From assembly GCA_016291135.1 (NCBI GenBank), contig JAEFAE010000004.1, forward strand, positions 62,001 through 126,000: 64,000 nt of DNA, read 5' to 3'. The position numbers and the translations under genes are program-made. Below, piece by piece: positions 1 through 64,000 of the stretch. Source of the DNA: Bacteroidales bacterium (lineage in GTDB: Bacteria; Bacteroidota; Bacteroidia; Bacteroidales; F082). Position 1 is the first letter of the stretch. Each line of letters begins with the position of its first letter. A model generated the notes under the pieces. It did no database searches and was not told the origin of the DNA. It saw nothing but the letters and a program-made list of their open reading frames with translations.

Positions 1-439
1 GCTCCAGCTTGGCGTAAGCTTTGTTGATTTTGTTGATGGAACCGATTTTGTTCAGAGGGAGACGGACAATACGCGATTGTTCGGCCAGTGCCTGGAGGAT
101 GGATTGGCGGATCCACCACACGGCATACGAGATGAATTTGAAACCTCTGGTCTCGTCGAAACGTTGTGCGGCTTTTATCAGCCCCAGGTTGCCTTCGTTG
201 ATTAAGTCGGGAAGACTGAGGCCCTGGTTCTGATACTGTTTTGATACGGAGACGACGAAGCGCAGGTTGGCTTTGGTGAGCTTCTCCAATGCCACTTTGT
301 CGCCTTGCTTGATACGCTGAGCGAGCTCCACCTCTTCTTCAGCGGAGATCAACTCAACCTTACCAATCTCTTGCAGGTACTTGTCGAGAGATGCGGTCTC
401 ACGGTTCGTGACCTGCTTCGTAATCTTTAACTGCCTCAT
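1..439 (-). CDS. rpoD: RNA polymerase primary sigma factor RpoD/SigA (C-terminus off window)
   Basis: Primary sigma factor that directs core RNA polymerase to housekeeping promoters. About 146 N-terminal codons are visible, starting at the ATG at 439; the rest lies left of the window. The visible part opens with [20 protein letters not shown], a short leader leading straight into region 1.2, so there is no long region 1.1, as is usual for the ~290-residue Bacteroidetes sigma. Region 2 is intact: the core-binding stretch [20 protein letters not shown], then [20 protein letters not shown] and the -10 reading segment [16 protein letters not shown]. It lies 28 bp downstream of pnp on the same strand and may be co-transcribed with it. 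The TAnnTTTG elements annotated throughout this window are what this type of sigma recognises. Confidence 0.95.
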
Positions 440-467
440 TTATAACGTGTTGGTTAACCAATTAGAA

Positions 468-2738
468 TTAGTTCTTGTGGTTGTTGCGGTTGCCGCCGTG
501 GGCACCGTGGCCGCCATTGCCGGGTTTTCCCCCGTTGCGGTTGCCACCATTGCCGGGCTTTCCACCGTTGCCGGTAGGACGCGGGCCGTTGCCGCCTTTC
601 TTCTCCACATAGCCTTCCGGTTTGGGAAGCAGTTCCCTGCGGGAGAGGCGGAGCTTGCCGGTCTTGCTGTCGATTTCGATCAACTTGACGTCGATCTCGT
701 CGCCTTCCTTCAAGCCGGTCTCTTCCATGGTGTTGAAGCGTTCCCAAGCGATCTCGGAGATGTGCAGCAGGCCGTCCTTGTTGGGCAGGATCTCCACGAA
801 GGCGCCGAAGGCCATGATGGAGACGATCTTGCCATGATAGATCTCACCGACCTCAGGCACAGCGACGATGGCTTTGATCTTGGCCTTGCAGGCTTCGATG
901 TCGGCCTTGTTCTGCGAAGCGATCTCCACAATACCCTTCTCTTCGTCCTCGGTGATGGTGATGACGGTGTTGGTGACCTTCTGGAGCTCTTGGATGACCT
1001 TGCCACCAGGGCCGATGACGGCACCGATGAAGTCTTTCGGGATGAACATCTTCTCGATTCTCGGGACGATCTCCTTGTAGTCGGCACGCGGGACGCTGAT
1101 GGTCTTGGCCATCTCGTCGAGGATGTGCAGACGGCCTTGGCGGGCCTGTTCGAGGGCTTCGGTGAGGACCTCGTAGCTGAGGCCGTCCACCTTGATGTCC
1201 ATCTGGCAGGCGGTGATGCCGTCGCGGGTACCGGTGACCTTGAAGTCCATGTCGCCGAGGTGATCCTCGTCGCCGAGGATGTCGGTCAGGATGGCGTATT
1301 TTCCAGTCTCGCTGTCGGAGATCATACCCATGGCCACACCGGCGACGGGCTTGCGCATCGGCACGCCGGCATCCATCAAGGCCATGCAGCCACCGCACAC
1401 GGAGGCCATGGAGGAGGAGCCGTTCGATTCAAGGATGTCGCTCACGATACGGACGGTGTAAGGCATGCTCTCGTCGTGGGGCACCATCGACTTGAGGGCG
1501 CGTTCGGCGAGGTTGCCGTGGCCGATCTCACGACGGCTGGTGCTGCGCGGGGCCTTGGGTTCGCCAGTGGCGAAGCCGGGGAAGTTGTAGTGCAGCGTGA
1601 AGTTCTTGGTGCCTTCCACCACGGCGCCGTCGATGGTCTGCTCGTCGAGCTTGGTGCCGAGGGTGACGGCCACGAGGGCCTGGGTCTCACCACGGGTGAA
1701 CACGGCAGAGCCGTGGGCTGAGGGCAGGATGTCGACTTCCGTCCAGATGGGACGCACTTCGTTGAGCTGACGGCCGTCGAGGCGAGTGCGCTTGTCGAGG
1801 ACGGCGTTACGCACGGCTGAACGCTGCACGTCGTGGAAATAACGGGCGGCGAGCGGCTTCACGGTCTCCAGCTCTTCTTCGGTATATTTTTCAAGATATT
1901 TTTCGAGGATGCCGTTGAACGTATCTTCGCGCAGGTGCTTGTCGGCGCAGCCAGAGAGGGCGAAGTCGTAGCAGGCCTGGTAGCAATTGTCCTGCACTTC
2001 TTGACGGATGGTCTCGTCGTTCACTTCGTGGCAGTATTCGCGTTTGGCTTTGCCGACTTTTTCCATCAGCTCGATCTGTGCCTGGCACTGGATCTTGATG
2101 GCTTCGTGGGCGGCCTTGAGGGCGCCGAGCATCTCTTCTTCGGAGACTTCCTTGCATTCGCCTTCCACCATGCAGATGTCCTTCATGGAGGCGGCCACCA
2201 TCAGCTCGAGGCGGGCTTCCTCCTGTTGCTCGAAGGTGGGGTTGATGACGTATTCGTCACCGATGAGGGCGACGCGGCACTCGGAGATCGGGCCGTGGAA
2301 CGGGATGTCGGACACGCTGATGGCGGCAGAGGCAGCCAGGGCGGCGAGGGCATCGGGGGCCACGTTCTTCTCGGCGGAGAGCAGGTTCACCTGGACGATG
2401 GTCTCGGCATGGTAGTCATCCGGGAACAGCGGACGCAGGGCGCGGTCGATCAGACGGGAGATGAGCACTTCATAGTCGGAAGGCTTGGCTTCACGCTTGA
2501 AGAAACCACCGGGGAACTTGCCGGCGGCATAATATTTTTCGCGATAGTCAACGGACAGCGGGAAGAAGTCGGTCTCGGGAGCGACCTCGGTGGCTGAGCA
2601 GACGGTGGCAAGCAGGACGGTGTCGCCGCAGCGGAGCAGGGCGCTGCCGTCGGCTTGTTTGGCATAACGGCCGGTGTTGATGCTGATTTCCTGACCGTTA
2701 GGCATCTTTATGATTTGAGTAATTCCTTCTGGACCCAT
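468..2738 (-). CDS. pnp: Polyribonucleotide nucleotidyltransferase (PNPase)
   Basis: Phosphorolytic 3'-5' exoribonuclease of mRNA decay, 756 residues. Two RNase PH-like cores are visible (roughly residues 12-145 and 325-540, the second containing the phosphate-site region [15 protein letters not shown]), followed by a KH domain ([20 protein letters not shown], about residues 567-625) and an S1 domain ([20 protein letters not shown], about 635-703). After S1 comes a ~45-residue low-complexity tail rich in Gly, Asn and Lys, built from imperfect [15 protein letters not shown] units; this is not part of the standard enzyme and may be a disordered RNA-binding extension. It follows rpsO on the same strand, the conserved rpsO-pnp order, with a hairpin between the two genes. 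The upstream ATG at 2738 was chosen; an internal ATG (MPNGQEIS) 12 codons in is less likely. Confidence 0.97.
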
Positions 2739-2779
2739 AATTTTTTTTGTGTTTTAGATGTGGACTTTTTAAATAGCAA

Positions 2780-2810
2780 AAGAAAGGCAATAGGTTCTAT
2801 TGCCTTTCTT
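2780..2810 (-). terminator. Hairpin between rpsO and pnp
   Basis: A perfect 14-bp stem (arms 2780-2793 and 2797-2810) with a 3-nt loop lies 30 bp past the rpsO stop. Read on the minus strand it is followed by TTTTGCTATTT, so it can act as a partial terminator or RNA-processing site between rpsO and pnp. A comparable element sits between these two genes in E. coli. Confidence 0.75.
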
Positions 2811-2839
2811 GAATTCCGCTTAGGCAGCGCGAAAGTGAA

Positions 2840-3109
2840 TTACTTTCTGATGCCCAATTCCTTGATGATGTTACGGTATCTTTCGATGTCAGTTCTCTTC
2901 AAATAATCGAGAAGTTTTCTTCTCTTACCTACTAAACGAACCAACGCGCGCTTGGCCGCCACATCTTTCTTGTGTTCCTTTGTTTGTTCAGTCAAATGCT
3001 TGATTCTGTAGGTGAACAAAGCGATTTGGCCTTCTGCTGAACCAGTATCGGCAGCGCTTTTGCCGTATTGGCTGAAAATCTCTGATTTCTTTTCTGCAGT
3101 CAAATACAT
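2840..3109 (-). CDS. rpsO: 30S ribosomal protein S15
   Basis: Small-subunit ribosomal protein, 89 residues, which binds 16S rRNA at the central-domain three-way junction. The typical S15 pattern is present: KSAADTGSAEGQIALFTYRI, then LTEQTKEHKKDVAAKRALVR and the C-terminal KRRKLLDYLKRTDIERYRNI. The length is standard. A Bacteroidetes -7 box (TAATTTTG on the minus strand, 3153-3160) lies 44 bp upstream of the ATG, giving a leader of about 35-40 nt. pnp follows on the same strand after a hairpin. Autoregulation of S15 through its leader is known in other bacteria; I do not see a specific structure that proves it here. Confidence 0.98.
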   Translation of the reverse strand: MYLTAEKKSEIFSQYGKSAADTGSAEGQIALFTYRIKHLTEQTKEHKKDVAAKRALVRLVGKRRKLLDYLKRTDIERYRNIIKELGIRK

Positions 3110-3152
3110 AATTAATACTTCTTTCTTTTTTAAACGTTTCTAAATCGGGCTG

Positions 3153-3160
3153 CAAAATTA
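3153..3160 (-). promoter_or_regulatory. -7 element of the rpsO promoter
   Basis: TAATTTTG on the minus strand matches the Bacteroidetes TAnnTTTG consensus and lies 44 bp before the rpsO ATG. Confidence 0.6.
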
Positions 3161-3210
3161 CATCTTTTTTTGATATATCAGTGGGTTTCTGGCGATTTTT
3201 TTTTCATTTC

Positions 3211-3270
3211 CCCAGGGTTTCCCCCCGAAGATACCGACAGATGACCCCTACGGGGTCGTTTCTCCCCAAG
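3211..3270. repeat. Palindromic intergenic repeat (GGGG/CCTGTCGGTA family)
   Basis: The core at 3232-3257 reads, on the minus strand, GACCCCGTAGGGGTC followed by ATCTGTCGGTA. It is one member of a family found at 13676, 36817, 42392-42690, 47715-47865 and 57605 in this window. It sits directly 3' of the thioesterase stop codon. Confidence 0.75.
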
Positions 3271-3273
3271 GTT

Positions 3274-3738
3274 TCATCGCGTACCCCATTGATTCATGGC
3301 CTTGGCCCTGCGTTTGGAGTCTTCCATCACTTCCTGTGCCTGTTGTTGAAGCCATTTTTCTTCCTCGGTTTCGGGGGTGAGGGTGATGCCATGAGGCTTG
3401 GAGTGGTGGTTCTCATCCAGATAGGAGAAGGTGGCGAAGCCGTCGGCTGCGGTCTTCTCGGGCTCGCGACTCCGATACATTTTTGTATATACGGTGAGGG
3501 TGGATCGTCCGGTATGGATCACCTTGCTCTCGAAGGTGACGATGTCGCCGGCAAAGATCGGGAACTTGAAGTCGATGCCATGCAGCACCAGCAACACGGT
3601 GTCCTTGGTGTCGACATACTGGGCCACGGCGAAATACGAACTCTCCAGGAACCACTCGGAACATCTTCCGGCGAAGAAGGTCTGGTGGTGGTTGAGGTCG
3701 GCGAGTTTGATCAGGCGTTGTGAATAGGTTGCTTTCAT
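3274..3738 (-). CDS. Acyl-CoA thioesterase family protein (hotdog fold)
   Basis: Predicted cytoplasmic hotdog-fold thioesterase of 154 residues, expected to hydrolyse acyl-CoA to free acid and CoA. The start is the ATG at 3738 (MKATYSQRLIKLADLNHHQT); an upstream in-frame extension would run through the promoter and is rejected. The N-terminal part contains the hotdog helix with Asn-His (LNHHQTFFAGRCSEWFLESS) and later the strand pattern VLHGIDFKFPIFAGDIVTFE and KVIHTGRSTLTVYTKMY, typical of the YciA/BACH-like acyl-CoA thioesterases. A charged C-terminal helix follows. The substrate cannot be read from the sequence. A -7 box TACCTTTG lies at 3799-3806 and a palindromic repeat lies just after the stop. 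Confidence 0.8.
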   Translation of the reverse strand: MKATYSQRLIKLADLNHHQTFFAGRCSEWFLESSYFAVAQYVDTKDTVLLVLHGIDFKFPIFAGDIVTFESKVIHTGRSTLTVYTKMYRSREPEKTAADGFATFSYLDENHHSKPHGITLTPETEEEKWLQQQAQEVMEDSKRRAKAMNQWGTR

Positions 3739-3798
3739 GGGACGATGCGGGTTAAGGTGGAGGACCCCCTGCGGCTGTAGGGAAAACCTTCCGGGCTG

Positions 3799-3806
3799 CA
3801 AAGGTA
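3799..3806 (-). promoter_or_regulatory. -7 element for the thioesterase gene
   Basis: TACCTTTG on the minus strand matches TAnnTTTG; the ATG at 3738 lies about 60 bp downstream, which excludes the longer in-frame start at 3810. Confidence 0.55.
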
Positions 3807-3967
3807 GCAATCTTTTTGAAACGACACGTTATCGGGCGAGGTTTGTGCTTTTTGTTAAAAAAATTAAAAATTTTATTTGAGAATAAAAAACAATTCCTAA
3901 TTTTGCTCCCTGAAAAAGATAATGAGCCAACCCAGGCGCTAGTCACGTGAAATTTGACACTTTTGAG

Positions 3968-3995
3968 GAGCCGTCGTGAACGGCTCTTCTTTTAT
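3968..3995 (+). terminator. Short hairpin with T-rich tail
   Basis: A 7-bp stem (GAGCCGT 3968-3974 / ACGGCTC 3980-3986) is followed by TTCTTTTA on the plus strand. It lies just past the stop of the T9SS gene on the minus strand, whose transcript would form the same hairpin but with a less U-rich tail. I see no plus-strand gene upstream that would need it, so its direction is uncertain. Confidence 0.45.
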
Positions 3996-4813
3996 TTCAC
4001 AAAGCGGATTACGCCTTTGCCGGTGCAGAGGAGATAGAGGCCGCTTTCCAGGCTTTCGATGTGGAGCGGGCCGGTATAGGGCTCTTGTTTCACCAGACGC
4101 CCCGTGGCATCGTAGATGCGGACCATCTCGTTGTCGACACCTTCGAGGTACAGACGGTCGCTTGCCGGGTTGGGATACGCCGAAAGCACGTTGGCGTTGT
4201 TTTCTGCGGTGCCAACGCTTCCTCCAAAGACCAGCTTGACGTTGGGCCGCTGGCTGATCACCTCTTTAAAACCGGTGAAGGAGGTCGGGTCGCAGGGGTC
4301 GGGGTTTTGGTTGTCGCTATAATAGCTGAGGACGGTGCCGGCTGCTTCGGTGAACATGAAATACCGGATGGCGAAGTCGCCGGAGTTGTCGTCCATGCCG
4401 ATCAGCAGGTTGTCGGTGCCGTTGTAGGCAAACGGGGTGTCGAAGTCGATGTTGAGCCATCCGTCGGTGTCGGCAGGGATGGTCCAGGGGCCCGAATAGA
4501 CCTTGTCGTCGGGGGAGAAGGTCTCGGCATCGACGGGATCGGAGAAGGCGCTCCTCGACACGTGTTTCATGTAGATGTCGATGTTGTAGGTATATTCGGT
4601 GCTGTAGGTGTAGGCGATGTGGAAGCGAAGGGCACGGATGTTTCCGGCAAACTCAATCTCATCCGCCAGGAAAAGATGCTCGGTGAGGGAGTAGTTGTAC
4701 AGGGTGTTGACGGGCACCTGGTTGCTGATGGTGTTGTTGTCGCCGAGGGTGATGGTCTGGGCATGGGCCATGACGGTCACGGCCAGCGCTGCCAAAAGGA
4801 ATAGTCTTTTCAT
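3992..4813 (-). CDS. Secreted protein with T9SS C-terminal sorting domain
   Basis: Exported protein of 273 residues with no recognised enzymatic domain. The start at 4813 gives a clean signal peptide (MKRLFLLAALAVTVMAHAQ, cleavage after AHA or Ala-Gln). The middle has a beta-rich module of about 160 residues in which aromatic and Gly-Asp turns recur (LFLADEIEFAGNIRALRFHI, LIGMDDNSGDFAIRYFMF), resembling adhesin or carbohydrate-binding-like domains in Bacteroidetes, but I cannot assign a family. The last ~75 residues form a type A T9SS sorting domain: LSAYPNPASDRLYLEG, then VRIYDATGRLVKQE and a final ESGLYLLCTGKGVIRFVK. It should therefore be translocated by the type IX system and attached to or released from the cell surface. 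It lies 19 bp after the LRR gene and is probably in its operon. Confidence 0.8.
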   Translation of the reverse strand: MKRLFLLAALAVTVMAHAQTITLGDNNTISNQVPVNTLYNYSLTEHLFLADEIEFAGNIRALRFHIAYTYSTEYTYNIDIYMKHVSRSAFSDPVDAETFSPDDKVYSGPWTIPADTDGWLNIDFDTPFAYNGTDNLLIGMDDNSGDFAIRYFMFTEAAGTVLSYYSDNQNPDPCDPTSFTGFKEVISQRPNVKLVFGGSVGTAENNANVLSAYPNPASDRLYLEGVDNEMVRIYDATGRLVKQEPYTGPLHIESLESGLYLLCTGKGVIRFVK

Positions 4814-4832
4814 ATTATAAGGATTGTGGGTT

Positions 4833-5555
4833 TTAAGGGACGACGATGATTTGGAGGTGAGAGATGGTTCTTGGGTTGAAGGAGACGGCAAACTGGGTGG
4901 TTGGGTCGATATACAGACGCTCCAGCAGCTGGCAGTGCCTCATGTCGGGGATGACGAGCAGTCCGCCGCTGTTGGCCACGTTCAGCTCGACGAGCTCGGT
5001 GAGCCCGGCGATGGACGAGGGCAGGTTGCGCAGGACGTTGGTGTTGAGGTTGAGGAACCGCAGCGACTTCAGCTGGCCGATGTTTTGCGGCAGGTGGTTC
5101 AGGCGGTTGTATTGAAGCTCCAGGATCTCCAGGTTCTTCAGGTTGCAAATCTCTTCGGGTAGCGAGTCGAGCTGGTTATGGCATAGATACAGTTCCTTGA
5201 GGTTGGTCAGCTTGCCGATCTCCGGCGGAAGGCTTTTCAATTGGTTATGCTTGAAGGAGATCTTCTCCAGCTGGGTCAGTTCGCCGATGACGGGTGGTAT
5301 GTAGGTGAGCCGGTTGGAGCTGACCACGAGGGTCTTGAGGTTTTTCAGTTGCCCGATCTCCTCGGGGAGGGAGTCCAGCCGGTTGCGGAAGAGGTAGAGC
5401 GTCTCGGCATTGGGATTCTCCTGGATCTTCTTGACGAGTTGGTTGGCGTTGCGATAGCGGATGCGGATTTTCTTTTTGCCTTGGGCGTTGGCCTCGTTGA
5501 CAGTGAAGAGCATCGCCGTGAGAAGTGTCAAAAACAGGAGTCGGGTCGTTTTCAT
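4833..5555 (-). CDS. Secreted leucine-rich-repeat protein
   Basis: Exported protein of 240 residues. A signal peptide (MKTTRLLFLTLLTAMLFTVN, cleavage near ANA-Q) is followed by a basic segment and then about seven 23-residue leucine-rich repeats of the form LxxLPxxIGxLxxLxxLxLxxNxL, for example LKSLPPEIGKLTNLKELYLC and LDSLPEEICNLKNLEILELQ. Such LRR solenoids bind proteins; the partner is not deducible. There is no T9SS sorting domain and no transmembrane anchor, so it may be periplasmic. A TACCTTTG promoter element at 5581-5588 precedes it, and the T9SS cargo gene follows by 19 bp. Confidence 0.85.
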   Translation of the reverse strand: MKTTRLLFLTLLTAMLFTVNEANAQGKKKIRIRYRNANQLVKKIQENPNAETLYLFRNRLDSLPEEIGQLKNLKTLVVSSNRLTYIPPVIGELTQLEKISFKHNQLKSLPPEIGKLTNLKELYLCHNQLDSLPEEICNLKNLEILELQYNRLNHLPQNIGQLKSLRFLNLNTNVLRNLPSSIAGLTELVELNVANSGGLLVIPDMRHCQLLERLYIDPTTQFAVSFNPRTISHLQIIVVP

Positions 5556-5580
5556 GGCAGTTGAGGATTGGTTCGTGCTG

Positions 5581-5588
5581 CAAAGGTA
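5581..5588 (-). promoter_or_regulatory. -7 element for the LRR/T9SS gene pair
   Basis: TACCTTTG on the minus strand, 26 bp before the ATG at 5555. Confidence 0.55.
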
Positions 5589-5742
5589 GCAAACTTTTTG
5601 GAATGCTGCGTTGTTTGAACGAAAACTTGGATATGTTGATAAAAATTAATTAGAAATAATGATTGAGCTAAAATAAAAGTGCTATATTTGCAAAACCAAA
5701 ACGATAAAATCATAAAAAGATGGTAATGTTTGCAAAAAATTA

Positions 5743-5750
5743 TAACTTTG
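5743..5750 (+). promoter_or_regulatory. -7 element for the toxin-antitoxin operon
   Basis: TAACTTTG matches TAnnTTTG and lies 33 bp before the ATG at 5783. A second match (TATATTTG, 5683-5690) lies further upstream. The nearer box plus a GGAAGGAG ribosome binding site at 5770-5777 favour the start at 5783 over the in-frame ATG at 5720. Confidence 0.55.
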
Positions 5751-5782
5751 CAGGTGTAACAAATCTGATGGGAAGGAGTGCA

Positions 5783-5989
5783 ATGAAACCTACCGAGATG
5801 CAAAGTGTCTTTTTGAGTGTTCCGAAGGCGGATTGGAAACTGCTGAAGGAATTGATTCGGAAATTCGGTTGGCAGGTTGAGACGCAGGAGCAATTACTTG
5901 AGCGTTTTGCTAAAAGTCGTCCTGCGATTCCTCCAGTCAGCGAGGAAGAGATCATCGAAGAAGTGAAAGCCGTAAGATATAAGCAATGA
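5783..5989 (+). CDS. Putative antitoxin of a PIN-type toxin-antitoxin pair
   Basis: Small acidic protein of 68 residues (MKPTEMQSVFLSVPKADWKL...). The first half has a short strand-helix pattern with Trp-Lys and a Leu-rich helix (LLKELIRKFGW), the second half is acidic and helical (SEEEIIEEVKAVRYK). This organisation, a small protein overlapping a PIN-domain gene by the ATGA quartet, is typical of antitoxins that bind and block the toxin active site with their C-terminus. I do not recognise a named family such as AbrB or Phd from the sequence alone. The start is supported by a purine-rich ribosome binding site six bases upstream. It is the first gene of the AT-rich accessory region. Confidence 0.65.
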   Translation: MKPTEMQSVFLSVPKADWKLLKELIRKFGWQVETQEQLLERFAKSRPAIPPVSEEEIIEEVKAVRYKQ

Positions 5990-6390
5990 AGGTAATCCTT
6001 GATTGTAATATTTGGGTTTCATTCCTAATAGGTCACCATACAGGGTTAATTCGGCAGATTTTGAACGATTCCCGTTTTGATGTGGTCGTCTGTGGTGAAT
6101 TGTTAAATGAACTACACGATGTCTGCGCTCGCTCGAAGATCCGGTCACATGTGAGTGAACAGGAATTGGAAGATTTTTTTCATATCATCTATTCCTATGC
6201 TAATATTGTGAATATAAAAGAAGAGGCCGATTATAATATTCGTGATCCGAAAGACCTTTATTTGTTGTCACTGGCGTTAAATGTTGATGCTGGTTTTATT
6301 GTTTCTGGTGATGCCGACATACTTGACGTGAAACAATATGGACATACTACGATGTTGTCTTTGGCAGAATTCAAAGAGCGTTTTTATTAG
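5986..6390 (+). CDS. PIN-domain toxin (putative TA system component)
   Basis: Predicted metal-dependent ribonuclease of 134 residues. The PIN acidic residues are visible: the first Asp in MKVILDCNIWVSFLIG, the second acidic site in ELLNELHDVC, the DPKD segment (NIRDPKDLYLLSLALNVDAG) and the terminal SGDADIL motif. This order is that of the family annotated as putative toxin-antitoxin system toxin component, PIN family. The start ATG overlaps the antitoxin stop (ATGA at 5986-5989), implying translational coupling. No related module is repeated elsewhere in the window. Confidence 0.85.
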   Translation: MKVILDCNIWVSFLIGHHTGLIRQILNDSRFDVVVCGELLNELHDVCARSKIRSHVSEQELEDFFHIIYSYANIVNIKEEADYNIRDPKDLYLLSLALNVDAGFIVSGDADILDVKQYGHTTMLSLAEFKERFY

Positions 6391-6395
6391 TCCTG

Positions 6396-6533
6396 TTAAA
6401 CAATCCATTCCACCAATTCCCGCGGCAGGATGATCTTTTTCGGTTCGCCTCTTTTCCCGGTGATGAAGTAATGGTGGGCATAGATGATGTCGAACTGTTT
6501 GACGAAGGCAAACCCATCCCATTCTCGAGAAAA
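6396..6533 (-). pseudogene. 46-codon gene remnant
   Basis: On the minus strand an open stretch of about 45 codons without its own start codon ends at TAA 6396-6398 and reads FSREWDGFAFVKQFDIIY, then HHYFITGKRGEPKKIILPRE and LVEWIV. The composition looks like the C-terminus of a real protein, and its base composition is richer in GC than the adjacent accessory genes. It is in the same frame as, and immediately follows, the stop codon of the 85-residue gene at 6534. I cannot assign the family. It is most likely the 3' scar of a gene removed by recombination. Confidence 0.4.
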
Positions 6534-6791
6534 TTACAACTCCATAGACGCTTTCAACGCATTAAACCAAGATTCTCTTATGGCTATTTCATAGTCTTTC
6601 TGCTCTCTTGATAGAAGGGGATTGCTTTCAATGTCGCGTTTCATCTTTGCAATGCAAAACTCTAACGTTTCTTTCGCTTGGCCTTTGGTGACAAATCCGC
6701 CGCCAAACAAATTGTATAGGAATTGTGCTGTTCCTTGTGAATGAGCAGTCATCTCTAATTGGTGCATTAGTGCTTTTTCGTTGTCGGTCAT
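6534..6791 (-). CDS. Small hypothetical protein
   Basis: 85-residue, mostly helical, soluble protein with no signal peptide (MTDNEKALMHQLEMTAHSQG...). A conserved-looking centre FLYNLFGGGFVTKGQAKETL and a charged C-terminal helix are visible. No family was recognised. It lies in AT-rich DNA, 39 bp downstream of the HEPN gene on the same strand and could be part of that operon. Its stop is followed in frame by another 45 open codons (6396-6533), so a longer ancestral gene interrupted by a nonsense mutation cannot be excluded. Confidence 0.55.
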   Translation of the reverse strand: MTDNEKALMHQLEMTAHSQGTAQFLYNLFGGGFVTKGQAKETLEFCIAKMKRDIESNPLLSREQKDYEIAIRESWFNALKASMEL

Positions 6792-6830
6792 GTTTAGATT
6801 TCTTTAAAACTATTTGTTGTAATATGATAC

Positions 6831-7607
6831 CTATTGTCTTTTCTTTTCCGAATACCTTAACCAACTATCAAGTGAAATTCTAAACAATTGAAGAGTTTCT
6901 AATCTCATTAACCAATCATTATAACTTTTCTCTTCATCGTCTTTATCAAATGATAATTCGTAATCGCCCTGAAACAATTTGCCCGAATGTGTTATTCTAC
7001 TTCGCAAATTATATATATCTTTATACTTTTTCTGAGATTTTGTACTACCAGCGACAAATTTCGACAAGAAATTAACAAACTTTTGTTTCACCCCCCAAAT
7101 CGGACGTCCACATTGTGGACATGAATACGGTGACGATTCTATTGTTTTACAACTTCCGCAAGCAAAAGTTATTACATTATCATCTTCTTCTAATTCAACA
7201 AGACCTTCAATAGCAGAAATATAGGATAGGAAAGACAAACTACGTTTATTTGAGGAAATATCCATTCCATCACACGCGAGATAAATGCAGGAATTTACTT
7301 TTTTTCTTGTTTCTGAAGAAAGATTGTAATAGTTGTGAAGAGCGGTGTATAGGGTGTTCGGAAAACAAACCTCATGACTGTAATCATCAATGGGATTGTC
7401 AGTAAAGTATTCATGCATCTGCGCTTCTTTAAAAGATGCAGTTGGCTTGAAATCCGTGAACTGTTCTATTTCTAAGTCCTTTTTTAATCCTTGATAGGAA
7501 TAGACTCCCATGAACATACGACTCTCTCTATTATCTATGTTTTGTCTTTCCTCTTCCGTCATATCTTTAGCCATCTTATTTGGCATTTCTATTCCCCATC
7601 CAATCAT
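6831..7607 (-). CDS. HEPN-domain (Apea-like) protein with embedded zinc ribbon
   Basis: 258-residue cytosolic protein. Near the C-terminus the motif LRSRITHSGKLF carries Arg202 and His207, matching the RX4-6H signature of HEPN RNases. The region before it has a zinc ribbon with two CxxC pairs (ACGSCKTIESSPYSCPQCGR). The arrangement and the ITHSG sequence match Apea-like HEPN proteins, which often occur in defence or stress loci. The gene starts at an ATG overlapping the stop of the 94-residue gene upstream (7604-7607). The N-terminus begins in what looks like the middle of a domain (MIGWGIEMPNK), so the two reading frames may be halves of one gene split by a frameshift in a run of T residues. 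Confidence 0.7.
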   Translation of the reverse strand: MIGWGIEMPNKMAKDMTEEERQNIDNRESRMFMGVYSYQGLKKDLEIEQFTDFKPTASFKEAQMHEYFTDNPIDDYSHEVCFPNTLYTALHNYYNLSSETRKKVNSCIYLACDGMDISSNKRSLSFLSYISAIEGLVELEEDDNVITFACGSCKTIESSPYSCPQCGRPIWGVKQKFVNFLSKFVAGSTKSQKKYKDIYNLRSRITHSGKLFQGDYELSFDKDDEEKSYNDWLMRLETLQLFRISLDSWLRYSEKKRQ

Positions 7608-7888
7608 AGAGGTGTTATATTGAAAAACCTATGATTTGTTAAACATGACAGCAGATTAAGTATTTCTTTTTCTTTATTGATTTTAACTGCACCAAGTAAA
7701 AAAAAGTCAGTTGGTTCATCGTTTTGATAGTCAATCGTATATTCGAGAAACATGGGGAAATGGCGAGCGTATGGACTCTTTGGTTTCCCTTCCATATCGA
7801 TGGGGAGAATCTGAAATTTGTCTTCAAATCTGAAACTGGTTTTCAAAATAGAATTCGAAAACACCAATGCTTTATAATACTTTTTCAT
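7604..7888 (-). CDS. Hypothetical protein, possible N-terminal half of the HEPN protein
   Basis: 94 residues (MKKYYKALVFSNSILKTSFR...), cytosolic, alternating strands and helices; contains FPMFLEYTIDYQNDEPTDFF and ends ILNLLSCLTNHRFFNITPL. Apea-like HEPN proteins are commonly about 350 residues long and have a beta-rich N-terminal domain, which is what this piece would supply (94 + 258). The overlap with the next gene is four bases and a run of T residues (AGGTTTTTC on the minus strand) lies just before, where a one-base slip would join the frames. Either translational coupling or a frameshift mutation fits. Confidence 0.5.
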   Translation of the reverse strand: MKKYYKALVFSNSILKTSFRFEDKFQILPIDMEGKPKSPYARHFPMFLEYTIDYQNDEPTDFFLLGAVKINKEKEILNLLSCLTNHRFFNITPL

Positions 7889-7902
7889 TTGATAATCTGG
7901 TT

Positions 7903-9930
7903 TTATTCTTCCACAAGTTTATCCCACAATTCTTTATCAAGCATCTTTTTAAATCTTTCCGTACTTCCTTTTGGAATGAAAATTTGTTGTAAAGAAATAC
8001 AGCCCCCAAAAGCATTACTCCCAATCTCAATACGAGGGTTCTTAATGCTAATTTGTTGTAATGATGTACATTTTCCGAAAGCTTCTTCCCCGATATTTGT
8101 AACCGAACAAGAAATTGTAATATCTAGCAATGAAGAACATTCCACAAAAGCCACCTCACCAATTCTTGTGACTGAATCTGGAATGGTGATTTTTTGCAAG
8201 GATGAACATTCCCTAAAAGTTCCTCCTGCTACGGTTGAAATAGAGTCTGGCAGAGTGATCTGTAGCAAGCTTTTGCAGCTACTAAAAGCGGACCTGCCAA
8301 TGCTTATAATGGAGTCTGGTAGAGTAATTTGCTGCAACGCCGAACAACCACTAAAAGCATAATCGGCAATGCTTATAACCGAGTTGGGGATGGAGATTTG
8401 TTGTAATGACGAACACCCCCAAAAAGTAGAATCGCCAATACTTTTAACCAAATCAGAGATGCTGATTTGTTGCAATGATGAGCACCCCCCAAAGGCCGAT
8501 ACACCTATGCTTATAACTGACCGAGGAATAGTGATAATCCGCAAGGAGGAACATTCAAAAAAAGCCTTGCATTCAATAGTTGTGATAGAGTCTGGTAGGG
8601 TGATCTGTAGCAAGTTTTTACACCCTCGAAAAGCAGAATCGCCAATACTTCTGATAGAGTCTGGTAGGGCGATTTGCTGCAATGACGAACAATCGAAAAA
8701 GGTATAATCGGCAATGGCTGTAACTGAATTAGACATTAAAACTTGTTTCAGAGATGAGCATCCACCAAAAGCACATTTTCCAATTCTCACAACTGAATTG
8801 GGTATTATGATTTGACGCAAAGCTCTACACTGAGCAAATGTGCCATCAGCAATCTCTAAAACTGAATTTGGTATCTTGATTTGTTGCAATGAAAAGCATC
8901 TAAGAAAAGCACTTTCACCCAAAACTGAAACTGTATTTGGTATGATTATTTGCTTTATTGTAGAACACTCTTCAAATGCCTCATTGCAAATTACATACAC
9001 TCTATTTTTTATAGAATATTTTTCAAAATACTTATTCTTACACCTCAGTAATTTTTTCCCATCCTTACTATAGACAACTCCAAATTCATCTTCAACCCAA
9101 TTTTCATTTTTCTCAACAGTTGCCGTTGTTGAAGACTTAATACACGTCAATTTTCCAATAGAAAAACATTGTAATTGTGCTGTCCAAGTCTTGTCTTCAA
9201 TAAGTTCGTTTTTGTCAAACATACCATAGAAACCCTTGTTGCCACCCAGCAATGAGCAGAAAACTTCCATTCGTTCGCTTTTATCGGAAGAACCAAAAAA
9301 TGGCCCTACGCATACAAACTGATTATACCCTTTTAAGCAACCTTTCACCAAGTTGGCGAACTTGTCTATATCGAAGCTTAGCATATCCAACACATTGGAA
9401 AGAATATGCAAAGTAGATGTTTCTTCATCGCAAACAATGTCGTCTTGAGTCAAGTCATCAAACTTTTTGTTCACGGTCTTTATCTTTGCTTCTGGGAAAA
9501 ACACCGAAGCATGTAGCGCTGCGCGTTTCAAACAAATCTTGGAAGGCTCGACTAGAGTAATGGTTCTCACATTTTGTGCATAACCATTGTCGCGAAGATA
9601 ATCTGAATAACACATTGTTCCTAAAGCTTGCCCACAACCATAATCAATGATGTTTATTTCAGATTGCTCAAGGAATTCTTCTGGCAATTTGCCAAAGGCA
9701 TATTCCAGTTTAGCTTGGTGCATTTTGCCGAAAGAAGACATATAGGCGGTCATTTGTGGCTCAGAGTCCAAGATGTCAATACCTCGTTTCAAAGCATCAT
9801 GAAGTTCATCCTGCAAGGCATGTGGCAGTTCGCGGTAGAATTTGGTGGACAAATCCCTCACTTTGTCGAAAGTGGGATTATCCGTGTATTTCAGTTTGTA
9901 GGCGTAGTTGGTGTTTTGCTCAATTATCAT
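7903..9930 (-). CDS. SAM methyltransferase-like domain fused to BspA-type leucine-rich repeats
   Basis: 675 residues with two unrelated parts. Residues ~1-270 look like a class I SAM-dependent methyltransferase: the glycine-rich motif I IIDYGCGQALGTMC, the acidic end of strand beta-2 in TITLVEPSKICLKRAAL, and a motif resembling post-I in LHILSNVLDMLSFD. Residues ~330-660 are about 14 BspA/LRR_5 repeats of 23 residues with the pattern SLQQIxIPxSVxxIGxxAFxxC. There is no signal peptide, whereas most BspA-repeat proteins are surface exposed, so this one should be cytosolic. Its ATG lies two bases after the stop of the DUF1848 gene, so the two are translationally coupled. The substrate is unknown. 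The region is AT-rich compared with flanking core genes, which suggests acquisition. Confidence 0.75.
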   Translation of the reverse strand: MIIEQNTNYAYKLKYTDNPTFDKVRDLSTKFYRELPHALQDELHDALKRGIDILDSEPQMTAYMSSFGKMHQAKLEYAFGKLPEEFLEQSEINIIDYGCGQALGTMCYSDYLRDNGYAQNVRTITLVEPSKICLKRAALHASVFFPEAKIKTVNKKFDDLTQDDIVCDEETSTLHILSNVLDMLSFDIDKFANLVKGCLKGYNQFVCVGPFFGSSDKSERMEVFCSLLGGNKGFYGMFDKNELIEDKTWTAQLQCFSIGKLTCIKSSTTATVEKNENWVEDEFGVVYSKDGKKLLRCKNKYFEKYSIKNRVYVICNEAFEECSTIKQIIIPNTVSVLGESAFLRCFSLQQIKIPNSVLEIADGTFAQCRALRQIIIPNSVVRIGKCAFGGCSSLKQVLMSNSVTAIADYTFFDCSSLQQIALPDSIRSIGDSAFRGCKNLLQITLPDSITTIECKAFFECSSLRIITIPRSVISIGVSAFGGCSSLQQISISDLVKSIGDSTFWGCSSLQQISIPNSVISIADYAFSGCSALQQITLPDSIISIGRSAFSSCKSLLQITLPDSISTVAGGTFRECSSLQKITIPDSVTRIGEVAFVECSSLLDITISCSVTNIGEEAFGKCTSLQQISIKNPRIEIGSNAFGGCISLQQIFIPKGSTERFKKMLDKELWDKLVEE

Positions 9931-9932
9931 AA

Positions 9933-10952
9933 TTAGCCCGTAATTGTTTCTCCCAAAGGATTCGTTTTGTGTTTTCTATAATTCTCAACAGCTTTCTCCT
10001 TGCTTGCATTGGCATAGCAATACTCACACAAATGAGGGCAGGTATTGTACTCGCCGATGTCCTTGCTCATAATGCAGCCGCAGAACTGCCGCTGGCCTTT
10101 GTCGCGGTTGTCGCGGTGCTTGATGATGGTCTTTTCTGGGTTGAAGAGGTCGCCTTCGGTGATCTCCACGCCAAGAAAGTCCATCAAGGTCTTGTCGTGA
10201 GACGCAAAACGAATCATCAGGTCGTCATCGATGCAATGATTGTGCTCCACGCCGTCGAGATTGGCCGCCTCACCACAAGTGGCTAAAGCGTAGTTCCAGC
10301 CTTTCGCTTTGTTCAACTCCACTAACCGTTTGGCAAACTCAAACATCTGCTCCGGCGACCATTCCGAATAATTGATTCTGCTCTTTTCGAGATTGGCTTT
10401 CACCTTTTTATATAAGGCGATGTCGGCATAACTGAAAACGAGTTTTTCCGTGTATTCTTTCAGTTGGTCACCGATAGTTTCCACTTTTCTCAGCAGGTTG
10501 TCAATGCTGATTTGATCGGTCAGAATCAATGGGTCGAAACGCCAAATCACACGGCCTTCACCTAGTTTTTCCACAAACCTTTTGAAGGTGTCAATCCTTT
10601 TCTCCAAAGGCGGAACGCCTTTTTCCAAACCTTCTTTTTCGTAATCGTTTAGGGTGTATTGGATGTAGCAACCGATGTTCCTTTCCTTCAACTCGTCCAA
10701 ATGACCAAGCAACGGCTCTGGGTTCTTCGACCAAAACACGATAAAACGACATTTTTCATACGACACAAAACTTTTCACACCGTTGAAAGGATTGGTCCAA
10801 GCGGAATAGCCCACCTTAAGCCGATGGAAGAACCAATCGGCATAAAATGCGGGAATGTCGGTGCTTCTACTTGCTGAGATAATCACGGGGGCCTGAGCGT
10901 CTGCTGTTTCACCGTTATCCCGATATATTTGTGCCTTTGTCCAAGTCGTCAT
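9933..10952 (-). CDS. DUF1848 family protein (radical-SAM-like, Fe-S cluster)
   Basis: 339-residue cytosolic protein of the DUF1848 family. Characteristic pieces are PVIISASRSTDIPAFYADWF near the N-terminus, FIVFWSKNPEPLL, VIWRFDPLILT and a C-terminal cysteine cluster (FCGCIMSKDIGEYNTCPHLC followed by EYCYANAS) that probably holds an iron-sulfur cluster. The fold resembles a TIM-barrel radical SAM/spore photoproduct lyase-type protein; the reaction is not known. The promoter element TATATTTG sits at 10975-10982. The methyltransferase-LRR gene follows after only two bases, indicating a common function. Confidence 0.85.
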   Translation of the reverse strand: MTTWTKAQIYRDNGETADAQAPVIISASRSTDIPAFYADWFFHRLKVGYSAWTNPFNGVKSFVSYEKCRFIVFWSKNPEPLLGHLDELKERNIGCYIQYTLNDYEKEGLEKGVPPLEKRIDTFKRFVEKLGEGRVIWRFDPLILTDQISIDNLLRKVETIGDQLKEYTEKLVFSYADIALYKKVKANLEKSRINYSEWSPEQMFEFAKRLVELNKAKGWNYALATCGEAANLDGVEHNHCIDDDLMIRFASHDKTLMDFLGVEITEGDLFNPEKTIIKHRDNRDKGQRQFCGCIMSKDIGEYNTCPHLCEYCYANASKEKAVENYRKHKTNPLGETITG

Positions 10953-10974
10953 GATAGATGATGTTATTCACGAA

Positions 10975-10982
10975 CAAATATA
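10975..10982 (-). promoter_or_regulatory. -7 element for the DUF1848/methyltransferase-LRR operon
   Basis: TATATTTG on the minus strand, 23 bp before the ATG at 10952. Confidence 0.55.
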
Positions 10983-11077
10983 CAAAAAGAAGACCTTGTT
11001 TTCACCATCAGAAATGTCCAGGCTTATCAAATTGTGTCATTCAGTAGTTCATCCATTACAGCAATTTCTTCAATTCC

Positions 11078-11285
11078 TCAATTCCTTAATTCCTCAATAT
11101 CCGGCACACCCTCTTTTAATCGCATTGGCAGTTCTTTCGATGTGTAGTAGATGGCTGCTTTCATTGGTTTCGAAGTGTCGTAAAACGAAAGCTCTACGAT
11201 CTCCTCACTCTTGTTTTTGCATAAGATAATTCCTATGATGGTTTGGTCAAAATTGGTCTGTTGGATGGATCCTTGATGTTGGTCT
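11078..11285 (-). pseudogene. C-terminal remnant of a DUF1016 (YhcG-type PD-(D/E)XK nuclease) gene
   Basis: On the minus strand an open frame without a start codon reads NFDQTIIGIILCKNKSEEIV, then SFYDTSKPMKAAIYYTSKEL and LPMRLKEGVPDIEELRN before TGA at 11078-11080. The IGIILCKNK segment and following strands match the C-terminal part of DUF1016/YhcG nucleases. Roughly 60 codons remain of a protein normally over 300 residues, so the gene is inactivated. The upstream border is near 11285, where the leader of the TSCPD gene begins on the other strand. The rest of the 10953-11310 gap holds short A/T-rich direct repeats (for example AATTCCTCAATTCCTTAATT at 11072-11091) and nothing else I can name. 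Confidence 0.6.
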
Positions 11286-11310
11286 CGAAGAAGAAATATG
11301 GAATAATTCT

Positions 11311-11318
11311 TATCTTTG
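11311..11318 (+). promoter_or_regulatory. -7 element for the TSCPD gene
   Basis: TATCTTTG, 20 bp before the ATG at 11338. Confidence 0.6.
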
Positions 11319-11337
11319 CCGCCAAATCAATCTCAGA

Positions 11338-11583
11338 ATGAAACACACTTATTATCCGCAAGGCACCTGCAGTCAGGTGATTGAATTCGAAATCATAGAC
11401 GGCGCTGTTCACAACGTACAGTTCTATGGAGGCTGTGATGGCAATACGCAAGGGGTGGGCCGTCTCGTCGAAGGCATGAAGGCGGAAGAAGTGGTCCAAC
11501 GGCTGGAAGGCATCCGCTGTGGGTTCAAGGCCACTTCGTGTCCGGATCAGCTGGCGAAGGCGATTCGTCAGGCGCTGGATTGA
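11338..11583 (+). CDS. TSCPD domain-containing protein (TIGR03905 family)
   Basis: 81-residue cytosolic protein of the TIGR03905 TSCPD family. The diagnostic motif is present near the C-terminus as KATSCPDQLAKAIRQ, together with conserved cysteines in PQGTCSQVIEF and QFYGGCDGNTQGVGRLVEGM. The TSCPD domain also occurs at the C-terminus of B12-dependent ribonucleotide reductases and is suspected to bind metal; the role of the free-standing form is unknown. It stands alone as a plus-strand gene between minus-strand neighbours. Confidence 0.9.
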   Translation: MKHTYYPQGTCSQVIEFEIIDGAVHNVQFYGGCDGNTQGVGRLVEGMKAEEVVQRLEGIRCGFKATSCPDQLAKAIRQALD

Positions 11584-11589
11584 AAAAAA

Positions 11590-11613
11590 CTGGACCGGCG
11601 ACCGCCGGTCCAG
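11590..11613 (-). terminator. Rho-independent terminator of the ADP-ribosylglycohydrolase gene
   Basis: Perfect 10-bp GC-rich stem CTGGACCGGC / GCCGGTCCAG with a 4-nt loop, followed on the minus strand by GTTTTTTT. It lies between two converging genes. Confidence 0.85.
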
Positions 11614-11629
11614 TGAGGATTCATAATCT

Positions 11630-12460
11630 TTATAAAGCTTGTTGTTTTAAAACCTCCGGCAGCCGGTAGCTCGTCTTCGCCTCCATCTCCTTTAAGATGG
11701 CCTTGAAGTCGTCGGGGAGGAGGCCCCAGATGCCGGTGGCGATGGGGCCGGGGATCTCTTTGTAGAAGGCTTCGGCGATGCCGCCGGTGATGCAGGCGAG
11801 GGTGTCGCTGTCGCCACCCAAGGAGACGGCCAGGCGGATCGCCGACTCGAAGTCGGTGCTGTCGAAGAAGGCCACCATGGCCTCGGGCGTCGTGCCTTGG
11901 CAGGAGGAGTCCCATTTATAGACGGGACGGATCTCGTCGCAGGTGCGGTCGAGGTTGTAGCCGTAGCGTTCAGAGATATAGCGGCGGATGGACTCCTTGT
12001 CGCTGCCGTTGCGGGCCATGAAGATGGCGGCTGCCGTCGACTGGGCGCCTTTGATGCCTTCGGGGTGGTTGTGGGTGATGGCGGCAGAGAGGCCGGCCAC
12101 ACGCTTGGTCTCCTCCAAGGTGTCGAACATCCAGCCGTTGGCGCTGGCCCGCATGGAGGCGCCGTTGCCCCATGAGTTATAGGGCTCGCGTTTGCCATCA
12201 CTCTTGAACAGCCAACGGAAGAAGCCGCCGCCATAGCCGCCCATGGGGCAAGGATACTTTCTGGCAAAGCTGATGAAGCTCGCCTCCAAGGTATCCATGC
12301 CGTGGGTGGGATCCTTCAACAGCCATTCGGCCACGGCCATGGTCATGATGCTGTCGTCGGTGTAGTTGCTCTTCTCGGAGAAGAACGGGAAATCCATAGT
12401 CTTTATATTGTTGAATTCATATACCGATCCGGCGGTATCGCCGATGATTGCTCCTAACAT
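11630..12460 (-). CDS. ADP-ribosylglycohydrolase family protein
   Basis: 276-residue cytosolic hydrolase of the DraG/ARH family, which removes ADP-ribose from proteins or small molecules using two Mg ions. Metal-binding motifs are intact: GDTAGSVYEF at the N-terminus, YTDDSIMTMAVAEWLL and the C-terminal SLGGDSDTLACITGGIAEAF. Length and motif order are typical. It lies downstream of a vWA/macro-like gene and a Nudix regulator on the same strand, so three successive genes deal with ADP-ribose-type ligands. The leader contains a 23-bp sequence (12463-12485) that recurs upstream of folA. A strong terminator follows. Confidence 0.9.
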   Translation of the reverse strand: MLGAIIGDTAGSVYEFNNIKTMDFPFFSEKSNYTDDSIMTMAVAEWLLKDPTHGMDTLEASFISFARKYPCPMGGYGGGFFRWLFKSDGKREPYNSWGNGASMRASANGWMFDTLEETKRVAGLSAAITHNHPEGIKGAQSTAAAIFMARNGSDKESIRRYISERYGYNLDRTCDEIRPVYKWDSSCQGTTPEAMVAFFDSTDFESAIRLAVSLGGDSDTLACITGGIAEAFYKEIPGPIATGIWGLLPDDFKAILKEMEAKTSYRLPEVLKQQAL

Positions 12461-12462
12461 AC

Positions 12463-12485
12463 GTTGTTCAGTTAATCAGTTGTTT
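12463..12485 (-). repeat. Leader motif shared with folA
   Basis: A 23-bp sequence containing CAGTTAATCAGTTGTTT lies 2 bp upstream of the ADP-ribosylglycohydrolase ATG and is identical to 48431-48453 upstream of folA, in the same orientation relative to the gene. Confidence 0.6.
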
Positions 12486-12527
12486 GACAGGTGAAATAAG
12501 ATAAAACCAAAGGGCGCTTCAGCCTTC

Positions 12528-13628
12528 TTAGATGATCTGCTCCCAGAAGTCCAAGGGCAGATGGACGTTGGGGAGGTTGGTGGCGGCAGCGAACAGCGGG
12601 GCGATGTCCCGCGGACGGAAGCCGGCAATGCCACAGCCGATGCGGGTCACCAGGAAGGTCATCTCGGGATGGCAGTCGGCGAAGCGGAGAAAGTCATCTA
12701 CGTAGGGCTGGATGGTGTCCACGCCGCCTTGCATGGTGGGGATGGCATAGCTCTGTCCCTGCAGGCCCACGCCTTGGCCCATGATGGCGCCGAAGCGGTC
12801 CACGGCGAGTCGGGCAGCGCCACCGGCGTGCATGCCAGCCAGGTTGCTGCCGAAGACGAAGATCTCGTTGGGTTGTAGCTTGGTGATGCGTTCGGGGGTG
12901 ATGCGGTCCTGGAACTCGGACAGCTCGCGGTAGTTGCGGCTCTCGCGATTCGCCTTGGAACGGAACAGCTTGCGTTCTGCGGCTCCCATGCCAGCCATGC
13001 ACGGGGCAGCCATGGACATGCGGCCGAACATGCTCATCTTGGCCTTGCGTTCTTTTTCCCAAGCCGCCTTCATGCCGGCATCGTCATCCTCAAAGGCGAT
13101 ATGGTTGTCGATGTTGAGCGAGGCGGACACGGCCTCCACGTCTTGGTTGGTGCCGATGTAGGCGAAGTTCCAGCCTTCCTCGTCTTTCATGCGTTCCACG
13201 AGGGCCTTGATGGCGGCGCCGCTGTATTCACGAGAGGCGTTTTCCATGCCGTCGGTGATGACGGTGACGGCGGCAGTGGCATCTTCCTTGTCTTTGATGT
13301 CCTTGTACAAGGCGTTGATGGAGAGCCCCATGGCATCAAACAAAGGGGTGTTGCAGCAGGGACGGTAATCGCGCGAAGTCAGTTCTTTGACCTCGTTGAC
13401 GGGCACCTTGTCATAGACCATGGTCTTTTCACATCCGCAGAAAAGCATCAGCGACACGAAATGCTCCTGGGTGTCTTTGAAACGCTCCTGGGCGGAACGG
13501 ATGCCGCCGACGGTCTCGTTGAATCCCGAGATGGCGGCCTTGGCGATGCTGCTCATGGATCCGCTCTTGTCGAGGATGATCAGGTTGTAAATCTGGGTCT
13601 TGTTTTTGTTTTCAGGGTTTGTTTTCAT
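12528..13628 (-). CDS. von Willebrand A domain fused to a macro-like domain
   Basis: 366 residues. Residues ~10-185 are a vWA domain with an intact MIDAS (LIILDKSGSMSSIAKAAISG, then the CCNTPLFDAM threonine and VITDGMENAS aspartate). After a linker that is rich in Met and Ala, residues ~245-366 contain NEIFVFGSNLAGMHAGGAAR, GVGLQGQSYAIPTMQGG and TFLVTRIGCGIAGFRPRDIA, the pattern of a macro-like, potentially ADP-ribose-binding domain. No signal peptide, so cytosolic. The macro-like part next to an ADP-ribosylglycohydrolase and an NrtR-type Nudix protein suggests a role in ADP-ribose metabolism or signalling. Fusion of these two domains is unusual to my knowledge. Confidence 0.75.
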   Translation of the reverse strand: MKTNPENKNKTQIYNLIILDKSGSMSSIAKAAISGFNETVGGIRSAQERFKDTQEHFVSLMLFCGCEKTMVYDKVPVNEVKELTSRDYRPCCNTPLFDAMGLSINALYKDIKDKEDATAAVTVITDGMENASREYSGAAIKALVERMKDEEGWNFAYIGTNQDVEAVSASLNIDNHIAFEDDDAGMKAAWEKERKAKMSMFGRMSMAAPCMAGMGAAERKLFRSKANRESRNYRELSEFQDRITPERITKLQPNEIFVFGSNLAGMHAGGAARLAVDRFGAIMGQGVGLQGQSYAIPTMQGGVDTIQPYVDDFLRFADCHPEMTFLVTRIGCGIAGFRPRDIAPLFAAATNLPNVHLPLDFWEQII

Positions 13629-13675
13629 AATCTTTAGATTTTTTATTAGTTAAAGAAAAACGTTGGTTCTTTGTT

Positions 13676-13727
13676 CCAGGGGTTTTCAACCCCGTACTTA
13701 CCGACAGGGCACCCCTAAGGGGTGCGG
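13676..13727. repeat. Palindromic intergenic repeat
   Basis: Contains CAGGGGTTTTCAACCCC and the family core (TACCGACAGGGCACCCC, then TAAGGGGTGC). It begins at the base after the stop codon of the Nudix gene and ends about 50 bp before the vWA gene. Confidence 0.8.
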
Positions 13728-14558
13728 TCAAAATTCCAGTCTGAAGTTCTTGTCTTCCTTCAGCCGCTCGTACCGCTCTTTGTTGAAAGAGAACTTGGTG
13801 CCTTTGCGGCGGCGGGGCTCTTCGGGGGTGGGGGCTGCCGAGAGGGCGGGCAGGGGCATGTCTTGCTGTCCTCCGCCGAAGAGGGCGTCGATGCTCATGG
13901 AGCGCATCTCGTTGCGTTCCCCGAAATAACAAGGCGCACGCTCCTCGAGGGCATCTTCAGGCGCTTCGTCCGCTTCCTCCAAGATGCCGGTCTGGAGCAT
14001 CTTCTTGTAGAAGTTGCGGCGGTCGAAATGGACGCCCAGGATCGACTCATAGAGGCGTTGTAGCTCGGGCATGGTGAACTGTTCGTCCAACAACCCGAAG
14101 CCGATGGGCTCGAAGTGGATGTCTTTCTTCAGCTGCTCGGTGGCCTTGCGCAGGATGTAGTCGTGGTCGAACGCCAAAGGAGGGACGTCCTCGATGGGGA
14201 ACCACTGGGCCTTGGCGGCGTCGTCGCCCCCTTGCACATACGACTTCCGGGCCGGGGCATAAAAGGCGATGGTGATGACGCGCTCGCGGGGATCGCGGTT
14301 CACGGCGGTGAAAGTACCGAACTGTTTCAGGTACTCGAGCTTCAAGCCGGTCTCTTCGCACAATTCGCGCATGGCCCCTTGTTCGGCCGTCTCGTCGATG
14401 TTCATGAAACCACCAGGGAAAGCCCAGCAACCTTTGAAAGGCTCGCCACCTCTTTCTATTAATAAGATGTTCAGACGCTTGCCGTCGAAGCCAAACACCA
14501 CGCAGTCGGTTGTGACCGCAGGGTGTGGATATTTGTAACAATAGTTCCCTTTTTCCAT
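13728..14558 (-). CDS. Nudix hydrolase with NrtR-type winged-helix domain
   Basis: 276 residues from the ATG at 14558. The Nudix box is complete (GGFMNIDETAEQGAMRELCE followed by ETGL), so hydrolysis of an ADP-ribose-like substrate is possible. The C-terminal half has the winged helix of NrtR-type regulators (ELQRLYESILGVHFDRRNFY, then KKMLQTGILEE), followed by a ~60-residue low-complexity extension. NrtR proteins bind DNA and release it on binding ADP-ribose or related effectors. Two palindromes with TGTAA/TTACA arms lie at 14564-14586 and 14615-14629, so the gene is likely autoregulated. Downstream on the same strand are the vWA-macro and ADP-ribosylglycohydrolase genes. The longer in-frame start at 14606 would cross the operator and is not favoured. 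Confidence 0.85.
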   Translation of the reverse strand: MEKGNYCYKYPHPAVTTDCVVFGFDGKRLNILLIERGGEPFKGCWAFPGGFMNIDETAEQGAMRELCEETGLKLEYLKQFGTFTAVNRDPRERVITIAFYAPARKSYVQGGDDAAKAQWFPIEDVPPLAFDHDYILRKATEQLKKDIHFEPIGFGLLDEQFTMPELQRLYESILGVHFDRRNFYKKMLQTGILEEADEAPEDALEERAPCYFGERNEMRSMSIDALFGGGQQDMPLPALSAAPTPEEPRRRKGTKFSFNKERYERLKEDKNFRLEF

Positions 14559-14563
14559 AATTG

Positions 14564-14586
14564 TGTAAATTTGACGCAAAATTACA
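14564..14586. promoter_or_regulatory. Imperfect palindrome over the Nudix regulator promoter (putative operator)
   Basis: Arms TGTAAATTT (14564-14572) and AAAATTACA (14578-14586), 8 of 9 pairing, separated by 5 bp. It overlaps the -7 box (TAATTTTG on the minus strand, 14577-14584) and ends 5 bp from the ATG, the expected position for repression. Confidence 0.55.
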
Positions 14587-14614
14587 ACAATTTTTGGAAC
14601 CTGCAAGTATTTTT

Positions 14615-14629
14615 GTGTAAAAATTACAC
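14615..14629. promoter_or_regulatory. Second palindrome upstream of the Nudix regulator
   Basis: Perfect inverted repeat GTGTAA-AAA-TTACAC, about 30 bp upstream of the -7 box, sharing the TGTAA/TTACA half-sites with 14564-14586. Confidence 0.5.
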
Positions 14630-14645
14630 TTTTTTTGAAAAAAAG

Positions 14646-17213
14646 TTATTCGAACATCCGATCGCGTTTCAATTCAGCCAGTACCAATCGGATCTCATCG
14701 AAGCTGTATTCCTCGCCGAGGACGTCTTTGGCGGCCCCCAACGAAGGATCACCGGTCTCGTCGAAATAGTCGCGGATGGTGTCGTAGTGCTCCTCGCTGA
14801 GGAATTGGGAGGCATCATACAGGTCTTGTTCGATGAATCGGGTGAGATGGCTGTAGATCGTGGTGGCTTTCAGGTTGCGTTCCTTGGCGATTGCTTCCGG
14901 TGAGAGGCCTTTGTCGACCATGTTCCGGGTGATTTCGTAGGTGCTCATCTTGGTTTGCTCATCGGATTCTTCAAGGGCGGCTGGGTGTTCGTCGTCGGCG
15001 CGACGGGGTTGTTCCGAAGCCGCTAGATGGAGGTTTTGCTGGCCCATTGATTTGAGGATGAGGTCGAGTATCTCGGCGCCGAATAGCTTCGTGCGTTTCA
15101 CGCCCATGCCTTTTACCGCCTTCAGCTCCTGCAGGGTGACAGGCTGTGCCTTGGCGATGGCCTTGAGGGCTTGGGTGGGGACGATCCGATACACTTCGAC
15201 GTTCAGCTCGTCGGCCTTGTCTTCCCGCCAGGCGTGGAGGCGTTTGTATAAGGTGTCGCCTTTCAGGTCACCGGCTTTGACGGCGACCTTGCCCTTGGCT
15301 TTCTTGTCGGAGTCGATCATCGCCAGCGACCGTGCTTTCTGGTAGTCTTGGAGGCTGAAGCGCTCGAGGCTGGCCTTGAGGCAGTCGCTTTTTATGGTGA
15401 GGTCTTCCTTGAAGTGCTGCAATGCTTCGCCGAGTTGCTCGTTGACGGCCTTGTTGTCGGTCTTGAAGGGGAGTTCGAAGAACCCTTCGGTGAGTGCGTC
15501 AAGATGCTTTTTGAAGTAAGCGCTTCCCTTGGTAAGCCGCTCCTGCAAGGCCTGGTTCCGTTCACAGCAGGGGGCTTCGCCGTGCAGCTTGCGGACCTGT
15601 CCCTCGAATTTGGAGGCGACGCCGCAGAGTTGTTCCAGGAACAGGTTCCTGCGCTTCGACAGGTCTTGGATCAGGTCGGCCTCGAACAGGGTGTTGTTGT
15701 CGTAGACGATTTTCGTCACCTTTCCGAGATCCTTATATAGGCCGTAGAAGTCGATGAGTTCCAGTAGGGTCTCCAACTCGTAGTCGTGCCGCAACTGCTC
15801 CACTTTCTCCTGGGTGGGCTCCTTCTCGGGAAGGTGGTCCACAAACTGGTTCACCGTGAAGTCGTTCACCAAGGCGCGGGAGGGGATGCGGGTCTTCAGC
15901 ACCAGTCCTTCGAGTGAGGTGCATCGGCTTAGGGCCACATAGACCTGCCCGTGGGCGAAGGCCTGGGCGGCATCGACGATGAGTTTGTCGAACGTCAACC
16001 CTTGGCTCTTGTGGATGGTGACGGCCCAGGCGAGGCGCAGGGGGATCTGGCTGAAGCTGCCGATCTCGTTTTCCTCGATGTTCTTGCTCTCGTCGTTGAT
16101 GGTGTATTCCATGTTCTGCCACGTGAGCGATGTCACCGTGAGGACGGCGTCGTCGCATTGTACCTCGACCTTGCCTTCGTCCTCGTCGATGCCGACCACG
16201 CGGCCGATCTTACCGTTGAAGAAGGCTTTCTCGGGGCTGGGGTCGTTTTTGACGAACATCACCTGGGCGCCCACTTTCAGTTCCAACGTTTCTTTGGTGG
16301 GATAGGTGTTCTCCGGGAAGGTGCCTTTGACGTCTGCCTCGAAGAACACGGATCTAGCGGGAAGCGCCTTGAGCTTTGAATCGTTGATCTCGTCGGCTTG
16401 GGCGTTGTGCGTGGTCAGGGTGATGTAGCCGTCGCGGTCGTCGGGGACGAAGTCGGGGAGGTGGCGCTGGTTGAGCAACTGCAGGCACTCGGCGTCCATC
16501 CGGTTGTCGCGTACCTTGTTGAGCAGGGTGATGAAGTCTTCGTCGTGCTGACGATACACGTGGTTGAGCTCCACGCAGAGGTAAGGCGTCTTTTGCAGGA
16601 CGTGGCTGCCGAAGAAATACACGCTGTTGTAGTAGGGGGCGAGAAGCTCCCATTCTTCGGGCTTGGCCACAGGTGCCAGCTGGTGAACGTCGCCGATCAT
16701 CAGGAGTTGGACGCCGCCGAAGGGTTTCTGCGAACGTCGGGCGCGACGCAGCACCGCGTCGATGGCGTCGAGCACGTCGGCGCGGACCATGCTGATCTCG
16801 TCGATGACGAGGAGGTCGAGGCTCCGCATCAGGTTGAGCTTGTTCTTCCTCAGTTTCTGGTATTGGGCGGCCAAGGCACGGGCGGAAGTCTTGGTGGAAG
16901 CTGTGGACGGCTGGGCTCCGAGCAGGTCTTCGCCATTGGGGGCCCCGCGGCCAGTGACGGTGATGCCGTCCTCGGGGATCTGAGGTCCGAAAGGGAGTTG
17001 GAAAAACGAGTGGATGGTCTGTCCGCCGGCGTTGATGGCGGCTACCCCGGTAGGCGCCACAATGACCATGCGCTTGTAGGTCTTGGCGTGTAGGTTCCGT
17101 AAAAACGTGGTCTTGCCGGTGCCGGCGCGTCCGGTCAGGAACACGTGGGCATCGGTATGGAGTACCAGCTCTTCGGCAAAGGCGAGTTGGGTGTTGGTCT
17201 CAGTGGAGGGCAT
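14646..17213 (-). CDS. PIF1-like DNA helicase with HRDC and helix-turn-helix domains
   Basis: Cytosolic 855-residue ATP-dependent helicase. Walker A is at residues 28-35 (LTGRAGTGKTTFLRNL), Walker B is LLVIDEISMVRADVLDAID, and the superfamily 1 C-terminal motifs are AWAVTIHKSQGLTFDKLIVD and GQVYVALSRCTSLEGL. Past the helicase core come an HRDC-like domain (TQALKAIAKAQPVTLQELKA then VKGMGVKRTKLFGAEILDLI) and a C-terminal helix-turn-helix (GLSPEAIAKERNLKATTIYS). This architecture is common in Bacteroidetes and likely acts in replication or repair. The ATG at 17213 was chosen because the longer in-frame start (TTG at 17264) coincides with the -33 region of the promoter whose -7 box is at 17237-17244. 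Confidence 0.9.
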   Translation of the reverse strand: MPSTETNTQLAFAEELVLHTDAHVFLTGRAGTGKTTFLRNLHAKTYKRMVIVAPTGVAAINAGGQTIHSFFQLPFGPQIPEDGITVTGRGAPNGEDLLGAQPSTASTKTSARALAAQYQKLRKNKLNLMRSLDLLVIDEISMVRADVLDAIDAVLRRARRSQKPFGGVQLLMIGDVHQLAPVAKPEEWELLAPYYNSVYFFGSHVLQKTPYLCVELNHVYRQHDEDFITLLNKVRDNRMDAECLQLLNQRHLPDFVPDDRDGYITLTTHNAQADEINDSKLKALPARSVFFEADVKGTFPENTYPTKETLELKVGAQVMFVKNDPSPEKAFFNGKIGRVVGIDEDEGKVEVQCDDAVLTVTSLTWQNMEYTINDESKNIEENEIGSFSQIPLRLAWAVTIHKSQGLTFDKLIVDAAQAFAHGQVYVALSRCTSLEGLVLKTRIPSRALVNDFTVNQFVDHLPEKEPTQEKVEQLRHDYELETLLELIDFYGLYKDLGKVTKIVYDNNTLFEADLIQDLSKRRNLFLEQLCGVASKFEGQVRKLHGEAPCCERNQALQERLTKGSAYFKKHLDALTEGFFELPFKTDNKAVNEQLGEALQHFKEDLTIKSDCLKASLERFSLQDYQKARSLAMIDSDKKAKGKVAVKAGDLKGDTLYKRLHAWREDKADELNVEVYRIVPTQALKAIAKAQPVTLQELKAVKGMGVKRTKLFGAEILDLILKSMGQQNLHLAASEQPRRADDEHPAALEESDEQTKMSTYEITRNMVDKGLSPEAIAKERNLKATTIYSHLTRFIEQDLYDASQFLSEEHYDTIRDYFDETGDPSLGAAKDVLGEEYSFDEIRLVLAELKRDRMFE

Positions 17214-17236
17214 GTGTTGGTGATTGCTATTCCCAG

Positions 17237-17244
17237 CAAATATA
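17237..17244 (-). promoter_or_regulatory. -7 element of the helicase promoter
   Basis: TATATTTG on the minus strand, with TTG at 17262-17264 about 18 bp upstream as a possible -33 box. The ATG at 17213 is 23 bp downstream. Confidence 0.6.
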
Positions 17245-17323
17245 CAACTCTTTTTTTTAATCAAGCATCTCCTGCTATAAAAAATATAGCAATAAAATAG
17301 TTGCTTTAAATAAAATAGAATTG

Positions 17324-17331
17324 TATTTTTG
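17324..17331 (+). promoter_or_regulatory. -7 element for the gene at 17354
   Basis: TATTTTTG, 22 bp before the ATG. Confidence 0.55.
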
Positions 17332-17353
17332 CAGATAAATCAATTCTACTAGT

Positions 17354-17797
17354 ATGAAGATAAAATACAAACAGCAAGTAATACCAAGGTCGGATCTCCC
17401 TGATATTTGGAAAGGAGTTAAGTTGCAACAGCTTCGTCTATTACTCTTCTCTTTTTTAAAAAACACCTATTCCGGAAAAGTAGTCGAAAACCTGGATACT
17501 GGTTTGCCAATTAAGATCTCAGTAACATCAGCGAGAAAAACAGCTTTTGGAGAAGCGATCTATTTAAAAAAAGCTGCTGCTGCGCTTGTGTTGACTGACA
17601 TTATCAAATACGCCCAATATAACAATTGGGGAAATCCAAAAGTGACTGACGGACCGAATATAATTGGTTATTTGAACTTTAAGTGCAAGTGTATCATTGA
17701 TGGTAAGATGGAAAACATCCGGTTGGCAGTTCAGTTTCAGAAAGGAGGAAAGTACTATTATAACATTGAAATTAACAAGAAGAAAGCCCACACTTGA
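17354..17797 (+). CDS. Hypothetical protein, possibly LPD3-like polyvalent-protein domain
   Basis: 147 residues, basic, soluble (MKIKYKQQVIPRSDLPDIWK...). The core VVENLDTGLPIKISVTSARK, a helix with LKKAAAALVLTDIIKYAQY, a strand containing IIGYLNFKCKCIIDGKMENI and the final GGKYYYNIEINKKK resemble the LPD3 or barnase/EndoU/RelE-like domains of large phage and conjugative polyvalent proteins. That is only a resemblance. The gene is strikingly AT-rich compared with the helicase and transporter on either side, stands alone, and has its own promoter, so it is probably acquired. A -7-like element on the opposite strand lies just downstream. Confidence 0.55.
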   Translation: MKIKYKQQVIPRSDLPDIWKGVKLQQLRLLLFSFLKNTYSGKVVENLDTGLPIKISVTSARKTAFGEAIYLKKAAAALVLTDIIKYAQYNNWGNPKVTDGPNIIGYLNFKCKCIIDGKMENIRLAVQFQKGGKYYYNIEINKKKAHT

Positions 17798-17847
17798 AAG
17801 GAGCAATGCTTAACCTTATCCGCAGTGTGGACTTTCATATCTTTCTG

Positions 17848-17855
17848 CAAAGATA
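17848..17855 (-). promoter_or_regulatory. Possible antisense promoter
   Basis: TATCTTTG on the minus strand, in the 141-bp gap between two convergent genes. It points towards the 3' end of the 17354-17797 gene and no minus-strand coding sequence follows it. It could drive an antisense RNA or be the relic of a lost gene. The rest of the 17798-17938 gap shows nothing else. Confidence 0.3.
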
Positions 17856-17938
17856 CAACTTTTTTTCTTAAAGTGCAAGTTTTTGTGATAAACTTAAAGT
17901 AAGATCATAAATTTGGGCGTTGATATCCTTACAATGAG

Positions 17939-19288
17939 TCAAGCCCATAATAGCAACCCGCTGCAGATGATCAGGCCGGTGACAAACAGGTCGATGATGC
18001 AGAACCCCATGATGTCCTTGGCGTTGAGCTTGGCGATGGCCAGGGCCGGCAGGGCCCAGAAGGGCTGGATGAGGTTGGTCCAGGCGTCACCCCAAGAGAT
18101 GGCCATGCCGGTGAGTCCGGGCGCCACACCCAAGGCAGCACCTGCCGTGAACATGATGGGCGCTTGGATGGCCCAGTGGCCGCCGCCAGAGGGGACGAAC
18201 ATGTTCAGGATAGCCGCGCAGAAGAAGGTGAACAGGGGATAGGTCTTGGGGGTGGAGATAGCCACACAGGCGTTGCTGACGACCTCGCCGAGGCAGATGC
18301 CCGAGGCGCCGACCCCGGTGATGATGCCCATGATGCCGGCGTAGAAGGGGAACTGCAGGATGATGCCGGCCGCACCACCTACCGACTTGCCGAAGGCCTT
18401 GACGTAGGCCAGGGGCGTGCCGTGCAGGATGACACCCAAGAACAAGAAGAGCATGATGACAGCGCCCAAGTCGAGGCTGCCGCCTTTCACGAAGAGCTTG
18501 ATGACCAGATAGGTCAGGCCCAACAGGGCGATGATCCACGAGAGGATGCGGCTGTTCTCCAGCTTCTCGGCCGGGGAGGTTGCCTTGGGAGCGGGTTGGG
18601 GCTCCTCCTCGTAGAGCAGCGAGGGCTCGATGGTCACCACCTGTTCGCCTTTGGGGTGCATCAGGGCGTTCACGACCACGATGGCCAGGATGGTGACGGC
18701 CACCATGATCAGGTTCTGCCAGGCCAACACCGTCTCGCCGATCGGGATGGGATGGGTCAAGGCACCTTTGGTGACCGCCTCGAGGTTGGATCCCTCCGTG
18801 GCCATGGTCAGCGGGATGGAGCCCGACAGACCGGCGTGCCACACCACGAAGCCGCTGTAGGCCGAGGCGATGAGCAGGCGGTAGTCGACGCCCTTCAGCT
18901 TCTTGGCGATCTCCTTGGCGAAGATGACGCCCACGATGAGGCCGAAGCCCCAGTTGAGCCAGCAGGCGAGGGCGGAGACGCCCGTCACCAGGGCGATGGC
19001 GCCGGCCGGTGTCTTGGGCAGGCCCGCCATGGCGCTGATGCCTTTCTTGATGGAGGGCGCCGCGGCCAGGGCTGAACCCGTCACCAACACCAAGGCCATC
19101 TGCATGGCAAAGGCCAGCAACGACCATACGCCGTTGCCCCAGTGCTCGACCACCTCCAACGGGGTCTGATGGCAGACGGGGATGGCGACAATGAAGGCCA
19201 CCAAGGTCAGGATGACGGCAAAGATGAACGGCTCGGGAAGGTATTTCTGGACAAGCTTGACGCAGAAGCGGATGATCTTTTGAAACAT
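17939..19288 (-). CDS. atoE: Short-chain fatty acid transporter (AtoE/TIGR00366 family)
   Basis: 449-residue inner-membrane protein with about 10-12 hydrophobic segments. Family features include MFQKIIRFCVKLVQKYLPEP at the N-terminus, ALACWLNWGFGLIVGVIFAK, the AWHAGLSGSIPLTMAT-type loop (here VVWHAGLSGSIPL) and FVPSGGGHWAIQAPIMFTAG near the C-terminus. Members take up acetoacetate and short-chain fatty acids. It is a single-gene unit: the promoter element TAACTTTG lies at 19358-19365, overlapping the stop codon of the reverse transcriptase gene. Codon use and GC content are like the core genome. Confidence 0.92.
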   Translation of the reverse strand: MFQKIIRFCVKLVQKYLPEPFIFAVILTLVAFIVAIPVCHQTPLEVVEHWGNGVWSLLAFAMQMALVLVTGSALAAAPSIKKGISAMAGLPKTPAGAIALVTGVSALACWLNWGFGLIVGVIFAKEIAKKLKGVDYRLLIASAYSGFVVWHAGLSGSIPLTMATEGSNLEAVTKGALTHPIPIGETVLAWQNLIMVAVTILAIVVVNALMHPKGEQVVTIEPSLLYEEEPQPAPKATSPAEKLENSRILSWIIALLGLTYLVIKLFVKGGSLDLGAVIMLFLFLGVILHGTPLAYVKAFGKSVGGAAGIILQFPFYAGIMGIITGVGASGICLGEVVSNACVAISTPKTYPLFTFFCAAILNMFVPSGGGHWAIQAPIMFTAGAALGVAPGLTGMAISWGDAWTNLIQPFWALPALAIAKLNAKDIMGFCIIDLFVTGLIICSGLLLWA

Positions 19289-19357
19289 AGGAATGCTTTT
19301 AGGGTCGATGGGTGCCCGGGCTTACACCGGGACGCGGGTCATCGTGAAAATCGAGGG

Positions 19358-19365
19358 CAAAGTTA
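19358..19365 (-). promoter_or_regulatory. -7 element for the fatty acid transporter
   Basis: TAACTTTG on the minus strand, 70 bp before the ATG at 19288 and overlapping the end of the reverse transcriptase gene. Confidence 0.5.
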
Positions 19366-20568
19366 CAACTGTTTTTTGAATTCCCAAAATGCATGGACCA
19401 GGCTTTGATATCCCAAGGCCTTCAGCTGTGCATACGAGGTCCGGTAGTTGGCCTTGCCATGCCTTCCCGTAGCCAGGTAACGCAGCTGCTGTTGCAGGTA
19501 GCGGTCGATGGCGTTCATCCCATCTGTACAGGTGAGCATGGGGAAGTACCATCGTGCCCAGGTCAATACCTCGGCGTCTTCGCTCTCGAAGAACTTGCGG
19601 TTGAAATACCGGATCAGGGCTTTCATGGCGTCTTCAGCGGCGACGCCCTTGCGGCTTCTCCAACGCATCAGGGCTTTGGCTTGGCGCCGGATCTTGCCTT
19701 TCATCTTTTGGATGGAGGCGCTGGCGATGTCGATGTCGTGGCCATGGCAACGGAAACCCAGAAACTCGTAGGGCTCGTTGGGCGTGAAGATCCGTTCCTT
19801 GTCGGGGTTGACTTCCAACCCGAGCTCGGCGAGAAAAGCAAGCAAGGTGGCTTTGTGCTGCAACAGGGTTGTTTCGTCGGGAGCGAACAGGATGATGTCG
19901 TCGGAGTAGCGGGCATACACGACGCCGGCCTCATGGAAGTGGTGGTCGACGGTACTCAGATAGACGTCGGCGAGGAAGGGGGCGGTGGGGGTGCCGGCCA
20001 TGATGCCGTGGTCCTCCTCGATAACCATGCCTTGATAGACGACCCGGCGCTCCGTTAGCATCCGTTCGAAGAAAGCGTAAAGAGGTGGATCGTCGGCAAG
20101 CAGCGCCTGCAGCATGGGAAGGAGTTGGGCGATGGGGATGCTGTTGAAGTAGTTGTGGATGTCGAGCTTATAGGCCCACATCGGCTGTCCATGGAGGGAA
20201 CGGTTCACCTGTCGGAGGGCATCGTGTGCGTCCAGACCACGACGGAAGGCATAGCAGTTGGGGGCAAAACGGTCGTCGTAGCGGTAGAGGAGGTGGGCGA
20301 GGAGTTTGAGTAGCTTCATGGTGTCGTCATCGTAGCGATAGACGACGCGTTTCTTGTCCGAGCCCATCTTGTTGACCAACAGTTTCTCGGGCAGTCCCAA
20401 GCCATCGCCGCGGATGATCTGCTCGGCCAAAGGAAGATACTGCTCTTCTGCAACGAAGCGGTCGGCCTCGTCGAATTCGTGCCAATTGAATCGGCCCTTG
20501 CGGAGACGATAGGCGAGAAACGACTCCCAAGCCTCTTGGCTGCCCAGTTGATCGATGATGCGCTCCAT
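19363..20568 (-). CDS. Stand-alone reverse transcriptase (group II-like / unassigned group)
   Basis: 401-residue RNA-directed DNA polymerase. Palm motifs are intact: motif A with Asp136 in YKLDIHNYFNSIP, motif B HGIMAGTPTAPFLADVYL, and motif C YARYSDDIILFA with catalytic Asp223-Asp224, followed by EFLGFRCHGHDIDI. The fingers contain NCYAFRRGLDAHDALRQV, as in group II intron-type RTs. The C-terminus has a thumb-like helical domain ending RYLATGRHGKANYRTSYAQL. It lacks the retron NAxxH and VTG motifs and has no maturase-HNH endonuclease, and I see no intron domain V downstream, so it is not a standard intron or canonical retron. The ATG at 20568 was chosen over a TTG at 20607, which lies inside the structured leader. 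A 136-nt non-coding element with a perfect inverted repeat precedes it. GC content is like the core genome. Confidence 0.9.
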   Translation of the reverse strand: MERIIDQLGSQEAWESFLAYRLRKGRFNWHEFDEADRFVAEEQYLPLAEQIIRGDGLGLPEKLLVNKMGSDKKRVVYRYDDDTMKLLKLLAHLLYRYDDRFAPNCYAFRRGLDAHDALRQVNRSLHGQPMWAYKLDIHNYFNSIPIAQLLPMLQALLADDPPLYAFFERMLTERRVVYQGMVIEEDHGIMAGTPTAPFLADVYLSTVDHHFHEAGVVYARYSDDIILFAPDETTLLQHKATLLAFLAELGLEVNPDKERIFTPNEPYEFLGFRCHGHDIDIASASIQKMKGKIRRQAKALMRWRSRKGVAAEDAMKALIRYFNRKFFESEDAEVLTWARWYFPMLTCTDGMNAIDRYLQQQLRYLATGRHGKANYRTSYAQLKALGYQSLVHAFWEFKKQL

Positions 20569-20576
20569 GGCGAAAA

Positions 20577-20712
20577 AAGAAAAAGGGGACTGATTTTGAA
20601 TTCGCAAAATTGCGATTCACGAGAGGGTACAGGGTCGGGTCGCCTGCAAGACCTGATGATCGACCATGCTGCCTCCGTCGCAGGCGCAGCAATGCTGCAT
20701 CCCCTTTTTCTT
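20577..20712 (-). ncRNA. Candidate structured ncRNA bounded by an inverted repeat, upstream of the reverse transcriptase
   Basis: The gap between the 179-residue gene and the RT is flanked by a perfect 13-bp inverted repeat: 20700-20712 (AAGAAAAAGGGGA on the minus strand) and 20577-20589. Inside are a long-range 7-bp stem (CGCCTGC 20680-20686 with GCAGGCG 20641-20647), a hairpin GCAGCA-T-TGCTGC near the 5' end and a strong hairpin TCGCAA-TT-TTGCGA near the 3' end (20602-20615). The 3' arm of the repeat ends 8 nt before the RT ATG. This geometry is like the a1/a2 repeats of retron msr-msd and like the ncRNAs adjacent to defence RTs. That it is transcribed and used by the RT is inference. Confidence 0.5.
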
Positions 20713-20721
20713 GTTTTGTTG

Positions 20722-21261
20722 TCAGATACCGAACCGGTGGATACGGTCGATGACGTAGCCCCGTTCGTTGGGCATCTGGGTGTAGAAGTTGATGTACGGC
20801 AGGTTCATCTTCTGTGCGTACTTCCTGGCGATCAGGTACTTCACTTTACAGTCGTGACTGTGACCGTCGCCCAACATCACGACGCCCCGAGGGACGCCGG
20901 CTTGATAAAGCACGAAGGTGTAAGGCTCGCCCCATTCGGCTTGATAGACCTGACGCGGACGGGTTTTGTAGAGCTGGAACTCATCGCCGACGTAGCCTGC
21001 GAGATCCGGAACGGGCACGTGCTCCATGAATGTATATTGGGAGAATTCCGTCTGAAGAATCTCACGGAAATAGGCGACCCATTGTGCTTCGGTGCGATAG
21101 ACTGGCGTCGGCTCGGATTCCTGTTGCCAGGGCTTCGGCGAAGGCTGTTCGGCGGCTTGTGAAGGCTGTCCGGACTGTTTCTGGTCGAGTTCCCTGACGG
21201 TTTCCTTGACCGTGCTCTTGAGTTCCCTCACAACGTTTTTGAGGATGTTTTGCCAACCCAT
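20722..21261 (-). CDS. Conserved hypothetical protein upstream of the reverse transcriptase
   Basis: 179-residue cytosolic protein. The N-terminal ~30 residues form an amphipathic helix rich in Lys and Glu (LKNVVRELKSTVKETVREL), followed by a Gln/Pro/Ser linker to about residue 60. The C-terminal globular domain contains YTFVLYQAGVPRGVVMLGDG, a conserved-looking HSHDCKVKYLIARKYAQ and a final NFYTQMPNERGYVIDRI. The strand-helix order resembles a degenerate PD-(D/E)XK nuclease-like fold, but a full catalytic set is not evident. It lies 10 bp upstream of the inverted repeat of the putative ncRNA and on the same strand as the RT, so the three could be one unit. It could equally be an unrelated housekeeping gene. 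Confidence 0.6.
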   Translation of the reverse strand: MGWQNILKNVVRELKSTVKETVRELDQKQSGQPSQAAEQPSPKPWQQESEPTPVYRTEAQWVAYFREILQTEFSQYTFMEHVPVPDLAGYVGDEFQLYKTRPRQVYQAEWGEPYTFVLYQAGVPRGVVMLGDGHSHDCKVKYLIARKYAQKMNLPYINFYTQMPNERGYVIDRIHRFGI

Positions 21262-21293
21262 GGTGTTGCGGTTTTTAATGGTTCAACATGTTG

Positions 21294-21929
21294 TTATTTG
21301 GAGAGCTTGAAGCCTTTGCCGTTCCAAACCAGCTTCTTCTGGGTCTTTTTGGCGTTGTTGAAGAGCACTTCGATGTCCTTGCCCTTGCGGGGAAGCACGA
21401 AAGTGACCTCTCCATGCACGTCTTCATCGATGCCAAGCTGGTCTTGGTCCACCATGTAGAGGTTTTGGGTGGCGTTGTCGTAGGCATAGATGTACATGCC
21501 TGAGAACTCGGTGAACATGGGTTTCCCGTTTTGGCTGAAGGATACGTTCTCGGCAAAGAGCTTGTGTTTGTTGTCGTCGCAGTTCCAATAGCAGAACTCC
21601 ACGCAGGTCTTTTCTCCCGACGGTTCGTCGGGATAGGCGAGGTCATAGTCCAAGTCATAACGGATATAGCCGTTCTTCATGTCAACCATGAAGTTGACGC
21701 CTTTGCCCAAGGGCTCGTTTCTCAGGAACTTCCGCCACTCGTTGGCGAGATTGCCTCTCAGTTCATCGTCTGTCTCACTCAGGTAGGAAGAGACGAAATC
21801 GACGATGGTAGGGGATTTGATGTTGACGACGGGTTCTTTCTTCGTCAAGTCTTTGAAGGGTTTTTGCGCCATGGCGCTGATGCCACAGGCGAGCAGTAAG
21901 GAACAGATGATGATGGCTTTGTTTTTCAT
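21294..21929 (-). CDS. Hypothetical secreted protein
   Basis: 211 residues with a signal peptide (MKNKAIIICSLLLACGISAM, cleavage after AMA). The mature part has a helical beginning (TIVDFVSSYLSETDDELRGN, LANEWRKFLRN) followed by a beta-rich region: GYIRYDLDYDLAYPDEPSGE, VEFCYWNCDDNKHKLFAENV and MYIYAYDNATQNLYMVDQDQ. Two cysteines in CVEFCYWNC could form a disulfide. The family was not recognised; the strand pattern suggests a periplasmic beta-sheet domain. The start at 21929 was chosen for the signal peptide. It precedes the 179-residue gene by 32 bp on the same strand. Confidence 0.65.
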   Translation of the reverse strand: MKNKAIIICSLLLACGISAMAQKPFKDLTKKEPVVNIKSPTIVDFVSSYLSETDDELRGNLANEWRKFLRNEPLGKGVNFMVDMKNGYIRYDLDYDLAYPDEPSGEKTCVEFCYWNCDDNKHKLFAENVSFSQNGKPMFTEFSGMYIYAYDNATQNLYMVDQDQLGIDEDVHGEVTFVLPRKGKDIEVLFNNAKKTQKKLVWNGKGFKLSK

Positions 21930-21977
21930 AGTGATTCCTATTGATTGGTTATTATACATAGTCGTGTTACCAGCGTG

Positions 21978-23357
21978 TCAGTGTGATTTGACATTTGCTT
22001 TTTTCCCTTGGGAGGATTTGGTGTTCGAGGATTTGGTGTTGGTCGCTTTGCTGCTGGAGGCTTTGCTACTGGAAGTGCTGCTGCTGGAGGAGGCGCTCTT
22101 CGTCGTGGTGGAACTGGATCCTTCATCCTCCGCCTCGAAGGCAAAGGCTTTTGATTGGTTGATTAGCTTTCCGGTAACATAGTCATAGGCATAAATGCGA
22201 ATCCAGTACGTGTTTTTGCCAGGCAAGGGGTTGATCTCGTCCTGGTCGAATCCCATGAGGACATTGATGTAGCCGGTAGTCCATTTATCTGAGTTTTCCC
22301 AATGATACTCGGACACCATTTCGCGACCGTCAGGATAGTGGTGGCGTTTGCCATTCTTGTTGGTCTCCAAGGCGCATACCAGTTTCATGTCATGCTGTTC
22401 GGGAAGAAGAAAGGTCATGTGGGCATAGTAATTGATGACGGGCTTCCCGTCCTCGTACTCGTCGAACGTGACCCTTTCGTTTGAGAATGCCACGGAATTG
22501 CCCAGGGGCAGCTCTTTCTTATCCGATTGTCCAAGGAAATCGCCCGTTTTATCGTCGTAGGCGGCGAATTGATAATAATAATTCCTCCCATTGGACGGGA
22601 CGTTCAGTTGGCTAATCGTTATGGTGAACGACTGGTCGGTGTATTGGATGTTGTCGCTCTTGACGTCGATGGTTTTGGTCCAAATCAGTTTCTTGTTGTT
22701 TTTGCCATACAGATAGTTGCCACTGGAATCCTTGAAAGTCAATTGGATTTTCACCTTCCGATTGCTACATTGCTTCAAAGCGACATCGTAGTAAAAAACG
22801 AGATCGCCATTGATGTTGCTGCCTGGAGTGACCCGTAGATCCGAGAAAGAAGCGGAACGCTTGGAAGTAGTGTTGCTCTTGTTGTTGGAGCTGTTCGAAT
22901 TCGTCTTCCCAGTCAATTCAAAATCAGAAAAATCGCTTTCGCCAAGATAATCTCCGGTGATTTTGTCGATGGCATAGAGCTGATAATAATAGGTGTTCTT
23001 TCCGGGATAGAGCTTTAACTTGGAGATAGGTACCGTAAAGCTCCGGTCATTTAAACTGGAGTTGTCATAGTGGATCTCTTGGGTGGTCAGCCCCATGGAT
23101 TTGTTTCCGTTGCTGTCGGTGAGATACTTGCCGTCCTCGGTGGTAAAGACCAGGCCGATACTAATGGTATGGCCATAACAGCCTCTCACATTGGCGTCAT
23201 AATGGATTTTGACGGCGGGTTTGCCATCGGAAGTCTTGGCGTCGTATTCAATATAATAACCGGTAAAGTTGACGGTTTGCCCGAAGACAAAAGAGGATGT
23301 CACAGTGGCGAGTAAAACGAACATGGATACCAGAATGCGTCGGAAATTCTTTTGCAT
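21978..23357 (-). CDS. Secreted protein with three repeated beta domains and a Ser/Lys-rich tail
   Basis: 459 residues from the ATG at 23357, with a signal peptide ending at SSFVFGQ. Three homologous units of ~125 residues follow, each with a strand pattern ending YYQLYAIDKITGDYLGESDF, YYQFAAYDDKTGDFLGQSDK or YWIRIYAYDYVTGKLINQSK. The shared motif (YxxxxAYDxxTGxxLxQS) shows internal duplication. The C-terminal ~45 residues are almost entirely Ser, Thr, Lys, Ala and Asn, a disordered basic tail of unknown purpose. No T9SS domain or enzyme signature was seen. The gene is less GC-rich than its neighbours. Function unknown. Confidence 0.7.
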   Translation of the reverse strand: MQKNFRRILVSMFVLLATVTSSFVFGQTVNFTGYYIEYDAKTSDGKPAVKIHYDANVRGCYGHTISIGLVFTTEDGKYLTDSNGNKSMGLTTQEIHYDNSSLNDRSFTVPISKLKLYPGKNTYYYQLYAIDKITGDYLGESDFSDFELTGKTNSNSSNNKSNTTSKRSASFSDLRVTPGSNINGDLVFYYDVALKQCSNRKVKIQLTFKDSSGNYLYGKNNKKLIWTKTIDVKSDNIQYTDQSFTITISQLNVPSNGRNYYYQFAAYDDKTGDFLGQSDKKELPLGNSVAFSNERVTFDEYEDGKPVINYYAHMTFLLPEQHDMKLVCALETNKNGKRHHYPDGREMVSEYHWENSDKWTTGYINVLMGFDQDEINPLPGKNTYWIRIYAYDYVTGKLINQSKAFAFEAEDEGSSSTTTKSASSSSSTSSSKASSSKATNTKSSNTKSSQGKKANVKSH

Positions 23358-23474
23358 AATGTTAAGGATTTTGTGTTGGTAAAAATCTTTTTTTGATTGC
23401 AAGTTTACAAAATAATTCGCAAACAGTTCAAAAAATGCAATTATTATTCCAAAAATCCTTAACGTGTCGGGAGG

Positions 23475-24962
23475 TCAGTCGGCCACGTCGCTGTTGGAGG
23501 ACTCGGGATGGTTGAGGGCGCCGGGGATGTCCTGGTCCTTGAACACTTCGGCAAGGACCTCGGGATAGAACATCTCATCGGCCAGGTCGCGGGCCCGGGA
23601 ACGCTTGCGGCGACGCTCCTTCTGCTCCTGTTGCGTCTTTGTCACGGCGTCTTTCACCTTCCCATGGAGGAACATCAGCCGCTGGTACATCCGATAGAGC
23701 AGTTTCTCACGGGCAATCAGGGGAATCAGGATGGAGTTGATGACGATGCTGCACAAAATCACGGAGAACACGACGTTCTTGATGAACAGCCCCAATTCCA
23801 TGTCGGGGATGTAACTGACGGCCTGTGTGGCCAAAACGGCGGCGGTGAGCCCTTTGGGGTCGATGGCCGACATGTACATCTGTTCCTTGTCGGGAATCCG
23901 GTCTTTTTTGGAGATGGCGAAACGCACGACGGGGATACGAAGGGTGTAGAGCACCAGGGTAAGCCCCAGCCCGATGACGATGGGTTGCCAATAGGTGAGC
24001 TGGATGGACATGCCCACATACACGAAGAAGAACGTCTTCAGCAAGAGGACGAGTTCGCTGAACAGAGCGCGTTCGGTGTCGTTGAGGTTGGCGGGCCGTT
24101 TCCTGACCACCTTTTTGAGAAGGCTGTCGTAGATGCCGTCGATGTTGGCCATGCCGATGCCGAAAGCCAGGGCGGCGATGGCACCGCTGTAGCCCATCCA
24201 CTCGTTGATGCCGTAGATGATGAACACGAAGGCAGGGGTGGTGAGCACGGAGTATTTGATGTTGCGCACCTTGTCGAGGATCAGGGCCCAGAAGATGGCG
24301 CCAGCCAGGCCGATCACCGTGGCTAGGATGAACGAAGAGAAGATGGTGCCGAAGATCATGCCGAACTCGACATGCTGGCTCTTGATGGCCTCCAGGAGGG
24401 CCAAGGCCAGGACGATGCTGAACACATTTCCGATGGCGGCCTCCAGGATGAGGATCGTAGCGCTCTTTTGCGACATCCTGAGCTGACGTACCGTGGGGAT
24501 GACCACCGCCGAAGCGGTTCCTCCCAAGACACAGCCGAGCATGAGACTGATGATGGGGTCGATTTTCAACACCAGCCAGCCGAGCAGCCAGACGGAGATC
24601 GCCGAGAAGATGAAATTCATGGCGGTCAGCTTCAGGGAGGGTTTGAACGAGTCCTTTAAGGTCTTGAAACCCAGCTGGATGCCGCTCTCAAACAAGATGA
24701 GTACCAGGGTCACCGCCGAGAGGAGGCTGCCCAACAAGGTGAGCTTTTCGGCTTTGACCCAGTGGGTGAGGGGGCCGATGACCAGTCCGATCATAATGAG
24801 GAACAGCACGTCGGGGATCCGGCGCTTGCTGAAGATGGCGCTGAACAGGTGTGCGGCGAAGATCAGCAGCCCGATGATGGCGATGATCAAGCCGACCTTG
24901 CTCGAGGTGATGCCCGTCGGTAAGGTCTGTTGGAGGGTCTCTATGGGTGCTTGTCCGTTCAT
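23475..24962 (-). CDS. Cation:proton antiporter (second of a tandem pair)
   Basis: 495-residue inner-membrane antiporter of the CPA family (Na+/H+ exchanger fold). About 12 transmembrane segments are visible from VGLIIAIIGLLIFAAHLFSA to FSVILCSIVINSILIPLI. The conserved unwound-helix region ALLGC-type here reads MLGCVLGGTASAVVIPTVRQ, and ILILEAAIGNVFSIVLALAL covers the ion-binding helix region (Glu rather than the Asp-Asp of NhaA). A charged cytosolic tail of ~65 residues ends the protein. It overlaps the preceding paralogue by four bases (24959-24962), so both are translated together. Ion specificity cannot be read from the sequence. Confidence 0.88.
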   Translation of the reverse strand: MNGQAPIETLQQTLPTGITSSKVGLIIAIIGLLIFAAHLFSAIFSKRRIPDVLFLIMIGLVIGPLTHWVKAEKLTLLGSLLSAVTLVLILFESGIQLGFKTLKDSFKPSLKLTAMNFIFSAISVWLLGWLVLKIDPIISLMLGCVLGGTASAVVIPTVRQLRMSQKSATILILEAAIGNVFSIVLALALLEAIKSQHVEFGMIFGTIFSSFILATVIGLAGAIFWALILDKVRNIKYSVLTTPAFVFIIYGINEWMGYSGAIAALAFGIGMANIDGIYDSLLKKVVRKRPANLNDTERALFSELVLLLKTFFFVYVGMSIQLTYWQPIVIGLGLTLVLYTLRIPVVRFAISKKDRIPDKEQMYMSAIDPKGLTAAVLATQAVSYIPDMELGLFIKNVVFSVILCSIVINSILIPLIAREKLLYRMYQRLMFLHGKVKDAVTKTQQEQKERRRKRSRARDLADEMFYPEVLAEVFKDQDIPGALNHPESSNSDVAD

Positions 24963-26464
24963 TCAGTAGGGTTGGTTTCACCTGCTCCAGGCGTTTCCTG
25001 GGATGTTTCTTGGGTTTCTTGCTGGGATGCTTCTTGAGGCTCGTTGAGTGATTCCGACTGGTGTTCGGGGAATTCGGGGAGACGTTCCTCGTCGAGGTCG
25101 AACAAGTCGGAGATGGCTTGTTCGTTGATGTCGTTGAAGCAACGTTTATAGAGCCGATGGATGGCGTTGTCGTGCTCCAAGACGGGGACCAGGATGGAAG
25201 TGAAGGTGATGCTGAACAGAATCACCGCAAAGACGATGTTCTGGATCAGCTCGCCGCCGGGCAGGCCTTGTTGGGCGGGGATGGTGGCCAGCACGGCGGC
25301 GGCCAGTCCCTTGGGCACGATGCCCGACATGTACACCTTGTCTTCCAGCGGGAACCCTTCCTTCTCGCGGTGGACAGACACCCGGACGATGGGAATCCGT
25401 AGCACAAAGAGCATCACGGTGATGAGCAATCCGACCATGATGGGCCAGAAATGGTCGAGCCGGATGGAGACGCCGATATAGACGAAGAAGAAGGTCTTGA
25501 GCAGAAACACCACTTCACTGAAAAGCTGCCGCTCGGTTTCGTTGAGCTTGGTGGGTGGCGCCTTGAAGAGTTTCCGGAAGAGCGGACCGTTGTGGTAGGC
25601 GTAGTCGATGTTGGCCATGCCGATGCCGAAGGCGAGGGCGGCGATGGCGCCGCTGAAGCCGAACCATTGGTTGAGGCCGTAGATGATGAAGACGAAGGCA
25701 GGCGTGGTCAGGATGGAATTCTTGACGTGGCGTACCTTGTCGAGCACGTAGGACCACAGGATGGAGGCGGCAAAGCCGATGATGGCCGACAGGATGAAAG
25801 AGGAGAGGATGCTGCCGATGACCGGGCCGACGTTCATGGATCCCGATTGGGCCGCTTTGAGGAAAGCCCAGGCAAACACGATGCAAAGCACGTCGCTGAA
25901 GGCGGATTCCAAGATGAGGATGGTTCCGCCTTTCTCGCTGATTTTCAGCTGACTGACCATTGGGATAACCACCGCCGACGAGGTGCCGCCCAAGATGGCG
26001 CCCAGCATCAGGCCGGTCAGGATATCGAACTTCTCGATGAGGATACCCAACAGGGCCACCACGATCATGGTGACAAAGAAGTTGATCGTAGTGAGCTTCA
26101 TCGTGCCTTTGATGGAGTTGACCAGGGTGTTGAAGTTCAACTCGGTGCCGCTCTCGAACAGGATGATGACCAGGGTGATGGTGGTGAAGACGCTGGCGAC
26201 AGACCCCAGGGCTTCGGGCTTCACCCATCCGGTCAGCGGGCCGATGAGCAGGCCGATACCCATCAGCAGCAGCACGTCGGGGATACGCTTCCGGCTGAAG
26301 ATCTCGGTGAAGAGGTGTGCCGCGAAGATCAACAGGCCCATGATGGCGATGACCAGTCCGGTATGGTCGGAGACGCCCAGGTTGCCTGCCTGGGAGACGG
26401 TCTCCGCTGCCGTCCCTTGCTGGACGAGGGTATCGATGACGGGAAAGAGCGTATCCTGATTCAT
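24959..26464 (-). CDS. Cation:proton antiporter (first of a tandem pair)
   Basis: 501-residue paralogue of the next gene, with the same order of transmembrane helices: TGLVIAIMGLLIFAAHLFTE, LVIILFESGTELNFNTLVNS, LMLGAILGGTSSAVVIPMVS and ILILESAFSDVLCIVFAWAF. The soluble C-terminal tail is Gln/Glu/Ser rich (ESLNEPQEASQQETQETSQE). The two copies share most intramembrane motifs and probably arose by tandem duplication; they could act as a heterodimer or differ in ion preference. Upstream, 27 bp away, is the C25 protease gene on the same strand, but a functional link is not evident. Confidence 0.88.
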   Translation of the reverse strand: MNQDTLFPVIDTLVQQGTAAETVSQAGNLGVSDHTGLVIAIMGLLIFAAHLFTEIFSRKRIPDVLLLMGIGLLIGPLTGWVKPEALGSVASVFTTITLVIILFESGTELNFNTLVNSIKGTMKLTTINFFVTMIVVALLGILIEKFDILTGLMLGAILGGTSSAVVIPMVSQLKISEKGGTILILESAFSDVLCIVFAWAFLKAAQSGSMNVGPVIGSILSSFILSAIIGFAASILWSYVLDKVRHVKNSILTTPAFVFIIYGLNQWFGFSGAIAALAFGIGMANIDYAYHNGPLFRKLFKAPPTKLNETERQLFSEVVFLLKTFFFVYIGVSIRLDHFWPIMVGLLITVMLFVLRIPIVRVSVHREKEGFPLEDKVYMSGIVPKGLAAAVLATIPAQQGLPGGELIQNIVFAVILFSITFTSILVPVLEHDNAIHRLYKRCFNDINEQAISDLFDLDEERLPEFPEHQSESLNEPQEASQQETQETSQETPGAGETNPTE

Positions 26465-26491
26465 GTTAAGGGTTGCTTGCTTGCAAGAGGG

Positions 26492-29400
26492 TTATTGTTT
26501 GATGAACTTTTGGCTGTTGCTGTAGCTGCCGCTCTGCACGTTGAGGAAATACAATCCGTTCTCCAACTGTTGCAGGTCGATCGTGGTGTTTCCTTGGACG
26601 TTCTCCGCTTGATAGACCACCTGTCCGAGACTGTTGTAGACGGTGAGCGTACAGGCCTCTTCGGGAAGGTCGATCTGGAACTGCCCGTGGTTCGGGTTGG
26701 GGTAAATCTTGGGCAGCGTCGAAACGGCGGTTCCCACATGGGTGATGGTCGTGGTGGGCGGGAAGATGATGTTGTCGATCCAGGCGCAGTCTTGGCCGCT
26801 GTTAACCGACATGTCCTTGGCGTATCTCCATTCCAAGCGGTGGACGCCAGGCGTGAGCGGGAAGGATACCGGTTTCCAATTCACCTCGCCCGACCAGTCG
26901 CTGAGATCGTTGTTGTCGATAGTGAAATACAAACGGTCGTAGTTGGCCTCGGAAGACACTTTGAGATAGAAGCTTACTTCGTCGTTGGCCGCGACTTCAA
27001 GATCGATGTAGAGCACGGAAGACTCGTAGTCGCCGATAAGGGAGGACTTGGCGCAATAGCTGCCTTCGTAAGCGCTATGGGTGACGATTTCCCATGCGTT
27101 GACGATGCTGCCGTGATGCCAGTTGAACGCGCTGAAGTCACCGGTCTCGAAACCTTCCATGACCTTGCCCACGCCAAAGGTGAAGCGCTCTTCGGTGACA
27201 TAGTTGCCGGAATAGACGGCCACGGGCAGCTGGTAGGCAACGCCGAGTGTTGCGCCCTCCGAAAGGGTGAAGGTGAAGTCTACCGAGAACGTTCCGTTTG
27301 CATCGATGGTGCCCAGCGGGAACGTGCTTTCGGGGCAGGTGATGTCGGCCAGGCTGTTATAGACTTGGAAGACCGCTGCAGGGGCGGCACTGCTTCCGTT
27401 GTTGATGCCGGTAAAGTGTACGGTGATGGTCTCGCCGGGATCCACGCCACCGTTATGGTTGCCTTGGGTGTCGTCAATGACCATCCCGGTGATGGCGAAG
27501 GCGGGGGCGTGCAGCTTCAGGTTGAATTTGCTGCTCCAGGTGTCGGTGCCGTCGGTGCAGGTCAAGAACAACTTGGCGTTGGTCAGGTCGGGAACGCTGT
27601 CGCTGACAGACAGGGCGAAGGCGCCCTCTAGGGTGATGGACTGTTCGGCGTCGATGTGTGCGAGGGTAGTGGTGTTGTTTGCAAAGGTGAGGTACGGGGA
27701 GTCGGTGCTCAGGGTGGCCGTGACGTTGTCGGCAGGCAGGCTGCCCACATTCTTGAAGCTGACGTTCAGGGTGATGGCTTCGCCAAAGTCGGCTTGGCCG
27801 TTGGCGTCGTCGGCCAAGGTATAGTTGTCGTACACCACGTAGGCGGCGTTGGTGGGGATGGTCATGCCTTCGAGGGTCTGGGGCCAGGCGTTGGCGCCGG
27901 TAACCACCAGCCGTACCTCGTCCACAAAGTCAATGGGGGAGAGGAACTCGATCTCGGCCACGCCGTTTTCGTCGGTGGTGGCGAATCCAATCAGGTCGTC
28001 TTCGTGGAAGAGGCTGCAGCGGAAGTTGAATTGTCTGTTGCCCTGGTCGTCGCTCACCGTGACGGTGGTGCCGGTGCTGCCCAGCGGGATCTGGCCCTGG
28101 AAGGTGACGGTCGGGGTGAACGGCTCGTCGAGCCACACGCTGACGGCACCGTCACCCAAGACGTTCATGTCGTAGAAGTTCCAGCGGAGGGCACCCTCTT
28201 CCCATTGGCCGGGGGCGGTCACCCAAGGCGCTGTCATGGTCTTGCCTTCGGAAATGGCGCAACCCAGCAGGTTGAGACGGTCGTGGTACTGGGCGTCGGT
28301 CATCTCGCGCTCGAGGTGGGCGCCGGGACCTTCCGTTTGTCCTTCGTTGAACCAGCCGTAACGGGAGTTGCCGATGACGGCGACCGCGAAGTTGGAGATG
28401 GTCACCATCTTCTCAAGGATGCAGCTTTGGTCGAAAGCACCGCAGTCGCAGCCCTGGGAGTGGAAGAAAGTATAGTTGTGGTTGGAGCCGTCGGCGCCAG
28501 CGAAGTCGCTTTCGCTAATGGTGTACCATCCTGCCACATAGCCCGAGTTGGCATGGCCGTCGTGATGCACGTAGCCAACGCCGTTGTTGATGGCCTGGCG
28601 CAGGTTCGAGCCGCTCCAGTTGCCTTCTTCCTCATAGAGTTTGATGAAGTTGTAGTCGGCAGGGTAGCAAGTGGTGGTGTATCCGTTGTCGTCGTGGGTG
28701 CCGATCAACAGCTCCAGGTAGTCGGAGCCGTTGGAGTTCGGGCTGTCGTAGAGGTGCTCGCCGGCTAAGACGATGGTGCGGAACTCGCCCAGGACCGGGT
28801 TCTGTTGGTAGCTCAGGGATTTGTTGATCATGTTCTGGAGTTCCGGGTTGGTCTTGAACGACATGCGGCTGATGCCGATTTCGGGCAACAGGTCGTCCTC
28901 GCCAGGTTCGCCCCACCGGTTGTCGCCGTCATTGTTCCAGTTGCCGTCCAAGGCACTGTAATACAGATCGGAAGGGATGTCGTAGTCTTCCTTGTCGCCG
29001 CCACTGCTGGTCACATAGCAGTAGAGACCGCGGTAGGGAACGATGTTTATGTCGCCGCCCAGCACCACCATCAGGATGCCGTTTTCCTGGTATTCCTGGA
29101 TGATGTAGTTGCGGATCTTGTCGGCGCCGTCCACGCCCGTCATGGTATTGAATATGTCGGATGTGAGGGCGATGCGGCTGCGAAGTCCGATGCTTTGGTA
29201 ATAGGTTTGGTATTCGCTATAGCTGTTGGCGTAGCCTGATTCGGTGATGATCAGGATCTCGTAGGCCCCTTGGTCACGGCCACGGGTTTGGTAGGTGTCC
29301 ATCATCTCCGGGTTTTGGGCCAGTCGGCGCACGCTGTTCCGGACCGACGGGGTGTTCCAGCGCATGGCGGAGTGGTCGGCCTTGGCGGCGGTAAGGTGCA

Positions 29401-29899
29401 CGCGCACCGTGGCCTTGGTGGCATAACGCACCGTGCCGGTGGCAGGGATGTATTGGACCGGGGTGAATGCGCAGAAGGCGAATCCATACCCGTTCTTGTA
29501 CTGCGTGGTCAGTACGCCGTGATTCTCAGCGGGATAGACCGATTTGGAGGCGTAGAGGGTCTCGTCTTTCACCAGCGCCTTCGGATTACGGTCGTCCGTG
29601 GTGCGAGAAGGCTGGTAGGGGAACAGGTCGTGGTTGCCGTCCAGTTCTTTGAAATCGGAGAGGATGACTTCGATGTCGCGGGCCTCTTGGCCTTCGGGCA
29701 ACAGGAGGCTGACGTTCTGCCAGGGAAGGCTGGGCTGTCCGGCAATGGCCGATTGCATGCAGCCGTCGAGTTGTAGTTGTTCATAGCCTCGGATGGCTTG
29801 AAGCTCCGGCTGGGCAAAGGTGTAGTTTTGTTCGATGGTTTGAGCGCTGACCAGGGCACAAACGGCTAGCAACGCTACGGTTAGAAAAAGCTTTTTCAT
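26492..29899 (-). CDS. Gingipain-like C25 cysteine protease with T9SS sorting domain
   Basis: Secreted protease of 1135 residues. The start at 29899 gives the signal peptide MKKLFLTVALLAVCALVSAQ. A propeptide of ~200 residues precedes the C25 catalytic domain (about 215-600), where the His of the dyad is in YVHHDGHANSGYVAG (His445/446) and the Cys in HSQGCDCGAFDQS (Cys484 or Cys486). Ig-like and beta-sandwich domains follow (for example EGFETGDFSAFNWHHGSIVN, a MAM/jelly-roll-like adhesin module). The end is a type A T9SS sorting domain (IYPNPNHGQFQIDLPEE, LQQLENGLYFLNVQSG). It should be surface-located and cleave host or dietary proteins; specificity cannot be predicted. Promoter element at 29954-29961. 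Confidence 0.9.
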   Translation of the reverse strand: MKKLFLTVALLAVCALVSAQTIEQNYTFAQPELQAIRGYEQLQLDGCMQSAIAGQPSLPWQNVSLLLPEGQEARDIEVILSDFKELDGNHDLFPYQPSRTTDDRNPKALVKDETLYASKSVYPAENHGVLTTQYKNGYGFAFCAFTPVQYIPATGTVRYATKATVRVHLTAAKADHSAMRWNTPSVRNSVRRLAQNPEMMDTYQTRGRDQGAYEILIITESGYANSYSEYQTYYQSIGLRSRIALTSDIFNTMTGVDGADKIRNYIIQEYQENGILMVVLGGDINIVPYRGLYCYVTSSGGDKEDYDIPSDLYYSALDGNWNNDGDNRWGEPGEDDLLPEIGISRMSFKTNPELQNMINKSLSYQQNPVLGEFRTIVLAGEHLYDSPNSNGSDYLELLIGTHDDNGYTTTCYPADYNFIKLYEEEGNWSGSNLRQAINNGVGYVHHDGHANSGYVAGWYTISESDFAGADGSNHNYTFFHSQGCDCGAFDQSCILEKMVTISNFAVAVIGNSRYGWFNEGQTEGPGAHLEREMTDAQYHDRLNLLGCAISEGKTMTAPWVTAPGQWEEGALRWNFYDMNVLGDGAVSVWLDEPFTPTVTFQGQIPLGSTGTTVTVSDDQGNRQFNFRCSLFHEDDLIGFATTDENGVAEIEFLSPIDFVDEVRLVVTGANAWPQTLEGMTIPTNAAYVVYDNYTLADDANGQADFGEAITLNVSFKNVGSLPADNVTATLSTDSPYLTFANNTTTLAHIDAEQSITLEGAFALSVSDSVPDLTNAKLFLTCTDGTDTWSSKFNLKLHAPAFAITGMVIDDTQGNHNGGVDPGETITVHFTGINNGSSAAPAAVFQVYNSLADITCPESTFPLGTIDANGTFSVDFTFTLSEGATLGVAYQLPVAVYSGNYVTEERFTFGVGKVMEGFETGDFSAFNWHHGSIVNAWEIVTHSAYEGSYCAKSSLIGDYESSVLYIDLEVAANDEVSFYLKVSSEANYDRLYFTIDNNDLSDWSGEVNWKPVSFPLTPGVHRLEWRYAKDMSVNSGQDCAWIDNIIFPPTTTITHVGTAVSTLPKIYPNPNHGQFQIDLPEEACTLTVYNSLGQVVYQAENVQGNTTIDLQQLENGLYFLNVQSGSYSNSQKFIKQ

Positions 29900-29953
29900 T
29901 GAGTTATGGTGTTTGTTGTTTATCAAGTTTGTGATTCGGTGCATAAAAACTTG

Positions 29954-29961
29954 CAAAGATA
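29954..29961 (-). promoter_or_regulatory. -7 element for the C25 protease gene
   Basis: TATCTTTG on the minus strand, 55 bp before the ATG at 29899; divergent from the ddh promoter 23 bp away. Confidence 0.6.
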
Positions 29962-29983
29962 ACTATTTTTAACGGATTTTTCC

Positions 29984-29991
29984 TATTTTTG
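29984..29991 (+). promoter_or_regulatory. -7 element for ddh
   Basis: TATTTTTG, 20 bp before the ddh ATG at 30011. Confidence 0.6.
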
Positions 29992-30010
29992 CCTTTTAAA
30001 AATATTTGAC

Positions 30011-30910
30011 ATGAAGAAAATCAATGCTGCCGTCGTTGGTTACGGCAATGTGGGCCGTTTCGCCTTGGAGGCCCTGGAAGCCGCTCCCGATTTCGAGATC
30101 GCAGGGGTGGTGCGTCGCAACGGCGCGGAAAACAAACCGGTCGAACTCACCGGCTACAAGGTGGTGAAGGACATTCGTGAACTGGAAGGGGTGGAGGTGG
30201 CCATTCTGGCCTGTCCGACGCGTTCCTGCCCGGACTATGCCAAGTCGATCCTGCCTTTGGGTATCAACACCGTAGATTCTTTCGACATCCATACGTCCAT
30301 TATGGACTATCGTCGCGAATTGATGCCCCTCAACAGGCAAACGGGCACGGTCAGCGTCATCGCCGCCGGTTGGGACCCGGGTTCGGACTCCATCGTGCGT
30401 ACCCTGATGGAGAGCCTGGCGCCTAAGGGCTTGTCCTATACCAATTTCGGTCCTGGAATGTCGATGGGACACAGCGTGTGCGTTCGTAGTAAGAAAGGCG
30501 TGCGCAATGCCTTGTCAGTGACCATCCCGTTGGGCGAAGGCATCCATCGCCGCATGGTATATGTGGAACTGGAGGAGGGCCATACCTTGGAACAGGTGAC
30601 GGCCGACATCAAGGCAGATCCCTATTTCGCCCACGACGAGACGCATGTGTTCGCTGTGGACAGCGTGGATGCGCTTCGCGACATGGGACATGGCGTTAAC
30701 TTGGTGCGCAAAGGCGTTTCTGGTAAGACCCAAAACCAGCGCATGGAATTCAACATGTCGATCAACAACCCCGCCCTTACCGGTCAGGTGCTGGTCAATG
30801 TGGCCCGTGCTACGATGCGGCTCCAGCCGGGATGCTACACCATGGTGGAGATTCCTGTCGTCGACATGCTGCCTGGCGAGCGCGAAGACTGGATTGGACG
30901 TTTGGTTTGA
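30011..30910 (+). CDS. ddh: meso-Diaminopimelate dehydrogenase
   Basis: NADPH-dependent enzyme that makes meso-diaminopimelate directly from tetrahydrodipicolinate, for peptidoglycan and lysine. It has 299 residues. The Rossmann motif is VVGYGNVGRFALEALEA at the N-terminus, and the family-specific substrate segments are DSFDIHTSIMDYRRE, AAGWDPGSDSIVRTLMESLA and YTNFGPGMSMGHSVCVRS. Length is slightly short of the ~325 of the Corynebacterium enzyme but normal for Bacteroidetes. The downstream GH3 gene starts 12 bp after the stop, so the two are likely one operon. Confidence 0.95.
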   Translation: MKKINAAVVGYGNVGRFALEALEAAPDFEIAGVVRRNGAENKPVELTGYKVVKDIRELEGVEVAILACPTRSCPDYAKSILPLGINTVDSFDIHTSIMDYRRELMPLNRQTGTVSVIAAGWDPGSDSIVRTLMESLAPKGLSYTNFGPGMSMGHSVCVRSKKGVRNALSVTIPLGEGIHRRMVYVELEEGHTLEQVTADIKADPYFAHDETHVFAVDSVDALRDMGHGVNLVRKGVSGKTQNQRMEFNMSINNPALTGQVLVNVARATMRLQPGCYTMVEIPVVDMLPGEREDWIGRLV

Positions 30911-30922
30911 TGTTTTTTGCCC

Positions 30923-33235
30923 ATGAAGCCTATCGGTTTGCACAAGGAGGCTGGGCGCCTGGTGTTGAAATCCGTCATTGGGATGGTCCTCGCCATCCAG
31001 CTGGTTTCCTGTTCCCAACCTGATCCGGTCGATGCCCTGCTTTCGAAGATGACCTTGGAGGAGAAGTGCGGACAGCTCAGCTGCCCGATCGGATTCAACT
31101 ACTTCAGTCGCGAAGGTGAGGGTTTCCGTTTGGCTGAGGATTTCACTTCCCGGATGGATACCATGCCGCTCGGCTCTTGCTGGGCGGTGCTTCGTGCCGA
31201 TCCCTGGTCGCGCAAGACCGTGGAATCGGGCTTGAAACCGGGCGAGTCGGTGCGGCTGTTGAACCAGATGCAACGTTATGCCGTGGAGAACACGCGTTTG
31301 GGCATCCCGCTCTTGTTTTGTGAGGAGACGCCCCACGGCCACATGGCCGTGGGCACCACTGTGTTCCCGACGGGCTTGGGGATGGCCAGCACTTGGAATC
31401 CGGAGCTCTTGGAACAGGTGGGCGAGGTGATGGGCCGTGAAGTCCATGCCCAGGGTGCCCATGTGGGCTATGGACCGGTATTGGACATCGCACGCGACCC
31501 CCGCTGGTCGCGGGTGGAGGAGACCATGGGAGAGGACCCCTGCCTCTCGGGCGTGCTGGGTGCGGCAATCGTCAAAGGAATGCAGCGCCATGTGGTGGCT
31601 ACCCTGAAACACCTGGCTGCCTACGGCATCCCTCAAGGCGGACATAATGCCGCCACGGCGGAGCTGGGGCCGAACCGTTTGATGAACGAATACCTGCAGG
31701 CCTTTGAGCAGGCGGTGCGTGAAGGCGGTGCCGGCGCTGTGATGACGGCCTATAACACCATCGACGGCGTGCCCTGTACCGCCAACACGTGGCTGCTCGA
31801 GGAGGTGCTGCGTCAGTCGTGGCAGTTCAAGGGGGTGGTCTTCGCCGACTTGAACGCCGTCAACGCCCTCTATGCCACCCACCATGCGGCCGCCGATCCT
31901 GCGGAGGCGGCCGCCTTGGCCTTGAAGGCCGGGGTCGACATCGACCTGGGTGGGTACAACTACGGAGGCTTCTTGAAAGAAGCCCTGCAACGAGGCCTGG
32001 TCTCGGAACAGGACATCGACCGTGCCGTACGGCATGTGTTGCAGCTGAAACACGACCTCGGACTCTTTGACCATCCCTATATCGACGAGGGGCTCGCCGA
32101 AGCGGAAGTCGGTGTGGAAGCCCATGCCCGATTGGCCAAGCAAGTTGCCTTGGAGTCAACGGTTTTGTTGAAGAACAATGGGGTACTTCCTTTCGATAAG
32201 ACCATGCGTAAGGTAGCCGTCATCGGGCCGAATGCCGATAACATGTACAACCAACTGGGCGACTATACCGCTCCTCAGGATCCCGACCGCATCGTTACGA
32301 TGTTTGAAGGCATCCGCGACAAAGGGCGGGCAGACGAAGTCCGTTATGCCCGGGGCTGTGCGGTGCGCGACTTGGCGGTGGACGGCATCGACGAGGCCGT
32401 CCGGCTGGCCAGGTGGGCTGACGCCGTGGTCCTGGTGGTAGGCGGGTCTTCCGCTCGCGACTTCCAGACCAGTTACGAAGAGACGGGTGCCGCCATCGTG
32501 GATAAACGCATCTCCGACATGGACTGCGGCGAGGGCTTCGACCGTTCTACGCTGCGGCTTTTGGGCAACCAGGAACTACTGATGCAGCGGATCTATGACC
32601 TCGGGAAACCCGTGGTGACGGTCTATATCCAAGGACGTCCACTCGACATGAACCTGGCCGCGGAGCGGTCCGACGCCTTGCTGACGATGTGGTATCCCGG
32701 CATGGAGGGAGGTGCCGCCTTGGCCGATATCCTCTGGAACGACTACAATCCCTCAGGCAAGTTGCCGATCTCCATCCCACGATCGGTGGGCCAGCTCCCT
32801 GTGTATTATTCCCAACCCGTCATAGGTGACTATGTGGAAGAATCGTCCAAACCGCTGTATCCATTTGGCTACGGGTTAAGCTATGCGCAATTCGAATATA
32901 GCGACCTGCGGGTGGAGGTGATGCAAGGTCAAGACACGCTCTGTAAAGTCACTTGCCTGGTGAAGAACATCGGTCCTTGCGCTGGCGAGGAGGTGGTGCA
33001 ACTCTATGTCCGCGACGAAGTGGCCTCGATAGCGCCCTCTTCCAAGCTGTTGAAAGACTTCCGAAAGGTGGGTCTCGAGGCAGGCGAAAGCCGGCAAGTC
33101 ACGTTCTTCCTTACCCAAGAGGAACTCTCGGTGTACAACACCCAGCAGGGTTGGCATTTCGAGCCGGGGGCCTTCATGGTAATGATAGGAGGGAGCTCCG
33201 ACGATCCGAAGGAGACGGAGACGGTTACTTTCTAG
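30923..33235 (+). CDS. Glycoside hydrolase family 3 lipoprotein (beta-glucosidase-like)
   Basis: 770-residue lipoprotein. The ATG at 30923 gives a signal peptide with lipobox IQLVSC, so the protein is anchored in the periplasm or outer membrane. The GH3 N-terminal TIM barrel includes LFCEETPHGHMAV, KHLAAYGIPQGGHN and the nucleophile region FKGVVFADLNAVNALY (Asp309). The alpha/beta sandwich (KVAVIGPNADNMYNQLGDYT) and a C-terminal fibronectin III-like domain (GEEVVQLYVRDEVASIAPSS) complete the BglX-type architecture. It should remove glucose or xylose from beta-linked oligosaccharides; exact substrate unknown. Unusually it is paired with ddh rather than with SusC/D genes. Confidence 0.9.
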   Translation: MKPIGLHKEAGRLVLKSVIGMVLAIQLVSCSQPDPVDALLSKMTLEEKCGQLSCPIGFNYFSREGEGFRLAEDFTSRMDTMPLGSCWAVLRADPWSRKTVESGLKPGESVRLLNQMQRYAVENTRLGIPLLFCEETPHGHMAVGTTVFPTGLGMASTWNPELLEQVGEVMGREVHAQGAHVGYGPVLDIARDPRWSRVEETMGEDPCLSGVLGAAIVKGMQRHVVATLKHLAAYGIPQGGHNAATAELGPNRLMNEYLQAFEQAVREGGAGAVMTAYNTIDGVPCTANTWLLEEVLRQSWQFKGVVFADLNAVNALYATHHAAADPAEAAALALKAGVDIDLGGYNYGGFLKEALQRGLVSEQDIDRAVRHVLQLKHDLGLFDHPYIDEGLAEAEVGVEAHARLAKQVALESTVLLKNNGVLPFDKTMRKVAVIGPNADNMYNQLGDYTAPQDPDRIVTMFEGIRDKGRADEVRYARGCAVRDLAVDGIDEAVRLARWADAVVLVVGGSSARDFQTSYEETGAAIVDKRISDMDCGEGFDRSTLRLLGNQELLMQRIYDLGKPVVTVYIQGRPLDMNLAAERSDALLTMWYPGMEGGAALADILWNDYNPSGKLPISIPRSVGQLPVYYSQPVIGDYVEESSKPLYPFGYGLSYAQFEYSDLRVEVMQGQDTLCKVTCLVKNIGPCAGEEVVQLYVRDEVASIAPSSKLLKDFRKVGLEAGESRQVTFFLTQEELSVYNTQQGWHFEPGAFMVMIGGSSDDPKETETVTF

Positions 33236-33270
33236 AGGCAGTCGGTTGCCCACTGAGGGGTATCGTGAAA

Positions 33271-33843
33271 TCATTGGACGCGGTACTGCTCGTCCAGATT
33301 GAATCCCTCAGGGTGCTTGGCCTTGACGTCCTTGTAATAGTCCCAGATGGCAGCTAAGTCTTTTTCATAATCGCCGGTAGGATGGAAGATCCGTTCGATA
33401 CCGCAGTATCTCTTTTTGTAGTCGATGAACCCTAAGACGATGGGTACCTTAGCGCCCTCTGCGATGACGTAAAATCCTTTTTTCCAGTGGTTTACTTTCT
33501 TTCTGGTGCCTTCAGGGCAGATGATGAGGTGGGTGTCTTTGTTTTGCTGGAACATCTCGATCATCTGTTCCACGAGGTGGTTCTGTTTGCCTCGGTCGAC
33601 CGGGATGCCGCCCACTTTCTTCAGGATCCACCCAAGGACGGGCTTGAAGAATTCCTTTTTCATCATCACCTTGAAGGGGATGCCGTAGTACCAATAGAAG
33701 CACAACCCCACGAAGAAGTCCTCGATGGCGGTGTGGGGGGCAACAATGCATACGGCATTGCCAAGATCGGCGGGGGCTTGGTTGACAACCTTCCACCCGC
33801 CGATCTTAAAGCCTAGTTTTGCGATGGCTCTTTTCAGGCCCAT
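33271..33843 (-). CDS. plsC: 1-acyl-sn-glycerol-3-phosphate acyltransferase family protein
   Basis: 190-residue membrane-associated acyltransferase. The catalytic HX4D motif is AVCIVAPHTAIEDFF (His37, Asp42) and the glycerol-phosphate-binding motif is LIICPEGTRKKVNHW. It is shorter than typical PlsC (about 240) and belongs to the compact family in Bacteroidetes, so the natural acceptor could be lysophosphatidic acid or another lipid. It follows the M13 peptidase gene by 9 bp on the same strand. It converges with the GH3 gene, with 35 bp between the stops. Confidence 0.85.
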   Translation of the reverse strand: MGLKRAIAKLGFKIGGWKVVNQAPADLGNAVCIVAPHTAIEDFFVGLCFYWYYGIPFKVMMKKEFFKPVLGWILKKVGGIPVDRGKQNHLVEQMIEMFQQNKDTHLIICPEGTRKKVNHWKKGFYVIAEGAKVPIVLGFIDYKKRYCGIERIFHPTGDYEKDLAAIWDYYKDVKAKHPEGFNLDEQYRVQ

Positions 33844-33852
33844 AATGGTTGA

Positions 33853-35892
33853 TTACCAGATGGTTGCACGCTCCTCAGGGGCGATGTACATATTGCTTCC
33901 TTCCGGGATGTCGAAAGCCTCGTAGAAATGCGACACCGAGCCGAGGGTGCGGTTGACGCGGGCCTCCGCCGGGGAGTGGACGTCGGTGACCACTTGACGT
34001 TCCAGGTACTTGTCTCGTGAGTTGTTGCGCCAGATGGTGGCGTAGCTGATGAAGAAACGCTGGGCAGGCGTGAAGCCGTCGACGCTTTGGTTGGCCTTGG
34101 CTTCGTCGGTCATCTGGTAGGCGTCCCAGGCGATGTTGAGGCCGCCGAGGTCGGCGATGTTTTCGCCCAGGGTGAGTTCTCCGTTGATCTGGTATCCTCT
34201 GACTTGGAATTCGTTGAACAGCTTGACGAGTTGGGCGGTGCGCTCGTTGAACTTGGCGGCGTCTTCTTCGGTCCACCATTCGTTGAGGTTGCCCTTTTCG
34301 TCGTATTTGCGGCCTTGGTCGTCGAATCCGTGGGTCATTTCGTGGCCGATCACCACGCCGATGCCACCGTAGTTGACGGCGTCGTCAGCATCCATGTTGA
34401 AGAAGGGCGGTTGCAGGATGGCGGCGGGGAACACGATCTCGTTCATCTCAGGGCTGTAGTAGGCGTTCACCGTCTGCGGCGTCATGAACCACTCGTCCTT
34501 GTCGACGGGTTTGCCGATCTTGGCCATCTCTCTTTCGTTCTCGAAGCGGATGGCTTTGTGGATGTTCTGGAAGTAGGATTCAGGGGTGACCTCATACTTG
34601 CTGTAGTCTTTCCATTTGTCGGGGTAGCCGATCTTCACGTTGAAGCAGTCGAGCTTGTGGAGGGCCTTGGCCTTGGTCTCGTCGCTCATCCATTCGAGGT
34701 TCTTGATGCGCTCGCCCAGGGCGATACGGAGGTTGCCGACGAGGTTGAGCATGCGTTCCTTGTATTCGGCAGGGAAGTATTTCTCGACATAGAGCTGTCC
34801 GAGGGCTTCGCCGAGCACGCCGGAGGTGGCGCTGAGCACGCGACGCCAGCGGGGCAGTTGGGCTTCCTGGCCATAGAGGTACTTGCCGTAGAAGTTGAAG
34901 TTCTCGACGTCGAGGTCGCTGTTCAGCATGGAGGCGCTGCCGTGGAGGACCTTCCAGTACAGGTAGTCCTTGATGGTGTTCAGGTCGGTGTTGAGGATGA
35001 TCTTGTTGAGTTGGGCGATGAAATCGGGCATGCCGACGTTGAGGGAGTCGAAGCTGGGAGCGCCGGCGTTGGTGAAGTAGTCTTTCCAATTGAAGTTCGG
35101 GGTGGACTTTTGCAGTTCAACCATGCTGCGCATGTTGTACATGCGGTCGGGGTCGCGCATTTCGACGCGGCTCAATGAGTTCTTGGCCAGCTGGGTCTCG
35201 AGACCGAGGATGTTTTGGGCCTTCTTGTTGGCTTCGGCTTCATCGATGCCGATAAGCTTGAACATGTTGGTGACGTGCTCCACGTACTTGTCGCGCATCT
35301 CCTGGTTTTCTTTGGTGAGGTAGTCGTCGCGATCGGTGAGGCTCAGACCTCCTTGATAGAGGTGCATGATGACCATCTCGGCATTCTTGGGATCGGTGCT
35401 GCCGCCGGCGTTGAAGAAGCCGCCGAAGCCTTCGCTATGGAGTTTGCCGACGAGTCCGGCCAGATCGGCCTTGTCGTTGAGGGCGTTGATCATCTCAAAG
35501 TAGGGAGCCAGCTCGCTATAGCCACGCTGTTCAATGGCTACCGTGTCCATGCCCGAGTTGTAGAAGTCGCGGATCTTTTGGGCCGTGCTGCCTTGGACGG
35601 CGTTGGAGTCCTGCGACACCTCCTGGATGATGTCTTGGAGGAGGAGCTCGTTCTTCAGGTCGATCTCGGTGAAGGCTCCGTAGGAGGAGTATTCTTCAGG
35701 GATGGGGTTGTCGTTCAGCCAGTCGTTGTTGACATAACGGAAAAAGTCGTCGGCTGGGTTGATGGATGGATCCATGTTAGCCGTGTCAATGGCGGGCACG
35801 ATTTCCTTCTCTTGTTTTTCGGTTTTTTCTTTTGGCGTGCAGCCTGCAATCATTGTTACTGCTACCATCATGGCAATTACTGTTTTGTGCAT
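33853..35892 (-). CDS. pepO: M13 family metallopeptidase lipoprotein (PepO/neprilysin-like)
   Basis: 679-residue zinc endopeptidase. The N-terminus MHKTVIAMMVAVTMIAGCTP has a lipobox (IAGC), so the mature protein is a lipoprotein. The zinc motif is GHEMTHGFDDQGRKYD (His517, His521), with the third ligand in LTLGENIADLGGLNIAWDAY. The substrate loop NAYYSPEMNEIVFPAAILQ and the C-terminal DVHSPAEARVNRTLG are typical M13 features. M13 enzymes cleave peptides of less than about 40 residues. It is followed by the acyltransferase gene. Confidence 0.95.
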   Translation of the reverse strand: MHKTVIAMMVAVTMIAGCTPKEKTEKQEKEIVPAIDTANMDPSINPADDFFRYVNNDWLNDNPIPEEYSSYGAFTEIDLKNELLLQDIIQEVSQDSNAVQGSTAQKIRDFYNSGMDTVAIEQRGYSELAPYFEMINALNDKADLAGLVGKLHSEGFGGFFNAGGSTDPKNAEMVIMHLYQGGLSLTDRDDYLTKENQEMRDKYVEHVTNMFKLIGIDEAEANKKAQNILGLETQLAKNSLSRVEMRDPDRMYNMRSMVELQKSTPNFNWKDYFTNAGAPSFDSLNVGMPDFIAQLNKIILNTDLNTIKDYLYWKVLHGSASMLNSDLDVENFNFYGKYLYGQEAQLPRWRRVLSATSGVLGEALGQLYVEKYFPAEYKERMLNLVGNLRIALGERIKNLEWMSDETKAKALHKLDCFNVKIGYPDKWKDYSKYEVTPESYFQNIHKAIRFENEREMAKIGKPVDKDEWFMTPQTVNAYYSPEMNEIVFPAAILQPPFFNMDADDAVNYGGIGVVIGHEMTHGFDDQGRKYDEKGNLNEWWTEEDAAKFNERTAQLVKLFNEFQVRGYQINGELTLGENIADLGGLNIAWDAYQMTDEAKANQSVDGFTPAQRFFISYATIWRNNSRDKYLERQVVTDVHSPAEARVNRTLGSVSHFYEAFDIPEGSNMYIAPEERATIW

Positions 35893-35960
35893 TTTTGTAT
35901 TGTTAAAAATTGGTTTTTCTTTATTTGTCGCTCACCTCTATTATATGTCTCCTTCTGGTT

Positions 35961-37982
35961 TTATAAGTCTCCTTCCAGTTTCAGTTCGATCTGGAGCTTG
36001 CGCAGCTCGGGGTGGATTTCAACCAGTTTCTCGAACTTTTCCTTGTCGGTGTAGGCCTCGATTTCGGCGGGGCGTTCCATCAACTCCGGGCAGAGTTGGT
36101 ATTGGTTGTTATGGAGCGTGTTTTTCAGATGGCTTTTTAAGGCGCTCATGCCTTCCGTGTCGTTTTCGAAAAGCATGTTGTCCACTTGGAAGTGGATTTC
36201 TTTTCCGCCTTCCAGATGGGGTTTGTATTTGCCCAGCCCGGCGGCGAAGTTGGGCGATATCTTTTTGTATTTGTTGACGAAGTCGTTCCAGGACGATTCC
36301 AGCTGTGCTTGGGTGAAGGGCGTGTCCCAAGTGGGTTCGTCCACTTCCTCCTTGGCGGCCTGTTCCAACGTGTTGGTGATGGAGATGGTGCTGCTGCCGC
36401 CACGGGTGCGGGAGCGGGGAACCGATGTGGGGGCAGGAGTAGGAGTAGGAGTGGGACGGGATGGGGTCGCGGATTGAACGGGTGTCGACGGCGCTGGGGT
36501 CGCGGGTTGCGCCGGTGAAGCGGTCGGTGTGGGAGCCTGAGCTGTGGGCTGCGTCGGTTGGGCCGAAGGCCTTGCGAACTGGACTGCCGATGGTTGGGTG
36601 GGTTGGACCGGTGAAGCGGTCGGTGTGGGAGCCGGAGTTGTGGGCTGCGCCGGTTGGGCCGATGGGTTAACGGGCTGGATCGCCGATGGTTGGGAAGACC
36701 GGGCTGAGGTAGCGGCTGGTGTGGGTGTGGCTGGCGAGGGAGTTGTCGTAGCCGGTGTCGCTGCCGGTTGGGTCGGCGAACTCACGGGTCGCTCCGGGGC
36801 AGCGGGTTGCTGGGTGGCACCCCGTAGGGGTGCGCTGTCGGTGGTTTGGGGCGGATTAACTCCGCCCACCATAGGGTTTGCGAGGGCCGGTTGGAGCAGG
36901 CTGGTCATCTTCATCAGGTTCACCTCTAGATGCAGCCGCTTGTTGCTGCAGTTGCGGTAATCGATGTCGCACCGGTCGTTCAGGTCGAGGGCGCGGATCA
37001 GGAAGGGCAGGGGACATTGCTGTGCCTGGCTGACATATCGTTGGCGCAGCGGCTCGCTGACCTCCAACAATCCCGTTGTGGCGGGATCCCGGCTCATCAG
37101 CAGGCTGCGCAGGTGGCTTCCCATGCCCATGATGAAATGTTGCGGCTCAAAACCTTTATTGATGATGTCGTTGAGCGTCAACAGAATGTCGTTGGTGTCG
37201 CCCCGAAGCATGTCGTCCACCATCTTGAAGTAATAGTCGTAGTCGAGCACGTTGAGGTTCTCGATGACCGCCTTATAGGTGATTTCCTTACCTGAGAAAC
37301 TGACCATCTGGTCGAAGATCGACAGGGCGTCACGCAAGGCGCCGTCGGCTTTCTGGGCGATGATGTTCAACGCTTCCGGCTCGGCATGGATGCCTTCCAT
37401 CTCCGCAACATGGGCCAGGTGTTTCTCGATGTCTTCGATGGTGATGCGCTTGAAATCGAAAATCTGGCATCGTGAGAGGATGGTGGGGATGATCTTGTGC
37501 TTCTCGGTGGTGGCCAGGATGAACTTGGCGTACGCCGGCGGCTCTTCCAAGGTCTTCAGAAAGGCGTTGAAAGCCGCTTGGGAGAGCATGTGGACCTCGT
37601 CGATGATGTAGACCTTGTATTGCCCGATCTGGGGAGGGATCCTGACCTGTTCCACCAGGTTGCGGATGTCTTCCACCGAGTTGTTGGAGGCGGCGTCGAG
37701 CTCGTAGATGTTGAATGAGGCGTTGTTGTTGAACGCGCGGCACGACTCGCATTCGTTGCAGGCTTCCATGTCAGCGGTGGGATGCAGGCAGTTGATGGTC
37801 TTGGCCATGATACGGGCGCAGGTGGTCTTTCCCACTCCCCTGGGGCCGCAGAACAGGAACGCCTGGGCCAGCGTGTTGTTGCGGATGGCGTTCTTCAGCG
37901 TCGTTGTGATCGACTGCTGGCCGACCACCGTGTCGAAGGTGACAGGCCTGTATTTTCGGGCGGATACGATGAAATTCTCCAT
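35961..37982 (-). CDS. dnaX: DNA polymerase III subunit gamma/tau
   Basis: Clamp-loader ATPase, 673 residues. Residues 1-370 form the AAA+ part: Walker A AFLFCGPRGVGKTTCARIM, the zinc module CLHPTADMEACNECESC, Walker B-like VYIIDEVHMLSQAAFNAFLK and the sensor ATTEKHKIIPTILSRCQIF. From ~370 to ~560 is a Pro/Thr/Ala/Gln-rich linker containing a 32-codon direct repeat (96 bp, 36512-36571 and 36608-36667). At residues ~380-389 the linker is encoded by a complete copy of the palindromic intergenic repeat. The tau-like C-terminal domain (ESSWNDFVNKYKKISPNFAA) follows. The promoter element TATCTTTG is at 38007-38014. Confidence 0.95.
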   Translation of the reverse strand: MENFIVSARKYRPVTFDTVVGQQSITTTLKNAIRNNTLAQAFLFCGPRGVGKTTCARIMAKTINCLHPTADMEACNECESCRAFNNNASFNIYELDAASNNSVEDIRNLVEQVRIPPQIGQYKVYIIDEVHMLSQAAFNAFLKTLEEPPAYAKFILATTEKHKIIPTILSRCQIFDFKRITIEDIEKHLAHVAEMEGIHAEPEALNIIAQKADGALRDALSIFDQMVSFSGKEITYKAVIENLNVLDYDYYFKMVDDMLRGDTNDILLTLNDIINKGFEPQHFIMGMGSHLRSLLMSRDPATTGLLEVSEPLRQRYVSQAQQCPLPFLIRALDLNDRCDIDYRNCSNKRLHLEVNLMKMTSLLQPALANPMVGGVNPPQTTDSAPLRGATQQPAAPERPVSSPTQPAATPATTTPSPATPTPAATSARSSQPSAIQPVNPSAQPAQPTTPAPTPTASPVQPTQPSAVQFARPSAQPTQPTAQAPTPTASPAQPATPAPSTPVQSATPSRPTPTPTPAPTSVPRSRTRGGSSTISITNTLEQAAKEEVDEPTWDTPFTQAQLESSWNDFVNKYKKISPNFAAGLGKYKPHLEGGKEIHFQVDNMLFENDTEGMSALKSHLKNTLHNNQYQLCPELMERPAEIEAYTDKEKFEKLVEIHPELRKLQIELKLEGDL
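36512..36667. repeat. 96-bp direct repeat in the dnaX linker
   Basis: Two copies of about 60 bp, beginning CCGGTGAAGCGGTCGGTG at 36512 and at 36608, encode the Pro/Thr/Ala/Gln-rich linker. The period is 96 bp, so the frame is kept. Confidence 0.7.
36817..36843. repeat. Palindromic intergenic-type repeat inside dnaX
   Basis: GCACCCCGTAGGGGTGC is followed by GCTGTCGGT, the full core of the family found between genes elsewhere. Here it is read in frame as part of DSAPLRGATQ in the linker of DnaX. Confidence 0.8.
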
Positions 37983-38006
37983 AGACGTTATTAACGAATC
38001 AAACTA

Positions 38007-38014
38007 CAAAGATA
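38007..38014 (-). promoter_or_regulatory. -7 element for dnaX
   Basis: TATCTTTG on the minus strand, 25 bp before the ATG at 37982. Confidence 0.6.
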
Positions 38015-38057
38015 TACTTTTTTCGGCGATCCTTGCGTTCTTTGTGTGGTTTTTTTG

Positions 38058-38065
38058 TATGTTTG
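38058..38065 (+). promoter_or_regulatory. -7 element for the deacetylase-like operon
   Basis: TATGTTTG, 19 bp before the ATG at 38084; it excludes the longer in-frame start at 38033. Confidence 0.5.
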
Positions 38066-38083
38066 CTCTCAAATACGTTGGAA

Positions 38084-39376
38084 ATGCTGATCCTTGTTCC
38101 CAGAATAACCAACCGGCTCCATTATACGTTCGATTTCGTGTTCCGCACGATGCTCGGAGTGACGTTTCAGTTCACTACCGACACCAATCAGTTCCGCGAC
38201 TACGAAGGTCCGAAGATGAGCTATGGCGACACGCCCTTGTGGGACGAGCCTTTCCAGAAGTCCGTGAAGCTGTTGTTCGAGCGCGACATCTACGAGCAGG
38301 ACCTCAAGCCGATCGATTTTTTGGACGGGAAGGCGTTTTTCCCGGTGTATAGCCACCGCTCGCTGATGCCTTTCGATGTCTTTTCGGCCACGTTCTTCCT
38401 GATTTCCAGGTATGAAGAGTACCTTCCTCAGATCCGCGACCAGTATGGGCGTTTCACGCCGGAGTCGTCCTGCCTTTTCCGGCTCGGCCTGCTGACCAAG
38501 CCCCTGGTGGACGTCTGGGTACAGGAGCTGGCCAAACGTTTGCGTCTCGATCCATTCCCTGCCACCCGCAAGTACCACTTCCAACCCACCTACGACGTGG
38601 ACGCAGCCTGGGCCTATCTCCACAAGGGAGTCCTGCGCACCGTGGGCGCATACGCTCGCGACCTCATGGCCGGCGACATGGAGGAGGTCCGGCGTCGCAA
38701 CCAAGTGCTTTTCAAGCACGGAAGGGATCCTTTCGACAGCTTCGACTTTCAGCTACAGCTGCAGGAAGCATTCCACCTGAAGCCCATCTATTTCATCCAT
38801 TGCGGCGACTACGACACCAACGACAAGAGCATCTCCATCCGGAAGGATGCCTTTCGCAAGCTGATCAAGCACCTGGGCGACTATGCCGACGTGGGCATCC
38901 ACCCGTCGTTTTCCTCTTATCTCGACCCGGTGCGTCTGCGGATGGAGGTGGAACGGCTTTCGGAGGTCCTTAACCGGGAGATCACCAAGAGTCGGCAGCA
39001 CTTCCTGAGGATGACACTGCCTCGTACCTACCAACGGTTGATCGAACTCGACATCCAAGACGACTATACCATGGGTTACGCTTCACAGGTGGGGTTCCGT
39101 GCAGGGACTGCCACCGCGTTCCGTTTCTACGACCTCGACAACGACATCGCCACATCGCTCACCATCCATCCCTTTGCGGTGATGGATGGCACTTTAAGAG
39201 ATTATCTAAATCTCAGTGTAAATGGTGCTTATGATGTTATATCTAAAGTAGTAGATGAAGTTAGAAAAGTGAAGGGTACCTTCGTTTATTTGACCCATAA
39301 CGAGACCCTTGGCGGACAAAAACGCTGGCAGGGATGGCCGGAGATGTACCGCAAAATCCTGGAGAATTGCCAATGA
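38084..39376 (+). CDS. Polysaccharide deacetylase-like protein (Bacteroidetes family)
   Basis: 430-residue protein without a signal peptide. It starts MLILVPRITNRLHYTFDFVF and contains PTYDVDAAWAY, a typical NodB-type first motif with the Asp of the metal site, VGIHPSFSSYLD (the His of the second motif) and QHFLRMTLPRTYQRLIELDI. The family occurs widely in Bacteroidetes, usually next to a GNAT/FemAB-type acetyltransferase, as here, and is associated with surface polysaccharide or lipid modification. The substrate is not known. Its stop overlaps the start of the acetyltransferase-like gene (ATGA, 39373-39376). Promoter element at 38058-38065. Confidence 0.8.
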   Translation: MLILVPRITNRLHYTFDFVFRTMLGVTFQFTTDTNQFRDYEGPKMSYGDTPLWDEPFQKSVKLLFERDIYEQDLKPIDFLDGKAFFPVYSHRSLMPFDVFSATFFLISRYEEYLPQIRDQYGRFTPESSCLFRLGLLTKPLVDVWVQELAKRLRLDPFPATRKYHFQPTYDVDAAWAYLHKGVLRTVGAYARDLMAGDMEEVRRRNQVLFKHGRDPFDSFDFQLQLQEAFHLKPIYFIHCGDYDTNDKSISIRKDAFRKLIKHLGDYADVGIHPSFSSYLDPVRLRMEVERLSEVLNREITKSRQHFLRMTLPRTYQRLIELDIQDDYTMGYASQVGFRAGTATAFRFYDLDNDIATSLTIHPFAVMDGTLRDYLNLSVNGAYDVISKVVDEVRKVKGTFVYLTHNETLGGQKRWQGWPEMYRKILENCQ

Positions 39377-40287
39377 TTGCCTATTTGAGACACGATCAGA
39401 TCGACAAGACATGCTGGGACGACTGCATTGCCCAGGCGGTCAACGGCAACGTATATGCCTGGTCATGGTACCTCGACTTGGTGCATCCTGAATGGGAAGC
39501 TTTGGTTGAGATGAAAGATGATAATTACCTGTCAGTGATGCCGTTAACAGGTAATATGAAATATGGAATCCACTACCTCTTCCAGCCTTTCTTTGTCCAG
39601 CAGCTGGGCGTGTTTTCCAGGGAGGAACTGTCCCCTGGGAAGGTTGGTTCGTTTCTTGAAGCCATTCCGAAAAAGTTTCGTTTGATACAAATCCGTCTCA
39701 ACGAGGGCAATGAGGTTCCAGATCGTTTTAGAGGCGTGGAACACCACTGTAACCACCTCTTGGACCTGCGTTTAGATTATAGTAAGTTGTTTTCTGATTA
39801 TCACGAAAATACAAGACGTAACCTAAAGAAGTCATTGAAATATGGTTTGCGTTTGGTGAAGGCAGTTCCCATGGAACGGGTCATTGCTCTTTTCCGTGAA
39901 AACCGGGGCGCTTCGATCCGGCATTGGGGGGATGCGGAGTACCGTCGCCTGCTGGCCCTCTCGCAATGTGCCGTTAGTTCAAGTAAAGCTTTTGTTTATG
40001 GTGTACAAACAATGGATAATGAGGATGTTGTATGTGGAGCATTGTTTCTCGTTAGCCATCAGAGAATCACCTTTTTGTTCTCGGGAAACAATTCTTTGGG
40101 GCGGGAATCCCATGCCATGACCTTCCTGATCGACCAAGTGATCCGGGAATATGCTGCCACCCCCTTCACCCTCGACTTTGAGGGTTCCGACGACGAAGCC
40201 TTGGGACGGTTCTATTCCGGTTTTGGCAGTGTTTCAATCACTTACCCCTCGTATTCCCGGCTGCCTTGGTGGTGGTTCAAAAAATAA
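39373..40287 (+). CDS. GNAT/FemAB-like acyltransferase family protein
   Basis: 304-residue cytosolic protein from the ATG at 39373. The N-terminal part (DDCIAQAVNGNVYAWSWYLD and YLFQPFFVQQLGVF) and the C-terminal GNAT-like half (LFSDYHENTRRNLKKSLKYG, then GALFLVSHQRITFLFSGNNS and FDFEGSDDEALGRFYSGFG-type ending) are those of a Bacteroidetes family annotated as GNAT or FemAB-like. Translationally coupled to the deacetylase-like gene, so the two probably modify the same glycan or lipid. Base composition within this gene alternates between GC-rich and AT-rich stretches. Confidence 0.75.
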   Translation: MIAYLRHDQIDKTCWDDCIAQAVNGNVYAWSWYLDLVHPEWEALVEMKDDNYLSVMPLTGNMKYGIHYLFQPFFVQQLGVFSREELSPGKVGSFLEAIPKKFRLIQIRLNEGNEVPDRFRGVEHHCNHLLDLRLDYSKLFSDYHENTRRNLKKSLKYGLRLVKAVPMERVIALFRENRGASIRHWGDAEYRRLLALSQCAVSSSKAFVYGVQTMDNEDVVCGALFLVSHQRITFLFSGNNSLGRESHAMTFLIDQVIREYAATPFTLDFEGSDDEALGRFYSGFGSVSITYPSYSRLPWWWFKK

Positions 40288-40320
40288 TTAAAAAATCTTT
40301 TTGATAATACCGAATTGTTG

Positions 40321-40328
40321 TATCTTTG
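40321..40328 (+). promoter_or_regulatory. -7 element for upp
   Basis: TATCTTTG, 17 bp before the ATG at 40346. Confidence 0.6.
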
Positions 40329-40345
40329 TCTCAAACTCTGATGCA

Positions 40346-41008
40346 ATGATTGAAGTTAGAAACCTTGAAGTGTGCGATAGCCTGTTCAATCAGGTGATCG
40401 CCGAGATCCGCGATGTTGAAATCCAACAGGACCGGATGCGTTTCCGTCGCAATTTGGAACGGGTCGGTGAGATTATGGCTTACGAAATCAGTAAGACCCT
40501 CGACTATGAGACCAAGGAGGTGGTGACTCCCCTGGGCGTCAAGGAGGTGCGTGTGTTGCAGGAACAGCCTGTGCTCGCCACCATTCTTCGTGCCGGACTG
40601 CCGTTCCATCAGGGCATGCTCAACATGTTCGACCGGGCCGACAACGCCTTCATTGCCGCCTATCGCAAGTATGACAAGGACGACGACTCCGAGATCCGGG
40701 TGGAGTATTTCTCCTCGCCTGACCTGGATGGTCGTGTGCTGGTTATCTGCGATCCGCTTTTGGCCACTGGCGAGTCGCTGGTGAAGACCATCGAAGGCTT
40801 GTTGGGCGACTTTACGGAGCCGAAACACATTCACATTGCAGTGGCGGTGGCCTCTTCCGACGGCTTGGAACATGTCTGTCGCACCATGTCGAGACGCCCT
40901 GTCACCATCTGGGTGGGCTCGGTCGATGATGAGCTGACCGCCAGGGCCTACGTGGTGCCGGGTTTGGGTGACGCCGGCGACTTGGCTTTTGGTGCAAAAC
41001 ACAGTTGA
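40346..41008 (+). CDS. upp: Uracil phosphoribosyltransferase
   Basis: Converts uracil and PRPP to UMP in pyrimidine salvage, 220 residues. The PRPP-binding loop is LVICDPLLATGESLVKTIEG and the uracil-binding region near the C-terminus is RAYVVPGLGDAGDLAFG, both intact. The conserved ILRAGLPFHQGML segment is present. The start is the second of two close ATGs (40341 out of frame, 40346 in frame). The SNF transporter gene starts 19 bp later and may be co-transcribed. Confidence 0.93.
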   Translation: MIEVRNLEVCDSLFNQVIAEIRDVEIQQDRMRFRRNLERVGEIMAYEISKTLDYETKEVVTPLGVKEVRVLQEQPVLATILRAGLPFHQGMLNMFDRADNAFIAAYRKYDKDDDSEIRVEYFSSPDLDGRVLVICDPLLATGESLVKTIEGLLGDFTEPKHIHIAVAVASSDGLEHVCRTMSRRPVTIWVGSVDDELTARAYVVPGLGDAGDLAFGAKHS

Positions 41009-41027
41009 TCATCGATTAAGGGGCGCC

Positions 41028-42362
41028 ATGAGTCGAGACGGGTTTGGATCCAAGCTGGGGATTATCGCCGCCGCCGCCGGTTCGGCGGTGGGCTTGGGCA
41101 ACATCTATCGCTTCCCTTGCGAGTTGGGTAACAACGGCGGCGGGGCTTTCCTGCTCGTCTATCTGCTCATCGTGCTTTGTCTGGGGGTGCCGGTGATGCT
41201 CAGCGAGTTTGTCATCGGCCGTCGTACGCAGAAGAACCCCATCGGGGCGTTCAAGGCGCTCCGGCCCAAGTCGGCTTGGCCGTTGCTGGGCTACATGGGT
41301 GTGGCTTGCGCTTTGGTGATCATGGCGTTCTATTCCACGGTGGCCGGATGGACCTTGGAATACACGGTAAAAGCCATCGGCAACCAGTTCCAAGGCAAGG
41401 ACATCGAGACCATGGAACAGGAGTTTGTTGCCTTTCACAACATCGGATGGAAGAACATCCTCTGGCAAGGCATCTTCATCTTCCTGACCGGTTTTGTGGT
41501 GTTCAAGGGCGTCGCCAACGGCATCGAGAAATACTCCAAGGTGCTGATGCCCTTGCTGGTATTGATCCTGCTGGTGCTCGCCGTGCGTTCCGTCACCCTT
41601 CCCGGAGGCACAGACGGCTTGACGTTCCTCTTCAAGCCGGATTTCTCCAAGATCACGGGCTCGGTGCTGATCAGCGCGTTGGGGCAGGCCTTCTTCTCGC
41701 TGAGCATGGGCATGGGTGTGCTCATCACATACGGTTCCTATATCAAGAAAGAAGACAACATGACCACCACCGCCCTGTCAGTGACCTTGTCCGACACCTT
41801 GGTTGCGGTGCTGGCCGGTGTGGTGATCTTCCCCGCTGCTTTCTCGTTCGGCATCCAGCCGACGGCTGGCATGGGCCTGGTCTTCAATACGTTGCCGATG
41901 ATCTTCAACCAGATGGCTGGAGGCTATTATTTCTGTGTCATCTTCTTTGTCCTGTTGGCGGTCGCTGCCTTGACCTCCACCATCTCGTTGTTGGAGGTGA
42001 TTGTGGCTTATCTGGTCGAAGAGGTGCATCTGACCCGGCGTTGGTCCACGGTGTTGGCTTCGGTGGCCTGCTTGGCCGTGGGCGTGTTCGCTTCGTTGAG
42101 CTTGAAAGACGGCAGTGGCATCGCCATCGGCGGCAAGTCGTTTTTCGATTGTCTCGATTTCCTCTCGTCCAACATCCTGTTGCCGTTGGGTGCGCTGATG
42201 ATCGTCCTCTTTGTGGGTTGGATCCTGGGTAAGACCGCTTTCTTCGAGGAGATCACCAACGGAGGGAAGCTCAAGCTCTCCATCAAGGGGGTGATCTATT
42301 TCATCATTAAGTTCGTGGCGCCGCTGGCCATCGCCGTCATTTTCATCACGGGTCTGCTTTAA
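41028..42362 (+). CDS. Sodium-dependent transporter, SNF/NSS family
   Basis: 444-residue inner-membrane transporter of the neurotransmitter:sodium symporter family. The first helix has the family signature SKLGIIAAAAGSAVGLGNIY followed by RFPCELGNNGGGAFLLVYL, which forms the Na+ and substrate sites. Eleven or twelve hydrophobic segments follow, as in LeuT-type proteins. Substrates are usually amino acids; the specific one is unknown. It follows upp on the same strand with a 19-bp gap. It is followed by the palindromic repeat array. Confidence 0.9.
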   Translation: MSRDGFGSKLGIIAAAAGSAVGLGNIYRFPCELGNNGGGAFLLVYLLIVLCLGVPVMLSEFVIGRRTQKNPIGAFKALRPKSAWPLLGYMGVACALVIMAFYSTVAGWTLEYTVKAIGNQFQGKDIETMEQEFVAFHNIGWKNILWQGIFIFLTGFVVFKGVANGIEKYSKVLMPLLVLILLVLAVRSVTLPGGTDGLTFLFKPDFSKITGSVLISALGQAFFSLSMGMGVLITYGSYIKKEDNMTTTALSVTLSDTLVAVLAGVVIFPAAFSFGIQPTAGMGLVFNTLPMIFNQMAGGYYFCVIFFVLLAVAALTSTISLLEVIVAYLVEEVHLTRRWSTVLASVACLAVGVFASLSLKDGSGIAIGGKSFFDCLDFLSSNILLPLGALMIVLFVGWILGKTAFFEEITNGGKLKLSIKGVIYFIIKFVAPLAIAVIFITGLL

Positions 42363-42391
42363 CCGGGTCCCCTGGATTTGAACGGATGTCC

Positions 42392-42690
42392 CACACCCCG
42401 TAGGGGTGTCCTGTCGGTGCCGTGGGATGGGTGGAAAGGGGAATAACAAATACGTTTTTCCGTATTCCAGGGGCCGTGCCCCTGGCTACCAACATCGAAC
42501 CCCTACGGGGTTCGTCAACACCCCGTAGGTGTGCCCTGTCGGTACCGTGGGATGGGTGGAAAGGGGAATAACAAATACGTTTTTCCGTAATCCAGGGGCC
42601 GTGCCCCTGGCTACCAACGTCGAACCCCTAACGGGGTTTGTCCACACCCCGTAGGGGTGTCCTGTCGGTAGCCACGGGGTTGACCATCGG
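42392..42690. repeat. Array of palindromic repeats with a 125-bp tandem unit
   Basis: The 42363-42728 gap between the SNF transporter and the helix-hairpin-helix gene holds no gene. It carries three copies of the core (ACACCCCGTAGGGGTGTCC, then TGTCGGT) and two nearly identical 125-bp units starting CCGTGGGATGGG at 42420 and 42545. Each unit also contains a second hairpin, CCAGGGGCCGTGCCCCTGG, and a palindrome AACCCCTACGGGGTT. No CRISPR-like spacing is present. Confidence 0.85.
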
Positions 42691-42728
42691 GAAACCCCTG
42701 GGACAAATACCATCCGATTACCCTTTTA

Positions 42729-43532
42729 TTAATAGGTAACATAGTGTTGTAGGAGCGGATTAACGTCCCCGATGAGTTCGCACAGTTGTTTCCAGTCGCG
42801 GATAAGGCCTTTGCGTTCGCGGTAGTTGACGATGGCCTTCACCTGGTCGTATTCGAGATAGGGGTGTCGCAGCAGGGTCTTGAATTCGTCGTTGTTGACA
42901 TCGAGATGCCGGATGTCGTCGGTTTCTAGCACGAGATAGGGCCGGATGGTCTCGAAACGGACGGTGTCCATGCCTTTGACCTCAAACAGCTGGTCCAACG
43001 ACACATAGCCTCCCAGGCGATCGCGGTAGCGGTGGATCCGGCTGGCCATGACTTCGCCGATCTGAGGCAAGGCGACCAATTCGGTCGAGTCGGCGGTATT
43101 GAGCGGAAGCGCCTTTGGCTGGGCCTTCGTGTGGCCGGTGCTTGTATTCCCGTTGCTGGTTTTCGGGTTGGTGACGTTTCCTTCATGAATACGATATGTT
43201 GTTGTGGCGTCGTCGTCTTTGCTACTGTTTTTGCTGCGGTTTTTATCATGGTTCTGGCCAAGGCCCTTGTCGTCGGCATAGGTTGTCTTTCCGATCCCGT
43301 TCGTTCCGTCCTGTTTCGGTGTCTCCGGGTCGGGCAGGGCGTGGGCCGCCAACATCGAGTCGAGGTTGTGAAAGGCCATGGGGCCTTTTTTGCCGAAGGG
43401 GAGGACGGGACGGAAGAGGCTGAAACCCAAGAAGAGGGCGATGAGCGACAACAGGCTGATGACGGCGGCGCGTTCGCCCCGGTTGAGGACGATCAGTCCC
43501 TTGTTGATCTTTTTTCGTTTGTAGGTGGCCAT
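42729..43532 (-). CDS. Membrane-anchored helix-hairpin-helix protein (ComEA-like)
   Basis: 267 residues from the ATG at 43532. One N-terminal transmembrane helix (AAVISLLSLIALFLGFSLF) is followed by a ~120-residue disordered spacer rich in Asn, Lys, Thr and Asp, then helix-hairpin-helix motifs: LNTADSTELVALPQIGEVMA, RLGGYVSLDQLFEVKGMDTV, and a third, shorter one (TLLRHPYLEYDQVKAIVNYR). This is the organisation of ComEA-type DNA-binding proteins, in which the HhH units are held in the periplasm. It may take part in DNA uptake, although no other competence genes are visible here. Promoter element TATCTTTG at 43552-43559. Confidence 0.85.
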   Translation of the reverse strand: MATYKRKKINKGLIVLNRGERAAVISLLSLIALFLGFSLFRPVLPFGKKGPMAFHNLDSMLAAHALPDPETPKQDGTNGIGKTTYADDKGLGQNHDKNRSKNSSKDDDATTTYRIHEGNVTNPKTSNGNTSTGHTKAQPKALPLNTADSTELVALPQIGEVMASRIHRYRDRLGGYVSLDQLFEVKGMDTVRFETIRPYLVLETDDIRHLDVNNDEFKTLLRHPYLEYDQVKAIVNYRERKGLIRDWKQLCELIGDVNPLLQHYVTY

Positions 43533-43551
43533 GGTGGATGCTGTTTGCCTG

Positions 43552-43559
43552 CAAAGATA
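43552..43559 (-). promoter_or_regulatory. -7 element for the helix-hairpin-helix gene
   Basis: TATCTTTG on the minus strand, 20 bp before the ATG at 43532. Confidence 0.55.
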
Positions 43560-43639
43560 TGAAAATAGATTCAATTAATACAGAACTATTGAAATATTGG
43601 CAATTCATCATTTTTATTCCCCATTTGGAGGAAAAATGT

Positions 43640-43647
43640 TATCTTTG
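43640..43647 (+). promoter_or_regulatory. -7 element for the gene at 43678
   Basis: TATCTTTG, 30 bp before the ATG. Confidence 0.6.
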
Positions 43648-43677
43648 CATTCCATTTCAACCTAGTAGGAATTGTCC

Positions 43678-44946
43678 ATGAAGCGATTTGCCTTCCTGAT
43701 GTTCGTTTTGTTGGCGCTTGCGACGCTCCCGTTGCGAGGCGCCTACCTGTTGATTCCGATGGACCACACCCAGTCGAACCACCTCAAGGCCTACGGTGTG
43801 GCCTATTTCGTGCTGCAGCGGGAGGTGGAGATCAGCTGGCTGCTCAACTACAAGGGCGGCAGTTACCTGATTCCCTACCATGAGCTGTTCGAGAAGGAAT
43901 GCAAGATGCGCAACGTGTCGTATCAGGTCATCGCCGACGCTCAGGCGGAGGCGATCCTGGCACAGATTGCCGATCCGGGGGTCAACATGGATGAGATGAA
44001 GCTGCAGAAGGTTCCGCGAGTGGCGGTGTATGCCCCCAAGAACTCCCTGCCCTGGGACGACGCGGTGACGCTGGTGCTCACCTACGCGGAGATCCCCTAC
44101 GACGTGGTCTATGACGACGAGGTCCTGCAGGGGGTGTTGCCCACTTACGACTGGCTGCATCTCCATCATGAGGACTTCACCGGCCAGTATGGCAAGTTCT
44201 GGGCACGTTACCACAACTATCCCTGGTATCAGGAGGACGTGAAGCTACAGGAGGCGACGGCGGCCCGTTGGGGGTTCTCCAAGGTGTCGCAGCTGAAGTT
44301 GGCGGTGGCCAAGAAGATCCGCGAGTTCGTGGCCGGTGGAGGGTACATGTTCGCCATGTGTTCGGCCCCCGACAGCTACGACATCGCCTTGGCCGCCGAA
44401 GGACTCGACATCTGCGACTACATGTTCGACGGCGACCCGATCCGACCGGGCGACCCGAAACGTCTGAATTACGACAACTGCTTCGCTTTCACCGATTTCA
44501 CGGTCTCCACCAATCCGCAGGAGTATGAGGTGTCCAACATCGACATCTCGCTCGACCGTGCCCGGACCGTTCACGAGAACAACGACTTTTTCCTGCTGTT
44601 CGACTTCTCCGCCAAATGGGATCCCGTGCCGACCATGCTGACCCAGTGTCACGAGAAGCTGATCAAGGGATTCATGGGACAGACCACCGCCTTTAGGAAA
44701 GCCTACGTCAAGCCCAGTGTCGTGGTGTTGGGCGACAACGCCGCCTACGATGAGGACCGTTACATCCACGGCAACTTCGGCAATGGTTTCTGGACCTTCC
44801 TGGGCGGGCACGATCCTGAGGATTACCGCCATCTGGTGGGCGACCCCCCGACCGAGTTGGACCTGTATCCCAACTCTCCGGGATATCGGCTGATCCTGAA
44901 CAACATCCTGTTCCCGGCGGCCAAGAAAAAGGAACAAAAAACTTAA
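43678..44946 (+). CDS. Conserved secreted protein (often labelled asparagine synthetase B)
   Basis: 422 residues with a signal peptide (MKRFAFLMFVLLALATLPLR, cleavage near RGA). The mature protein begins AYLLIPMDHTQSNHLKAYGV and is conserved across Bacteroidetes, where databases often call it asparagine synthetase B. The label looks wrong: I find no N-terminal Cys glutaminase nucleophile and no SGGxDS ATP-pyrophosphatase loop, and the protein is exported. Visible landmarks are FVAGGGYMFAMCSAPDSYDI and GFWTFLGGHDPEDYRHLVGD, which resemble a glutamine-amidotransferase-like flavodoxin fold (ThuA/PIG-L-associated type). The true function is unknown. It starts a two-gene plus-strand stretch with the C10 protease. 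Confidence 0.75.
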   Translation: MKRFAFLMFVLLALATLPLRGAYLLIPMDHTQSNHLKAYGVAYFVLQREVEISWLLNYKGGSYLIPYHELFEKECKMRNVSYQVIADAQAEAILAQIADPGVNMDEMKLQKVPRVAVYAPKNSLPWDDAVTLVLTYAEIPYDVVYDDEVLQGVLPTYDWLHLHHEDFTGQYGKFWARYHNYPWYQEDVKLQEATAARWGFSKVSQLKLAVAKKIREFVAGGGYMFAMCSAPDSYDIALAAEGLDICDYMFDGDPIRPGDPKRLNYDNCFAFTDFTVSTNPQEYEVSNIDISLDRARTVHENNDFFLLFDFSAKWDPVPTMLTQCHEKLIKGFMGQTTAFRKAYVKPSVVVLGDNAAYDEDRYIHGNFGNGFWTFLGGHDPEDYRHLVGDPPTELDLYPNSPGYRLILNNILFPAAKKKEQKT

Positions 44947-44994
44947 AAATGCATAAAAACGCCCCGATTTGTGGCGGGATTGGGATTAATTCCT

Positions 44995-45002
44995 TACATT
45001 TG
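44995..45002 (+). promoter_or_regulatory. -7 element for the C10 protease gene
   Basis: TACATTTG, 51 bp before the ATG at 45054. Confidence 0.55.
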
Positions 45003-45053
45003 TCCGTTTTTTCATTGTTAAAACCAATTAAAACAAATCTAAATCTTACATAC

Positions 45054-47654
45054 ATGAAGAAGTACTTACTTAGCGTTCTGGCCCTGGTCTTGGGTATTGG
45101 CATGCTGCATGCCGGTCCCGTCGACGTCAATCGGGCCAAGATGGTTGGACAGCAATTTGCCCAATCCACTATGGAGACCAAAGGCGGAAGCCTCGAGTTG
45201 GTCTATGCTCCTGTCACGGAGCGTGGGAACACCGCGTTCTATGTCTTCAACATCGGCAAGGAAGGTTTTGTCGTCGTTTCCGCTGACGACTACTACCGCC
45301 CGATCATCGGTTTCTCGATGACGGAGCCTTTCGACCTCAACGTTCCCGGACGTGCCTACTATCTCCGTACCATCGAACGTGCTCGCAGAAGCCATACGGG
45401 TACCCCTTCGGTGGATGTGGCTGCTGAATGGGAGATGCTGGCCAACGAAGGCCGCCTGATGTCGAAGAACGGTGGCCGTGCAGTCGCTCCGCTCTGCTCC
45501 ACCAAGTGGAACCAAAGCTATCCCTACAACTACTACTGCCCCGCATTTGCCGGTTGCCCTGGTGGGCACTTCTATGCCGGTTGTGTTGCCACCGCCATGT
45601 CCCAAGTGATGAAGCGCTGGAACCACCCGCTGCATGGAACGGGTTCGCACACCTACACCTCTCAAGCACACCCCTATACCTCACAGCACCCGGTCAACGT
45701 ACCGGCCCAAACCTGCTCCGCCAACTTTGGCGCCACCACCTACGATTGGGACAACATGCCTGTCACGCTTTCGTCGGGTTCGCCGCAAGTGCAGATCGAC
45801 GCTGTGGCCACGCTGATGTATCACTGCGCGGTTGCCGTCGACATGGACTGGGACTATGACGGATCCGGCTCGAACAGCCAACTGGCTTCGCAGCGTATTT
45901 CCGTCTATTTCGACTATACCAACGCCGCAGTCTATCAAAGAAGAGCCAACTTCTCTCCCACGGTGTGGGCCCAGAAGGTGAAGGAATCGCTGGATATGGG
46001 TTGGCCGCTGCTGTACTCCGGCACGGAGGAAGATGCTCCTTACGGACATGCTTTCGTGCTCGATGGCTATAGAGACGATGATTTCTATCACTTCAACTGG
46101 GGTTGGGGCGGTACTGGCGACGACTATTTCACGTTCGAGACCCAGGACTACCACGTCGGTGACGGTGCCATCTTCAATTTTGTTCCCTCCGCTGTGTACG
46201 CCTCCACGCCTCAGGCTCCCACCGCATTCACGGTTACCCCTGCCGCCGACAATGAACTGAGCGCCACACTGAGTTGGACCAATCCTTCGCATACCATGAC
46301 GAATGCTACCCTTCCCGCCATCGACCAGATCATCATCAAGCGCGGTGAAGAGGTGATCGCCACCTTGGACAACGCCACCCCGGGCAGCACCATGACCTAC
46401 GTCGATAACGAGGTCCCGAGATTCGACCAGTTCCAGTATTCCATCTATGCCGTCTATTCCGGCAGCCATGGCAAGACCACCTATTCCGAGATCACGAGCT
46501 TCGGTCCCACCTGCAACTGGACCGTCATGATGTCGTCCAACCTGCCGCAAGGCTGGCGTGGTGGCAACATCGCGCTCTATAACTCGGCCGGTTCCTTGAT
46601 CCGTACCATGACCACGACCACTTCCAGCCCGTCTTCGGTTTCCGTTGCGGTTCCGGTGGGCAAGGTGCACTTCGTATGGAATGCCCCGTCGGATGAGATC
46701 CCGTCCATGACCATCATCATCAAGAACTCCCAAAACCAGACGGTGTTCAACTACACCGGTGCTTCTGCCGATTTTGCCGAGGGTACCTTCTATGAGGTCA
46801 ACAATGGTTGCGGCAACGAAATCGGTACGGGTACGCCTTCCAATCTGGTGGCCCTTCAGGATGAGACGAGTCCTTACGACATCAACGTGTCGTGGGATGG
46901 CGTCAGCGATGGTGGCTACGGTTACAACGTGTATCGCGACGGCCTGCTCTTCCGCACCGTGCTCGAAGGCACTTCCTTCGTTGATCACAACGCCCCGGTG
47001 GGTGGCCACTGCTATTATGTGGTCTTCCTGAGCTATGGCGGTGAGAACGAGAATTCTTCCAACGAGTCCTGCGCCAATGCGGGTGTCGGTTGCGACGCTC
47101 CGTATGACCTCGACTATGAGACCACGGGTGCCCAGCACAAGATCAAGCTGAAATGGCATGCTCCCGACAATACCGAAGGCCTTTCGACCATCGAAATCTA
47201 TCGTAAGAAAGGGGATGAGGCCTTCAGACGCATCAAGAGTGTGTCGCCCACGGCTACCAGCTATACCGATAACTCCCTGAACCAGGAAGGCAACTATTCC
47301 TATCGTGTCTGCGGCTACTACGAGGACAGCGACTGTGTCTCTGCTCCGGCTTATCTGCTGGGTGACCACAACCGCTTCCAGCTCGATGTGTACTGGTCGC
47401 CTACGGGTGTCGATGAGGCCAACGGTCAGCAAATCAGCGTCTTCCCGAACCCGAACAACGGTAGCTTCACGGTGGAAGGTGAGGCCTTGCAACAGGTGAT
47501 GGTCTTCAATGCCCTTGGCCAGCTGATGCTCAGCAGTGCCTTGGAAGGCAACAGCGCCATCGTCAACCTGAACAATGTGGAGCCTGGCTTCTACATGGTG
47601 AAGGTGATCACCGCCAACGGTGAGTCCATCAAGAAGGTGTCGGTGATTCGATAA
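45054..47654 (+). CDS. Streptopain-like C10 cysteine protease with T9SS sorting domain
   Basis: 866-residue secreted protease. Signal peptide MKKYLLSVLALVLGIGMLHA, a propeptide with NRAKMVGQQFAQ and FNIGKEGFVVVSADDYYRPI, then the C10 catalytic domain: Cys177 in HFYAGCVATAMSQVMKRW and His332 in PYGHAFVLDGYRDDDFYHFN, followed by WGWGG. Fibronectin III-like domains (about 420-790) precede a T9SS C-terminal sorting domain (VFPNPNNGSFTVEGEAL, NVEPGFYMVKVITANGESIK). It is thus a type IX substrate like the C25 protease at 26492-29899. Streptopain homologues degrade diverse proteins; the target is not predictable. Confidence 0.9.
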   Translation: MKKYLLSVLALVLGIGMLHAGPVDVNRAKMVGQQFAQSTMETKGGSLELVYAPVTERGNTAFYVFNIGKEGFVVVSADDYYRPIIGFSMTEPFDLNVPGRAYYLRTIERARRSHTGTPSVDVAAEWEMLANEGRLMSKNGGRAVAPLCSTKWNQSYPYNYYCPAFAGCPGGHFYAGCVATAMSQVMKRWNHPLHGTGSHTYTSQAHPYTSQHPVNVPAQTCSANFGATTYDWDNMPVTLSSGSPQVQIDAVATLMYHCAVAVDMDWDYDGSGSNSQLASQRISVYFDYTNAAVYQRRANFSPTVWAQKVKESLDMGWPLLYSGTEEDAPYGHAFVLDGYRDDDFYHFNWGWGGTGDDYFTFETQDYHVGDGAIFNFVPSAVYASTPQAPTAFTVTPAADNELSATLSWTNPSHTMTNATLPAIDQIIIKRGEEVIATLDNATPGSTMTYVDNEVPRFDQFQYSIYAVYSGSHGKTTYSEITSFGPTCNWTVMMSSNLPQGWRGGNIALYNSAGSLIRTMTTTTSSPSSVSVAVPVGKVHFVWNAPSDEIPSMTIIIKNSQNQTVFNYTGASADFAEGTFYEVNNGCGNEIGTGTPSNLVALQDETSPYDINVSWDGVSDGGYGYNVYRDGLLFRTVLEGTSFVDHNAPVGGHCYYVVFLSYGGENENSSNESCANAGVGCDAPYDLDYETTGAQHKIKLKWHAPDNTEGLSTIEIYRKKGDEAFRRIKSVSPTATSYTDNSLNQEGNYSYRVCGYYEDSDCVSAPAYLLGDHNRFQLDVYWSPTGVDEANGQQISVFPNPNNGSFTVEGEALQQVMVFNALGQLMLSSALEGNSAIVNLNNVEPGFYMVKVITANGESIKKVSVIR

Positions 47655-47670
47655 GAATCCGATTGCCTGA

Positions 47671-47714
47671 AAAAAAGTTGCGGCGCCTGGGTATCCAGGC
47701 GCCGCAACTTTTTT
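47671..47714 (+). terminator. Strong rho-independent terminator of the C10 protease gene
   Basis: A long perfect stem (arms 47671-47690 and 47695-47713, GTTGCGGCGCCTGG / CCAGGCGCCGCAAC flanked by A and T runs) with a GTAT loop, followed by TTTTTTC. Confidence 0.92.
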
Positions 47715-47865
47715 CTTGGGGTTTCACCCCGATGACTTTCCAAGGGGTTTCACCCTAGCTTTTCCGGTTTTTTCACCCCCGTTTTTCCAGGGGTTTTCAA
47801 TCCCGTTTTTCTTGGGTCGTTGCCCGTGGTTACCGACAGGGCACCCCTACGGGGTGCAGCCAAAG
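47715..47865. repeat. Palindromic intergenic repeat, extended copy
   Basis: Contains several GGGGTTTCACCCC-type short hairpins, then the family core on the minus strand (GCACCCCGTAGGGGTGC, with CCTGTCGGTA following; positions 47831-47857). It fills the gap between the C10 protease terminator and folA. Confidence 0.8.
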
Positions 47866-47919
47866 GGAAGCCCCTGACGGGCCTCATGGTCGATAGCCCA
47901 TCTTCCTGGTCGGTATGGT

Positions 47920-48411
47920 TTATTTCTTCTCCCAAACCTCGAACCGATACGAATAATCCACCTGGGGATCGTCGTCGATGACCTCCAGCTCAATCAGGTC
48001 GTAGTTCTCGAAGTTGATGAAGGGGAAGTAGGTGTCGGCCTCGAAGGCCTTGTCGATGCGGGTGAGGTAGAGTTTGTCGGCCTTGGGCAGGAACTGTTCG
48101 TAGATGCTGCCGCCGCCCATGATGAAGACCTCCTCCTCGTCGCGCACCAGGTCGAGCGCCTCGGGGATGGAGGTGGCGAGCTCGAAGCCCTCGGGAGCCT
48201 CGTCCAGCCGGTCGGAGATGATGATGTTGCGGCGGTTGGGCAACGCCCGCTGTCCCGGGAGGGAGAGCCAGGTGTTGTGTCCCATGACGACACAGTGTCC
48301 TTGGGTCACTTGCTTGAAGTGTTTCAGGTCGTTGCTGTTATGCCAGATAAGCTGGTTGTTGATGCCGATAGCCCTGTTTTTTGCCATCGCCACGATAATC
48401 GATAGTGTCAT
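47920..48411 (-). CDS. folA: Dihydrofolate reductase
   Basis: 163-residue NADPH-dependent reductase that regenerates tetrahydrofolate. The N-terminus MTLSIIVAMAKNRAIGINNQ, the LIWHNSNDLKHFKQVT substrate region and EEVFIMGGGSIYEQFLPKAD (NADPH-binding Gly-Gly) are canonical. It lies 137 bp downstream of thyA on the same strand; the two enzymes form the thymidylate cycle. The leader contains a 23-bp sequence also found before the ADP-ribosylglycohydrolase gene. The intergenic gap before it carries a second kind of intergenic repeat. Confidence 0.95.
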   Translation of the reverse strand: MTLSIIVAMAKNRAIGINNQLIWHNSNDLKHFKQVTQGHCVVMGHNTWLSLPGQRALPNRRNIIISDRLDEAPEGFELATSIPEALDLVRDEEEVFIMGGGSIYEQFLPKADKLYLTRIDKAFEADTYFPFINFENYDLIELEVIDDDPQVDYSYRFEVWEKK

Positions 48412-48430
48412 ATCAGTTGGTAGTTGTTCT

Positions 48431-48453
48431 GTTGTTCAGTTAATCAGTTGTTT
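48431..48453 (-). repeat. Leader motif shared with the ADP-ribosylglycohydrolase gene
   Basis: Identical 23-bp copy of 12463-12485, 19 bp before the folA ATG. Confidence 0.6.
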
Positions 48454-48474
48454 CGTTGGCTTATTAAAGTTGAA

Positions 48475-48548
48475 TCCCATAGGGATGTTAGCTCGGTAGC
48501 CATGATTTTTCCAAGAAAAAGAACCGCCGAGCGAAGCGAGGTGGGGAG
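48475..48548 (-). repeat. Second-type intergenic repeat after thyA
   Basis: Read on the plus strand: ATCCCATAGGGAT is followed by GTTAGCTCGGTAGCCATG, an A-rich stretch and GCCGAGCGAAGCGAGGTGG, ending at the thyA stop. The layout (small palindrome, then CTCGGTAG) parallels the first repeat family but the sequence is different. I recall similar elements in other Bacteroidetes. Confidence 0.5.
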
Positions 48549-49376
48549 CTAGACAGACACCTCGCCTTTGATTGCCGGCCACGGATCGTAATTGACCAAG
48601 GTGAAGTCCTCATAATCAAAATCGAAAAGGTCCTTTACTTCAGGGTTGAGCAGCATGGTGGGCAGCGGACGTGGCGTCCTCGACAGTTGGGTCTTCACCT
48701 GTTCGATGTGGTTGTTGTAGATGTGCACGTCGCCAAAGGTGTGGACAAACGTGCCCGGCTTCAGCCCGCATACTTGGGCCATCATCATGGTCAGCAGGGC
48801 GTAGGAGGCGATGTTGAAGGGCACGCCCAGGAACACGTCTGCGCTACGCTGGTAGAGCTGGCACGAAAGCCGGCCTTCGGCTACATAGAACTGGAAGAAG
48901 GCATGGCAGGGAGGAAGCGCCGCCTTGCCGCCCGCTACGTTGGCGGCAAAATCCTTCTCGTGCTCGTCGGGGAGCACGGAAGGATTCCACGCGGTCACGA
49001 TGTGGCGGCGGCTGTTGGGGTTTTCCTTGATGCTGCGCACCACTTCGGCGATCTGGTCGATGCCCTCGCCGTTCCAATTGCGCCATTGGGCGCCATAGAC
49101 CGGACCGAGGTCACCCTTCGGGTCGGCCCATTCGTCCCAGATGCTGACCTTATGGTCGTGCAGGTACCGGACGTTGGTGTCGCCGCGGAGCATCCACAGC
49201 AACTCGTAGATGATGGACTTCAGGTGCACCTTCTTGGTGGTGACCAGAGGGAAGCCCTCCTGGAGGTCGAAACGCATCTGGTAGCCGAACACGCTGATGG
49301 TGCCCGTGCCCGTGCGGTCGCCTTTCTGCACGCCGTGGTCGAGGATGTACTGGAGCAGGTCGAGGTATTGCTTCAT
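48549..49376 (-). CDS. thyA: Thymidylate synthase
   Basis: Converts dUMP to dTMP with methylenetetrahydrofolate, 275 residues. The active-site Cys is in [20 protein letters not shown], the dUMP-binding Arg segment is [19 protein letters not shown], and [20 protein letters not shown] plus HIYNNHIEQ complete the signature. It is about 11 residues longer than the 264-residue E. coli enzyme, with a small insertion near [13 protein letters not shown]. It lies 27 bp after the nucleoside transporter gene and before folA. Confidence 0.97.
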
Positions 49377-49403
49377 GAGCGTCGGGGGTTGTCCCGTGGG
49401 CGG

Positions 49404-50684
49404 TTAGGCTTTTTCGGGGGTGTGTTTGTATTTGAACAGGATCGCAAACAGGATGCCCACCACCAGGGCGAAGGCGGCGAATACGTACCAGGCTGTCGTC
49501 CAGCCGTTCATCACGTTGAAGCTCGGGTCGGCAGCGGAGGGGTTGAACACGAAGCGGTTCACCACCGCCTGGGCGCAGAACGAGCCGATGGTGGCGCCGA
49601 GGCCGTTGGTCATCATCATGAACACGCCCTGGGCGCTGCTGCGGATCTTCTCGTCGGTGTTCTGGTCGACGAACAGGGAGCCGCTGATGTTGAAGAAGTC
49701 GAAAGCCACGCCGTAGACGATCATGGAGAGGATCAACAGCACGAGGCCGAAGCCGGTGGGGTTGCCCGCACCGAGGAAGAAGAAGCGGAGCGCCCAGGCC
49801 ACAAAGGCGATGAGCATCACCTTCTTGATGCCGAACTTCTTCAGGAAGAAGGGGATCAGCAGGATGCACAAGGTCTCAGAGACCTGCGAGATCGAGGAGA
49901 GGAACACGTTGTTCTTCACCGCGAAGGCGTTGGCATATTGCGGGTCGGCGCCGAAAGCGTCGAGGTAAGGCGTGGCGAAGCCGTTGGTCACCTGCAGGCA
50001 CATGCCCAGCAGGAACGAGAAGATGAAGAACACGCACATCTTGCCGTCCTTGAACAGGGAGAAGGCGCGCAGGCCGAAGGTGTCGACAAACGAGGCGCCC
50101 TTGGCGGTCTTGTTGACCGGGCAGTTGGGCAGCGTGAAGGCGTACACGGCCAGGATCAAGCCCCAGGCGGCCGAGACGAACAGCTGCATGTAGTTGTCCT
50201 TGAAGCCGGTGAAGTTGACGATCCACATGGAGAGGATGAATCCGATGGTGCCGAAGACCCGGATGGGAGGGAAGGCCTTCACGGTATCCAGGCCGGCTTG
50301 GTTCAAGGCGTTGTATGACACGGAGTTGCCCAGTGCGATGGTCGGCATGAAGAAGGCCACGCTCAAGGCATAATAGGGGAAGATCTGCCCGAAGGTGACC
50401 TCATTGCCGTATTTCATGCCCATGTAACCCGCCAGTGCCATGAACACGGCGGCCAGGAAATGACAGATGCCGAGCATCTTTTGCGCAGGCACCCAGCGGT
50501 CGGCGATGATGCCGATCAAGGTGGGCATGAACAGCGACACGATGCCTTGGATGGCGAAGAACTTTCCGATGTGGGCACCCATGCCGATGCGGCCTAGATA
50601 GATGCCGAGTGAACAGAGATAAGCTCCCCAAACGGCGAAGATCAGGAAGTTCATCACGATCAGTCTAAACTTGATTCCTTTCAT
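49404..50684 (-). CDS. Nucleoside:H+ symporter-like MFS transporter
   Basis: 426-residue inner-membrane protein of the nucleoside:H+ symporter branch of the major facilitator superfamily (NupG/XapB-like). Twelve hydrophobic segments start with LIVMNFLIFAVWGAYLCSLG; the first cytosolic loop region contains IIADRWVPAQKMLG. The adjacent thyA and folA suggest that it imports nucleosides for thymidylate or pyrimidine salvage. The mRNA would start in an A/T-rich repeat tract (50690-50765). Confidence 0.85.
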   Translation of the reverse strand: MKGIKFRLIVMNFLIFAVWGAYLCSLGIYLGRIGMGAHIGKFFAIQGIVSLFMPTLIGIIADRWVPAQKMLGICHFLAAVFMALAGYMGMKYGNEVTFGQIFPYYALSVAFFMPTIALGNSVSYNALNQAGLDTVKAFPPIRVFGTIGFILSMWIVNFTGFKDNYMQLFVSAAWGLILAVYAFTLPNCPVNKTAKGASFVDTFGLRAFSLFKDGKMCVFFIFSFLLGMCLQVTNGFATPYLDAFGADPQYANAFAVKNNVFLSSISQVSETLCILLIPFFLKKFGIKKVMLIAFVAWALRFFFLGAGNPTGFGLVLLILSMIVYGVAFDFFNISGSLFVDQNTDEKIRSSAQGVFMMMTNGLGATIGSFCAQAVVNRFVFNPSAADPSFNVMNGWTTAWYVFAAFALVVGILFAILFKYKHTPEKA

Positions 50685-50689
50685 ATTGA

Positions 50690-50765
50690 GAGATTTAAAG
50701 ATTCAAAGATTTAAAAATTCAAAGAAAGATTCAAAATTATAAAGATTCAAGGATTTAAAACAAAA
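50690..50765. repeat. A/T-rich 9-mer repeat tract
   Basis: Reiterated AGATTCAAA/AGATTTAAA units fill the leader of the nucleoside transporter gene. Such simple tracts often occur before genes in Bacteroidetes. Confidence 0.6.
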
Positions 50766-50792
50766 GATTCACGAAAGATGAGGTGCAGGGGA

Positions 50793-51428
50793 TTAGAACG
50801 GGGGTTTGGAGTTGATGAGGTCGCGGAGCTCGGCGGCTTTGGCGTAGTCTTCCTCGTCGATGGCCATCTGCAGCAGTTTCTGGAGTTGGTCGACGCTGAG
50901 GTTGTCGAGGCGTTCGTATTGGGTGAGGAAGTCGTCGAGGGAGCTGCCCAGGGACCCCTCGTCCTCGTCGGGCCCTTGGCCCGCCTCGTCCTCGGGGGCC
51001 GCCTCCATGTCCTTCACCTCGTCCATCTCGATGCCGGCCTCTTCCATGACGTTCTCGTAGGCGGCGATGGGGCAGTTGAACCGTACCGCGAGGGCGATGG
51101 CGTCGGACGGACGGGCGTCGATCATGGCCAGTTCGTCGCCTTGCTTGCAGACGAGCATGGCGTAGAACACACCCTCGCGGAAGCGGGTGATCACCACCTC
51201 CATGAGCTCCACCCCGTAGGTCTCGGCGAATTTCTTGAAGAGGTCGTGGGTGAGGGGACGCGATCCCTTCATGTCTTCCATGCCCAGGGCGATGGCTTGG
51301 GCCTCGCTGTTGCCGATGACGATGGGGAGCCGTCGCATCGAGTGCTTGTCGCCCAGGATCAGCACGTAGGCGCCGCTCTGCGACTCGCTGTACAACAGCC
51401 CTTTGATCTCTAATGCAATCTTGTTCAT
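50793..51428 (-). CDS. Bifunctional nuclease (DUF151) with C-terminal UVR motif
   Basis: 211-residue cytosolic protein. The DUF151 bifunctional nuclease core covers residues 1-130 (MNKIALEIKGLLYSESQSGA, LPIVIGNSEAQAIALGMEDM and MIDARPSDAIALAVRFNCPI). The acidic linker leads to a UvrB/UvrC-like helical hairpin (QLQKLLQMAIDEEDYAKAAE), a motif used to bind nuclease partners. The family is poorly characterised; plant members have DNase and RNase activity. Promoter element TACTTTTG at 51473-51480. Confidence 0.9.
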   Translation of the reverse strand: MNKIALEIKGLLYSESQSGAYVLILGDKHSMRRLPIVIGNSEAQAIALGMEDMKGSRPLTHDLFKKFAETYGVELMEVVITRFREGVFYAMLVCKQGDELAMIDARPSDAIALAVRFNCPIAAYENVMEEAGIEMDEVKDMEAAPEDEAGQGPDEDEGSLGSSLDDFLTQYERLDNLSVDQLQKLLQMAIDEEDYAKAAELRDLINSKPPF

Positions 51429-51472
51429 TTTCAAAATATAGGAAGGGAGAACCGCTTCTCCCCTTCAAAGGA

Positions 51473-51480
51473 CAAAAGTA
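51473..51480 (-). promoter_or_regulatory. -7 element for the DUF151 gene
   Basis: TACTTTTG on the minus strand, 45 bp before the ATG at 51428. Confidence 0.5.
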
Positions 51481-51563
51481 GGGACATTTCTGGACTTTTG
51501 CAAGAAAAAAGCAGCCTCCATCATTTTTTTGAAAATTGTTTTTGCATTTTTTTGATTTGTTCC

Positions 51564-51571
51564 TAAATTTG
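51564..51571 (+). promoter_or_regulatory. -7 element for hppA
   Basis: TAAATTTG, 76 bp before the ATG at 51647. Confidence 0.5.
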
Positions 51572-51646
51572 TCTGCTTAAACGTCATCTAAGCCTCATTG
51601 AAAGGATATTCTTAAAATCAACAATGTATAACTAAATCAATTGTTT

Positions 51647-53893
51647 ATGAGTCTTTCAATCGTTTATTGGGTGTTGGCTGCCTCCATTCTGGCGCTGGCA
51701 TTCGCTTTCTTCTTCTACAAGTCGATGATGAAAGAAGATGAAGGCACCGACTTGATGAAAAAGATCGCCGCGCACGTCCGTAAGGGCGCCATGGCCTACC
51801 TGAAGCAACAGTACAAGGTGGTCATCATCGTCTTCATTATCCTGGCGATCGTGTTCTTCGTGATGAGCCTGTTCCACTTGCAGAACGGCATCGTATGGTT
51901 CGCCTTCCTCACCGGCGGTTTCTTCTCCGGCTTGGCAGGCTTCTTCGGCATGAAGACCGCTACCTATGCCTCGGCCCGTACGGCCAATGCCGCCCGTCGT
52001 TCCCTGAACAGCGGCTTGAAGGTCGCCTTCCGCTCGGGCGCCGTCATGGGTCTCGTCGTCGTGGGTCTCGCCCTGCTCGACGTCTCCGTGTGGTTCCTGG
52101 TCTTGAAAGGCACCAAGCTCCTTGAGATGGTGGGTGCCGAAGCCGACCTCGTGACGATCACCACCACCATGCTGACCTTCGGTATGGGTGCCTCCACGCA
52201 GGCCTTGTTTGCCCGTGTGGGTGGCGGTATCTACACCAAGGCTGCCGACGTCGGTGCCGACTTAGTCGGTAAGACCGAGTACAACATCCCTGAGGACGAC
52301 CCGCGCAACCCTGCCACCATCGCCGACAACGTGGGTGACAACGTGGGTGACGTGGCCGGTATGGGCGCCGACCTCTATGAGTCGTATGCCGGTTCCATCC
52401 TGGCTACCATGGCCCTGGGTGCTTCCGCCTTCGCCACCGCCGCCACGCAGAGTGTCGCTGGTGCCGAGATGCAGCTGAAAGCCGTGTTCGCTCCCATGCT
52501 GATCGCCGCCGCTGGTGTGTTGCTTTCATTAATAGGTATCTTCCTGGTCCGCACCAAGGAGAACGCCGGCATGAAACAGCTGCTCGGCGCCTTGAGCCGC
52601 GGCACCAACACCGCTGCCATCCTGATTGCCGCCGCTACCTTCGGCATCATGTACTTCCTCTTCGGAAAAGAGACGGGTGACTACGCCAACATGTGGTGGC
52701 AGACCTCGCTGTCTGTGGTGGTCGGTCTGCTCGCCGGCGTCATCATCGGCAAGGCTACGGAATACTATACCTCTCAGAGTTACAAGCCCACCCAGAAGGT
52801 GGCTGAGAGCTCCAAGACGGGTCCTGCTACCGTGATCATCTCCGGTCTGGGTCTGGGTATGCTCTCCACCGCCATCCCGGTCATCACTGTGGGTGTGGCC
52901 ATCGTGCTGGCTTACCTCTGCGCCAATGGCTTCCATATCGAGTTCACGGCTGTCAACCTCTCGAGAGGCCTCTACGGTATCGGTATCGCTGCCGTGGGTA
53001 TGCTCTCCACCCTGGGAATCACCCTGGCTACCGACGCCTACGGTCCCATCGCCGACAACGCGGGCGGTAATGCTGAGATGAGCGGCCTCGATCCTGAGGT
53101 CCGTAAACGTACCGACGCCCTCGACGCCCTCGGCAACACCACTGCTGCCACCGGTAAGGGCTTCGCCATCGGCTCTGCCGCTCTGACGGCCTTGGCCCTG
53201 CTGGCTTCCTACGTCGAAGAGATCAAGATTGCCTTGCTGCGTGTCGGTGAAGCAACGTTGGATCTCGGTGAAAGAGTGGTCAACACCGCCCAAGCCTCGT
53301 TGATCGACTTCATGGAGTTCTACCAAGTGAACCTGATGAATCCCGTCGTCCTGGTGGGTATCTTCATCGGTGCCATGATGGCCTTCGTGTTCTGCGGCAT
53401 GACGATGAATGCCGTGGGTCGCGCTGCCCAGAAGATGGTGGAGGAAGTCCGCCGTCAGTTCAGCACCATCAAGGGTATCCTCGAAGGCAAGGCTGAACCT
53501 GACTACGAGCGCTGCGTGGCCATCTCCACCAAGGGTGCCCAACACGAGATGCTGGTTCCTTCCATCCTCGCCATCCTGGTCCCGATCCTCACGGGTCTGA
53601 TCCTCGGTGTTCCCGGTGTGCTCGGCCTGTTGATCGGCGGCCTCGCTACCGGTTTCGTGCTGGCCGTGTTCATGGCCAACTCGGGCGGTGCCTGGGACAA
53701 TGCCAAGAAATATGTCGAGGAAGGCAACTTCGGCGGCAAGGGCTCTGACAACCACAAGGCCACCGTGGTGGGCGACACCGTCGGCGACCCGTTCAAGGAT
53801 ACGTCCGGTCCTTCGCTGAACATCCTCATCAAGCTCATGAGCATGGTCTCCATCGTGATGGCTGGTCTGACCGTCACGTGTCACCTGCTGTAA
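51647..53893 (+). CDS. hppA: Membrane pyrophosphatase (ion-translocating)
   Basis: 748-residue integral membrane enzyme, ~16 transmembrane helices, which couples pyrophosphate hydrolysis to export of H+ and/or Na+. The substrate motifs are ADVGADLVGKTEYNIPEDDP, NVGDNVGDVAGMGADLYESY and, near the end, KGSDNHKATVVGDTVGDPFK. The helix region LGNTTAATGKGFAIGS has Ala at the position that distinguishes K+-dependent enzymes from K+-independent ones, so it is likely K+-dependent. The Na+/H+ specificity was not determined. It is followed by a double hairpin terminator. Confidence 0.95.
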   Translation: MSLSIVYWVLAASILALAFAFFFYKSMMKEDEGTDLMKKIAAHVRKGAMAYLKQQYKVVIIVFIILAIVFFVMSLFHLQNGIVWFAFLTGGFFSGLAGFFGMKTATYASARTANAARRSLNSGLKVAFRSGAVMGLVVVGLALLDVSVWFLVLKGTKLLEMVGAEADLVTITTTMLTFGMGASTQALFARVGGGIYTKAADVGADLVGKTEYNIPEDDPRNPATIADNVGDNVGDVAGMGADLYESYAGSILATMALGASAFATAATQSVAGAEMQLKAVFAPMLIAAAGVLLSLIGIFLVRTKENAGMKQLLGALSRGTNTAAILIAAATFGIMYFLFGKETGDYANMWWQTSLSVVVGLLAGVIIGKATEYYTSQSYKPTQKVAESSKTGPATVIISGLGLGMLSTAIPVITVGVAIVLAYLCANGFHIEFTAVNLSRGLYGIGIAAVGMLSTLGITLATDAYGPIADNAGGNAEMSGLDPEVRKRTDALDALGNTTAATGKGFAIGSAALTALALLASYVEEIKIALLRVGEATLDLGERVVNTAQASLIDFMEFYQVNLMNPVVLVGIFIGAMMAFVFCGMTMNAVGRAAQKMVEEVRRQFSTIKGILEGKAEPDYERCVAISTKGAQHEMLVPSILAILVPILTGLILGVPGVLGLLIGGLATGFVLAVFMANSGGAWDNAKKYVEEGNFGGKGSDNHKATVVGDTVGDPFKDTSGPSLNILIKLMSMVSIVMAGLTVTCHLL

Positions 53894-53930
53894 GAAGACA
53901 GAAGTCAGCATTGCGAAACTTCTGACTTCT

Positions 53931-53970
53931 AAAAAAGAGCGCTTTGCTTTTGGCAAAGCGCTCTTTTTTT
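53931..53970 (+). terminator. Rho-independent terminator of hppA
   Basis: Stem GAGCGCTTTGC / GCAAAGCGCTC flanked by A and T runs with TTTTTTT tail. A second hairpin (AGAAGTCAG with CTGACTTCT) lies just upstream. The -7 element of the next gene begins two bases after the T run. Confidence 0.93.
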
Positions 53971-53971
53971 G

Positions 53972-53979
53972 TATTTTTG
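53972..53979 (+). promoter_or_regulatory. -7 element for the Kef-type antiporter operon
   Basis: TATTTTTG directly follows the hppA terminator, 43 bp before the ATG at 54022. Confidence 0.6.
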
Positions 53980-54021
53980 CAATGCCAACTTTTAGTTTTT
54001 GTCTCCCTTTATTCAATAGAT

Positions 54022-56301
54022 ATGGAATCCCTACCCGCCTTATTTTCCGACCTTGCCCTGATTTTGGTTACTGCAGGTATCACCACGGTGATTTTCAAGT
54101 GGTTGAAACAGCCCGTCGTGCTGGGCTACATCATCGCCGGTTTCTTGATCGGACCTAACTTTGAATGGTTCCCCGTCATCAACGACCACACCAGTGTGGA
54201 GACCTGGAGTGAGATCGGTATGGTGTTCATGCTGTTCGGCATCGGCTTGGAATTCAGCTTCAAGAAACTGAAGAAAGTGGGAGGGACCGTCGGCATCACC
54301 GCTCTCACCGAGCTGGTGACCATGTGTGTGGTTGGCTTCGTGCTGGGCAAGATCCTGGGATGGTCGCAGATGGACTGCATCTTCCTCGGGGCCATGCTCT
54401 CGATCTCCTCGACGACCATCATCGCCAAAGCCTTCGACGACATGAGGCTGCATCGGGAGAAGTTCAGTGGCAACGTCATCGGCGAGCTGGTGGTGGAAGA
54501 CCTGGAGGCCGTGCTGCTCATGGTCATCCTTTCCACACTGGCGGTGAGCAAGTCGTTCGACGGCATGCAGCTGCTGTATAGCATGCTGAAGCTGGGCTTC
54601 TTCCTGCTGGTATGGTTTATCGGAGGTATCTTCCTGGTACCCACGGTGTTGCGTTGGGCGCGCAAGTTCATGTCGGAAGAGACCCTGACGGTGTTTGCCG
54701 TGGGACTCTGCTTCATGATGGTCGTGCTGGCCAACCTGGCGGGATTCTCCTCGGCTTTGGGTGCCTTCATCATGGGCTCCATCTTGGCCGAGACGCTGGA
54801 GGCGGAGATGATCCACAAGCTCACCACGCCCATCAAGAACCTCTTCGGTGCGGTGTTCTTCGTGTCGGTCGGTATGTTGGTCGACCCCAAGATCCTGGTG
54901 GATTACTGGTGGCAGATCCTGGTCATCACCCTGGTGCTGCTGTTCTTCAAGCCGATGAGCAACGTCGCCGGTCGCCTGATCGCCGGGTTGGGCCTCAAAC
55001 AGTCCATCCAGGGCGGTTTCTGCTTCAGCCAGATCGGTGAGTTCTCGTTCATCATCGCCAGCTTGGGTCTCAGCTACGGCGTCATCGACGAGTTCCTTTA
55101 CCCGATCATCGTCTCGGTGTCCATCATCACCACCTTCCTCACGCCCTACGCCATCAAGGCCGCGCTGCCTACCTATAATTGGGTGAACAGGCATGTCCCC
55201 AAGCACTGGTTGAGCCATCTGGAGAACCAGGAAAGCGGCATCAAGGTGAAAAGCGGCCAAAAGGTGAGCATGGCCAGTTTCGTCGGCCGGCAGTTCAAGC
55301 ATATCATTATTTATGTGGCCATCGTCATCGCGGTGCTGTTTCTCTGTTTCTGGGGCGGCTCGGTCATCATGGATTACGTTCCGGGGCTGTGGGGCAATGC
55401 CATCAGCGTAGCCATCACCTTGATCCTGGCCTCGCCATTCCTCTGGGCCATCGGTTTCCGCCATACCCTGGTCGGCACCACGAAAAAGCTGATGGAGAAC
55501 AGCCGTTTCAACCAGACCATCATCCTCTCGATCTTCATCATCCGTTTCATCGTCGTGTGGGTCGTTGCTACCTCGGTGCTGCGTCACTTCTTCAATGCGT
55601 CCTTCTGGATGCGGCTGGGGATCGGGGCTCCATGGTATCGGATGTTCAATATCGGTATGGCGTTGATTTACACCGTCTTGCTCCGTGTGCTGAGTCCAGC
55701 CATGAAGTTCCATAAGCATATCGAGGAACGGTTTACCGAGAATCTCAACAAGCGGCAGCAGTCGCAGGTGTTTGCCATCCCGGAGATCCTGCAGGAGAAC
55801 TGCCATCTGCAGAAGATGACCCTCAGTCCTGACAGCGTGTATTCGGGCCAGCTCATCAAGGAAACCGATTTCCGCGACAACTACAACGTGAGTGTGGTCA
55901 GTGTGGAACGTGGCAAGCAGCTGTTCGAGTTGCCCAAGTCCGATTTCCAGCTGTTCCCTTACGACAAGATCACCTTTGTGGGCCATGAGGACCATCTGAG
56001 GCTGTTGCTGGGCAGGGTAGAGGCCTTCGACGACACCCTGATCCAAGAACACGAGGAGAGCGATGTCGATCTGTATAAGGTGGAGGTCCGTCCCAACAGT
56101 CCCTACGTCGGGGTGACGTTGATGGATTCCGGGTTGGCCGAGAACTTCGATGCCATGATCATCGCCATTGAGCGGGATGGCCAGTTTATCCTGAATCCCT
56201 CGGCGAAGATTGCGTTCCAACCTGCCGATTTGGTGTGGTTTGTGGCGCAGAAGGAACGCGCTGAGGTGCTCATGCGTTACAATCCCGAGACGATGCCATG
56301 A
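54022..56301 (+). CDS. Cation:proton antiporter with TrkA-C domains (Kef/CPA2 type)
   Basis: 759-residue membrane protein. Residues ~1-390 form the CPA2 antiporter (AGITTVIFKWLKQPVVLGYI, MLFGIGLEFSFKKLKKVGGT, MLSISSTTIIAKAFDDMRLH). After a second membrane region (~430-570) come two TrkA-C/RCK-like segments: LIKETDFRDNYNVSVVSVER with QLFPYDKITFVGHEDHLRLL, and PNSPYVGVTLMDSGLAENFD with AFQPADLVWFVA. The gene overlaps topB by four bases (56298-56301). It probably exchanges K+ or Na+ for H+ under ligand control. The longer in-frame start at 53944 begins within the terminator and is rejected. Confidence 0.88.
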   Translation: MESLPALFSDLALILVTAGITTVIFKWLKQPVVLGYIIAGFLIGPNFEWFPVINDHTSVETWSEIGMVFMLFGIGLEFSFKKLKKVGGTVGITALTELVTMCVVGFVLGKILGWSQMDCIFLGAMLSISSTTIIAKAFDDMRLHREKFSGNVIGELVVEDLEAVLLMVILSTLAVSKSFDGMQLLYSMLKLGFFLLVWFIGGIFLVPTVLRWARKFMSEETLTVFAVGLCFMMVVLANLAGFSSALGAFIMGSILAETLEAEMIHKLTTPIKNLFGAVFFVSVGMLVDPKILVDYWWQILVITLVLLFFKPMSNVAGRLIAGLGLKQSIQGGFCFSQIGEFSFIIASLGLSYGVIDEFLYPIIVSVSIITTFLTPYAIKAALPTYNWVNRHVPKHWLSHLENQESGIKVKSGQKVSMASFVGRQFKHIIIYVAIVIAVLFLCFWGGSVIMDYVPGLWGNAISVAITLILASPFLWAIGFRHTLVGTTKKLMENSRFNQTIILSIFIIRFIVVWVVATSVLRHFFNASFWMRLGIGAPWYRMFNIGMALIYTVLLRVLSPAMKFHKHIEERFTENLNKRQQSQVFAIPEILQENCHLQKMTLSPDSVYSGQLIKETDFRDNYNVSVVSVERGKQLFELPKSDFQLFPYDKITFVGHEDHLRLLLGRVEAFDDTLIQEHEESDVDLYKVEVRPNSPYVGVTLMDSGLAENFDAMIIAIERDGQFILNPSAKIAFQPADLVWFVAQKERAEVLMRYNPETMP

Positions 56302-58367
56302 TCGTTTGTATTGCAGAGAAACCGAGTGTCGCCAAAGACATCGCCAAAGTGTTGGGTGCCAACACTTCCCGTGATGGCTATATGGAGGGCAACGGCTATC
56401 AGGTGACCTGGACCTTCGGCCATCTCTGCACCTTGAAGGAGCCCCACGACTATACCGACCAGTGGAAGGCCTGGGCCTTGACGCGGCTACCGATGATCCC
56501 GCCGCGCTTTGGCATCAAGCTCATCGCCGACAAGGGGGTGGAGAAGCAGTTCAAGGTCATCGAGTCGCTGTTCCAAAAAGCGGACCGTATCATTAACTGC
56601 GGTGATGCCGGCCAGGAGGGCGAGCTCATCCAGCGTTGGGTGATGCAGAAGGCCAAGGTGACCTGTCCGGTGCAGCGCTTGTGGATCTCTTCGTTGACCG
56701 AGGAGTCCATCCGTGAGGGCTTCAAGACCCTGAAAGACCAGTCGGAATACCAGTCGTTGTACGAGGCGGGGCTGTCGCGTGCCATCGGCGACTGGCTGTT
56801 GGGCATGAACGCCACCCGGCTCTATACGTTGAAGTATGGGCAGAACCGACAGGTCCTCTCGATAGGAAGGGTGCAGACCCCGACCTTGGCGTTGATCGTC
56901 AACCGCTATCACGAGATCGCGAACTTCCAGCCCGAGGCCTATTGGGTGCTCTCGACCGTGTATCGCGACACCGTCTTCAACGCCACCAAGGGCAAGTACG
57001 GCTCGGTGGATGAAGGGCAGAAAGACCTGCAAAGTGTTCAAGGAAAGGAGTTTACAGTTACCGATATCAGCACCAAGAAAGGCACCGAGGCACCGCCGAG
57101 GCTCTATGACCTGACTTCGCTGCAGGTGGAGTGCAACAAGAAATACGGCTTCTCTGCCGACCAGACCCTGCAGACCATCCAGAGTCTTTACGAGAAGAAA
57201 TACACCACCTATCCCCGTGTGGACACCACCTACCTGAGCGACGACATTTATCCCAAATGTCCGGGTATCCTGGCTAAGCTCACGCCCTACGCCTCCTTGA
57301 CCGCGCCTTTGGCCGGGAAGAAACTGCCCAAGAGCAAGAAGGTGTTCGACAACAGCAAGGTCACCGACCACCATGCCATCATCCCGACGGGGGTGGTGCC
57401 GCAGGGTTTGTCGTTTGCCGAAGAGAAAGTCTATGACGAGGTGTGTCGCCATTTCATTGCGGTGTTCTATCCTGATTGTCAGTTCTCTACGACGACCGTC
57501 CTGGGCCAGGTGGAGGAGGTGGAGTTCAAGGCTTCGGGCAAGCAGATTTTGGCGCCGGGGTGGAGGGAAGTTATCAAACCTCAAAAAGCGGAAGAGGGGA
57601 TGGGACAACCCCATTCGGGGTTGGCTGTCGGTAACCCGGGGCTGAGGAACGAAACCCCGGGGGAAGAAAGAGGGGATGAAGAAAAAACCTTGCCCCTTTT
57701 CACCAAAGGCGAACACGGTCCCCATCAGCCGCAGCTGGCGGAGAAGTGGACCCAGCCGCCCAAGCCTTATACCGAGGCGACCTTACTGCGTGCCATGGAG
57801 ACGGCCGGCAAGCTGGTCGATGACGAGTCGTTGCGCGAGGTGATGAAGGAGAATGGCATCGGAAGGCCTTCCACCCGGGCGGCCATCATCGAGACCCTGT
57901 TCAAGCGCAACTATATCCGTAAGGTACGTAAGAGCCTGGAGCCTACACCTACGGGCATCGAGCTCATCGGCCTCATCCACGAAGACTTGTTGAAAAGCGC
58001 CGAACTCACCGGCATCTGGGAGAAGAAACTCCGTGAGATTGAGCAACATAAGTACGAGGCCCGACAGTTCCTCGAAGAGCTGAAGCAGATGGTCTCCCAG
58101 ATCGTCACCCAGGTGATGCTCGACAACAGCAACCGACGTGTGGCGGTGACGGTGGACGAACCCAAGCCGAAGAAGACGGCGCCCAAGACCGGTGCCGCCT
58201 CCAACGCCAAAACAGCTTCAAGGAAGACGGCTTCCAAGCAAGCGGCTCCGGATGCCCTCGTCGGCCAGCCCTGTCCCTTGTGTGGCAAGGGCCGTATCAT
58301 CAAGGGTCGCACCGCCTACGGCTGTTCCGAATGGAAGAACGGTTGTACTTGGAGACAGTCTTTTTGA
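56298..58367 (+). CDS. topB: DNA topoisomerase III
   Basis: 689-residue type IA topoisomerase. The TOPRIM domain begins MIVCIAEKPSVAKDIAKVLG and includes INCGDAGQEGELIQRWVM. The catalytic Tyr lies in YTTYPRVDTTYLSDDIYPKC. PSTRAAIIETLFKRNYI and TPTGIELIGLIHEDLL follow. A Lys/Ala/Thr-rich linker leads to a C-terminal zinc finger (PCPLCGKGRIIKGRTAYGCS). At residues ~428-465 a stretch unlike other TopB proteins is encoded by a copy of the palindromic intergenic repeat (57600-57690), in frame. The start overlaps the antiporter stop (ATGA). Confidence 0.95.
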   Translation: MIVCIAEKPSVAKDIAKVLGANTSRDGYMEGNGYQVTWTFGHLCTLKEPHDYTDQWKAWALTRLPMIPPRFGIKLIADKGVEKQFKVIESLFQKADRIINCGDAGQEGELIQRWVMQKAKVTCPVQRLWISSLTEESIREGFKTLKDQSEYQSLYEAGLSRAIGDWLLGMNATRLYTLKYGQNRQVLSIGRVQTPTLALIVNRYHEIANFQPEAYWVLSTVYRDTVFNATKGKYGSVDEGQKDLQSVQGKEFTVTDISTKKGTEAPPRLYDLTSLQVECNKKYGFSADQTLQTIQSLYEKKYTTYPRVDTTYLSDDIYPKCPGILAKLTPYASLTAPLAGKKLPKSKKVFDNSKVTDHHAIIPTGVVPQGLSFAEEKVYDEVCRHFIAVFYPDCQFSTTTVLGQVEEVEFKASGKQILAPGWREVIKPQKAEEGMGQPHSGLAVGNPGLRNETPGEERGDEEKTLPLFTKGEHGPHQPQLAEKWTQPPKPYTEATLLRAMETAGKLVDDESLREVMKENGIGRPSTRAAIIETLFKRNYIRKVRKSLEPTPTGIELIGLIHEDLLKSAELTGIWEKKLREIEQHKYEARQFLEELKQMVSQIVTQVMLDNSNRRVAVTVDEPKPKKTAPKTGAASNAKTASRKTASKQAAPDALVGQPCPLCGKGRIIKGRTAYGCSEWKNGCTWRQSF
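57605..57675. repeat. Palindromic intergenic-type repeat inside topB
   Basis: AACCCCATTCGGGGTT is followed by GGCTGTCGGTAACC and a second hairpin (CCGGGGCT with AACCCCGG). This is a diverged copy of the family core, here read as part of TopB (GQPHSGLAVGNPGLRNETPG). Confidence 0.75.
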
Positions 58368-58368
58368 C

Positions 58369-58403
58369 CATTTCATACATTTTTAGGGACATTTCATACA
58401 TTT
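58369..58403 (+). promoter_or_regulatory. Pair of direct repeats upstream of the LytTR gene (putative LytTR site)
   Basis: CATTTCATACATTT occurs twice, beginning at 58369 and 58390, exactly 21 bp apart (two helical turns), the arrangement of LytTR-type binding sites. -7-like elements follow at 58416-58423 (TATCTTTG) and 58441-58448 (TACTTTTG). The second has the same spacing as in the site at 59768. Confidence 0.75.
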
Positions 58404-58455
58404 CGCCAATTATCCTATCTTTGCATTTCACAGGAGTTGCTACTTTTGCCTTGTC

Positions 58456-58824
58456 ATGCTGAAGAAATACCTGATCATATCCACTGCCAACGACATGGTG
58501 CGCATCGCCCCCGAGAAGATCGTCTTCATCTCGTCGGACGGCAACTATTGCAACCTTGTGCAGGCTGACAACGAGACGCGCATGCTGACCTTCCAGTTGG
58601 GCCAGGTGGAGTCGATGATCCGGGAGCAGCTGGGCACTGATGGCAACCTGTTCATCCGTATCGGCAGGGGCCTCATCATCAATCGCAACTACATCTATTA
58701 CATCAACATCCAAAACCAGAAGCTCATCCTCTCGGACGTGGCGCGGTTCACGCATACCGTGTCGGCATCCAAAGAGGCGCTGAAGCAGCTGAAGGAGTTG
58801 ATAGAGAAGGAGGCAAAAGAATGA
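58456..58824 (+). CDS. Stand-alone LytTR DNA-binding protein
   Basis: 122-residue regulator consisting essentially of a LytTR domain (MLKKYLIISTANDMVRIAPE, VFISSDGNYCNLV, TDGNLFIRIGRGLIINRNYI and YYINIQNQKLILSD), without a receiver domain. LytTR proteins bind pairs of ~9-bp direct repeats about 21-22 bp apart, just what is found in its own upstream region and before the gene at 59902. The stop overlaps the start of the membrane-anchored partner gene (ATGA at 58821-58824). The partner may transmit the signal. The first promoter leaves ~25 nt of leader, the second would make the mRNA nearly leaderless. Confidence 0.9.
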   Translation: MLKKYLIISTANDMVRIAPEKIVFISSDGNYCNLVQADNETRMLTFQLGQVESMIREQLGTDGNLFIRIGRGLIINRNYIYYINIQNQKLILSDVARFTHTVSASKEALKQLKELIEKEAKE

Positions 58825-59702
58825 AGGAATTAAAGGAAATACGTGACGACGAGATCCGCGTCATCGGCGAGTCAACGCCACCCAAGCCCCAAGGCTGGAA
58901 GTGGTTGCTGCTGCTATTGGCAGGCCTTGTCGTAGGACTGCTCGTGTGGCATTTTTGGCCTGTGAAGCCACAGCCGCCGGTCGTCGATCCGGAACCAGGC
59001 GTCTTCGAGCCCTCGAAGCCCGTGGTGGAGCAACCGGCTGTGAAGCTGCCTTTGGCCAAGGCTGAGGAGACGGGGAAGCCCTTCGTGGAGATGGCCGACA
59101 CCGTCATCAACGACATCCCGATGCGGCTTTACCTCCCTCATCAGGTCAGCCTGAGCCTGCATCTGGGCGCCATCGACCGTAAGGATCCGGGTATCATCTT
59201 CACCGCCCAGGCGGCCGACATCCGGGCCGACAACGGGGGTGTTGTGGGAGCCTTCGTGTTGAAAGGCGAGCCCAAGGCCTGGGGCCTCTCCAAGAAAGGC
59301 TACTGCGCCATCATCAACGACACGGTGACGGTGGGTGTGGCCGACAACTCGCCCCTCTTTGAAGAGGCTACCGAGACAGGCGGCTATTTCTTCCGTCAGT
59401 TCCCCTTGGTTGATAATGGGAAGCTGGTCGAAAACGAACAGAAAGGCAAGTCGGTGCGCAGGGCCCTTTGCGTCCGCAATGGCGAGCTCTTCACCGTGGA
59501 GACCTTCACCGCCGAGTCGTTCCACGACTTTGCCCAGGCCCTGGTGGATCTAGGGGTGGACAACGCCATCTATCTGGTGGGCGCCAATGCCTATGGCTGG
59601 GCCACCGATGCCGAAGGCCAACGCCATGAATTCGGCGATTCCAACCCCAAAACCAGCAACAAGTGGCGCAACATCAATTACCTGGTGATGCGTGGGAAAT
59701 AA
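58821..59702 (+). CDS. Membrane-anchored protein with phosphodiester-glycosidase-like domain, partner of the LytTR regulator
   Basis: 293 residues. A 30-residue cytosolic N-terminus is followed by one transmembrane helix (WLLLLLAGLVVGLLVWHFW), a Pro-rich spacer and an extracytoplasmic domain (~100-293). The latter contains GYCAIINDTVTVGVADNS, then KSVRRALCVRNGELFTVETF and FAQALVDLGVDNAIYLVGAN, similar in order to NAGPA-type phosphodiester glycosidases (RT...G with alpha/beta ends), though the usual LDGG is changed to LVGA, so catalysis is doubtful. It is translationally coupled to the LytTR gene, suggesting a sensor/anchor role. Confidence 0.65.
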   Translation: MKELKEIRDDEIRVIGESTPPKPQGWKWLLLLLAGLVVGLLVWHFWPVKPQPPVVDPEPGVFEPSKPVVEQPAVKLPLAKAEETGKPFVEMADTVINDIPMRLYLPHQVSLSLHLGAIDRKDPGIIFTAQAADIRADNGGVVGAFVLKGEPKAWGLSKKGYCAIINDTVTVGVADNSPLFEEATETGGYFFRQFPLVDNGKLVENEQKGKSVRRALCVRNGELFTVETFTAESFHDFAQALVDLGVDNAIYLVGANAYGWATDAEGQRHEFGDSNPKTSNKWRNINYLVMRGK

Positions 59703-59767
59703 ACACAAAGCCCGTCGTATTTTGGCCGAGGCCAAACTGGGTTAGTATAAAACGATCATCTTAAAAG

Positions 59768-59800
59768 CAACTCATACATTAATCAAAGCATTTCATACAG
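59768..59800 (+). promoter_or_regulatory. Second putative LytTR site, upstream of the lipoprotein operon
   Basis: CAACTCATACAT (59768) and CATTTCATACAG (59789) are spaced exactly 21 bp and match the repeats before the LytTR gene (58369/58390). A -7-like element TTAATTTG lies at 59839-59846, within one base of the same distance as at the first site. Confidence 0.7.
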
Positions 59801-59837
59801 AACCCCGAAAAACGCTTGGCCGGTTTTTCGGGGTTCC
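59801..59837 (+). terminator. Terminator of the LytTR operon
   Basis: Perfect 13-bp stem AACCCCGAAAAAC / GTTTTTCGGGGTT with a short tail CCTTTAATTT; it lies between the LytTR site and the next promoter. Confidence 0.75.
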
Positions 59838-59838
59838 T

Positions 59839-59846
59839 TTAATTTG
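59839..59846 (+). promoter_or_regulatory. -7-like element of the lipoprotein operon
   Basis: TTAATTTG matches 7 of 8 positions of the Bacteroidetes consensus and is 55 bp before the ATG at 59902. Confidence 0.45.
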
Positions 59847-59901
59847 CATCGTATTCAAATCAATCATAGTTGATTTTCAAAACATAAACAATACTAAGAT
59901 T

Positions 59902-60903
59902 ATGAGACTGCAACCTTTTTTCATTGCGTTGCTGATGCTTGCCGGGGTCGGCTGTTCGCCGACCCCGCAAGTGGAAAAGACGTCGGATGTGCCAGCCGAA
60001 TCCATACGTGTCTCGGGCAACGGCATCTATTATTGGAAGAACGTGTTCGAGTTGAACGACACTGAACGGAATTTTTTAACGGAACATCAGGTGAAACGGC
60101 TCTACCTGCGCTTTTTCGATGTGGTGCCTGCCGATCCGGGCAGTTCCTCGAACTACCACATAGAATATGAGGCGGTGCCCAGTCCCACTGTATCGTTTCG
60201 GGATACCGTGCCCGAAGGTGTCGAGATCGTTCCTGTAGTCTATATCACCATCGAGGCGTTGCGACTGATCAACAGCTCGTTCAGCGACTACTCCAGTCTG
60301 ATTGTCGAACGGATCCTCAACATGGCGGATTTCCATGATCTGGGTGCCCTTCGTGAGGTGCAACTCGACTGTGACTGGACGCAGCAGACGCAGGAAGGCT
60401 ATTTTGCTCTTTGCCAAGCGGTAAGGGACCAACTGGCGCCTTTGGGAATCCAACTTAGCTGCACCATTCGTTTGTGGCAGCTCGCCTGCGCCTGTCCGCC
60501 CGTCGATCGGGGCGTGCTGATGCTCTACAACACGGGCAACATCACCGATCCCGACACCCGGAACTCCATCCTCGACCTGGATGACGTGAAAGCCTATCTG
60601 AAGGGCCAGCCCTACGGCCTGCCGCTCGACATCGGCTATCCCGTTTTCAGTTGGTATGTGTGGTTCCGCGACAACGGCTTTATGGGCTTGTTCCATCAAC
60701 GACCCGACAATGACACCGTGGTCAAGGCAGGCGACGTGCTCCGCTATGAACACGTTGGTTTCGACGAACTACATGCGGTGGACAGCTTCGTCCGTCTGAA
60801 CATGCCCGATGACGATGCCTCCGTGATCCTTTTCACGCTCGATTCCGCCAACCTCTCAAACTATACCTCCGATGAAATCCGTCAACTTTATCGCCACTAT
60901 TAG
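59902..60903 (+). CDS. DUF3142-like lipoprotein
   Basis: 333 residues with a lipoprotein signal (MRLQPFFIALLMLAGVGCSP, lipobox GVGC). The mature part has the pattern of DUF3142-type, glycoside-hydrolase-like TIM barrels: IYYWKNVFELNDTERNFL, VKRLYLRFFDVVPADPG, REVQLDCDWTQQTQEGYFAL, LSCTIRLWQLACACPPVDRG and VLMLYNTGNI. The substrate is unknown. It overlaps the next gene by 32 bp (60872-60903), so they form an operon. A putative LytTR binding site precedes it, so it may be controlled by the regulator at 58456. Confidence 0.75.
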   Translation: MRLQPFFIALLMLAGVGCSPTPQVEKTSDVPAESIRVSGNGIYYWKNVFELNDTERNFLTEHQVKRLYLRFFDVVPADPGSSSNYHIEYEAVPSPTVSFRDTVPEGVEIVPVVYITIEALRLINSSFSDYSSLIVERILNMADFHDLGALREVQLDCDWTQQTQEGYFALCQAVRDQLAPLGIQLSCTIRLWQLACACPPVDRGVLMLYNTGNITDPDTRNSILDLDDVKAYLKGQPYGLPLDIGYPVFSWYVWFRDNGFMGLFHQRPDNDTVVKAGDVLRYEHVGFDELHAVDSFVRLNMPDDDASVILFTLDSANLSNYTSDEIRQLYRHY

Positions 60904-63058
60904 CCTCTTCTTGGCGGCAAGCCATGTCTTCGCCTGTGGCCCCATTATCTACGCACCTTCGGAATACTATCTGTTCCATCTGGTCGATCTGCCCGAGGGT
61001 GCCGATGGCAGCTTCAACCTCAACAGCCATGAAAACTGTCTCCTCTGGCAACAGCAATCTGCCTCCGACATCCCTTTGGACGACATCTATCAGGTGGTCT
61101 ATAAATACAAGTTGGAGACGCTGAAGGCCTTGGAGTCGCATCGTTATCCCAGTGAGGCGAAGGGCAACAGGATGGCACACTGGCTGGCCAGTGACGGGGG
61201 AAGGGAAGCCTTGTGTTTCCTGATCTTGGCCAAGAACTGCGAGTGGCTGCGTAGCGAGTTCCTGTCGCCCTGGTATTATCCTTCCAAGAAAGACCCTGTC
61301 AAGTACTCGCTCAACGACGTGGCCCTGTTGGCCCGCAACAAATCGGTCACCAGTCGCTTCGGCGACCGTTATGCCTTGCAGGCGGTCAGGGCGATGACCT
61401 CGCTCCAGCAGTATCAGGAGATCGTCCGCTATTGGAACCAGGTGAAGGGACTCCTCCATGAGGGTTTTCTGCGCCAGATGACCCTCTCGTATGTGGCGGG
61501 AGCCTGTGTCCATCTGGGCGACATCGAACAGGCCAAAGCGTATTACAAGGAAGCCAACGACCTCAAAGGGCTGTTGGAATGTGACCGTCGTTTCAATCCT
61601 GGGTTGAGCAGGGTAGAAGAGATGGAGCTGCTTTACGAGAGCTACCCCGACTGTCCTGAATTCCGGCGCAAGCTCTGGGAGATCCTGGGGCGTATCGAGC
61701 CCAGCCGTGACTGGGACGACCTGGATACTTGGCAGTGGGCCGACAACCGCGACGAGATCATCGCATTGGGGCGGCTGTGTGACCGCGTGTTGGACAGCGA
61801 CCTTCCCGCCGACAAGGCGCTGTGGGCTTATGCCGCCACCTATATCGCTCATCTTCAGGGTGATGACCATCAAGCCGACCGTTATCTCAAGGTGGCCGAG
61901 AAACAGACCAAAGACCCAAACCTCGCCGATGCCATCCGGGTGATGCGCATCTATATCGACGCACAGATTAACACTTACGATCATGCTTACGAGCAGAGAC
62001 TTTTCGGCCATCTGCAATGGTTGCAGCAAAAGATCGAGGACGGCCTTGACGATGAGGTTGCCAAAGGCTTTCATCTGTATCAGCTGACGTATTGCTTCAG
62101 TCATTATTACTGGAACGATGCCATGCGCTGCATCCTGCTAGGGACGGTGTGCCCCAAGCTGGTCGCGCAGGGCAACACCACGTTGGCCCTTCAGTTGGCC
62201 AATATGGCGAGCTATTCACTGTTGAACAAGATGAATCGGGTGGATGTGGCGTTCTATTTGTCGGATGACATCGCAAAGTATGGAACGCACCTGACAATGA
62301 ATCTGTACCGGTATCGGCACAGCGGTTTTTTCAACGAGTATGACTATTGTAACCATTTTGCATCTATGGCCGACACGATGACGGCTGATGATCTGATCGC
62401 CTACACTGCGGTGGCGTTGCGTCCGCATACGTCGTTCCAACGCTTTCTCAACGCCCATTCGTATGTCGATCCCGACTATCTCAACGAGATGATCGGCACC
62501 CACTGCCTGCGGGAGATGCGTTACGCCGATGCGGAGCGCTATCTCTTGAAAGTCGCGCCTGACTACTTCCTGCGTACCAACGTCTTTAAGGACGGCTATC
62601 TGAACCGCGACCCATTCCGTGTGGAACATGCCCGATGGAACCATGGGGGCGATGCCAAGTTGTTCTTTGCCAGGCGGATGAACCGTTTGGAGCAGGACAT
62701 TGCCGCTACTGCCGATCCCAACCAGAAGGCCATGCTGATGATTGACTTCGGCATCGGGCTGCGTAACGCATTCGACTATTGCTGGGCCTTGACGCAATAC
62801 GTTCAAGGTTGGGTGTCTGGCGGTTACCTGTCGGATTGGGAGTACTCGGAGCAGACCCGGCAAGCCCAGACGTGTGCCGACCAACTCATTAATCAGGCCT
62901 TCAATGCCTTCACCGACGACGAATACCAAGCCCAGGCCCAGCTGCTTTTCTGCAACTACAAGACCGTCGCCGAACGCTATCCCGAGACCCTGGCGGCCCG
63001 GCAGGTTGTCGGACACTGCGACCGTTACCGGGATTACCATGCGGAGCGGCGGCAATAA
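60872..63058 (+). CDS. Large secreted helical-repeat protein
   Basis: 728 residues with a signal peptide (MKSVNFIATISLFLAASHVF), and a mature N-terminus CGPIIYAPSEYYLFHLVDLP whose Cys-Gly-Pro is shared by a set of Bacteroidetes exported proteins. The rest is mostly alpha-helical with TPR-like pairs (YVAGACVHLGDIEQAKAYYK, DKALWAYAATYIAHLQGDDH, LREMRYADAERYLLKVAPDY). The start overlaps the DUF3142-like lipoprotein gene by 32 bp, so the two are translated together. The function is unknown; the two proteins probably act together in the periplasm. It converges with the EamA gene, with 4 bp between the stops. Confidence 0.75.
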   Translation: MKSVNFIATISLFLAASHVFACGPIIYAPSEYYLFHLVDLPEGADGSFNLNSHENCLLWQQQSASDIPLDDIYQVVYKYKLETLKALESHRYPSEAKGNRMAHWLASDGGREALCFLILAKNCEWLRSEFLSPWYYPSKKDPVKYSLNDVALLARNKSVTSRFGDRYALQAVRAMTSLQQYQEIVRYWNQVKGLLHEGFLRQMTLSYVAGACVHLGDIEQAKAYYKEANDLKGLLECDRRFNPGLSRVEEMELLYESYPDCPEFRRKLWEILGRIEPSRDWDDLDTWQWADNRDEIIALGRLCDRVLDSDLPADKALWAYAATYIAHLQGDDHQADRYLKVAEKQTKDPNLADAIRVMRIYIDAQINTYDHAYEQRLFGHLQWLQQKIEDGLDDEVAKGFHLYQLTYCFSHYYWNDAMRCILLGTVCPKLVAQGNTTLALQLANMASYSLLNKMNRVDVAFYLSDDIAKYGTHLTMNLYRYRHSGFFNEYDYCNHFASMADTMTADDLIAYTAVALRPHTSFQRFLNAHSYVDPDYLNEMIGTHCLREMRYADAERYLLKVAPDYFLRTNVFKDGYLNRDPFRVEHARWNHGGDAKLFFARRMNRLEQDIAATADPNQKAMLMIDFGIGLRNAFDYCWALTQYVQGWVSGGYLSDWEYSEQTRQAQTCADQLINQAFNAFTDDEYQAQAQLLFCNYKTVAERYPETLAARQVVGHCDRYRDYHAERRQ

Positions 63059-63062
63059 CGCA

Positions 63063-64000
63063 TCAGGAGATGAAGAACAGGCACACGCCGGCGACGCTGA
63101 TGACGGCGCCCACCACCTCACGCAGTGTCACTTTCTGATGGAAGAGGAGGGCAGCCGGGGCGATGATGAGAATGGGGGTGAGGGCGAAGAGCGTCTGGGC
63201 GATGCCTGCCGAGGTGAATTGGGTAGCTAGAAGGGAGGCGCTGACTCCGATGAAGGGCCCGAAGATGGTGGAGGCCAGCACGCATAACATCGCCTTGCGG
63301 TCGCTGAGGGTGTGACGCAGCTGGTCGAGGCCGTCTTTGTTGAACAGCATCAAGGCCAGGAAGAAGCCCACCAGCCCGATATAGGCCCGTATGGTGGTGG
63401 CGGCGAACGACATGCTGACGCTCACGGGCAGTGGCAGCACGGCGTTGGCGAAGACCGCGTCGCCCGAGATGCCGGCGGCATCGAGGGCGGCGTCATAATG
63501 CGTCAGACCCACCTTGCTGAGCACCAGGCCGAATCCCTGACAGATGCCCGCCATGGCGGCGAAGAAGATGCCTTTCTTAGGCAGCTTGAAGTGGATGCCG
63601 TGCTGGTGGGTGTCGTCGCTCTTCGAGAGGATCGACAGGGCGATGCCGCTCAGGGTGACCACCATGCCGACGATGGCGATGGGGCGCATCTGTTCGCCGA
63701 GGAGCAGCCGTCCCGTGAGGGCCGCGGTAGGAGCCGAGAGCGTCATGAAGAGCTGTCCGAAACGCGATCCGATGTGGATGTAACCCTGCATCAGGCAGTA
63801 GTCGCCGATGACGTAGCCCACCAGTCCCGAGAGCAGCAGCCACGTCCAGGTGCCGGCGTCGGCATAGCGCGGGTAGGGCACGCCCATTACCAGCCACAGC
63901 GTGACGCACAGGAACACGAGCGACATCGTCATGCGGATGGTGTTGAACGGCAGCGAGCCCATGCGTTTGGAGCCCACCTCCGCAAACAGAGCGGTGGCGG
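63063..64000 (-). CDS. EamA/DMT family transporter (N-terminus off window)
   Basis: Ten-helix drug/metabolite-type transporter, about 312 codons visible. The frame stays open to the right edge (ATALFAEVGSKRMGSLPFNT), so the true start lies beyond the window. Two EamA repeats are present: LLSGLVGYVIGDYCLMQGYI with LLLGEQMRPIAIVGMVVTLS, and GIAQTLFALTPILIIAPAAL with LLFHQKVTLREVVGAVISVA, the second ending in the typical Glu of helix 9-10. The substrate is not deducible. Confidence 0.88.
   Translation of the reverse strand, partial: ATALFAEVGSKRMGSLPFNTIRMTMSLVFLCVTLWLVMGVPYPRYADAGTWTWLLLSGLVGYVIGDYCLMQGYIHIGSRFGQLFMTLSAPTAALTGRLLLGEQMRPIAIVGMVVTLSGIALSILSKSDDTHQHGIHFKLPKKGIFFAAMAGICQGFGLVLSKVGLTHYDAALDAAGISGDAVFANAVLPLPVSVSMSFAATTIRAYIGLVGFFLALMLFNKDGLDQLRHTLSDRKAMLCVLASTIFGPFIGVSASLLATQFTSAGIAQTLFALTPILIIAPAALLFHQKVTLREVVGAVISVAGVCLFFIS

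Follow-up and report, generated by a model that had tools for sequence, protein, structure and literature searches.

The window, the whole 64-kb stretch of DNA analysed here, belongs to a bacterium whose relatives are ruminant-gut dwellers, and carries on its minus strand a cassette in the order partner gene (21261–20722), non-coding RNA (ncRNA; 20712–20577) and reverse transcriptase (RT; 20568–19363). The original prediction described this RT as stand-alone, which is refuted because a conserved partner gene (20722–21261, minus strand) lies 5′ of the RNA and ends 9 nt before the 13-bp arm of an inverted repeat. The interval 19363–20712, given earlier for RT and leader, holds both, with the RT itself (401 aa) running only from 20568 to 19363 on the minus strand. 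The features, all on the minus strand, are:

20722–21261 (−), partner gene, 179 aa: N-terminal stretch, low-complexity linker and conserved ~100-aa C-terminal domain (iterated HMM)
20577–20712 (−), whole conserved ncRNA, ~136 nt: RT-5 (20587–20689) plus P1, P2 and a pseudoknot (RF03026, covariance model R1, covariation)
20700–20712 (−), P1 5′ strand (upstream arm); 10 of 11 counted pairs changed on both sides, 11 of the 13 pairs being counted
20686–20698 (−), P2 hairpin GCAGC-AUU-GCUGC; both sides changed in 5 of 5 pairs
20680–20685 (−), pseudoknot 5′ strand GCCUGC, pairing with 20642–20647 in 96.8% of cells; both sides changed in 4 of 6 pairs
20621–20677 (−), P3, long helix enclosing P3b (20650–20653 with 20638–20641); P3 10 of 13 and P3b 4 of 4 pairs changed on both sides
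20642–20647 (−), pseudoknot 3′ strand GCAGGC, in the P3b loop (covariation)
20602–20615 (−), P4, last hairpin and candidate template boundary; 5 of 5 pairs changed on both sides, 74.4% of cells paired
20590–20599 (−), candidate template loop 5′-UCAAAAUCAG-3′, between P4 and the P1 3′ strand; invariant UCAAA, putatively templating
20577–20589 (−), P1 3′ strand (downstream arm), pairing with 20700–20712; ends 8 nt before the RT ATG
19363–20568 (−), UG26-class RT, 401 aa, YSDD active site (PADLOC, Pfam, alignment)

The RT is a full-length best match to the PADLOC profile RT_UG26 (PDLC03764; 1.8e-158, 525.5 bits, residues 3–399 of 401), compared with 1.5e-33 (114.4 bits) for the runner-up PADLOC profile and 89.5 bits for the UG17 profile; it also matches Pfam RVT_1 (8.4e-26). 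UG26 was likewise the top profile for all eight divergent relatives tested (1.7e-149 to 2e-108), for which the next-ranked profiles were UG17 (the DRT10 class), UG27, UG4 and a general RT model, and the profiles lying near UG26 RTs include UG17, Drt9 and Drt3a. By profile, on which the class assignment rests, the RT belongs to the catalogued class UG26 and is not a retron RT. A motif check bore out the earlier statement that it lacks NAxxH and VTG, which are retron RT motifs, and carries YAFR and AGTPTAP; YSDD is present as well. Each of the NAxxH and VTG patterns occurs in one of the 21 rows of our RT alignment (A1), neither of them in the window's row. The host genome (2.62 Mb, 83% complete) holds a single RVT_1 match and a single copy of the RNA. 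A group II intron RT was considered and rejected, with no Rfam intron match in the window and a TIGR04416 score of 115 bits against a cut-off of 300.

As predicted, the inverted repeat is perfect over 13 bp, its arms (20577–20589 and 20700–20712) being exact reverse complements, and the coordinates confirm that the former ends 8 nt upstream of the RT ATG; the repeat can be extended to 17 nt at 94% (16 of 17 bp). No 13-bp repeat arose in 500 dinucleotide shuffles of the 153-nt intergenic stretch, the longest being 11, and the RNA strand folds at −57.6 kcal/mol versus −38.6 in shuffles (z −4.99, 0 of 200 as good). The inner 103 nt match Rfam RF03026 ('RT-5') over the full model length at 86 bits, against a cut-off of 45.7, and RT-5 is the sole Rfam match at its cut-off within the 64-kb window. 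By this match the window RNA is a member of RF03026 and the leader is already catalogued as RT-5; with the RT in a catalogued class too, the earlier suggestion that the system was possibly undescribed is not supported. The Rfam structure, at 104 nt, lacks the P1, P2 and pseudoknot found here; among divergent members, L065 and L069 score below its cut-off and L066 and L068 are missed. Our own covariance model, R1, scores the window RNA at 150.8 bits.

For comparative analysis, 51 RNAs were extracted (the window, L020 and 49 other loci), of which 43 were distinct and 38 remained at 93% identity; 37 were aligned with MAFFT from sequence only, structure not being used. The one left out, L039, has a short duplication near P2, between it and the pseudoknot strand; R1 still matches this RNA, at 145.9 bits. 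In the alignment, 89.5% of cells were paired, compared with 71.7% in shuffles and 44–50% when partners were slid by 1–3 columns, a control that somewhat favours the structure because it was derived from the window's row and the Rfam consensus. Changes on both sides occurred in 38 of 44 pairs, compared with 26.5 in shuffles (0 of 500 as high), counted over 37 related RNAs, so that pair changes are not independent events. RNAalifold recovered P1, P2, P3 and P3b from the same alignment (33 pairs, 31 with double changes) and did not return P4, which appears to be aligned out of register in a distant clade. The outermost P3 pair is unsupported: 26 of 37 rows, including the window's, leave it unpaired. 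Most of the distant clade forms the pseudoknot from GCUUUC/GAAAGC or GCCUUC/GAAGGC, not GCCUGC/GCAGGC. The 7-bp long-range stem noted earlier is real, but by the comparative structure it is this pseudoknot, with its 3′ strand in the P3b loop.

R1, built from alignment A2, was run over 59 sources and matched 55, including the 36 that helped to build it, whose matches are by construction. The RNA was present for 55 of 57 full-length UG26 loci (with redundancy between collections), at RT identities down to 30%; in 54 it lay in the locus and in one genome (G211) ~3 kb upstream (L020). The 53 matched loci other than the window and L020 represent 44 distinct RNA sequences. Two RNAs outside the alignment (L072, L074) were then found by R1 at 96 bits each, both being close to the aligned L063. 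L071, which starts at a contig edge, was not judged for the RNA, and L070, a 213-aa RT fragment, was not counted. A full-length UG26 gene (L078; G954:C206) showed no such RNA in the ~690 nt available upstream, and its RT is perhaps served by an RNA in trans. Another UG26 copy (L071) lies in the same genome, at the edge of a contig. The fragment L070 (G387:C23) is perhaps a decayed second copy, an intact one lying elsewhere in that genome.

Among UG26 relatives on genome contigs, RT-5 was above its cut-off in 15 of 15, including one from Bacillota at 38% identity (50.3 bits). In an order-wide draw of 393 genomes, the RT occurred in 11 and RF03026 in seven (six over cut-off), all seven within the 11; a more sensitive Rfam scan of the four RT-only genomes placed L067 above the cut-off (48.1 bits) and L069 just below it (41.8), and L066 and L068, with no Rfam match, have the same architecture. 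Beside UG26 RTs the leader is both conserved and covarying, as judged by pair counts and not R-scape, the outer stem and the pseudoknot bearing on this point most directly; therefore the original prediction, for which a leader without conservation or covariation was the named refutation, stands in proposing an RT–ncRNA system other than a canonical retron. Comparison across loci shows that a conserved RNA accompanies UG26 RTs, built from a long stem that closes it, a core with a pseudoknot and one last hairpin.

The RT occurs in 24 of 173 genomes of the window's family, all of one genus, in 10 of 18 genomes of another family and in all three genomes of the family holding the distant clade L067–L069. 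A phylum-wide draw at E ≤ 1e-50 returned a single genome of 395, the window's own. Full-length UG26 was absent from the matching phage and plasmid records, 0 of 4 and 0 of 13 of which cover 80% of the RT, and a scan of viral contigs with the RT alignment gave only two weak relatives. UG26 has been reported from cold-seep viruses in the available text of PMC10504277.

With an iterated HMM grown from the window's 179-aa protein, we found that 46 of 58 loci have a partner homologue immediately 5′ of the RNA; apart from the window, partner, RNA and RT follow in this order on one strand in 45 of 45, with 0–29 nt between partner and RNA model. Four of the 12 partner-negative loci are cut by contig ends (L016, L037, L054, L071), one is the fragment L070, and for another, L061, the partner adjoins the RNA in L020 (homologues also occur in L018–L020). 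In the remaining six, L065–L069 and L078, the partner is absent as far as the locus shows (~400 nt upstream in L066, ~690 nt in L078). At E ≤ 0.05, 23 of 32 partner members match the PADLOC profile RTasCOG2852 (best 3.1e-8, the window's own 3e-4), which, judging by its name, stands for 'RT-associated COG2852'. COG2852 is presumably an endonuclease family; no conserved acidic catalytic pattern is visible in the partner alignment (A3), and we therefore do not call the partner an active nuclease. Searches of Pfam, NCBIfam and PDB gave no relative of value. None of the 32 partner proteins matches SLATT in Pfam, NCBIfam or PADLOC; a UG17 control locus shows SLATT_5. In the distant clade, UG26 and its RNA lie, without the partner, beside an alanine-racemase-N (YggS-like) gene (L067 and L069, by Pfam), and in L067 a lysine exporter, LysO, also adjoins them.

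Apart from the cassette and frames lying antisense to it, no ORF of the flanks was common to more than 7 of 33 loci, about half of which have ~1.5 kb of flank, indicating that the cassette sits at several different chromosomal sites. PADLOC applied to nine window proteins gave just three matches, to the RT, more weakly to the partner and, 8.4 kb away, to a DUF1848 protein, and so no wider defence island was seen among these nine. The DUF1848 gene (9933–10952, minus strand) matches RTasDUF1848, an RT-associated profile, at 1.8e-39. Several other features of the window are recorded here as observations. A block of low GC content at 6000–10000 (0.34–0.40, compared with mostly 0.5–0.6 elsewhere) encodes a BspA-type leucine-rich-repeat protein, with a PIN-domain ORF at its edge, and is perhaps acquired DNA. 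An ADP-ribosylglycohydrolase, an ORF without a Pfam match (12528–13628) and a NUDIX/NrtR regulator stand in a row at 11630–14606 (minus strand); an ORF common to L014, L053 and L055 near UG26 resembles, by eye, that at 12528–13628. A small ORF at 17354–17797 (plus strand), beyond a fatty-acid transporter gene from the RT, carries the large polyvalent protein-associated domain LPD3. Domains of the LPD3 type are usual on mobile elements.

Between P4 and P1, all 37 RNAs have a loop that opens with UCAAA and continues with 4–5 variable nucleotides, 10 nt long in 30 and 9 nt in seven. A defence-associated RT (DRT) system of similar layout is DRT10, which consists of a UG17 RT, a SLATT protein and an ncRNA whose central stem is decorated by hairpins; its template loop directly follows hairpin SL5, thought to set the 5′ boundary, and carries an A–B–A′ repeat for realignment (all from the available text of PMC12632851). 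The UG26 cassette shares the three-part layout. Its RNA is also closed by a long stem, is decorated with hairpins and has a loop that follows the last of them, with UCAAA where DRT10 has its template; the likeness, drawn from that text and from the fold of a DRT10-class locus (L081), is one of layout only. It differs in RT class (UG26, not UG17), in a partner that is not SLATT and in the invariant UCAAA, whereas the DRT10 template loop is described there as poorly conserved. The A–B–A′ signature, too, is weakly supported in the UG26 loop. A–A′ repeats averaged 2.97 nt, compared with 2.61 when downstream segments were shuffled (p 0.0034) and 2.83 when segments were swapped between lineages (p 0.079); 36 of 37 RNAs had a repeat of 2 nt or more and 21 of 37 one of 3 nt or more, two-letter repeats being common by chance. 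UC recurs exactly 10 nt downstream in 28 of 37 (shuffle mean 6.3, maximum 17), but this downstream UC also starts P1, and P1 pairing alone could therefore explain its recurrence.

We compared the two RNA types directly using five UG17–SLATT loci, four plasmid-borne and one genomic (L079, L081–L084), taking the DRT10-class RNA as the stretch upstream of SLATT, as in the available text of PMC12632851. R1 with filters off gave no significant match in the five loci (best E 1.2, in the wrong place; E 1.3 at the candidate RNA position in L081), and Rfam gave none up to E 0.1. L081 folds into hairpins and a tail loop together with a closing stem of 13 bp (z −2.83), the closing stem of L082 is comparable (z −3.87) and L083 has no clear fold (z −1.20, 23 of 200 shuffles as good). 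The resemblance between UG26 and DRT10 is one of layout, and descent is not implied. A conserved short loop motif is also shared with DRT9, where it is poly-U (PMC12632851, available text), and with DRT3a, where it is ACACAC (PMC13174585, available text), the motif of the UG26 RNA differing as UCAAA. A DRT9-like poly-U template was rejected, the loop being UCAAA plus 4–5 variable nucleotides in 37 of 37; U runs lie beside it only in some rows (L051 and the group made up of L062–L064 and L075–L077). A DRT3-like reading was also rejected: DRT3 needs two RTs, whereas the 83%-complete genome has one RVT_1 match and no second RT (Drt3b).

Four other accounts of the RNA were weighed. That it is a cis-regulatory leader of the RT mRNA and not a working part of the enzyme fits its position, the R1 match ending within 174 nt of the RT in 42 of 45 loci and the window's stem arm 8 nt before the start codon. 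In L016 and L066, however, a strong terminator-type hairpin and U run follow the RNA; L063 and L072 have comparable hairpins there, ahead of an extra gene, but their U runs are shorter or broken (z −5.0 to −7.6 for the four hairpins). The RT lies 536–637 nt away in the other three of the 45 loci, and in G211 (L020 1471–1625 and L061) partner and RNA are followed by trkA, trkH (both by Pfam) and, 3 kb from the RNA, the RT, so that partner and RNA stay together and the RT can part from them. Judged by these hairpins and this gene order, the RNA is separable from the RT, and a leader detached from its gene would not be expected to keep its structure; we regard the leader account as unlikely. Retron-like synthesis, with the 13-bp repeat as a1/a2, the RNA as msr-msd and branched msDNA as product, would likewise explain an inverted repeat that bounds a structured RNA beside an RT. 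We consider it very improbable, given an RT without NAxxH and VTG that scores 525 bits against UG26 but 48.9 against a retron St85 RT model (cut-off 235), RT-5 as the window's only Rfam match, and a closing stem that encloses a pseudoknotted core.

The closing stem and pseudoknot also resemble the pseudoknotted RNA of DRT2 (PMC12039810, available text), raising the idea that copying runs around the closed ends of the RNA and yields a concatemer in which a toxic open frame arises. We joined copies of the P1-enclosed RNA end to end, a choice of unit boundary that could alter the outcome, and found stop-free stretches of at least two units in 15–19 of 37 RNAs per strand, compared with shuffle means of 5–9, an excess that ignores relatedness and conserved stop-free segments. 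Neither strand stood out, and across three choices of unit ends the frame was endless on either strand in only 6–9 of 37; because a functional frame should be near-universal, we set the DRT2-like account aside as improbable. A minor possibility is that the RNA is only a scaffold and the RT makes untemplated or protein-templated DNA, as known in other UG RTs (PMC12632851 and PMC13213688, available text), with UCAAA as a protein-binding site. Against this, Class 2 DRTs are described as RNA-templated in the available text of PMC13174585, and the profiles near UG26 include UG17, Drt9 and Drt3a, a proximity that does not imply UG26's own membership of Class 2.

The reading we prefer, at a probability of roughly 0.55, is that RT, RNA and partner form a system of the defence-associated RT type in which the RNA would serve as both scaffold and template. 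The cassette would then have three working parts: a small partner protein, a structured ncRNA of ~136 nt and the UG26 RT. The RT would bind the RNA as its scaffold and copy the loop between P4 and P1, P4 acting as the 5′ boundary in a DRT10- or telomerase-like manner. Because support for A–A′ is weak and its UC is shared with P1, we infer templating at the loop as the leading interpretation and treat repeat addition as possible. If the UC at the loop's 5′ end and the UC starting P1′ do act as A and A′, the window system would write CTGATTTTGA repeats and, on the same assumption, its relatives repeats containing TTTGA. A phage signal may alter the amount or fate of the DNA written, and the partner might, as a guess, help to execute or restrain the response; the putative anti-phage role is carried over from the RT class. 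More tentatively, and on balance doubtfully, UG26 could be a further bacterial telomerase-like writer, with a pseudoknotted RNA whose short, closed template loop is bounded by a hairpin, that produces ~10-nt repeats containing TTTGA, (CTGATTTTGA)n here, and uses a non-SLATT partner as effector or regulator.

DRT2, DRT3 and DRT9 are UG members with ncRNAs, according to the available text of an article citing Mestre et al. (EMBO J 2025, PMC12489045), and UG17 was added as an ncRNA-bearing class by the DRT10 preprint (PMC12632851, available text). We file the present system as a variant of such ncRNA-bearing defence-associated RTs that is neither DRT10 nor a retron. UG26 is not named in the available text of the DRT papers searched (PMC12632851, PMC13174585, PMC12489045) or of the myRT paper, and the literature searched for RF03026, RT-5, UG26 and COG2852 yielded no paper describing the RNA–RT pair and neither a function nor a cDNA product for UG26; a link between RT-5 and the class may already have been made by Mestre et al. 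2022 or Weinberg et al. 2017. No RNA or mechanism is attached to UG26 in the literature searched, to which the present analysis adds a candidate partner.

Here RT-5 is tied to UG26, its structure is completed by a closing stem and a pseudoknot, and one candidate template loop is named. An orphan RNA, with no described job in the literature searched, and an orphan RT class become one testable machine, and the pair is, on comparative grounds, probably an RNA-based DNA-writing machine of the anti-virus kind. G211 offers a natural separation useful for asking whether the RNA acts in trans. If repeats are written, the system would enlarge the group of bacterial systems related to telomerase-like synthesis and would show whether that mechanism depends on a SLATT partner.
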